This document shows, piece after piece, positions 1-35,139 of a stretch of DNA of 35,139 bases. The stretch is from positions 1-35,139 of the forward strand of contig NZ_JXYS01000091.1 of assembly GCF_000949295.1 (NCBI RefSeq), written 5' to 3'. Each line of letters begins with the position of its first letter. The first letter of the stretch is position 1. Made by a program: the position numbers and the translations under genes. The notes beneath the pieces were generated by a model. It was not told the DNA's origin. It made no database searches and saw only the letters and a list, made by a program, of their open reading frames with translations. The DNA comes from Acidithrix ferrooxidans. GTDB taxonomy: Bacteria; Actinomycetota; Acidimicrobiia; Acidimicrobiales; Acidimicrobiaceae.

Positions 1-100
1 ATATCTTCCTTGTTGGTTTACCTTCGTCAAGAAGAACTTTACACCCAGTTAGTTCGGATACTCTTTGAGCCTGTGCTTTTGTCCGCATTATCGCGATCAT
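1..100 (-). CDS. Partial ORF overlapping IS607 tnpA, possible tnpB (runs off window)
   Basis: An ATG at 98-100 overlaps the TGA stop of the tnpA frame (97-99) in an ATGA arrangement and opens a frame that stays open to the left edge, about 33 codons. IS607-family elements usually have a tnpB gene overlapping the end of tnpA, so position and overlap suggest tnpB. The visible residues (starting MIAIMRTKAQAQ, later TGCKVLLDEG) do not show a TnpB motif that I recognise, so the identity rests on context only. Confidence 0.4.
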   Translation of the reverse strand, partial: MIAIMRTKAQAQRVSELTGCKVLLDEGKPTRKI

Positions 101-662
101 GAGCACACCGCATCAATAGCACGCTGAGCTTTGTTAGCAGCCGAACTGCGACCGTAGAGGCGAACACAGAGAGACGTGAGTAGCTCCGTGACATCACGCA
201 CTAAGTCATCGTCTACCTCGGCTGGATCTACCACAACCAATTTCCTGGACTGAGCCTCAAGTGCAGCCTCTATATATTCAGCTCCAAACCGACAGAAGCG
301 GTATCTATGCTGTAGCAGAATCGTGTCTACTGTTGGGTCTTTAAGTAACGACAGAAACTTTCGCCTATGTCTGCGAAGGGCCGAACCAACTTCGGTTACT
401 ACGCGATCTATTGAGTACCCGTGCTCTGTAGCCCAAGTGAGAACTCTGGCAACCTGGCGATCTAGGTCTGATTTTTGATCTACAGAAGACACCCGTGCAT
501 ATATGACGGCAGACTTAGATACGGACGGTTGAGACTCTAGATCTCCCACCAATATGAGTTGCCCTACTTTAGCGCAGGGACAGGCAGAGTACCGGCACGA
601 TACCACTTATATGCCGTTTGAGGATGTATACCTTGGGACAGTGCCCACTCATGTAAGTTCAT
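97..662 (-). pseudogene. tnpA: IS607-family serine recombinase TnpA, frameshifted
   Basis: This is a small serine recombinase of the IS607 type. The intact design is an N-terminal MerR-like helix-turn-helix followed by a resolvase catalytic domain. The helix-turn-helix part starts at the ATG at 660-662 (MNLHEWALSQGIHPQTAYKW) and hits a TAG at 564-566. The catalytic domain continues in another frame (97 to about 570) with YARVSS carrying the nucleophilic serine, VVTEVGSALRRHRRKF and EYIEAALEAQ. The two halves join if one base is restored in the A run of CTAAAG near 566-570, giving PVPALKVGQL. The motif usually written HRDRxxRFG reads HRYRFCRFG here, a further sign of decay. No terminal inverted repeats are expected for this family. 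Confidence 0.85.
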
Positions 663-971
663 TACATATCGTTATAGAACATCTTTGTGCCAACTGTTGC
701 AACCCCAAATCGAAGAACGCATTCCCATGGCAGGCGACCACCTCAATCGGCAGCACTTTAAATATCACAAGAGAAGGATCCGGCGGCGACATCTGGAAAA
801 TGATACCGTGTCAATCTTGGTAGATGTGGAAAATAATTTGCCAGCTTGGTCGGGGTTTGAAACCACTGCGGATCAAGGATGAGAATCATCAAGCCAAGAT
901 CAGATCAACCACTGAGATATCTTCCAGACAAAGTAGCAACCTCTGACTTTTCGAGATACCACGCAGAGGTC
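663..971. other. Gap without a recognisable gene
   Basis: Between the IS607 tnpA start and the mdh terminator I see no convincing gene. Plus-strand frames of 65 and 89 codons lie here (554-823 and 685-882), but they resemble no family I know, have no good Shine-Dalgarno sequence and partly overlap the tnpA helix-turn-helix region. The stretch may be the upstream flank or target site of the IS607 element. Confidence 0.5.
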
Positions 972-1018
972 CAATATAAAAATGGGTTAGCGCAACCTGA
1001 TCGGCCACGCCAACCCAT
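972..1018 (-). terminator. Rho-independent terminator of mdh
   Basis: The arms at 1008-1018 and 982-992 form an 11-bp stem (ATGGGTTGGCG against CGCTAACCCAT, one mismatch) with a 15-nt loop. On the minus strand it is followed by TTTTATATT. It lies 27 bp past the mdh stop codon, as expected for the end of that transcript. Confidence 0.8.
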
Positions 1019-1045
1019 CACTAGACCAAATCTAGAGATAGTCCC

Positions 1046-2038
1046 CTAGGAGTTAGCCAAGATCGCCTTGATCTCTTGACGCTCAGCAATGAGTTCATTG
1101 GTTGTAATTGCGATCTTAGACTTGGCAAAGTCGTCAAGGTCAAAACCCTCTACAACGCGCCATGATGTACCATCGCTTCGAATTGGGAAGCCAAATTGTA
1201 GCCCCTCTTCAATTCCATACTCACCACGACTCGGTACCACCAAAGAGACGCAGTCACCCTCTGGGGTCGGGGTAATAATTGACTTTATTGAATCGATAGC
1301 CGCGCTCGCTGCAGATGCAGCTGACGATGCACCTCGAGCATCAATAATGGCAGCACCACGTTTTTGAACGGTGGTGATAAAGTCACCGTGGAGCCAATCA
1401 TGATCCTCAATCACATCAACAACAGGACGACCAGAGATTCTAGCATTTAGAAAGTCTGGGAACTGTGTCGCCGAATGGTTTCCCCAAATCGCAACGTTAG
1501 AGACCTCGGTTACGGCCACGCCCGCTTTCTTGGCCAACTGGCTCTTGGCCCGGTTCTGGTCAAGACGAGTCATCGCGAAGAAGCGGTCCGCCGGAAGATC
1601 CTTGGCTGCGTCACGAGCTATCATTGAGTTGGTGTTGCACGGGTTGCCAACTACAAACACCTTTACATCAGAAGCTCCATGAGCGGCAATCGCCGCACCC
1701 TGTGGCCCAAAGATCTTCCCATTGATTCCGAGAAGATCTCCTCGCTCCATCCCAGCCTTTCGGGGCATTGCTCCGACCAAGATAGCCCAGTTCACACCGT
1801 CGAAACCGACTTTTAGATCCGAGGTCATCTCGATGCTATCCAAAAGTGGAAATGCACAATCGTCGAGCTCCATTGCGACACCCTCTAGAGCTCGCAACGC
1901 TGGATCCACTTCAATCAAGCGCAGCGAAACCGGCTGATCTAACCCAAAGAGAGCACCAGATGCAATCCTAAAAAGTAGAGAGTAACTTATCTGACCGGCA
2001 GCGCCAGTCACAGCTACCGAAATTGGCTTGTTTGCCAT
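1046..2038 (-). CDS. mdh: Malate dehydrogenase
   Basis: Catalyses NAD-dependent interconversion of malate and oxaloacetate in the TCA cycle, in the cytoplasm. The 330-aa length is typical of the group that shares the N-terminal [11 protein letters not shown] signature (residues 12-22) with cytosolic-type MDHs. The dinucleotide-binding glycine loop is at 12-18. The substrate-binding arginines sit in [13 protein letters not shown] (R93, R99). The catalytic pair is D160 in TRLDQNRA and H188 in IWGNHSATQ, with N132 in VGNPCNTN. It starts at an ATG. It lies 122 bp downstream of icd on the same strand, with a long hairpin in the gap, so the two may share a transcript. A terminator follows. Confidence 0.97.
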
Positions 2039-2084
2039 TGATGACTCCTATTCAAAATTCTAAATTATCAAAAAGCACATAGCG

Positions 2085-2153
2085 ACGCCACGGAAACTGC
2101 CTGTTAGTTGGGATCAAAGATCCTTGGCCATAGAGGCAGAGTTTCCGTGGCGT
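2085..2153 (-). promoter_or_regulatory. Long stem-loop in the icd-mdh intergenic region
   Basis: The arms at 2085-2102 and 2134-2153 pair over about 17 bp (ACGCCACGGAAAC against GTTTCCGTGGCGT, then TGCCT against AGGCA with a 2-nt bulge). The loop contains its own small palindrome, GGATCaaaGATCC. It starts 7 nt after the icd stop. On the minus strand a TTTTT run lies about 10 nt beyond the stem, so it could act as a partial terminator, a processing site or a 3' stabiliser separating icd from mdh levels. The structure is seen; the function is inferred. Confidence 0.6.
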
Positions 2154-2160
2154 TGAAAAA

Positions 2161-3357
2161 CTAGAGGCGATCCACAATCGCTGAAGCGAACTCTGAGCAC
2201 TTCACTTCGGTAGCACCCTTCATTAGCCGCGCAAAGTCGTAGGTCACGATCTTGTCGCCGATTGTGGCTTCAAGGGCCTTGACGATGTCATCGGCGGCTT
2301 CTTGCCAACCGAGATGCTCAAACATCATTACCCCTGAGAGCAACACAGAACCTGGATTGACCTTATCCTGGCCAGCATACTTTGGAGCAGTTCCATGAGT
2401 TGCCTCGAAGATTCCATGACCAGTAACATAATTGATGTTTCCGCCAGGAGCAATGCCAATTCCACCCACTTGAGCAGCAAGAGCATCTGATAGATAGTCA
2501 CCGTTTAGGTTCAAGGTTGCGATAACATCAAATTCGTCCGGCCTAGTGAGAACTTGCTGCAAGGTAATGTCGGCGATAGCGTCTTTTACGAGAATCTTAT
2601 CGCCTGGATCTCCTCCACAATCATCCCAGCCCACTGCGATATTTGAGAACTCGTCACGAACGACCTCGTATCCCCAGTTTCTAAATGCGCCTTCGGTGTA
2701 TTTCATGATATTGCCCTTATGGACCAAGGTAACGCTCTTGCGATTTCTAGCCTTAGCGTATTCAACCGCAGCCCTAACAAGCCTCTTGGATCCGGTCTCT
2801 GAGACAGGTTTTACACCAACACCGGAATCTCGTCGAATATCCCAGCCAAACTCTTCTCTTAGAAATTCAAGGAGCTTCTTTGCATTTTCGCTACCCTCTT
2901 CAAATTCATAACCAGCGTAGACGTCTTCGGTATTCTCTCTAAAGATAACCATATCGACCTTCTCGGGATGCAGTACCGGAGATGGAACCCCCTGGAACCA
3001 TCGCACCGGTCGTAAGCAAACATAAAGATCGAGGATCTGACGTAGTGCCACGTTCAAAGAACGAATGCCACCGCCAATTGGGGTAGTAAGAGGCCCCTTG
3101 ATGCCGATGAGGAGATCTCGAAAGTCTGAGACCGTCTCTTCAGGGAGCCAGCTGCCCGTCTCCTTGAATGCTTTTTCACCCGCCAAAACTTCTTTCCACG
3201 CAACGTTCTTGCCATACTTCTTGGCGGCGGCGTCCATCACTAGACGTGCAGCCGGCCAAATATCGACCCCTATTCCGTCACCCTCAATGAATGGGATGAT
3301 GGGATCATTTGGTACATTGAGCGTCCCGTCAGGGGACATCGTAATTTTCTCTGCCAT
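2161..3357 (-). CDS. icd: NADP-dependent isocitrate dehydrogenase
   Basis: Oxidative decarboxylation of isocitrate to 2-oxoglutarate in the TCA cycle, yielding NADPH. The protein follows the E. coli Icd pattern closely. It has the N-terminal [20 protein letters not shown] block, the isocitrate/phospho-serine loop [15 protein letters not shown] in [16 protein letters not shown], and [17 protein letters not shown]. The Lys-Tyr of APKYAG and the Tyr/Arg of VTYDFARLM are the NADP-specifying residues. The frame is open to a GTG at 3420, which would add 21 residues. I prefer the ATG at 3355-3357 ([11 protein letters not shown]) because it matches the usual family start; a GGAG lies about 14 nt upstream. 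The 295 bp between metF and this start shows no gene and presumably carries its promoter. Confidence 0.96.
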
Positions 3358-3652
3358 AACAGCCGATTTTACTCCTTTTTTACTCCATTGCCTAAACGAG
3401 ATTCTCGTATGGTCTATCACCTAAGGTTTAAGCCAACAAAACTCGATCCAAACCCTAGATCTAAACCAATAAATCGCACTCCCTGGCTGGGTGAAAAGCG
3501 TGAAAAATGAGCTCTTGGTCTTTAGCAATGGGGGCAGAGGCAGATCTTATTCCCAAAAAACCAAGTATATGCATATGACCAAAAAACCGCTAGCCAAGAG
3601 ATGATTGAATGGGAGCATAACGGCGATTTCATGAGCATAGATTAAAATCCGA

Positions 3653-4546
3653 CTATTTAGAAGCGGCGGACCGGCCTGGAAATAGCGCTGAATATATGGC
3701 CTTGGTGGTCGAGGCTTGATTCATCGTAAAGACGTGAATTCCAGCCACGCCACCATCGAGAAGTTCTTGAGACAGTTCAATCGCTATCTCTATTCCCTCT
3801 TTCTTGAGCGATTGAGGATCACCTTGATAGCGGTTCAGACGATTCAAAACAACCTTTGGTATCTCAGCACCGGACAACTCCGACATCTTGATGAGCGTTG
3901 AAAGACTCGTCGGAGCCATAATCCCTGGAATTATTGGCTTTTGGATCCCAATACTATCGAGTCGCGAGAGCAGATCGAAATAGTAATTTGAGTCGTAGAA
4001 GAATTGGGTAATTCCAAAGTGTGCGACCTCAAGCTTCTCGGCCAAAAAGCGAATATCGCTCTCCCTGTCAAATGCACTTGGATGCCCCTGAGGGTGGGCA
4101 GCCACCCCAACACACATATCGTATTTTTCAATCGCGTAACGTGCCAAGTCAATAGCGTGAGGAAACTCCCCGTCGAGAAGTTGATCATTCCCAGATAGTG
4201 GCGGATCTCCATGAAGCGCCAGAAGGTTTACAATTCCCCCTTTGGCATATCGGCTCAAAATAGAATCAATCTCTACCTTGGAATGGGCCGCTGTCACCAA
4301 GTGGGCCACCGCAGTCAAACTATACTCGCGATCGAGCTTGACAACCAGGTCGTGAGTATTTTCCCGAGTAGACCCACCGGCTCCGTAGGTTATGGACACA
4401 AAATCGATCGAAAGCTCAGAGAGCTCCAACAGCGCTTGGGTCAATCTTCTTTCTGATTCAACGTTACGCGGCGGCCAAAGCTCAACCGAAAAGAGGGGCC
4501 TCGAAGCACTTGAAATAAGCTGATCGACACGCACTAAGTTTTTCAC
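3653..4546 (-). CDS. metF: 5,10-methylenetetrahydrofolate reductase
   Basis: Reduces 5,10-methylene-THF to 5-methyl-THF using FAD, supplying methyl groups for methionine synthesis. At 297 aa it has the length of the bacterial single-domain TIM-barrel form. The catalytic glutamate is E22 in FSVELWPPR and the FAD/folate aspartate is D114 in LALHGDPP. VSITYGAGGSTR (50-61) and GITQFFYD are typical blocks. It starts at a GTG. It lies 32 bp downstream of folD on the same strand and is probably the last gene of the purN-purH-folD-metF run, so FolD and MetF, which act on the same folate pool, are made together. Confidence 0.95.
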   Translation of the reverse strand: MKNLVRVDQLISSASRPLFSVELWPPRNVESERRLTQALLELSELSIDFVSITYGAGGSTRENTHDLVVKLDREYSLTAVAHLVTAAHSKVEIDSILSRYAKGGIVNLLALHGDPPLSGNDQLLDGEFPHAIDLARYAIEKYDMCVGVAAHPQGHPSAFDRESDIRFLAEKLEVAHFGITQFFYDSNYYFDLLSRLDSIGIQKPIIPGIMAPTSLSTLIKMSELSGAEIPKVVLNRLNRYQGDPQSLKKEGIEIAIELSQELLDGGVAGIHVFTMNQASTTKAIYSALFPGRSAASK

Positions 4547-4578
4547 ATTTCTACTGATGGTCTCGAGCGAGACAGCAA

Positions 4579-5433
4579 CTATATTAAACGACCTTTAGCG
4601 GCTTGAATGGCATTCACCAACAACATAGCCCTAGTCATCGGGCCCACACCACCAATTCTCGGAGTAATGGCTGATGCTACCTTTGCCACCGAATCCGAAA
4701 GATCAGAGCGAAGTTTTCCATCAACAAAAGGTGTTCCCGCGCCAACAACCACCGCTCCTTCCTTCACCATGGATTCAGTTATAATGTCGGCAACGCCAGC
4801 GGCTGCAATAAGGATATCTGCCTGGCGCGTAATTGATCCCAAGTCCGCCGTTCCGGTATGCGCTACAGTTACCGTCGCATTACAGTTTGGGGATTTGGAC
4901 GCAAGCAGTAGCGACAGGGGACGACCGATAGTGAGCCCCCGTCCCACCACAACTACATGCTTATGTGCAATTTCAATGCCATAGTGGATTAGGAGTTCCA
5001 CGATACCAGCGGGGGTGCACGCAAGTGGCCCTGGCTCTGACATCACCAATTTTCCCAAGTTGACTGGGTGAAGGCCATCCACATCTTTGTTTGGGTCGAT
5101 CGCTAGAAGGGCGGCTAGTTGGTCTAGATGTTTGGGAAGCGGAAGCTGCAATAAAATGGAGTCGACATTCGAATCACCGTTGAAGAGGTCAATAGCCTCC
5201 AACAGCTCTTCCATCGTGGCATCTTGATCTAACTTGCAATGAAAGGATTCGATGCCGACTTCTGCGCAGTCGGCGTGTTTCATTGCGACATAACGAGCAC
5301 TCGATGGATCTGATCCAACCAAGATTGTGCCCAAACCGGGTCTTATGCCAGCGGTGAGCAACTCTTGTGCTTCATCCTTGAGACGTGTTTTGATTATCGA
5401 AGCTAGCGCGTTGCCATCAAGAATTAGTGCCAT
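4579..5433 (-). CDS. folD: Bifunctional methylenetetrahydrofolate dehydrogenase/cyclohydrolase
   Basis: Interconverts 5,10-methylene-THF, 5,10-methenyl-THF and 10-formyl-THF. The 284-aa length is normal. The substrate site residues Y48 and K52 are in SSARYVAMKHADC, Q96 in LLQLPLP and the aspartate in DVDGLHPVN (117-125). The cofactor loop is VVVGRGLTIGRPLSLLL, with RGLTIG where many bacteria have RSxxVG, as often seen in Actinobacteria. The C-terminal signature is IGGVGPMTRAMLL. The ATG is preceded by GGGGAAAG at good spacing. PurN and PurH just upstream consume the 10-formyl-THF that this enzyme makes. The gap to purH is 111 bp. Confidence 0.96.
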   Translation of the reverse strand: MALILDGNALASIIKTRLKDEAQELLTAGIRPGLGTILVGSDPSSARYVAMKHADCAEVGIESFHCKLDQDATMEELLEAIDLFNGDSNVDSILLQLPLPKHLDQLAALLAIDPNKDVDGLHPVNLGKLVMSEPGPLACTPAGIVELLIHYGIEIAHKHVVVVGRGLTIGRPLSLLLASKSPNCNATVTVAHTGTADLGSITRQADILIAAAGVADIITESMVKEGAVVVGAGTPFVDGKLRSDLSDSVAKVASAITPRIGGVGPMTRAMLLVNAIQAAKGRLI

Positions 5434-5544
5434 AATAACTTTCCCCGATCAATATTTCATTCCAAAAAGATATCTAAATGACTTGGGTTCAAGAAAGTCG
5501 AATGACACTCCTTTGAACCCACCAGCCAACAGGTAATCCAGTGC

Positions 5545-7056
5545 CTAATGTCTAAAATGGCGCTCGCCTGTGAAGATCAAAACGACTCCGGCGTCGTTTG
5601 CGGCTTCAATTACACTTGCGTCATTGATTGACCCACCTGGAGAGATAATAATCGAGACGCCAGCCTCGGCTAGAGTAAGCATTCCATCGGGAAACGGAAA
5701 GAAAGCATCTGATGCAGCTACGGATCCCACTACCTTTTCCTTGGCTTTAGCGATCGCAATTCTAGAGGAATCTAAACGATTCTGCTGGCCGGCACCAATG
5801 CCAATAGCCGCACCCTCTGATACGATGACTATCGCATTGGAAGAGGTCTTGGCGCAAACCTTCCATGCCATCTCAATCTCTTCCCAACGAGACGGATCCG
5901 GCTGAGCCGTAGTCACCACCTTCCATTGCTCTTTGGTAGTGACAAACGTATCAGGCGCTTGAACCAAGATAGCATCCCCAATAGATCTGAATTGAAGGGC
6001 TGGCACCTCTGGGGGTTCGCCCGTTAGAAATCGAGTATTCTTTCGCTTCTTGGAGAGAAATTCGATGACTCCATCTTCATAAGAGGGCGCAATTACCACG
6101 TCAGCCTTAGGGTTAGAGGCCATCTCCTGCGCTAGGTGCATATCGACCGGGCGATTTAGTGCAATGATGCCTCCAAAGGCTGAAATCGGGTCGCACTCAA
6201 ATGCTCGCGAGTAGGCCTGTGAAATATCGACAGTAGAAGTTGCAACTCCACAAGGATTTGCATGCTTTATAATCGCCGCACTAGGTGAATCACCAAGCTC
6301 ATGAACGAGGCGCCAAGCTGCATCTGCATCAAATAGATTCAAATAGCTCAATTCCATTCCGGAATGGCGAACCATACTTTCAAACCAACTTGGACGACCC
6401 ACCCTAGTATAGAGAGCACCGTCTTGATGAGGATTCTCACCGTAACGCAAAGATGACTTCTTCATCAGTACTGGTGCTATCTCATCATCTAGAGCCAAAG
6501 CGTCCTCTTGTTTTCCGCCTAGCCATAGAGAGATAAGCCGGTCGTATCGCGAAAGATGATCAAATGCCTTTGCCGCAAGGGCCCTTCTGGTTTCATAGTC
6601 GACCGAGCCGCCCTCGGCAAGCGCCTTCAATACAGGCTCGTAGTCGTTGCTATCGACCAAGACGCTCACAAAGGTGTGATTCTTGCCAGCTGCTCGAATC
6701 ATCGAAGGGCCACCAACGTCAATAGTCTCGATACTGGGCGACCCAGCAAAAGGATACAGATTGCAAGCCACGATGTCTATCGTCTCGATCCCGAGTGACT
6801 CGATATCCAAGAGATGTTGAGGCTTTGAACGGTCCGCCAAAATCCCCGCATGGACCTTTGGGTGAAGAGTCTTTACTCGCCCATCCAACATCTCAGCAAA
6901 ACCAGTTACATCTTCTACGCTCATGTGAGCAACGCCATGAGCAGCTAACTCCCTAGAGGTGCCACCCGATGCAATAATCTCGTAGCCAAGGTCGACCAAG
7001 CCACGCCCAAAATCTACAATTCCATCTTTTTCATATACAGAAAGCAAAGCTCTCAT
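5545..7056 (-). CDS. purH: Bifunctional AICAR formyltransferase/IMP cyclohydrolase
   Basis: Carries out the last two steps of IMP synthesis. The AICAR transformylase uses 10-formyl-THF and the cyclohydrolase closes the ring. Residues 1 to about 195 are the MGS-like cyclohydrolase domain (YEIIASGGTSREL, DGRVKTLHPKVHAG). The rest is the transformylase, with the catalytic KHANPCG motif, SLRYGENPHQ, SDAFFPFPDG, SPGGSINDASVIEAA and the conserved C-terminal RHFRH. The 503-aa length is usual. Its ATG overlaps the purN TGA by 4 bp (ATGA), which implies translational coupling and stoichiometric production of the two formyl-THF-dependent purine enzymes. Confidence 0.97.
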   Translation of the reverse strand: MRALLSVYEKDGIVDFGRGLVDLGYEIIASGGTSRELAAHGVAHMSVEDVTGFAEMLDGRVKTLHPKVHAGILADRSKPQHLLDIESLGIETIDIVACNLYPFAGSPSIETIDVGGPSMIRAAGKNHTFVSVLVDSNDYEPVLKALAEGGSVDYETRRALAAKAFDHLSRYDRLISLWLGGKQEDALALDDEIAPVLMKKSSLRYGENPHQDGALYTRVGRPSWFESMVRHSGMELSYLNLFDADAAWRLVHELGDSPSAAIIKHANPCGVATSTVDISQAYSRAFECDPISAFGGIIALNRPVDMHLAQEMASNPKADVVIAPSYEDGVIEFLSKKRKNTRFLTGEPPEVPALQFRSIGDAILVQAPDTFVTTKEQWKVVTTAQPDPSRWEEIEMAWKVCAKTSSNAIVIVSEGAAIGIGAGQQNRLDSSRIAIAKAKEKVVGSVAASDAFFPFPDGMLTLAEAGVSIIISPGGSINDASVIEAANDAGVVLIFTGERHFRH

Positions 7057-7691
7057 CGTTTCTCCCTGGTCTTTCCTAGTGAATTAGCATCGTGGATCAT
7101 CTTTTGGTACTCAAAAAAAGATCCACCAAAATTGGTGTCAAGATAGTCGTTATAGGCTGCAACTGTCTGTGGGTACAAGCGTCGCTCCACCTTCTTTATT
7201 CGTTCATGGAGCGAAGACTCGTCATCACCATAGTTAACCTCGATAGCCTCTTGTGCCAATATCGGTCCGGCATCAACTGCAAGAGTGGCTAGATGGACAG
7301 TGCATCCTGTGACCCTCACTCCATATTTGAGGGCCTCGCTTACAGCATGCCATCCTGCAAATGCTGGCAGAAGAGAGGGATGGGTATTTAGAATTCGCCC
7401 GGCATAGCGCTCGTGAATCGGTTCTTCGAGAATGGTTCCGTAACCAGCCATCGCGATGAGCTCAATGCCATTTGCAACCAATTCAAATAGGACGTCATTG
7501 GTATAGCCCACTCTATCGAACGATCGAGAGAAGTCCCGTCGATAGCAACTCGAAAGCGCTATACCATGGTCTATGGACAATCCCTCTGCCTTGCAAGGTC
7601 TATCGACCAGAACTAGAGAGACATCTATACCACAACCAACCATGGCATCGAGAATGGTACCACTTCCAGAAGCTAGTACCGCAATTTTCAC
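7053..7691 (-). CDS. purN: Phosphoribosylglycinamide formyltransferase
   Basis: Transfers the formyl group of 10-formyl-THF to GAR in step 3 of purine synthesis. At 212 aa it is slightly longer than average through a C-terminal extension. The phosphate loop is ASGSGTILDAM (7-17). The catalytic triad is N102 and H104 in ILNTHPSLLPAFAG and D140 in HLATLAVDAGPILAQ, equivalent to N106/H108/D144 of the E. coli enzyme. It starts at a GTG with only a weak ribosome site. It is the first gene of the purN-purH-folD-metF run, so its promoter should lie in 7692-8267. A TTGTTT and TAGGTA pair about 16 bp apart on the minus strand near 7740-7775 is a weak candidate. Confidence 0.95.
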   Translation of the reverse strand: MKIAVLASGSGTILDAMVGCGIDVSLVLVDRPCKAEGLSIDHGIALSSCYRRDFSRSFDRVGYTNDVLFELVANGIELIAMAGYGTILEEPIHERYAGRILNTHPSLLPAFAGWHAVSEALKYGVRVTGCTVHLATLAVDAGPILAQEAIEVNYGDDESSLHERIKKVERRLYPQTVAAYNDYLDTNFGGSFFEYQKMIHDANSLGKTREKR

Positions 7692-8267
7692 CCAATAGAG
7701 CCTAGATCACAGCAGGGCTCAAACCGCTACCAAGAAGTACCTAATCCCAAGGTGCAAAGAAACAAAGTGTCCAATCACGTACAAACTACGACCCATCAAA
7801 AGCTCATATAGGCATCTCGGGCAAACTCAACCTTGGTTTTGCGACATTCAACAAAGCTTGCACAGCACCAAAAGGCGAGGACATTCTCTCACTTGCTTGG
7901 AAACAAACGCCCTATCTGATTCCCATTTGCTTGCCATTCGAGCCCGGCAAGCAAAAAAAGAAAGACAGATTATTTCTAAAAAGTCTAAATGACTAAAGAA
8001 CACTTCCATCTTGGCACAAAACACAAGAGCACACGAGAAAACACGATGCAAAAATCGCTAGCCTTGGCTCTAGCTAGTGGAAGTCGTGATCGTAAAAGAT
8101 CATCACTATTAGATCACGACATCGGAATCGATCTCAATCCAAAAGTTCAAATTGCAATCTCAAGGCCGCCGATTGCTCAAAAAACTTGAAACAAATCTCT
8201 CAATGAGGCAGAATCAAAAAATAAACCTTTATCCAAGACCCAACCAAGTCTACCTGGAGTTGAATAG
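7692..8267. other. 576-bp intergenic region between purN and the histidine kinase
   Basis: No gene is recognisable. Short frames of 66-67 codons on both strands lack family features. The region should carry the purN promoter (minus strand) and the 3' end of the kinase transcript. It contains one clear inverted repeat at 8083-8120 and a T-rich stretch on the minus strand just past the kinase stop (around 8210-8225) without a strong stem. Confidence 0.5.
8083..8120. repeat. Perfect 9-bp inverted repeat, operator-like or hairpin
   Basis: GTCGTGATC at 8083-8091 is repeated inverted as GATCACGAC at 8112-8120, with 20 bp between. The spacer holds further GATC half sites. It sits about 390 bp upstream of the purN start and about 150 bp past the kinase stop. 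It could be a regulator site or part of a transcript end; there is no T tract beside it. Confidence 0.5.
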
Positions 8268-9812
8268 TTAAAAATTCTGACTGTGCCTAATCGGAATTCG
8301 GACGATAAAAGTGGCGCCGATCCCTGGCTCAAGTGAAATTTCTCCTAGATGAGCGGTCACTATCGACTGGGCAATCGCCAAACCAAGGCCGGCTCCACCA
8401 CTATGTCGCTGGCGAGAGCGGTCGCCTCTGACAAAGGGCTGGAAAATAGTATCGGCTAAATCCTTATCGATACCAGGACCGTCATCGTGAACAACTATAA
8501 AGGCGTCAGAGCCTTCGAGTGCAAGGTCAAGCGAAATCGCCACATGGCTCGGAGTGTGCTTTGTGGCATTTACTAAAAGAATATCAATGACCTGCCGAAG
8601 GCGAAAATTGTCTCCTTGAAGGAGCAACTCTTTTGCCCCCTCCAGAGTAATCGTTCGATTCGGATTGGTAACTCTAAGTGCTGCCACTGCCTCATAAGCG
8701 ATGGTACTCAGGTTGCAGGTGGTAATCTCAAGTGGCCGCACTTGGTCGAATTGCGCCAGAGAAAATAGATCATCCACTAAATTTTTCATTCGATTCGCGT
8801 CTTCTCTAATGTGGCGAAACGCTATATCTAGGTCGTATCTATCGTCCTTCTTCCAAAGTTCAAAGAGGTCAGAGTAACCAAGTATCGAAGAAAGAGGAGT
8901 CCCTAGTTCGTGGGAGGCATCTGCCAAAAAGCGGCGCAACTTTCCCTCGGACTCCGCAACTTCTCCAAAGGCCCCTTCAATCTCGGCAACCATAGCATTG
9001 AATGACCTAGCAAGTTGAACCACCTCGTCTTTAGCATTGCTGCCAACTTCGGGGACACGTCGACCAAGGTCCCCTTGGGCGATCTCCTTAGCCGCATTCG
9101 CAACCTCAACAAGTGGCCTAAGATCCCGCCTCAATATGAACCAAGCTATGGCGCCCAAAGCAACCAGAAGGGCAAGAGATACACCCACCTCTACCAATAA
9201 AAGACGATGTAGAGTTCCCAGGGTCACCGCCATCGGCACGCCAATAATAACAACCCCGACTCCGTTGGCCAACCGCGCAACAAGTGCCGAATAAGGTGCC
9301 GCCCCAGAGCCTGTACTTGTAATTGAGAAATACTTAGTTGGATTAGGTCCCACCATCGCCGAGAGCGCGATCTTTTCTATGGATGGAAACGATGGCGTAT
9401 CTTGTCCATAGCCATAAAACAGTCGCGACAAGACCTTTCCCTGCGGGCTCAGGAGCTCGCCAAATGTACCCTGTGGAATAAGCACTCGTCGCCCCCCAGG
9501 TGCTGGAGGCACATTTGGAGACGACTGGTTTGGAGAAAACAATGTTCCGGCTGCATTGCCTGAAGCAACCCCTACGAGAGGTCCGCGCCCCCCGGGAGCC
9601 CCGCCTAAACGAGATAAAGGCCGCCCAGGCAGAGTAACTCCTGCTATCGATGCGAGAGAACGCGTAATTGGAAATGATGCCGAATCGAGCTGATGGCTTA
9701 CACCCTGATCCAAAAATGAACTTATGGACTTATAGGTTACAAAATCGGCAATTGAAAAACCAAGAAGGACCACCGCCACTATCAAAGCTATTAATCGAGT
9801 CCGAAGAGTCAT
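8268..9812 (-). CDS. Two-component sensor histidine kinase
   Basis: Membrane sensor kinase, 514 aa. Transmembrane segment 1 is at about 7-25. A Gly/Pro/Ser-rich extracytoplasmic sensor domain spans about 26-203 and transmembrane segment 2 about 204-227. HAMP covers about 228-282. HisKA has the H-box ADASHELGTPLSSILGY (phosphorylated H301). HATPase_c has the N box around N415 in LLVNATKHTP, the G1 box DDGPGI (443-448) and the G2 box GGAGLGLAI (472-480). The H-box reads HELGTPL where HELRTPL is usual. The gene begins 4 bp inside the upstream response regulator gene (ATGA overlap), so the pair is translationally coupled. The signal sensed cannot be told from sequence. Confidence 0.95.
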   Translation of the reverse strand: MTLRTRLIALIVAVVLLGFSIADFVTYKSISSFLDQGVSHQLDSASFPITRSLASIAGVTLPGRPLSRLGGAPGGRGPLVGVASGNAAGTLFSPNQSSPNVPPAPGGRRVLIPQGTFGELLSPQGKVLSRLFYGYGQDTPSFPSIEKIALSAMVGPNPTKYFSITSTGSGAAPYSALVARLANGVGVVIIGVPMAVTLGTLHRLLLVEVGVSLALLVALGAIAWFILRRDLRPLVEVANAAKEIAQGDLGRRVPEVGSNAKDEVVQLARSFNAMVAEIEGAFGEVAESEGKLRRFLADASHELGTPLSSILGYSDLFELWKKDDRYDLDIAFRHIREDANRMKNLVDDLFSLAQFDQVRPLEITTCNLSTIAYEAVAALRVTNPNRTITLEGAKELLLQGDNFRLRQVIDILLVNATKHTPSHVAISLDLALEGSDAFIVVHDDGPGIDKDLADTIFQPFVRGDRSRQRHSGGAGLGLAIAQSIVTAHLGEISLEPGIGATFIVRIPIRHSQNF

Positions 9813-10585
9813 GAGGTGCTTTCAGAGGCGCCATTCGAATCATTCACCGGCGCCCTCAAACTATAGCCAATGCCTCGCACCGTTCGAATCATCGAAGGTC
9901 CCAATGCATCGATCTTCTTACGTAAATAACTTATGTAAACAGCTATCTGGTTAAAGACGTCATCTTGAGAATGTTCCCAGACTCGATCACGAATTTGAGA
10001 ACGAGTAACCACTTGACCGGCATTGATCATCAAAAACCGAAGGAGCTTAAATTCAGTAGGGGTGAGATCTAGCAAGACCCCCCGCCTGCGAGCTTCTTGT
10101 GTATCGGTATCTAAAATCAAATCACCGACACTGACGCTCGAGCCATCCGGACCGTCGCCAACTGTTCGCCGTAAAATGCCCTGCACCCTAAGGGTAAGTT
10201 CCTCGACGCTAAAGGGCTTCACGACGTAATCTGTCGCACCTGATTTGAGGCCAGAAATTCGATCGTCAAGGCCACGCCGTGCAGTTAGCAAAAGAACAGG
10301 AATTGATGCACTTCGCCATGACTCAGACATACGGCGCATCACCTCGTAACCATCCATATCCGGAAGCATCACGTCTAAAACGACCAGATGAGGATAGAAA
10401 GATTCGACCATCGACAGAGCCTCTTTACCGGATTTGGCACCTCGTGTAGTCATGCCCAAAAGCGAAAGAGCCATCGTGACTAGATCGACTATGCTCGCTT
10501 CGTCATCAACGACTAATACGCGTCGCTCCTTGTCGCCACCCACAGTAAAAACCTCGCAACTTGCCAAAGCAACCGAAGTCGCCAC
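9809..10585 (-). CDS. OmpR/PhoB-family response regulator
   Basis: Cytoplasmic DNA-binding partner of the overlapping kinase. The receiver domain (about 20-135) has the acidic pair D27/D28 in VLVVDDEAS, phospho-acceptor D71 in VVLDVMLPDMDGYE, T101 in LLLTAR and K123 in DYVVKPF. The C-terminal winged-helix trans_reg_C domain (about 150-245) has LTPTEFKLLRFL, VWEHSQ and IRTVRGIGYSLR. The first 20 residues are not family-typical. A GTG at 10585 is used here; a later GTG in front of GGDKERRVLVVDD is also possible. The promoter must lie in the 10586-10700 gap, divergent from a DUF805 remnant. Confidence 0.95.
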   Translation of the reverse strand: MATSVALASCEVFTVGGDKERRVLVVDDEASIVDLVTMALSLLGMTTRGAKSGKEALSMVESFYPHLVVLDVMLPDMDGYEVMRRMSESWRSASIPVLLLTARRGLDDRISGLKSGATDYVVKPFSVEELTLRVQGILRRTVGDGPDGSSVSVGDLILDTDTQEARRRGVLLDLTPTEFKLLRFLMINAGQVVTRSQIRDRVWEHSQDDVFNQIAVYISYLRKKIDALGPSMIRTVRGIGYSLRAPVNDSNGASESTS

Positions 10586-10678
10586 GTCACAACTTCTGAA
10601 TATGATTTATGCTACCGGATCACGCCTAAAATCAGAGAGCTAGACAAATAATCACCGAGCATTGTCCCCAGTCAATGA

Positions 10679-10909
10679 TCCCTACAGCTCTTTGTAGTGG
10701 CATCGATTATTCCAAGCTTCTCAATGGCAATACGCAGGCTCCATGATATTGACCGTTCTGGATACACGGCTCTGATTGGCCTCATACCACTTCTCGGCCC
10801 AATCATACTGTTCATCTTTACCGTTCTTCCAGGAACAGCTGCTCCAAATCGTTTTGGAGGTTGTGCTCCAAATCGTTTTGGAGCACAACCTCCAAAACTC
10901 TCCAATTGA
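10679..10909 (+). pseudogene. N-terminally truncated DUF805 membrane protein remnant
   Basis: The frame after a TGA at 10676-10678 encodes the C-terminal half of a DUF805 (YhaH-like) inner-membrane protein: SMAIRRLHDIDRSGY, matching the family block RRLHDxGRSG, then one hydrophobic segment (LIGLIPLLGPIILFIFTVLPG) and the family end motif PNRFG. Family members are about 110-130 aa with further transmembrane helices before this. Here the N-terminal part is missing and no trace of it lies upstream, where the response regulator gene starts. A GTG at 10697 could start a 70-aa product. The end motif is duplicated (APNRFGGCAPNRFG) by the palindromic repeat at 10841-10897. Probably non-functional. 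Confidence 0.65.
10841..10897. repeat. Two 19-bp palindromic direct repeats forming a 21-bp-stem hairpin
   Basis: A 19-bp unit beginning GCTCCAAATCG occurs at 10841-10859 and 10865-10883, period 24 bp. Each copy is itself near-palindromic (CTCCAAA tcg TTTTGGAG). The arms at 10852-10872 and 10877-10897 are perfect reverse complements of 21 bp around a TCGT loop. It lies inside the 3' end of the DUF805 remnant and adds a second copy of its PNRFG codons. The size and perfection suggest a REP/BIME-like or small mobile palindrome rather than an ordinary terminator; no T tract follows on either strand. Confidence 0.85.
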
Positions 10910-10959
10910 AATCAACTCCATTAAGGTCAGCGCGCAAAATGACATGGCTACAAATCAAG

Positions 10960-11007
10960 CTGGCCCGTTACCTCAAGAATCTCCTTGAGACAACAGGCCA
11001 GTAACGG
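10960..11007. promoter_or_regulatory. Compound stem structure downstream of sucD
   Basis: Three complementary pairs are packed together: CTGGCC (10960-10965) with GGCCAG (10996-11001), CCGTTAC (10965-10971) with GTAACGG (11001-11007), and CTCAAG (10972-10977) with CTTGAG (10984-10989). The first two cross, so they are either mutually exclusive or a pseudoknot. It lies about 95 bp past the sucD stop on the minus strand and may serve as its transcript end, though no clear T tract is present. Confidence 0.5.
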
Positions 11008-11102
11008 ATTCCCCAAAATGCGTGAACTTATTTTGCTCAAATGCCCTCTCGCGGGCCACCAAGTACGCTAAAACCACGCAAGCTTACTAGATCCAAAAGC
11101 TT

Positions 11103-11987
11103 CTAGAAGGCCCGAACTATCTCGACCATCTTTTCACCGGCAGCAGTTGGATTTACGGCGACGACTACCCCCGCAGCCGTTAACGCCTCCATCTTGGCCG
11201 CTGCTGTTCCTTGCGAGCCTGAAATAATAGCTCCCGCATGGCCCATCTTCTTCCCCGGCGGAGCGGTCTGACCAGCAATATACGCTACGACTGGCTTAGA
11301 AAAGTGCTCTTTAATAAAAGCTGCAGCCTTCTCCTCCTCAGTCCCACCGATCTCCCCGATCATCAAGACAGCCTTAGTCTCTGGGTCGGCTTCAAAGGCA
11401 GCCAAGCAGTCTATGAAGTTCGTACCCGGTACGGGATCGCCCCCAATACCCACGCATGTCGTCTGGCCGATGCCTTGTTGGGATAGTTCGTGAATCGCCT
11501 GATACGTCAAAGTTCCAGATCGTGAGACAATCCCCACGGGCCCCCCAGCTAAGGCAATGGAACCAGATGTAATTCCAATATTGCACTTTCCTGGAGAGAT
11601 AATTCCCGGACAGTTTGGTCCAATCAATCGGGTCCCTGGGTAATCTCGGACAAGGACGTTATAGAAAAACGCCTCATCTTTTGCTGGTATGAATTCGGTA
11701 ATACAAACAACCAGAGCGATTCCGGCCTTTGCGGCCTCCAAAACTGCCCCACCAGCAAAACGTGGCGGTACCGAGATGAAGCTGGCGTTGGCATTTGTAA
11801 GCGCCACCGCCTCTTCGACGGTATCAAAGACTGGAATGCCATCGACGTCCGTGCCCCCCTTACCAGGGGTAACACCGCCTACAACTTTTGTACCATAGTC
11901 ACGGTTTCTAAGGCCATGGAATCTACCTTGGCCCCCAGTCAATCCTTGGACGATGACACGGGTATTTTCATCAACAAAGATACTCAA
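11103..11987 (-). CDS. sucD: Succinate-CoA ligase (ADP-forming) alpha subunit
   Basis: With SucC, converts succinyl-CoA, ADP and phosphate to succinate, CoA and ATP in the TCA cycle. The N-terminal CoA-binding Rossmann domain has [10 protein letters not shown] (15-24) and [17 protein letters not shown]. The catalytic phosphohistidine is H250 in [12 protein letters not shown], supported by E212 in [10 protein letters not shown]. The 294-aa length is normal. The start is a TTG that follows the sucC TAG directly (TAGTTG), with GGGAG just upstream inside sucC, so the two are cotranscribed and coupled. Confidence 0.96.
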
Positions 11988-13136
11988 CTAAGCTCCCTTA
12001 TTAGCGATCTCAACGGCTCGTCTAGCTGCGCCAAGCATCGTCGATTCAACTATCAAATTCTCCGACTCACGAGGCGCAAGTATTTCACGTGCAACCTCAG
12101 CATTTGTGCCATCGAGGCGTATCACAATAGGTGCGGTCAACTTCACACGACCTAGTGCCTCGATAATTCCATTTGCAACCTCGTCACATCGCACGATACC
12201 GCCAAAGATATTCACAAGAACTACCTTGACGTTTTCGTCGGTGTTTATAACTTCAAGCGCTGCCGACATGGTGTCAGCGCTAGCGCCACCGCCTAGATCC
12301 AAGAAGTTTGCTGCAGATCCGCCGACTTGGTTTACGACATCCAAAGTAGACATAGCTAGACCAGCGCCGTTGGCGATAATTCCAACGGTCCCCGAAAGAC
12401 CAATGTAGTTGAGGCCCTTCTCCTTCGCCAAGCGTTCCCTACCGTCATATTCAACAGTCAACGCCCAATCTGCCCACTCCGGATGACGCCATGTTGCATT
12501 GTCATCGAGAGAGACCTTTGCATCAAGAGCATGCACCAGACCCTGGGTATTTAGGATAAGTGGATTTATCTCAGCAAGGTCAGCGTCACCCTTGACAAAT
12601 GCGCCATAGAGCTTCTCTAAGACCTCTACCACTCCTTCGAAGGCCTCTGGGTCGATCTTGGCACCCGTGACCGCTTCTCGAATTTGGTCATTTGATATTC
12701 CATCAACCGGATCGATATGAACATAGACGATGGCATCAGGGGCGCTCTTGGCGACATCTTCAATCTCCACGCCACCCTGTGCTGAGAGCATCAAAAGATA
12801 CTTCTTGGCGCCGCGGTCCAAGGTGTAACTTGCATAATATTCCTTGGCAATATCAGAAGAATGCTCAACCCATACTCGCTTGACGAGATGACCTTTGATG
12901 TCCATTCCCAAGATTGCGCCGGCATACGAACGAGCCTCGTCTTGGTTGTTGGCAATCTTGATTCCGCCAGCCTTTCCACGACCGCCGACCTGCACCTGCG
13001 CTTTGATTACAGCTGGATATCCTGCTAAATCAGCTTGGCGAACCGCCTCGTCGACCGTCTCTGCGATACCACCCGGTGATGTAGCGATACCGTATTGAGC
13101 AAAGAATTGCTTGCCCTGGTATTCAAAAAGATCCAC
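11988..13136 (-). CDS. sucC: Succinate-CoA ligase beta subunit
   Basis: Nucleotide- and succinate-binding subunit of succinyl-CoA synthetase. The N-terminal ATP-grasp domain has MDLFEYQGKQ, KAQVQVGGRGKAGGIK and EINPLI. The C-terminal flavodoxin-like domain has ANGAGLAMSTLD, ANFLDLGGGAS and NIFGGIVRCDEVA. The 382-aa length is usual. It starts at a GTG with AGGA upstream. sucD follows with no gap. The upstream 146 bp separate it from the B12-binding mutase subunit and presumably hold the promoter. Confidence 0.96.
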   Translation of the reverse strand: MDLFEYQGKQFFAQYGIATSPGGIAETVDEAVRQADLAGYPAVIKAQVQVGGRGKAGGIKIANNQDEARSYAGAILGMDIKGHLVKRVWVEHSSDIAKEYYASYTLDRGAKKYLLMLSAQGGVEIEDVAKSAPDAIVYVHIDPVDGISNDQIREAVTGAKIDPEAFEGVVEVLEKLYGAFVKGDADLAEINPLILNTQGLVHALDAKVSLDDNATWRHPEWADWALTVEYDGRERLAKEKGLNYIGLSGTVGIIANGAGLAMSTLDVVNQVGGSAANFLDLGGGASADTMSAALEVINTDENVKVVLVNIFGGIVRCDEVANGIIEALGRVKLTAPIVIRLDGTNAEVAREILAPRESENLIVESTMLGAARRAVEIANKGA

Positions 13137-13282
13137 TTTCCTACTTTCTCTAACTCTTCAATAGTTATTTAGACATTTCCTATATGACATTCTCAGACAT
13201 GATTGGCGCTAAACCAAATCGATCGCTAAAGTCCCTGCAAGCGCGGTGTTTTCAATCCACCAACAATTTGGGTCGAATTCGA

Positions 13283-13696
13283 TTAATGAAGTTGCGATTC
13301 GCGCTCATCCAATGCGACCTCTAGCCAATTAGCTATAGTCGCCAGCGGACTTCCCGGCGTAAAAACCTGAGCCACCCCCATCTCCATGAGTGGAATGATG
13401 TCAGCCTCTGGGATGATACCACCAACGATTATTAGGACATCCTCAGAACCTGCGTTCTTCAGCTCTGATATCACCTTGGGCACCAGTGTCATATGTGCCC
13501 CAGACAAAAGTGAGAGGCCCAAGGCGTCAGCATCCTCTTGGACTACAGCTTGCACGACCTGTTCGGGCGTCTGATGAAGTCCTGTATAAATTACCTCAAA
13601 GCCTGCGTCTCTAAGCGCTCTTGCTATAACCTTTGCACCTCGGTCGTGACCGTCAAGGCCAGGCTTGCCTACTACTACTCGATAAGGACGTTCCAC
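13283..13696 (-). CDS. Stand-alone B12-binding subunit of a methylmalonyl-CoA mutase-type enzyme
   Basis: A 137-aa protein consisting only of the cobalamin-binding domain found at the C terminus of acyl-CoA mutases. The motif DxHxxG is seen as LDGHDRG (D15, H17, G20), with SLLSG at 62-66 and the GG of IIVGGIIP at 92-93. The KPGLDGHDRG start is the classic mutase small-subunit signature. It must pair with a separate catalytic subunit, not present in this window, to rearrange methylmalonyl-CoA (or a related acyl-CoA) to its linear isomer. Its place just upstream of sucCD and downstream of an acyl-CoA ligase fits propionate or branched acyl-CoA entering the TCA cycle as succinyl-CoA. Start is a GTG. 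The exact substrate is not shown by the sequence. Confidence 0.9.
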   Translation of the reverse strand: MERPYRVVVGKPGLDGHDRGAKVIARALRDAGFEVIYTGLHQTPEQVVQAVVQEDADALGLSLLSGAHMTLVPKVISELKNAGSEDVLIIVGGIIPEADIIPLMEMGVAQVFTPGSPLATIANWLEVALDERESQLH

Positions 13697-13872
13697 GGCT
13701 CTTTATAATAGGCATAAACCACTACCCAATTGCCAACCGAAAGGCTAATTAACTTGTTTTTTAGATCAAATTTCACCATTATGGCTATAAAAAGCTATCA
13801 TTGTCCAAAAATCGCCACCGACTGGCAAATTGACCCACCGACAAATCGCAAAAACAGCCCTTTGCACAACCT

Positions 13873-15426
13873 CTAAATCTTGCGCGAGGTGTTGATCCAA
13901 TAAGGCGCGCGGATCTGAGCTTTCAGAATCTTACCGGCCAAAGAACGAGGGATCTCACCAGAAAACTCAATCTTGCGAGGAACCTTATAACCCGAAAGAT
14001 GTGCCCGGCAAAAATCAGCTAGCTCGGTTGCTAACTCATCCGTGGCTTTTTCTGGATCCACCAGTGACACGATTGCTAGAACACTCTCGCCAAACTCATC
14101 GTCTGGGATCCCAATCACCGCAACGTCAAGCACGCCAGGATGTTTGTGAAAGACAGCTTCAATCTCGGCAGGATAGATATTTACCCCACCCGATATGATC
14201 ATGTCAATTTTGCGATCCGAGATAAATAGATAACCGTCTTCATCTAGGTATCCAATATCGCCAACTGTGAAATATCCCTCGCCAATCATGGTCGACTTAG
14301 TCTTATCAGGCTCATTGTGATAGTGAAAGCTCCGTTGAGATCGAGCAGCAATTATTCCCGGAACACCAGCGGACATAGGCTCGCCATCGTCGTTTAGGAT
14401 TGCAACTTCAACTCCAGGTACGGCCTTTCCTATCGAGCCTGGCTTGGCAGCGGCCTCACTTGCTGTGATCATGGTATTTACGCCAAGCTCAGTTGAACCA
14501 TAGTATTCAGTTACACAATCGCCAAAGAGCTCAATTATCTCAGCTTTGACTACCGGAGGACACGGTGCTGCGCCGTGCCAAATCTTTACCAAAGAAGAGA
14601 GATCAAACGACGAGCGCACCTGCGGATCAAGCTTTAAGATTCTCACAAATTGCGTTGGAACCAAATGAATATTGGTTATCTTAAAGCGCTCTATTGCCCT
14701 GAGAGTTTCAAGTGGATCAAATTTACCTTGAATTATCGTAGATGATCCCCACAACATGGGTAAAAAGGCATAGAGCCACTGTCCAGAGTGATAGATAGGG
14801 CCATCTAGCAAAGTCACGCCCGGACGGGGAGTTCCAATGCGCGCATTGTAGGCTAGGGCAAAGGCTGACAAAGTTGTGCCCGGTGGCAAAAGACTTCCCC
14901 TCACCCCCTTAGGCCTGCCTGTGGTCCCAGAGGTATAAAACATCGGGGTTCCAAAGACAGTCTCTTCCAAATCGCCTTGGACTCCAGGGTGCAAGATAGC
15001 GTCCTCATAAGAGATTGATCCAATTGCATCTGTCAGTTGGTGATCGCCATATTCAAAAACAATCCCGCTATAGCCCGACAGAGCAATCGCATTGCCAGCA
15101 ATCTCAAAAAGTTGAGAGTCCACAAAGAGAGCCTTAGGCTGGGCATCGCTTAGGATATAACTCAGCTCCTGAGCCGATGAATGCCAATTTATCGGGGTAT
15201 ACCTAATCCCACCTACAGTGGCTGCGAGCAGGGTCTCCATATACTCGACACGATTAAAAGAAAAGATTGCTATCAAGTCATCTGGGGCGATATCGTGCTC
15301 TTGTAGCGCTCCTAGGAGATTGGTTACCCGCGCAAGAGACTCATGTCGCGAAAGACTCGAACGAGAATCGACCAACCAATTAGAGTCATCACCGAGGCTT
15401 GCCAGACCTTCTAAAAAAAATTTCAT
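13873..15426 (-). CDS. Acyl-CoA synthetase (AMP-forming, ANL superfamily)
   Basis: Activates a carboxylic acid to its CoA thioester through an acyl-adenylate. Motifs in order: the P-loop FYTSGTTGRPKGV, the A5 motif YYGSTELG, the A7-A8 region GDIGYLDEDGYLFISDRKIDMI followed by SGGVNIYPAEIE, and the catalytic lysine of A10 in RSLAGKILK. With the ATG at 15424-15426 the protein is 517 aa (MKFFLEGLASLG). The frame extends 26 residues further to a TTG, but that extension is not family-like. Chain-length preference is not readable. It resembles the fatty-acyl/FadD-type ligases common in Actinobacteria. It is followed by the B12-dependent mutase subunit at 176 bp. Confidence 0.92.
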   Translation of the reverse strand: MKFFLEGLASLGDDSNWLVDSRSSLSRHESLARVTNLLGALQEHDIAPDDLIAIFSFNRVEYMETLLAATVGGIRYTPINWHSSAQELSYILSDAQPKALFVDSQLFEIAGNAIALSGYSGIVFEYGDHQLTDAIGSISYEDAILHPGVQGDLEETVFGTPMFYTSGTTGRPKGVRGSLLPPGTTLSAFALAYNARIGTPRPGVTLLDGPIYHSGQWLYAFLPMLWGSSTIIQGKFDPLETLRAIERFKITNIHLVPTQFVRILKLDPQVRSSFDLSSLVKIWHGAAPCPPVVKAEIIELFGDCVTEYYGSTELGVNTMITASEAAAKPGSIGKAVPGVEVAILNDDGEPMSAGVPGIIAARSQRSFHYHNEPDKTKSTMIGEGYFTVGDIGYLDEDGYLFISDRKIDMIISGGVNIYPAEIEAVFHKHPGVLDVAVIGIPDDEFGESVLAIVSLVDPEKATDELATELADFCRAHLSGYKVPRKIEFSGEIPRSLAGKILKAQIRAPYWINTSRKI

Positions 15427-15676
15427 GCCAAAGACTAACTTAACGAAAAAGCGGTTTTGACCTATTTGGCCAAATTCCCCTACCCTATGGATTTTGGCTA
15501 CCAAACCAACTCCTAAGGGCCAAAACTTTTCCCAAAACTTTTCTGGGCCTCCTAATTAGCGATTAGAAGCCAACAGAACTACAAAAAATCAACAAGCTAC
15601 AAAACGTTCCTTACGATTCCCACTTCAAAAGGTGGCGTAGCTATCTTGATTAGCTCAGCTTGGCAAAGCTGATGTG

Positions 15677-15707
15677 CCTGGGCAGCTTGATTTACCTGGG
15701 CAGCTTG
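15677..15707. repeat. 13-bp direct repeat, period 18 bp
   Basis: CCTGGGCAGCTTG occurs at 15677-15689 and again at 15695-15707. The period of 18 bp is a multiple of three. Confidence 0.8.
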
Positions 15708-15780
15708 GCTGGAACAAATCTTATCCAAATAGATTAAAAACTCAGATCTCAAAATTACCAAGGCCTAGCTGCAGCCACCA

Positions 15781-15850
15781 AGGCTGCGCCATAACCATCA
15801 AAGGCTGCGCCATAACCATCAAAGGCTGCGCCATAACCATCAAAGGCTAT
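15781..15850. repeat. 21-bp tandem repeat, 3.3 copies
   Basis: The 21-bp unit starting AGGCTGCGCCATAACC is present in three perfect copies (15781-15801, 15802-15822, 15823-15843) with a partial fourth. A 21-bp period is two helical turns and seven codons (GCAITIK in the plus frame). There are no unique spacers, so it is not a CRISPR array. Confidence 0.95.
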
Positions 15851-15985
15851 CGTCCCCTCAGTCGGCTAGGGTTCATTTCTTTTTAGCACAATACGCCAAG
15901 GAGACCGCTTCTGGGCGAATAGATTTTAGTCGTACTTAAATTCCTTGCCATATAAGCAGGTATAAAGATATCTCAAGGAGTCACA

Positions 15986-17650
15986 GTGGAGCAGATCTCA
16001 CTTGGCAAAATAGCAGACCAATATCTAAAGGCAACAACGGAACTTGACCCAACAAGCGCGACATATTTTGGACTAGCTGGAGCCAACGATAGCTTCGGGG
16101 ACTATTCTCCCGATGGAGCCAGAGCGTCTTTAGATCTCGCCATATCCACTCTGGCCCAATTATCCAAGGTCACAATCTCCAATGACAAAGACCGAATCGC
16201 CAAGGAGTCGATGGTTGAACGCCTCGGGCTGATAGTTGATCTCTTTGAGTCTAAAGAACACCTGAGAAACCTAAATGTAATAGAGAGCCCTCCACAGCAA
16301 ATTCGCCAAATTTTCGACCTCATGAAAAAAGAGACCGACGATGACTTTAGCGACATAGCGGCTCGCCTTAGCCGAGTACCAAGTGCTCTTATTGGCTATC
16401 AAAAAAGTCTCGAAGAGGGACTTCGCCTTGGCGTTGCGGCTTCACCACGTCAAGCAAGTGAAGTTGCAAAGCAGGCACGCGCTTATGGCGGTAGCGACAA
16501 TGTTGGCTTCTTTGCATCCCTGATTACCGAGTACGAAGGCAGCAATACACAAGTCAAAAACGACCTTGCTAGCGGGGCCGAGGTGGCATCTTTGGCATAT
16601 CTCGAATTGGCGCAATACCTCAGTTTCTACGCCCAAAGGTCAAACGCTAAAGACGCAATCGGCCCTGATAGGTGGGCTCTAGAGTGCAGACGCTTCAACG
16701 GGATTGAAATAGATCCCACAGAGGCCTATGAATGGGGGTGGAATGAGGTCTTTCGCATCGATGACGAGATGGTCTCGATCGCTCGCGACCTATATCCCAA
16801 CGCTACATTCGAAGAGGCGCTCATAGCTCTCGACGAACGACCGGGATATGTGATTGAAGGGGTGGAGACCTTCAGAGACTGGAACCAGGGACTCTTAGAT
16901 AACACCATTTCAGAGCTAAATGGAGTCCACTTTGACATTCCTGTCCCGATCCAGAAGCTCCAAGCCATGATTGCACCGCCCGGCGGTGCTGCGGCAATGT
17001 ACTACACAGGGCCAAGTGCTGATCTCTCTCGCCCAGGGCGGACTTGGTATCCAACCTTGGGACGCAATCGTTTTCCCCTTTGGACGGAGGTTTCAACCGC
17101 ATACCATGAGGGCGTGCCGGGCCATCACCTACAGATCGGATACATTACCTACATGGGCGAGGAGCTCAACTCCTTTAGTAGACTCCTTGGCGCCATCTCT
17201 GGCCATATCGAGGGTTGGGCACTTTATGCCGAACGCCTAATGGATGAGTTGGGTTACCTTGGTGACCCGGTCTACAGACTTGGGATGCTAAGCGCCCAGG
17301 CGATGAGAGCTGCTCGAGTAGTCATCGACATTGGCCTTCACCATGGATTTATGATACCGCCTGGCCATCGCTTTCTAAAAGCTGGACCCTGGACGATCGA
17401 GAATGCAATAAATCTGCTGCAAGCCACTAGCGGCAGAGAACGAGCTTTTGCAGTCAGTGAGATCGACAGATACCTTGGGTGGCCCGCCCAAGCAACAAGT
17501 TATAAAATCGGAGAACGAATCTGGCGAGCGACCCGAGAAGCATCCAAAAAGGCTCAGGGTAAAGATTTTTCGCTCTCAAGATTTCATCAAAAGGGTTTTG
17601 AATTGGGATTTGTCGGCCTAGCGCAGCTACAGCGAGAATTGGGGCACTAA
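15986..17650 (+). CDS. DUF885-family protein, probable zinc-dependent hydrolase
   Basis: A 554-aa DUF885 protein. The family is poorly characterised but carries a metallopeptidase-like motif, here HEGVPGHH at residues 374-381 (in TAYHEGVPGHHLQIGY), with HIEGWALYAERLMDELGY following in the usual place. No signal peptide is seen, so it is likely cytoplasmic. The GTG start is preceded by AAGGAG at good spacing. It is one of only two plus-strand core-size genes in the window and stands alone, facing away from the acyl-CoA ligase. A short stem (AAGGCT aga AGCCTT, 17910-17924) follows about 260 bp downstream. Substrate unknown. Confidence 0.9.
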   Translation: MEQISLGKIADQYLKATTELDPTSATYFGLAGANDSFGDYSPDGARASLDLAISTLAQLSKVTISNDKDRIAKESMVERLGLIVDLFESKEHLRNLNVIESPPQQIRQIFDLMKKETDDDFSDIAARLSRVPSALIGYQKSLEEGLRLGVAASPRQASEVAKQARAYGGSDNVGFFASLITEYEGSNTQVKNDLASGAEVASLAYLELAQYLSFYAQRSNAKDAIGPDRWALECRRFNGIEIDPTEAYEWGWNEVFRIDDEMVSIARDLYPNATFEEALIALDERPGYVIEGVETFRDWNQGLLDNTISELNGVHFDIPVPIQKLQAMIAPPGGAAAMYYTGPSADLSRPGRTWYPTLGRNRFPLWTEVSTAYHEGVPGHHLQIGYITYMGEELNSFSRLLGAISGHIEGWALYAERLMDELGYLGDPVYRLGMLSAQAMRAARVVIDIGLHHGFMIPPGHRFLKAGPWTIENAINLLQATSGRERAFAVSEIDRYLGWPAQATSYKIGERIWRATREASKKAQGKDFSLSRFHQKGFELGFVGLAQLQRELGH

Positions 17651-17936
17651 CCCAGTTCACCAAAGGTCCGATCGGATAAGTATGACGAATTAATGAACAA
17701 CCAATTGGCAACCCAAGACAACCAGCAAAAGCAATGCTACGCCAGCAAAAGCGCGAGCTGCGAAAGAAAGCCGCCCATGAACCGAAAACCGTCGAAACGT
17801 TAGATCATCTACTTAGCACTCACCACCTAAGCCATCCTTACAAGAGTCGCCACTTAATCTCGTAGTTTTGAAGATTTAAAACTTCCTAAAATATTCAAAA
17901 AATCCACAAAAGGCTAGAAGCCTTCAAATTGTGATA

Positions 17937-17968
17937 TATAATAAATTAAACTATTCGGCAAAAGGAGG
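17937..17968 (+). promoter_or_regulatory. Consensus -10 box and Shine-Dalgarno of a short ORF
   Basis: TATAAT at 17937-17942 is a perfect -10 hexamer; the -35 position (CTAGAA) is poor. It is followed at 17961-17968 by AAAGGAGG, an almost complete anti-16S match, 8 bp before an ATG. The full set in an otherwise gene-free region suggests real expression. Confidence 0.5.
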
Positions 17969-17976
17969 GCGAATCC

Positions 17977-18030
17977 ATGAAGATTACATCGTATTCAGAC
18001 CAGAGGCACTCGCTCTCACCCAATAGCTGA
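17977..18030 (+). CDS. Possible 17-residue leader peptide or small protein
   Basis: ATG at 17977 opens a 17-codon frame, MKITSYSDQRHSLSPNS, ending in TGA at 18028-18030. It has the strongest ribosome site of any short ORF I examined (AAAGGAGG at 8 nt spacing) and a TATAAT box 35 bp upstream. It matches no known family. It may be a regulatory leader peptide for the downstream structured region and MFS gene about 580 bp away, or the 5' stub of a lost gene. Confidence 0.4.
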   Translation: MKITSYSDQRHSLSPNS

Positions 18031-18147
18031 TCACTCTAAAGTACGCTTAATTAGCGATATTTCGCTGAGACAAAAGATCTTTAAATCTAATGACTCATAA
18101 GAGTCAACTCTCGATTTGAACCTTAGATAGGCTATCATCTATCGGTC

Positions 18148-18171
18148 ATGAAGAAAAAGTGCTGCGACTAA
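18148..18171 (+). other. Seven-codon ORF with a Cys-Cys pair (possible leader peptide)
   Basis: ATG at 18148 encodes MKKKCCD before TAA. The ORF sits inside an imperfect stem: the ATGAA...AAAG start pairs with CTTTTTCAT at 18181-18189, and CGAC taa GTCG forms the tip over the stop codon. Cysteine-run upstream ORFs are known as attenuators of sulfur genes in mycobacteria, but no sulfur gene follows here and no Shine-Dalgarno is visible, so this is tentative. Confidence 0.25.
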
Positions 18172-18250
18172 GTCGATCGTCTTTTTCATAGTGATCTTCA
18201 CCGATACAATAACTATCCCCATGGAGACAAATAGCCACCTCAATGCAGCT

Positions 18251-18280
18251 TCGATGATTTTTATCGATAAAAATCATCGA
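18251..18280. repeat. Perfect 30-bp palindrome
   Basis: The 15-bp half TCGATGATTTTTATC is followed directly by its exact reverse complement, giving a 30-bp two-fold symmetric site with no spacer, centred on ATCGAT. It lies 330 bp upstream of the MFS gene. It could be an operator for a dimeric or tetrameric regulator, or a cruciform/hairpin. No T tract follows on either strand. Confidence 0.95.
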
Positions 18281-18610
18281 CATTTAAGTCATATCTTCAA
18301 TATGCCCCACAAAAATCTTACAAATTCAAGATCGAGATAACTAATGTTCAAAACGATATATTGCAAACCATCTAGTTTGCCAACTCGCCACCTTGATAAT
18401 GAAATCTTGGCTGATAAAAATGATTATTTACCCATATATGATCACTACAAGCAAACGATGCTAAGCAATATATGAGTGACCTTTGATCTTATTTTAGACA
18501 AGTAAAACTCTAATTGTATTCCCAAGTTGCGGCCACTCAACTGAATAAAACAACCAAGAGCATTCCTACTCACGATTTTAATATCTCAAATCAAATAAAG
18601 AAGTCCTTAG

Positions 18611-19816
18611 ATGGAAAAAAATTACAGACTAATCAAAGACAAAAATGCCAGGGCATTCCTTGGATCTCAGGCATTCTCATTTATCGGCTCAGGTGCGATG
18701 CCTATTGCCCTATCGTTCGCACTCTTGGATCATGGATTTTCTGCACTCTCCGTGGGGGGAGTTCTGGCAGCCACCGATCTACCCTTCGTACTCTTGCTGC
18801 TAGTAGGCGGCGTGATCGCCGACCGCTTCTCGCGAAAGGCAGTTGCAATCTCATCTGAGGTGGTACGTGCTCTTTTGGCTCTGGTCTTGGCCTACATTGT
18901 CATATGGGTCACTTTCACCCCCTTAGAGCTTGCAATCGTTGGGGCAGGATGGGGAGTTGCACGAGCCTTCTACGCTCCAACATTGACAGGAATGACACCT
19001 GAGATCTTCACTCAAGATGCGCTAGTAGCTGCAAATAGCTTTCGAGAAGGGGCGAGAGCCATTGGCAACCTTGGCGGTCCAGCCCTCGCAGGCTTTGGCG
19101 TAGCCTATCTAGGAGCCGGAAAGACCATCTTGATAATCGCGGTTTGCTATGCGATCTCTGGCCTATGGCTCTCCAAGGTAAGCGGCACGATAGCTCCAGA
19201 TGTCGTTGAGAGATCATTTCTAGATGACCTAAAGACGGGATATCGAGAAGTTCGCTCACAGACTTGGTGCTGGCTAACGATCATTGTCTACTCATTCATG
19301 CACCTTTTAGTCTTTGGACCCCTGGTGGTTCTTGGTCCGCTAATTGCAAAGCGCCATCTTGGTGGAGCAGCGACATGGGGAGTCATCTTAGCTTTTGAGG
19401 GAGTAGGAGGAATCTTGGGCGCAGTCGCTGCATCTAGATTTAAATTGAAACGACCATTGTGGAGCGCGAGTATCATCGCCCTACTTGGATCGCCATCATT
19501 TTTTCTTCTGGCCCTGAGAGTCTCCCCCGTATTTATCGCACCTTCAGTGGCAATGTTAGGCTTTGGCTTTTCATTCGTAGGGATCAACTGGGAGACGACG
19601 ATTCAAAGGTTCTTTCCACAAGAAGCCATGTCTAGAGTCTCAGCATATGACATCTTCGGCTCAGTTGCCCTATATCCCCTAGGACAGGTCCTTGGCGGGC
19701 TAGAGACTCATTTTATGAGCGCATCACTAGCAACTATTGCCTGTGGTATCGCGTTGATAGCGACTTCGTTGATCCTAATTGGATCGAAATCAGTATATCG
19801 ACTCAAATCAACCTAG
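18611..19816 (+). CDS. MFS transporter, EntS/MFS_3-type exporter
   Basis: Integral membrane transporter of 401 aa with about 12 hydrophobic segments. The MFS signature between helices 2 and 3 is GGVIADRFSRKAV (about 66-78). ALVAANSFREGARAIGNLGGPALAG is the motif region of the MFS_3 (enterobactin exporter EntS-like) branch, which holds siderophore and drug exporters. The ATG at 18611 precedes MEKNYRLIKDKNARAFLGSQ; only weak ribosome-site sequence is seen upstream. It stands alone on the plus strand with a 960-bp structured upstream region. The stop codon is inside a 13-bp hairpin. Substrate cannot be stated. Confidence 0.9.
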   Translation: MEKNYRLIKDKNARAFLGSQAFSFIGSGAMPIALSFALLDHGFSALSVGGVLAATDLPFVLLLLVGGVIADRFSRKAVAISSEVVRALLALVLAYIVIWVTFTPLELAIVGAGWGVARAFYAPTLTGMTPEIFTQDALVAANSFREGARAIGNLGGPALAGFGVAYLGAGKTILIIAVCYAISGLWLSKVSGTIAPDVVERSFLDDLKTGYREVRSQTWCWLTIIVYSFMHLLVFGPLVVLGPLIAKRHLGGAATWGVILAFEGVGGILGAVAASRFKLKRPLWSASIIALLGSPSFFLLALRVSPVFIAPSVAMLGFGFSFVGINWETTIQRFFPQEAMSRVSAYDIFGSVALYPLGQVLGGLETHFMSASLATIACGIALIATSLILIGSKSVYRLKST

Positions 19817-19841
19817 ATCTGCCAACATTTGGCAGATCTAG
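19813..19841 (+). terminator. Perfect 13-bp hairpin spanning the MFS stop codon
   Basis: The arms CTAGATCTGCCAA (19813-19825) and TTGGCAGATCTAG (19829-19841) pair perfectly around a CAT loop. The TAG stop (19814-19816) is in the left arm. There is no T run after the stem, so simple intrinsic termination is doubtful. It may protect the 3' end or act bidirectionally between the convergent MFS and pcrA genes. Confidence 0.6.
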
Positions 19842-20033
19842 CTGATAACTTCGACGTCAAAAGCCATTTCTAAAAGCCGTTGCCATAAACAGCCAGAGAG
19901 CTATCACGAACTTACCACTCCTAATAAATACAAAGAGGATAAATACGAAGAGGGCACGATCCACCAGCCATCTCTCTCAGAGAACCTCTACACCCCTTCC
20001 AATGCCCGCTAATGCGTTTTAAGGGGTAGCTTT

Positions 20034-22265
20034 TTAGGCCAGCTTGAGCGGTGCATAAGAGAGAATTAGCTTCTTTGAGCCAACACTGCTAAAGCGAATT
20101 GTCACAGAGGCGTTGTCGCCGTTGCCATCAATTGCAGTTACCACTCCCTCTCCCCAACTGCCATGGACAACTGGAATTCCAGGCTTTAGTTGACTCACAC
20201 TAAGACGAGGTCCGCTATCAACCTTTGTAGAGTTCGACGTAGTTCCATATCGCTTCAAGGTAGAACTACTGAGCCCCGAAGCGCTCTGGACGACAGAGTC
20301 TCCCAAGTAACGACTACGACGCTCCTCGTAACTCAATCGAACAGAGACGTCCTCAATCAGACTAGGGGGTATCTCATCTAGGAAGCGAGATGGAATTGTC
20401 AATGACGACTCACCATATTGGGACCGTTGGTTTGCGCGAGTGAGATATAAAATCTCTCTAGCACGGGTCACTCCAACGTAACATAGTCGCCGCTCTTCTT
20501 CGAGCTCTTTAGGCTCATAGAGGGATCTTGAATGAGGGAAGATACCATCTTCTAATGCAGTCAAAAAGACAACTGGGTACTCCAAACCCTTGGCCGTATG
20601 AACTGTCATCAAAGTTACTACATCGTCTCCTTGGATTTGATCGGCTTGAGCTACAAGCGCAGAAGCATCCAAGAAGGCCTCGAGCGTCTCATGCTCAGAG
20701 GCAACCGATACCAGCTCAGAAAGGTTATCAAGACGAGATAGATTGTCAACACTATCGTTGGCAGCAAGTTCGCTGCGATAACCCGATTCATCCAAGAAGG
20801 CCTCGATCAATTCACCCGGAGGCATTTCGTCTCTCACATGACCCCGCAATGCCTCCATGAGCACCAAAAAGTCAGCAATCCCAGATTTTGCACGTCCAGT
20901 TACACCTGCTGCCTCATATTTCGAAAGAGCATCGACTAGGGTCGTTCCCATCTCGGCTGCTAGGGTTGCAACCTTAGCAATGCTTTGATCACCGATGCCT
21001 CGCTTGGGTACATTTATAACTCGTCTCAGGGCGATCTCGTCGGTGGGATTCTGAATCAGCCTCAGATAGCTCATTGTATCTTTGATCTCTCGGCGATCAT
21101 AAAAGCGCGTTCCGCCCACGACACGGTAGGGGATTCCGCGACGAATAAAGGCCTCTTCTACGGAGCGAGAATTCGAGTTGATCCGATAAAAGACTGCGAA
21201 ATCACTGTATCTTCGACCGCCCGTCTCCCTCTCTCGCAAAATACTAGAAGCTATAAAATTTGACTCCTCTGAATCGTCGTCACCCACAAAGAGACGGACC
21301 TTTTCGCCCGAGCCCTGGTCGGTCCAGAGATTCTTAGCTTCTCGATATTGGTTGTTAGAGATGATCGAGTTAGCTACATCCAAGATCGTCTGAGTGCTTC
21401 GATAATTCTGCTCTAATTTGATTACAGCGACGTCCTCAAAGGCCTTTTCAAATTCCAAGATATTGCGCATATCTGCACCGCGAAAGCCATAGACGCTTTG
21501 GTCTGAATCTCCCACCACAAATACGTTTCGACTTCGCTCTCCCAGTTGCATAACAAGAGCATTCTGTGCCACGTTGGTATCTTGATATTCATCTACCAAA
21601 AGATGAAAAAAGCGCCTCTGGTACTGCTCCAAGATGGCAGGGTATCGCTCAAAGAGTTCGTGAGTCTTATAGATCAAATCATCAAAGTCCATGGCATTTG
21701 CCCCAAGCAACCGCTCTTGATATTGGGCGTAGACCTCAGCGACCTTACGTTCCATGATGTGAGTCGCCTTAGCCATCAACTCCTTTGGACCCAAGAGCTC
21801 ACTCTTGGCATTTGAGATGCGACTTGCACTTTGGCGAGTTGGAAAGCGCTTAGTGTCAAGTCCCATTGAGGAAGAGATCAAAGAGATAAGCTTCTCGGCG
21901 TCGTCTTGGTCATAGATAACAAAGTTCTTCCGATACCCCAATGCCTCGGGGTGATTTCGCAATATCCGAACACATGCCGAGTGAAAGGTTGAGACCCACA
22001 TCGACTTGGCAATAGGTCCCACCAGTTCGTTGACTCGCTCTTTCATCTCCGCTGCGGCCTTATTGGTAAAGGTAATAGCCAGGATGGATCCTGGATGGAC
22101 CTCTTTCGCCTCGATCAGATAGGCAATACGCCTCGTCAAGACTCGAGTCTTTCCTGATCCTGCTCCCGCTATCACCAGTAAAGGACCACCATCATGGGAG
22201 ACGGCGGCGGCCTGTGCTGGATTTAAGCCAGCTAGCAAAGGGTTATTGGAGTTTGTAATGGTCAA
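20034..22265 (-). CDS. pcrA: ATP-dependent DNA helicase UvrD/PcrA
   Basis: Superfamily 1A 3'-5' DNA helicase of repair and replication restart, 743 aa. Q motif and Walker A are LNPAQAAAV and AGAGSGKT (33-40). Motif Ia is AITFTNKAAAEMKERV. Motif II is DEYQDTN (225-231). Motif III is GDSDQSVYGFRGAD. Motif IV includes LEQNYRST, motif V TVHTAKGLEYPVVFL and motif VI RLCYVGVTRARE. The C-terminal Tudor-like domain (HGSWGEGVVTAIDG) that binds RNA polymerase in PcrA-type proteins is present. It starts at a TTG with AGGA upstream, 44 bp after the guaA stop, so it is probably cotranscribed with guaA. Confidence 0.96.
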   Translation of the reverse strand: MTITNSNNPLLAGLNPAQAAAVSHDGGPLLVIAGAGSGKTRVLTRRIAYLIEAKEVHPGSILAITFTNKAAAEMKERVNELVGPIAKSMWVSTFHSACVRILRNHPEALGYRKNFVIYDQDDAEKLISLISSSMGLDTKRFPTRQSASRISNAKSELLGPKELMAKATHIMERKVAEVYAQYQERLLGANAMDFDDLIYKTHELFERYPAILEQYQRRFFHLLVDEYQDTNVAQNALVMQLGERSRNVFVVGDSDQSVYGFRGADMRNILEFEKAFEDVAVIKLEQNYRSTQTILDVANSIISNNQYREAKNLWTDQGSGEKVRLFVGDDDSEESNFIASSILRERETGGRRYSDFAVFYRINSNSRSVEEAFIRRGIPYRVVGGTRFYDRREIKDTMSYLRLIQNPTDEIALRRVINVPKRGIGDQSIAKVATLAAEMGTTLVDALSKYEAAGVTGRAKSGIADFLVLMEALRGHVRDEMPPGELIEAFLDESGYRSELAANDSVDNLSRLDNLSELVSVASEHETLEAFLDASALVAQADQIQGDDVVTLMTVHTAKGLEYPVVFLTALEDGIFPHSRSLYEPKELEEERRLCYVGVTRAREILYLTRANQRSQYGESSLTIPSRFLDEIPPSLIEDVSVRLSYEERRSRYLGDSVVQSASGLSSSTLKRYGTTSNSTKVDSGPRLSVSQLKPGIPVVHGSWGEGVVTAIDGNGDNASVTIRFSSVGSKKLILSYAPLKLA

Positions 22266-22309
22266 AAAACTATCCTAATCAAAGTCTAACAGGCTTAATA
22301 AAACCAAAA

Positions 22310-23854
22310 CTATTCCCATTCGATGGTTGCCGGTGGCTTAGAAGTAATGTCATATACGACTCTATTTACCCCCTGGACCTCAGCCACAATGCGAGACGAG
22401 ATGCGCTCAAGCAACTCATAAGGTAGCCGAGCCCAATCCGCAGTCATAGCATCGCTTGATTCAACTGCTCGCAAGATTATCGGATAGGCGTAGGATCGCT
22501 CGTCACCCATAACGCCTACCGATCTAATATCTGCTAGAACTGCAAAGCTTTGCCAAAGCGCCTTCTTGTCCAAATCAGCCCTTAGTACTTCCTCGCCTAC
22601 GATACGGTCAGCAGCGCGTACGATCTCTACTCGCTCTCGCGTTACCTCGCCTACGATTCGAACGGCTAGACCTGGACCAGGAAATGGCTGACGCCAAACT
22701 ATAGCCTCTGGGAGGCCGAGCTCTTCACCGATAGCTCGAACCTCGTCTTTGAATAGTTCCCGCAGTGGCTCGACTAATTCAAAGTCCATATCCTCAGGAA
22801 GGCCGCCTACGTTGTGGTGGGACTTGATTCGCGCTGCAGACTTGGTTCCTGACTCAATTACATCTGGATAAAGGGTTCCCTGAACTAAAAACTTGGCTCC
22901 AGATATATCCTTAGCAGCCGCTTCAAAAGTTCGAATAAAATCCTCACCAATTATCTTTCTCTTGGCCTCGGGATCCGTCACTCCTTCTAGGTGACTAAAA
23001 AATTTATCGCTGGCATCGATTGAGAGTAGATCGATCTCAAACTGCTCCCGAAAGGTCGCCTCTACCGTCTTGGATTCACCATGGCGCATCAATCCCGTAT
23101 CCACATAGACGCAATGCAGCTGATCCCCGATTGCCCGGTGCACAAGCGCCGCTGCAACAGATGAGTCAACCCCACCCGAAAGTGCACATATAACATGGCT
23201 ATTCCCCACTTGGCTTCGAATTCGATTGATCGAATCCTCGATGATGGAATAGTTCGTCCAAGATGGCTCCGCCCCTACGATCTTATGAAGGAAATTATCG
23301 AAGACCCTATAGCCATATTCACTATGTTCCACTTCTGGGTGGAACTGAAGTGCATATATCTTGGCAGTTGGATCAGCAAATGCGGCACAGGGCGCTTCAG
23401 GCGTAGATGCCAAAAGCTGAAAGTTCGGCGGCAGTTCTGTAACAGCATCGAAGTGGCTCATCCATACAACCGACTTCTCCGGCACATCCTCCAGAAGAAG
23501 TTGCCGATTGATAACCTCTAGATTCACCTTGCCATACTCACCAGAGGCTCTTTTGGAGACAACTCCGCCCAAGTCATGCGAGATCAACTGAGCACCATAG
23601 CAAATTCCAAGGATCGGGATCCCCAAGCTATAGATTCTCTCATCTATTCGGGGGGCTCCCTCAACATTTACGCTCTTTGGACCACCCGATAGGATTATTG
23701 CACGTGGTGCAATAGCTTCAATCTGTTCGGAGGTGATAGAGCTAGGTACTATCTCGGAAAAGACGTGGTGTTCTCTAACTCTTCGAGCTATCAACTGGGC
23801 ATACTGAGCCCCGAAATCCAATACAAGGACTTTGGACGATCGTAGAGTGTGCAT
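22310..23854 (-). CDS. guaA: GMP synthase (glutamine-hydrolysing)
   Basis: Converts XMP to GMP with glutamine and ATP, 514 aa. The N-terminal class I amidotransferase has its catalytic cysteine C85 in GICYGAQL and the His/Glu pair H172/E174 in [13 protein letters not shown]. The ATP pyrophosphatase loop is SGGVDSS (226-232). The C-terminal dimerisation domain ends with the family tail KPPATIEWE. The ATG has GAGG 5 nt upstream. pcrA follows closely. The 480-bp gap upstream separates it from guaB3. Confidence 0.97.
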
Positions 23855-24093
23855 TTGAACCTCGGCATTAGAAAGCGACTACGGTCCCGAACAAATTGAG
23901 TTCTGGTCTATTCAAGACTAGCGCTCACCGATCTAAACAAGGATCGAAGAGCCATCCCCAAAAGCGCCAAAGGCTCCTTTAAGCCTAACGCAAAGCCGCA
24001 ATCTCCAAAGGTGCAAAAGTTGACCAAAGAAGTCAACTCTGCCCCGGAACCAATAGATCATCACAACTTCATCCATGAGATACGTAATCCGAC
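23855..24093. other. Upstream region of guaA
   Basis: Part of the 480-bp gap between guaA and guaB3. No gene is seen. It should contain the guaA promoter on the minus strand. The inverted repeat at 24019-24037 is the main feature. Confidence 0.5.
24019..24037. promoter_or_regulatory. Inverted repeat GTTGAC-N7-GTCAAC upstream of guaA
   Basis: A perfect 6-bp inverted repeat (GTTGAC at 24019-24024, GTCAAC at 24032-24037) about 165 bp upstream of the guaA start. Each arm contains TTGAC, so it offers a -35-like element on both strands and could also be an operator for a dimeric regulator of guaA. No clear -10 was found at 17 bp. Confidence 0.4.
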
Positions 24094-24142
24094 AAAAATA
24101 TAAATCACCTGCATCTCGTAGATGAGACGCAGGTGATTTATA
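24094..24142 (-). terminator. Rho-independent terminator of guaB3
   Basis: A 19-bp stem with one mismatch (arms 24099-24117 and 24124-24142, TATAAATCACCTGC at the base) and a GTAGAT loop. On the minus strand it is followed by TTTTTGTC. It lies about 190 bp past the guaB3 stop; the stretch 24143-24334 between them holds no gene. Confidence 0.88.
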
Positions 24143-24334
24143 AAATCTATCGAGCTTATTGAAAGACCATCGCGGAGTCGCTTGAGCAACTACGCAAAAA
24201 CCAAACCAATCCCCGAAGTCCTTTTAAAATACACCCATAAGGATCCAAAGAATACCGTCGGCCTGGTAGATCTCACTTATTTTGAAAAGCGGTCAATCAT
24301 AGACTAGACCTTTTGATTCCAGCTGATCCAGCTA

Positions 24335-25498
24335 CTAGTGGCCCATACCAACTCGTTGAGCTTGCTGAAGTGCCTTACCCTCAGTTTGAAGAGCAGGTGC
24401 AACCATAACCTCAGCCTTTTGGAACTCTTTGATTGTCTCGTATCCACACGTTGCCATCGATGTCTTTAGCGCACCAAAAAGGTTCAAGCGTCCGTCGTTC
24501 TCACGAGCAGGACCAACAAGGATCTCCTTTAGAGAACCACGCTGAGAGACTGAGACTCTGGCGCCTCGAGGTAAGGTTGGGTGGAATGTAGCCATTCCCC
24601 AGTGATAGCCCTTACCTGGGGCCTCATAGGCTGAAGCTAACGGCGAGCCGATCATAACTGCATCGGCACCACAGGCGATTGCTTTGGCGATGTCCCCGCC
24701 CTTACTCATTCCACCGTCAGCAATGACGTGGACGTAAACTCCGGTTTCGTCCAAATGGCGCATCCGAGCGCCAGCGGCGTCAGCAATAGCGGTAGCTTGA
24801 GGCACGCCCAATCCGAGTACTCCTCGTGTGGTACATGCATTACCAGGACCGACGCCCACCAAAACTCCGACGGCTCCAGTTCGCATCAGGTGAAGTGCTG
24901 CTTGATACGAAGCGCATCCTCCAACGATAATTGGAACATCAAACTCACGAATGAACTTCTTCAGGTTGAGGGGTTCGTGATTTTTAGAGACGTGCTCCGC
25001 AGAGACGACAGTTCCTTGGATTACCAAAAGATCTAGCTCTCCAGCTAAAGCGGCCGGCGCAAGTTCAGGGGTACGTTGAGGAGTTAGCGATGCAGCCGCG
25101 GTAAGACCCGCAGCTTTAATCTGCCTAATTCGCTCAGTCACCAAAGTAGCCTTGATTGGTTCAGAGTAGATCTCTTGCATTCGCTCTGTAGCTTTTTCAC
25201 TCGGAAGTGAAGCAATCTCGGCCAGGAATGGCTCTGGATCCTCGTAGCGAGTCCACAACCCCTCGAGGTTCAGAACTCCCAGTCCGCCTAAGCGACCAAT
25301 CTCAATAGCTGTCGCTGGAGAAATTACTCCATCCATCGCAGATCCAAGAAGTGGGAGGTCAAATCGAAATGCATCGATCTCCCAAGTAATATCGACATCC
25401 TCTGGGTCACGAGTACGTCGCGAAGGTACGATTGCGATGTCGTCGAAGCCGTACGCACGGCGTCCGGACTTTCCCCTACCGATTTCGACTTCTGCCAT
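24335..25498 (-). CDS. guaB3: GuaB3-family IMP dehydrogenase-related protein
   Basis: A 387-aa TIM-barrel protein of the IMPDH/GMPR superfamily. The loop GVGPGNACTTRGVLG carries the catalytic cysteine (C222). ADGGMSKGGDIAKAIACGADAVMIGSPLA is the phosphate-binding region. The tandem CBS domains of canonical IMPDH (about 490 aa) are absent. GuaB3 proteins are typical of Actinobacteria and Cyanobacteria, and work on a cyanobacterial member points to GMP reductase activity rather than IMP dehydrogenase. The ATG at 25496-25498 is preferred over the TTG just before it because it sits 7 nt from AAGGAGG. A strong terminator follows, so it is transcribed apart from guaA. Confidence 0.9.
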   Translation of the reverse strand: MAEVEIGRGKSGRRAYGFDDIAIVPSRRTRDPEDVDITWEIDAFRFDLPLLGSAMDGVISPATAIEIGRLGGLGVLNLEGLWTRYEDPEPFLAEIASLPSEKATERMQEIYSEPIKATLVTERIRQIKAAGLTAAASLTPQRTPELAPAALAGELDLLVIQGTVVSAEHVSKNHEPLNLKKFIREFDVPIIVGGCASYQAALHLMRTGAVGVLVGVGPGNACTTRGVLGLGVPQATAIADAAGARMRHLDETGVYVHVIADGGMSKGGDIAKAIACGADAVMIGSPLASAYEAPGKGYHWGMATFHPTLPRGARVSVSQRGSLKEILVGPARENDGRLNLFGALKTSMATCGYETIKEFQKAEVMVAPALQTEGKALQQAQRVGMGH

Positions 25499-25648
25499 CA
25501 AAAACCCTCCTTGGAGAAGTTAATAAGGCCATTTTCACAAAAGAAGCGTTCCATATGATCAGTATAACCACTTGACAACAAATTGCATTTGTGTTATACG
25601 CCACACCTAGGCGATTCGAGAAAATGACCTCAAAAATAGAATTTAGAG

Positions 25649-26053
25649 TCAAAGTCCTATGATCTTGAGGACTCCACGAGCCACAGCCTGGCTCATCTCA
25701 TAGATAGCCGCATCACGGGCCTTGTCCACCTTGTCCATAATTCCTTCATCTCCTTCAGTCTCGCTCAAGGCGTCCAGAGTCGAGGTTACGGTCCTCTTGG
25801 CGGTTTCGGTTACTTCAAAACCGAGTGAGGTCAGCCTCTTGAAGATCTCGGAGCTAGAGACTGGTTCGGGTGCCGATCGAGCAATGAGCTCGATAGCAGC
25901 CTTTGCTAATTCACTGGTAACTTCAGTAGCACTACCCATAGCACCAGAAAGATCCGACGATCGTTTACTCATCTGATCAGCGCTATGTATCCATAGCTTC
26001 ATCTTAGAGACGAGCTCTTCTAAAGTTTCAGCCTCAAACGTTACAGACGCCAT
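25649..26053 (-). CDS. Unrecognised 134-aa protein, helical with a possible winged-helix segment
   Basis: No family recognised. The protein is acidic and mostly helical by composition: an N-terminal helix-rich part (1-45), then residues about 50-95 (AAIELIARSAPEPVSSSEIF, followed by KRLTSLGFEV and later KRTVTSTLDAL) that read like a small winged helix-turn-helix, then an amphipathic C-terminal helix. It starts at an ATG with GGGAAG upstream. It lies 40 bp downstream of the NUDIX gene and 150 bp before guaB3, all on the minus strand, so it may be cotranscribed with the NUDIX gene. The DNA-binding idea is an impression, not shown. Confidence 0.65.
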   Translation of the reverse strand: MASVTFEAETLEELVSKMKLWIHSADQMSKRSSDLSGAMGSATEVTSELAKAAIELIARSAPEPVSSSEIFKRLTSLGFEVTETAKRTVTSTLDALSETEGDEGIMDKVDKARDAAIYEMSQAVARGVLKIIGL

Positions 26054-26093
26054 TGGTCCATCTTCCCTTCGTACGTTGATCTATTGGCGCGCC

Positions 26094-26816
26094 TCACTTC
26101 TGACGCAAACCCAGATATATTCTCTTTAGCGCTTGAACCGTAATGTATGCTGTGGCACCCCATACAAGATCATCATCGATGGCAAAAAAGTGCATCTCTC
26201 GTTCTTCATGACCACGTGTCCAAACTTCCCGATGGTAGATCGCGCTCGAGAGGAGTTCTGCGATTGGAACTTCGATAACAGCTGCCACTTCATCTTCACT
26301 AGGGTAATAGATGGGGGACGAGACACTTGACATGGCCAAGTATGCCGACATTGAGATACCACTCGTTGACGTTGCCAACTCGGTAATCTTCCCCAGAATA
26401 TCCAATGTGGATGGTTCGATTCCAATTTCCTCATAAGTCTCACGGATTGCGGCATCCATCGGAGTCTCGCCATGCTCGACCTTGCCACCGGGAAAGGCGA
26501 TCTCTCCACTATGACTCTTTAGATGAAGGCTCCGCCTGGTAAAAACCATGGAAGGCGAGAAAGCGGATCCTGTCAATACCGCCAAGACGCCGGCAGGTCG
26601 TTTCATATCTCCGTCGGGCAGACTTGGTGCGGGTTTTGGTGCGAGATCTCGAGAGGCTTCACCCATGGAAAAAGCTCTAGCCAAGTCAAATCGATTCAAA
26701 GGTAAGGATTCTGCCAATTCATCCATCCAAACCGGCCGCTTCATCCGCCGAGTTAGCGGAGGTCTCGGAACTAATTGCCGATATCGACTGTCGAGTTCAA
26801 TAATTTCACCCATCAT
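26094..26816 (-). CDS. NUDIX hydrolase, probable CoA pyrophosphatase
   Basis: Hydrolyses a nucleoside diphosphate derivative, probably CoA to 4'-phosphopantetheine and 3',5'-ADP. The Nudix box GX5EX7REUXEEXGU is complete: G111, E117, R125, E126, E129, E130, G132 in the block starting GKVEHGETPMDAAIRE. The sequence just before it (FTRRSLHLKSHSGEIAFPGG) matches the extra motif LLTxRSxxLxxHxGxxxFPGG that marks the CoA-specific subgroup. The 240-aa length is a little above the usual 190-220 because of an N-terminal extension. It starts at ATGATG. It occupies the groEL-guaB3 interval where other Actinobacteria often carry the true guaB. Confidence 0.88.
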   Translation of the reverse strand: MMGEIIELDSRYRQLVPRPPLTRRMKRPVWMDELAESLPLNRFDLARAFSMGEASRDLAPKPAPSLPDGDMKRPAGVLAVLTGSAFSPSMVFTRRSLHLKSHSGEIAFPGGKVEHGETPMDAAIRETYEEIGIEPSTLDILGKITELATSTSGISMSAYLAMSSVSSPIYYPSEDEVAAVIEVPIAELLSSAIYHREVWTRGHEEREMHFFAIDDDLVWGATAYITVQALKRIYLGLRQK

Positions 26817-27137
26817 TTACACATCACCTATCCTGCCCCATAAGGTTCAATCAAACGATCAGGACCCCAGGGTCAGGCAAGATCATTTGGCTCTCCATCC
26901 GATAACACATTATTCCACAACACATTTTCTGACGTTCTGTTTCGTCAATGTGGACTTTGAGCCTTATACCTATCTCACAATAGCCATAAATACTTCAATT
27001 TGTGGACCTTTACTATTAGAAAAACTAATGGTTACCAAACAAAGGCCGACGTTCATTCCAGACATAGAGGACGGTCGTCCTTTTAGAGTTCCCTCGTGAT
27101 CACGATCTACATAAACAAAGCAGAACCCAATTAAATA
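26817..27137. other. Gap upstream of the NUDIX gene
   Basis: No gene is seen. A long plus-strand frame (26548-27099) runs antisense through the NUDIX gene into this gap and is judged a shadow. The NUDIX promoter should be here. Confidence 0.5.
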
Positions 27138-27175
27138 AGATTTGGGCCAAGCGATTACTCACTTGGCCCAAATCT
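27138..27175 (-). terminator. Rho-independent terminator of groESL
   Basis: A perfect 14-bp stem (AGATTTGGGCCAAG at 27138-27151 with CTTGGCCCAAATCT at 27162-27175) and 10-nt loop, followed on the minus strand by TATTTAATT. It lies about 55 bp past the groEL stop. Confidence 0.85.
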
Positions 27176-27228
27176 CAAACAATTTGAAGATTTTATCTCT
27201 AATTAATAGAGATTGATAACCTTCAAAA

Positions 27229-28878
<1,650 letters not shown>

Positions 28879-29172
28879 CTACTTGGTCACCTTTGCTAGA
28901 ACATCTCGCGAAGAGAGGATCAAAAGTTCTTCACCATCAACTGTGATTTCAGTGCCACCATACTTCGAGTAGACAACTGTGTCACCCACGACGATATCAA
29001 GAACGATAACTTCGCCGGTTGCATCTGCACGACGGCCTGGGCCAACTGCCAAGACCTCGCCCTGCTGTGGCTTTTCTTTCGCTGTATCCGGAATAACAAG
29101 CCCAGAAGCGGTCCGTTCTTCGGACTGCGCTGGCCTTACTACAATACGATCATCGAGTGGATTTAGCTTCAT
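28879..29172 (-). CDS. groES: Co-chaperonin GroES (10 kDa)
   Basis: Lid of the GroEL chamber, 97 aa, normal length. It starts [14 protein letters not shown], has the mobile-loop region ([20 protein letters not shown]) and the roof/base motifs [11 protein letters not shown] and [13 protein letters not shown]. First gene of the groES-groEL operon. Upstream on the minus strand are AAGGAGG (29185-29191), a TATATT -10 (29212-29217) and a perfect CIRCE. A second, closer GGGAG precedes the ATG. Confidence 0.98.
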
Positions 29173-29211
29173 TTTCTCCCAAAGCCTCCTTGTGTGATTG
29201 ACTTCACTTTT

Positions 29212-29217
29212 AATATA
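29212..29217 (-). promoter_or_regulatory. Candidate -10 box of groESL
   Basis: TATATT on the minus strand, 40 bp before the groES ATG and 10 bp inside the CIRCE edge. The -35 position falls within the CIRCE spacer and is non-consensus (GTAGAG), so HrcA bound to the CIRCE would cover the promoter. Confidence 0.5.
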
Positions 29218-29226
29218 GTCTCGATT

Positions 29227-29253
29227 TTAGCACTCTCTACCTATGAGTGCTAA
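29227..29253 (-). promoter_or_regulatory. CIRCE operator (HrcA binding site)
   Basis: TTAGCACTC-N9-GAGTGCTAA, an exact match to the CIRCE consensus, just upstream of groES. HrcA repression of groESL with release on heat shock is therefore expected. An IS1595-family element begins 7 bp beyond its outer edge. Confidence 0.97.
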
Positions 29254-29260
29254 AACGATT
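29253..29260. repeat. Left 8-bp target-site duplication of the IS1595 element
   Basis: AAACGATT directly precedes the left inverted repeat and is repeated at 30342-30349. Eight bp is the duplication length characteristic of IS1595-family transposition. Its first base is the last base of the CIRCE. Confidence 0.92.
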
Positions 29261-29282
29261 CATACTTATCAAGTTTCGTAAG
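29261..29282 (+). repeat. Left terminal inverted repeat of IS1595 element
   Basis: 22 bp, exact reverse complement of 30320-30341. Read outward on the minus strand it contains TTGATA, a -35-like hexamer facing the groESL promoter region. Confidence 0.93.
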
Positions 29283-29347
29283 TTTCGCCTCCACCGAGAC
29301 CAGATTGGAGCTAATCTTTAGTAGAACAGATGTTCGATAAAGGAGGC

Positions 29348-30333
29348 ATGGTGGATATCTCAGGCTTTATGGTACGCTTCGCTTCAGAGGAAGCATGTGA
29401 AGATCATTTGATCAAATTGCTATTGCTATTGCTATGAGGGATTTAGATGCCCAAAGTGTGACTCTGACCAGTTTACCTTAATCAGGCCAAACCATCGAAG
29501 AAATGCAGCATCTCGAGCTCCACTTTTTCAATGTAAATCTTGTCGACGTCAAACTAGCGTTACCTCCAGAACCATCTTCCATCGAAGCCATATCTCTTTA
29601 TCCAAGTGGTTCTCCGCTATCTATCTATTGTCCAACGACAAGCGTGGTCTTTCGGCTACTACCTCCCCCTAGCCATCAGAGCCCTTGCTAAATTCGTTCA
29701 AGTTTCTTATTCGACTGGCTGGTTGATGCTAAATAAGCCACCTAAGGCAATGGCTGAGCGTAATGGCTGACCGAAATGGTTTATACAAACTTGGAGAAAA
29801 CGCCTGAGTAGATGAGTTCTTTTTAGGTGGTGAGAGCCATGGCGAAGGCTAAAGAGGAAAGGGGACAAAACAAACCAATGTTCTAATTGGAGTGTCGATT
29901 AGCAATGGTGCTCCTACTCATTGCTTCATGGAAGTAATCAAAGATACCACTGCTAAATCACCCAAAGATGTTTTTGTGAGATGCTTAGATTCTAATACCA
30001 AGCTGATAAGTGATGGTAACCCAAGTTACGGGGTATGTGCTGAAAGACCTTGGACTAGCGCACTGGTTCACTCTATCCAAAGACGAACAAGCACATGTAA
30101 CATTCAAATGGCTCAAGATCCTAAATTGGAACTGCAAGAAATTTATCGACGGAACATACCACGGACGTGAGGAACATAGGCAACTTTACCTCGAGGAATT
30201 CGCATACCGATTCAACCGAAGGCACTTTGAAATGTCCTTGGTAGAGCGACTTCTCAATACATGTGTGTTTGCGTCTCCACATCCGCTACTCCGCGAATCT
30301 GATTCCAAAATGGCTCTTGCTTACGAAACTTGA
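29348..30333 (+). pseudogene. IS1595-family transposase remnant with several frameshifts
   Basis: The pieces of an ISXO2-like transposase are found in changing plus-strand frames. MVDISGFMVRFASEEACEDH starts at an ATG (29348) after AAAGGAGG. A zinc ribbon EGFRCPKCDSDQFTLIR follows from about 29436. SKWFSAIYLLSNDKRG comes near 29600-29650, then DEFFLGGESHGE and VSISNGAPTHCF. The C-terminal part FIDGTYHG, EFAYRFNRRHFE and LVERLLNTC lies at 30140-30280. At least four frame breaks separate them. A TTGCTA hexamer expanded to three copies near 29421-29438 marks the first. The final TGA lies inside the right inverted repeat. Not functional. Confidence 0.88.
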
Positions 30334-30341
30334 TAAGTATG
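30320..30341 (-). repeat. Right terminal inverted repeat of IS1595 element
   Basis: 22 bp, exact reverse complement of 29261-29282, followed by the right copy of the target duplication. Confidence 0.93.
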
Positions 30342-30349
30342 AAACGATT
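30342..30349. repeat. Right 8-bp target-site duplication of the IS1595 element
   Basis: AAACGATT, identical to 29253-29260. Confidence 0.92.
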
Positions 30350-30414
30350 TGTCACAAGGTTCTAGTTTCATCCAACAGATTGACCTCTCACCGTTAAAGG
30401 AGTTGGGTCAAAAG

Positions 30415-31413
30415 CTAAAGACGCAGAGAGGCCTCAACATCCAAACCGTAGTCGTCCGCGCCGAAGGTCTCGAGACGAAAACGACCCGCTTGGGCAATCA
30501 TCGCTCCATTATCGGTGCAATTTACCTTGGCCGGAAGGACAACCTCTAACCCCGCAACACTTCCTGCAGCCAACAACCGCTCCCGTAGCAAACTATTGGC
30601 GCCAACCCCGCCTGAAAGGCCAATTGAGACGCAGTTGGTTGATATCGCAGCATCCATAGTCTTTGCAACCAGCGTCTCGACGATGGAGGCCTGAAAGCTA
30701 GCGGCGACATCTTCTACTGAAACTCCTGGATTAGACCGAAGGTAGTTGACGACAGCCGTCTTGGGGCCCGAAAAGGAAAAGTCAAAGCGTCGATCCACCT
30801 TAGCGATAGGAAATCGAATGGCGCTTGGATCTCCATTGGTCGCCACCTTCTCGATCTCAGGACCCCCGGGAAATCCAAGGCCCATAAAGCGTGCAACCTT
30901 GTCAAATGCCTCACCGGCAGCATCATCAAGAGTCTCACCCAATATCTCATAACTGCCCAAGCTATTCACGCGCACAATCATCGTATGGCCACCTGATACC
31001 ACGAGCACAGCCATTGGAAAATGCATTAGGCGCCCCTCAAGGCTAAGGGCAAAGATGTGGCCTTCTAGGTGGTTTACCCCAATCAGCGGAATACGCCATC
31101 CCAAGGAAAGGGCCTTTGCTACTGCAACTCCAACCATCAAAGAACCAGCCAACCCAGGACCCTTGGTTACTGCTATGGCATCAAGGCCGCAACTTTGAGC
31201 ATTTAGACCAGCTTCTTTTAAAACTCGCTCTAGGACCTCTATTATCACGGCTTCATGTGCTCGAGAGGCCAACTCTGGGACCACCCCGCCAAAGTTAGAA
31301 TGAATATCGATCTGAGATGCAATTACAGACGATAAAACGATGCCACCACTGTCGACGACTCCTAATGCAGTGTCATCGCAGGAGGTCTCAATACCAAGTA
31401 TTAAATTCTTCAC
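30415..31413 (-). CDS. tsaD: tRNA N6-threonylcarbamoyladenosine transferase TsaD
   Basis: Transfers the threonylcarbamoyl group to A37 of ANN-decoding tRNAs, with TsaB and TsaE. The protein is 332 aa from the chosen start. ASKHA-fold signatures: LGIETSCDDTALGVV (6-20), metal ligands H115 and H119 in GVNHLEGH, VSGGHTMIV, and the C-terminal NCTDNGAMIAQAG. The GTG at 31411-31413 (MKNLILGIETSCDD) has AGGAG 5 nt upstream and gives the family start. The frame extends five codons further to a TTG. In Actinobacteria tsaD usually follows rimI and precedes groES, as here, apart from the DinB gene, long gaps and the IS1595 insertion. Confidence 0.96.
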   Translation of the reverse strand: MKNLILGIETSCDDTALGVVDSGGIVLSSVIASQIDIHSNFGGVVPELASRAHEAVIIEVLERVLKEAGLNAQSCGLDAIAVTKGPGLAGSLMVGVAVAKALSLGWRIPLIGVNHLEGHIFALSLEGRLMHFPMAVLVVSGGHTMIVRVNSLGSYEILGETLDDAAGEAFDKVARFMGLGFPGGPEIEKVATNGDPSAIRFPIAKVDRRFDFSFSGPKTAVVNYLRSNPGVSVEDVAASFQASIVETLVAKTMDAAISTNCVSIGLSGGVGANSLLRERLLAAGSVAGLEVVLPAKVNCTDNGAMIAQAGRFRLETFGADDYGLDVEASLRL

Positions 31414-31961
31414 AATGCTCCTAAACAATAGATCACATCCACCCAGTTAGACCTCGCCATTTGGGTGCGATCTTATCGCGATAATTCTCTAATGACCCAT
31501 CGAAACCTACCCACAATTGGGCTCGGTCGGCTAGTAAGGTTCGCAAAAAGCAATCGCGAAGGTTTGGAGATTGCCGAAGTACCTATCTGAGAGTCAGCCA
31601 GGCGCCCAAGCATCCTTGCGTATAATCGAGCTTGCGTATAATCGGGAAAAATCGAGCTCACAATCAGTATCATCATGAGTGGCCAAACAAAACCGAAAGC
31701 CCTGACAAAAACCGAGCCCTGTCGGTATGCCTATTACCCATAGCGGACTCTACAAAACAAGATCCCACACAGCTATCGCCCCATATATCGTCCCCAATAT
31801 CGTCCATCGCAGATCAGGCAGATCCATCAGACCTCTTGTAAAAACATAGGTAGAAAAAGTGAGCGAGCGAGCCCTAGAGATAACGCCGAAAGGGTTCGCC
31901 TTGCCATTAAAACTATAAGGTAAAGGCGAAACTCTCCCAATGGGATTGCTTTGGATTGAAC
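31414..31961. other. 548-bp gap between tsaD and the DinB-like gene
   Basis: No recognisable gene. It contains a 16-bp tandem repeat with TATAAT in each copy (31615-31646). Near 31904-31932 there is a weak stem (GTTCGCCTT with AAGGCGAAAC), just past the DinB-like gene on the minus strand, that could end its transcript. Confidence 0.5.
31615..31646. repeat. 16-bp tandem duplication containing TATAAT
   Basis: CTTGCGTATAATCGAG (31615-31630) is followed directly by CTTGCGTATAATCGGG (31631-31646), one mismatch. Each copy carries a consensus -10 hexamer on the plus strand, but no plus-strand gene follows and no -35 is clear. Confidence 0.8.
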
Positions 31962-32501
31962 CTATATTATCTCCTTCTCATTATGTGTTACATCCCAAAT
32001 ATGATGGACAACATCATGCAGGAGGTAACGAATTATCGACTCGACAGTAAATAAACTTCCATTCGAGCGAAGCCCTTCGCGCTCCCAGTCAGATACCTCT
32101 AGTGTTTCAATACGACGAGCTAATTTATTTGCACTCACACCAAGGTCAAAAACAACAGCATCCGGATCTGAATCACCATAGCGCCCGTCAATGGCAGCCT
32201 TATCCTGGTCCCAATTTGCAAAAGTTGGCTTAGTTTGCGACAGCATAAGTTCCAGTCGCTCATTGAAGATCTCATAGACGTCACGGACATGACATCCATA
32301 TTCAAGGGTCGACCAACGATGCGGACTCTCTCGAATCCCAACTTGGGGTTTAGATAACTCCTTGGACCATTGCGCAGCATTAGAGGCAATAGCACCAGAA
32401 AAGCCAGAGCGATTATAACTCTTTGGATCAAAACCGCACTCGCTGCACGGCCTCTCAAGGACCCAGGTCCAATCTTTTGTATCAGCGGGAATCATCGTCA
32501 T
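31962..32501 (-). CDS. DinB-superfamily protein
   Basis: A 179-aa protein of the DinB/mycothiol-S-transferase-like four-helix-bundle superfamily, in the actinobacterial subgroup beginning DTKDWTWVLERPCSECGFD. Histidines expected to bind the metal are in LEYGCHVRDVYEIF (about H70) and HDVVHHIWDV near the C terminus. WDQDKAAIDGRYGD and GLRSNGSLFTVESI are further subgroup blocks. The CxxC near residue 20 is typical of this subgroup. Members are thiol-dependent transferases or have unknown roles; the substrate cannot be told here. It lies between rimI and tsaD on the same strand but with long gaps on both sides. Confidence 0.85.
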   Translation of the reverse strand: MTMIPADTKDWTWVLERPCSECGFDPKSYNRSGFSGAIASNAAQWSKELSKPQVGIRESPHRWSTLEYGCHVRDVYEIFNERLELMLSQTKPTFANWDQDKAAIDGRYGDSDPDAVVFDLGVSANKLARRIETLEVSDWEREGLRSNGSLFTVESIIRYLLHDVVHHIWDVTHNEKEII

Positions 32502-33259
32502 AGAATCAAACTAGTCGAAGGCCAGATCACAAAAATCTCTACCTTGATTTTGAGCTTTTCTTTACCTTTTAGCAAAGCGAAACTGGCATTGCAAGCTGGG
32601 AGTTCAGAAATCTATCTGACCAAAAACCTACACAAAGGCAAACCCTTTACAAATTATCAACGAGTGTTCATATTCGTCTTGCAATCTAAATACCAAAGGC
32701 TTTAAACGACTCGAACTTCTTGGAGACTCCAGAGCCTGCCAATAAAGTTATCACTTTTGTAAGATCTAAGCTACCTCCATTCTCCTCCGTAGTTCTAATT
32801 GTTACCTCGCAGAAGCAACTACTTCTAAGATCATGGAGCATCCATCAAAGCCGGAGACGCCGGTAAAGGTTGACACATAATTACTAAATGATGTGATCTA
32901 GATTCGGCAAGGGAAACTCTGAGTTAGCGATACTCTACTTGTGAACCTAACAGCTTGAAACTCCTCCGCAGGAGGTCGGTCGAAGTGCGATAACGCCAAG
33001 ATTAGTAACTTACCGGCTGACAATCAATGGTTTTGGCCCGGCCGAGCACAAATGCAAAATTATCGAGGAATCAATTCCATCTCCTTGTGATCGCTTCGGG
33101 CAAGTTGTCGGGTGCTTGATGCTTTTAGCTTGCTCGATCTGTTTGACATAATCCTGCAGCGGGATACCCTAGCTTAGTTTCAGTGTAAAAACGTGACCAC
33201 CGGCACTAACCTAGACGTAACATCAACTTAGCAAAACCGCTGGCTCCACAATGGTATTG
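32502..33259. other. 758-bp gap between the DinB-like gene and rimI
   Basis: No gene could be supported on either strand. It holds a small stem CCTCC gca GGAGG (about 32962-32974), a TTGACACATAATTAC stretch near 32870-32885, and a minus-strand stretch at about 33020-33200 with a fragmentary frame (DYVKQIEQAKSIKHPTT) interrupted by stops. This last may be a worn-out insertion sequence, but I cannot name the family. Confidence 0.45.
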
Positions 33260-33835
33260 TTACTTGAACCAACGGAAATGGCGTCTTCGAGCGCTCAAAT
33301 TGCGCTTTGAGGCAAGCTGCACCAAGCGATCTCGATATTCGGTCGTATCGACCTCATATACCCACATGATGATCGCATCTTCATTATTTTCCTGGTAATA
33401 CCCTTTTCTGACCCCAACTGGCATAAAGCCAAAACTGGCATACATACGTTGAGCAGCCAAGTTGGTCACGCGGACTTCAAGCGTTAGGTTCTTAGCACCA
33501 TAATCAAGGGCTTCTAAAACCAACGAATACATCAACGCCGAGCCGATATGATGGCGATGAAAGTCTGGGTGAACGGCGATATTGGTAATATGTGCATCTT
33601 CTAAAACGTACATTACCCCCGAATAACCCACCACAGCGCCGCCCAGAACCGCAACTGAGTAAGAACGCTCTTTATGGTGTGCTAATTCAGATAAAAAAAC
33701 CCCTACACTCCACGGCTTTGGGTAGACAAGCTTCTCGATCTCATGGATAGCCGAGAGGTCCTTTTTGCGCATTGGATTAATGCTGAGTTCGCCGGGCCCA
33801 ACTGTAGGATCTTCGCTTTTTATCCTCAGAACCAT
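33260..33835 (-). CDS. rimI: N-acetyltransferase RimI (ribosomal protein alanine acetyltransferase type)
   Basis: GNAT-fold N-terminal acetyltransferase, 191 aa from the chosen start. The core begins INPMRKKDLSAIHEIEKLVY. Then come PWSVGVFLSELAH, the acetyl-CoA loop RHHIGSAL in IAVHPDFHRHHIGSALM (about 87-102), LEVRVTNLAAQRMYASFGF and RKGYYQENNEDAIIMWV, all typical of RimI. The ATG at 33833-33835 gives a 21-residue lead before the core; the frame is open 27 codons further to a TTG. rimI normally sits between tsaB and tsaD in Actinobacteria. Here it is upstream of tsaD, but no tsaB or tsaE is visible before the IS1634 remnant. Confidence 0.9.
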   Translation of the reverse strand: MVLRIKSEDPTVGPGELSINPMRKKDLSAIHEIEKLVYPKPWSVGVFLSELAHHKERSYSVAVLGGAVVGYSGVMYVLEDAHITNIAVHPDFHRHHIGSALMYSLVLEALDYGAKNLTLEVRVTNLAAQRMYASFGFMPVGVRKGYYQENNEDAIIMWVYEVDTTEYRDRLVQLASKRNLSARRRHFRWFK

Positions 33836-34446
33836 TTTCTGACCGCACCTGACTTTGGATGACCTTAGACAATTCAATTCTATTATTGTAAGACTATTCC
33901 ATCGACGGAAATTCAATTACACCTAGGTCCTCTTTGGGCCATAATGTGGCGTTTATGGCCGCGATTGTTGAAAATTAGGTTTCGGAACAAGTTGGTCATC
34001 TGCCCGGGCCCAAGGGTGAGTACATACTTTCATACAGAAGAAGAAAGCTCTGGTATAATCCAAACGAAGAGGGACCGCCTTATCCAAAACCATCCACACC
34101 ACCAGCTGCGCTTTTGTCTAGAAACGATATCACAATCCAAGTCGCCGCCATCGCCTATAAACTCTTCAAAGATCACCTAAGTCAATAGCTATCCCCAATC
34201 TGATCAGATTGGCAGATCAGATTGCGATCTGGCCTAGTCGACCCAGGCACTAATTGATCCAGTCAAAGGAGATGAAAATCTATTTCAATAGTCAACCATG
34301 AAGCCAGCGTAAGGGCCACTAGCCCATTTTAGATGTGCAAAACTATTAGTAACTAATTTTGCTCTTGATTGATTGCCTAGCCCTACTTTCGGCAACCACC
34401 CCATGAAAGCCCAGGTCATGACCATATTGGTGTCTGGATTTGGGCA
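33836..34446. other. 611-bp gap between rimI and the IS1634-type transposase
   Basis: No gene is seen; the 78-codon plus frame at 33944-34180 has no family features. It contains a hairpin at 34196-34224. A possible end of the IS1634-type element lies near 34367-34385 (CCTAGCCCTACTTTCGGCAA), but without the other end in the window the boundary cannot be fixed. Confidence 0.45.
34196..34224. repeat. 10-bp stem-loop with internal palindrome
   Basis: CAATCTGATC (34196-34205) pairs perfectly with GATCAGATTG (34215-34224). The left side also contains the 14-bp palindrome AATCTGATCAGATT (34197-34210). No T tract follows on either strand. Confidence 0.65.
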
Positions 34447-35139
34447 CTACAGTTGAGCAATCACCTTCTTGGTTCGAGCTAGGGTATCTACTACTCCAAG
34501 AATAGAGTAGATCTCTTTTTGGGCAGAGTTTGGAGTAGAGGAGATACGAAGGTTATGTAGACGTTTGTTATCATCTAACATCGTTACGTTCAAGCGGCTA
34601 TGGGTAGACACTTGAGCAAGAATGCTGTGAACACTTCTTTTGTCACCGGCTTGAGATAAGCTAAGTGCAATTGCTCCATAGAGGTGATAAGCAACTACTG
34701 AGATAAATAGATGAGCAGCGGTACGACTAGCTAGTTGGTGATAGATCGGTCTCATCCCTAGATTGCTCTTTAGGGCTTTGAATGCATCCTCTACCTTTGT
34801 TAGGGTCATATAGAGCTTCCAGATCTCTTCTGGTTCTAGATCGTTCCTATTGGTCTCAATCACATATGCACCATAGAGAGTCTCAGCTGCTTCTTTTACT
34901 TTTGGTTTCTCAGTCAAAACCAGCTCTTTGACCTTTTTGGTCATCGCCAGTTATGGCATCTATCTCATAGCGACGCGCAATAGAGCGATGCTCTTGCTTT
35001 AGCTTTCCTATTCTTGAAGCCACAGTTGTGGCATTGGAATATTGACCACGCTTAACTGAGTCAGCTAGTTTGTCAAATGCACTCTGGAACTTAGTTTGCA
35101 TACCTCTAGCAATTGCCTCTTCTTTATCCCTGCGACGCT
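34447..35139 (-). pseudogene. IS1634-type (IS4 superfamily) transposase, C-terminal part, frameshifted and partial
   Basis: The C-terminal half of an IS1634-family transposase. The first frame enters from the right edge (RRRDKEEAIARGMQTKF ... RSIARRYEIDAITGDDQ, to TGA at 34910). The second runs 34447-34944 (KKVKELVLTEKPKVKE, YVIETNRNDLEPEEIWKLY, TKVEDAFKALKSNLGMRPIY, HLFISVVAYHLYG). The blocks YVIxTNRxDL, EIWxLYxxLTxVEDAF and LGxRPIYH are characteristic. Removing one A from the A5 run in GACCAAAAAGGT (about 34932-34936) rejoins the frames as DDQKVKELVLTEK, so a single-base insertion disabled it. The N-terminal part lies outside the window. Confidence 0.85.

Follow-up and report, generated by a model that had tools for sequence, protein, structure and literature searches.

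The window analyzed here, the whole stretch of 35,139 nucleotides of DNA of the acidophile Acidithrix ferrooxidans, has a G+C content of 48.2% and belongs to a draft genome of 4,019,867 bases in 183 contigs. The published draft of A. ferrooxidans Py-F3 is described with 4.02 Mb, 183 contigs, 47.8% G+C and assembly coverages of 18.4-fold and 203-fold (PMC4417699). On the minus strand, the window contains a gene encoding an OmpR/PhoB-type response regulator (9809-10585) and sucD, which encodes the alpha subunit of succinate-CoA ligase (11103-11987). Between them, a plus-strand ORF extends from stop to stop at 10679-10909, with a possible GTG start at 10697 (10697-10909), and encodes the C-terminal half of a DUF805 domain. 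The response regulator is transcribed divergently and its 5' end bounds this truncated remnant, and sucD is convergent to it. In agreement with the original prediction of a DUF805 remnant, the GTG-started ORF matches the Pfam DUF805 profile (PF05656) at positions 57-110 of 111 (E 1.4e-16). A six-frame profile search matched positions 50-110 of 111, and the remnant is the sole PF05656 match of the genome at E ≤0.001 in this search. The alignment of two intact relatives to the remnant begins only at 10688, and with these two as reference the N-terminal half of DUF805 was not found upstream; the remnant looks like a pseudogene, a gene in decay.

A terminator-like hairpin of 19 pairs with a T-rich tail is found on the minus strand at 10960-11001, about 100 nt past the end of sucD; it is separate from the repeats described below and is probably the sucCD terminator. 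No tRNA and no Rfam match at gathering scores were found in the window, and a search for plasmid relatives of 10820-10920 gave no match. Two other inverted repeats of the window are located at 27129-27184 (26-nt arms, 81% complementary) and 24099-24142 (19-nt arms, 95% complementary).

The 3' end of the DUF805 ORF shows two identical direct repeats of 20 nt, TGCTCCAAATCGTTTTGGAG, at 10840-10859 and 10864-10883, with a start-to-start distance of 24 nt. The first copy encodes APNRFG at the position where the compared relatives have the conserved DUF805 end motif, and the second copy encodes a second APNRFG. The 24-nt period preserves the reading frame, so that the translation ends in GTAAPNRFGGCAPNRFGAQPPKLSN followed by the stop codon, and 20 of the 24 nt are identical between copies, which differ at the last 4 nt of the period. 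Within each copy there is a palindrome of 7 bp (CTCCAAA-TCGT-TTTGGAG), and the second copy together with the next two bases (10884-10885) forms a 9-bp hairpin with a 4-nt loop. Furthermore, a perfect hairpin is found at 10851-10898, with a 22-bp stem (arms 10851-10872 and 10877-10898) and the loop TCGT. The palindromic nature of the copies, the perfect stem around TCGT and the in-frame addition of a second PNRFG had all been predicted and were recovered; the predicted lengths, 19 nt for the direct repeats and 21 bp for the stem, are corrected here to 20 nt and 22 bp. The structure is known from the assembled sequence alone, and it may conceivably be a misassembly.

RNA folding of the hairpin stretch gave a z-score of -9.1, with none of 200 shuffled sequences equally stable, and DNA folding gave -9.6 for the plus strand and -9.2 for the minus strand (0 of 200 shuffles on each); the fold is far beyond chance. 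A scan for perfect hairpins (stem ≥12, loop 3-12) in the window and in 397 kb sampled from the genome found four in the window, of which 10851-10898 has the longest stem, and 13 in the sample; in five of these 13 the stem is 18 bp or longer, with a maximum of 24 bp. Other sites of the genome thus have long perfect hairpins too. The five sampled hairpins, with stems of 18-24 bp and loops of 3-4 nt, are L114:14028-14078, L119:338-383, L126:18116-18155, L115:10852-10891 and L113:14712-14750; a T-rich, terminator-like 3' arm is shown only by that of L114. A 12-mer repeated within 40 nt is present at 10851-10898 and in none of the five, so the nested direct repeats set the site apart from them.

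Part of the palindrome is explained by its coding content. All 256 possible codings of PNRFG form at least four of the five hairpin pairs, and 64 of them form all five; with Y in place of F, three or four pairs form. Much of the self-complementarity of each copy follows from the P-N-R-F-G codons.

To place the second motif in context, 84 related DUF805 loci were compared: 29 from relatives, used out of 30 listed matches outside the window's own, and 55 from named genomes. In this set, which is not a random sample as the 55 further loci were found by peptide patterns that include parts of the end motif of the remnant itself, exactly one N-x-[FYW]-G was found in 75 of the 84 loci, two in none, and no count was obtained in nine. 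By reading, three of these nine look wrong-frame or cut (L024, L100 and L101) and the other six show no regular motif (L038, L082, L083, L086, L097 and L104). The motif is followed by 4-12 residues in the relatives (27 of 29 measurable), and in the window by 16 residues after the first motif and eight after the second. The first repeat copy keeps the conserved distance from the upstream GT. The tail past the second copy resembles, by eye, that of the same-genus locus L017, whose end GTPTANRFGTPPLQLTA lines up with GTAAPNRFG plus AQPPKLSN.

With one motif in 75 of 84 loci and two in none, it is most likely that the window gained 24 nt. The net insertion can be placed on the plus strand at 10860-10883 or, equivalently, at any 24-nt window starting at 10840-10860. 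Among 11 other genomes of the genus, all of which have sucD, whole or partial, neither the orthologous site nor a shorter single-motif allele was found, with the downstream flank covered in 10 of the 11; the 3' side of sucD is cut off by the contig in G003 and in one of the two G005 loci. No DUF805 or response regulator match (E ≤0.01) was detected beside sucD in the 12 same-genus loci examined, and the best DUF805 match within the genus shares only about 50% identity. For these two reasons we infer the ancestral shorter form, and likewise the direction of change and a single-step history, while the architecture itself is directly observed.

We think, with a probability of roughly 0.8, that the site is a footprint left by one template switch during replication, which took place at a small hairpin within the 3' end of the decaying DUF805 gene. 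The event would start during minus-strand synthesis on a single-motif form that lacked the additional 24 nt. The 3' end of the nascent strand, TTTGGAGCA, would fold back onto TGCTCCAAA, forming 9 bp with a 4-nt loop; this putative snap-back primer is the minus-strand hairpin formed by the second repeat copy and 10884-10885, and it would be largely pre-existing for coding reasons, since every coding of PNRFG forms at least four of the five pairs. The polymerase would then use its own strand as template for 13 nt, which would correspond on the minus strand to 10851-10863, the reverse complement of 10886-10898. Finally, the new 3' end CTCCAAAAC would be released and realign on the same 9 nt of the proper template further back, where synthesis would restart. 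The product would be longer by 24 nt, with two 20-nt direct repeats and a perfect 22-bp stem, and the frame would be kept because 24 is a multiple of 3. One minus-strand snap-back accounts for all the bases, and no function need be assumed for such a footprint. Most likely, then, DUF805 is here a broken membrane-protein gene with eight codons added near its end by a copying accident.

A search for intramolecular snap-back events (loops of 3-8, primers of at least 4 bp, both strands) gave 150 solutions on the minus strand and none on the plus strand. The best one has a primer of 9 bp, a loop of 4, an extension of 13 and a realignment of 9, and the 150 solutions are forms of the same event because they share one hairpin centre. 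On the presumed shorter form, the added bases match the reverse complement of neighboring sequence (inverted copies reach 22 nt), and both a priming inverted repeat (the 9-bp hairpin) and a return homology (the 9-nt realignment) are found. Formal template-switch solutions also exist when 20-23 nt are removed instead of 24; by reading, these break the motif and the frame, so the 24-nt form was preferred. A single event with two template switches also leads from the shorter form to the sequence, the inverted copy being 22 nt long at most, and four of the 256 possible fillers at the 4-nt GTTG position permit a two-switch solution with an inverted copy of at least 12 nt. The product is likewise obtained if two switches occur intermolecularly on the other strand.

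Plain tandem duplication was rejected, as no solution was found. Tandem duplications of 20-28 nt fail to reproduce the sequence, none yields it when starting from the 24-nt shorter form, and no exact tandem repeats of 10-40 nt are found within 10780-10960, because the copies differ in their last 4 nt. These 4 nt, GTTG (10860-10863), lie inside the 13-nt stretch that would be self-copied, and plain duplication cannot supply them. The slippage at a hairpin that the original prediction offered as one of its two explanations was therefore close; since no exact tandem duplication reproduces the sequence, a snap-back template switch is a better reading than plain slippage.

The 20 of 24 nt shared by the copies would also agree with a two-step origin, in which a plain 24-nt tandem duplication by slippage was followed by a quasipalindrome correction of the 4 nt to GTTG through a second template switch. 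This yields the same product as a single snap-back, and correction is what classically happens to imperfect inverted repeats in Escherichia coli (PMC7202029); however, it requires two events where one suffices, and we consider it unlikely.

A good deal less probable is a selected RNA hairpin, acting as a terminator or as a stabilizer of the mRNA end and serving either the plus-strand ORF or transcripts that read through from sucCD. Intrinsic terminators consist of a G+C-rich stem followed by a T-run. The fold at 10851-10898 is very stable, it lies where the DUF805 ORF and sucCD converge, and the genome has other long perfect hairpins (the five of at least 18 bp in 397 kb); however, neither strand has a T-run after the 22-bp stem, and the separate 19-pair terminator-like hairpin at 10960-11001 lies between this stem and sucD. 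A terminator scan reports only the sub-hairpin 10853-10872, and what serves as its T-rich tail is where the other arm begins. Direct repeats, moreover, are not expected in a terminator, and none of the five sampled long hairpins has them. On sequence grounds, a terminator role for 10851-10898 has no positive support.

The other explanation offered by the original prediction was an in-frame palindromic element of the REP/RPE type spreading within coding sequence. In this case, a mobile palindrome would have been inserted in frame and moved by a tyrosine transposase. ORF-internal palindromic inserts are known in Rickettsia and other genomes, and REP/RPE elements share with the present repeat that they are short palindromes able to sit within ORFs (PMC3733652). 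The window repeat differs from the elements described there in being a single site without a tag tetranucleotide and without a dispersed family. Neither a GTAG nor a CGTC tag is present on either strand of 10840-10898 or of 10830-10910. A search of the genome for the unit with up to three mismatches found nine places, four of which are the two local copies on both strands; one of the other five has two mismatches and four have three, and a reversed-pattern control gave three matches. BLAST of a 311-bp region against the genome returned matches of the region to itself and to its own reverse complement and, beyond these, a single stretch of 32 nt. The latter, on contig C106, was rejected as a second DUF805, as its frames show no domain and tblastn gave no support. 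A dispersed repeat family was likewise rejected: the unit occurs in the 4.02-Mb draft only as the two local copies at its own site, the uniqueness that had been named in advance as speaking against spreading. The repeat, furthermore, duplicates the conserved motif of its own host gene.

The search for a RAYT-type transposase, which had been proposed as a further check, gave 23 Y1_Tnp match rows in the genome (L044-L053 and others); some are pieces of one gene, and several are fragmented or have stops. The comparison with transposase models covered the two best proteins of these 23 rows: both match the IS200/IS605 model and score about 26 bits in the REP-associated model, far below its cut-off of 80 bits. 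As a side observation, Y1-type transposase matches are many in this 4.0-Mb genome, and the 11 same-genus relatives are listed at 1.9-2.8 Mb with 65-95% completeness. Since the searches of the draft genome returned no further copy, they lend no support to a spreading REP/RPE element; the site shows no sign of a mobile element, and this is the least credible of the explanations, with a chance close to negligible.

The fold-back template switch that we prefer fits a known mutation process, either quasipalindrome template switching or a miniature inverted triplication. Quasipalindrome template switching as described in E. coli (PMC7202029) includes the same fold-back of the nascent strand, self-templated extension, return and a more perfect palindrome; here, the return point would lie further back, giving 24 additional nt instead of a short arm correction, and the finished footprint alone is seen. 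Template switching is also described as giving rise to hairpins in RNA genes (PMC8794818). There, too, a single event inserts a reverse complement and creates a new long perfect stem, but the genes concerned encode RNAs and their ancestors have been reconstructed, whereas the gene here encodes a protein, is decaying and lacks a close ancestor. In yeast genes, template switching is reported to lie behind multi-base changes (PMC8604942). Small inverted triplications (DUP/IN/DUP) share the forward-inverted-forward order, the junction microhomology and the fold-back model, and on the inferred shorter form this order is found together with junction microhomology. Their size is very different: those reported have medians of 148/160/148 bp, in yeast and cancer genomes (PMC13334657), while in this bacterial genome the parts are of about 20 nt each, with a 24-nt gain and an inverted copy of at most 22 nt.

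If read correctly, the site would be a clean, naturally occurring case of fold-back template switching in an actinobacterium, in which the primer hairpin, the extension and the return homology can all be read from the sequence. It would indicate that an in-frame palindromic repeat resembling a mobile element may have a local origin, and that codon constraint can provide much of the primer hairpin. Apart from this, it is an isolated mutation in an apparent pseudogene. A wider idea, which we regard as speculative and improbable, concerns motifs at gene ends, P-N-x-F-G being one, whose codons are to a large extent self-complementary whichever synonymous codons are used. Such motifs would act as built-in mutation hotspots, at which template switching adds a second, in-frame copy of the motif and may convert coding sequence into strong 3' hairpins. 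If true, such hotspot motifs would be a route to C-terminal repeats or to new terminators in bacterial genes.
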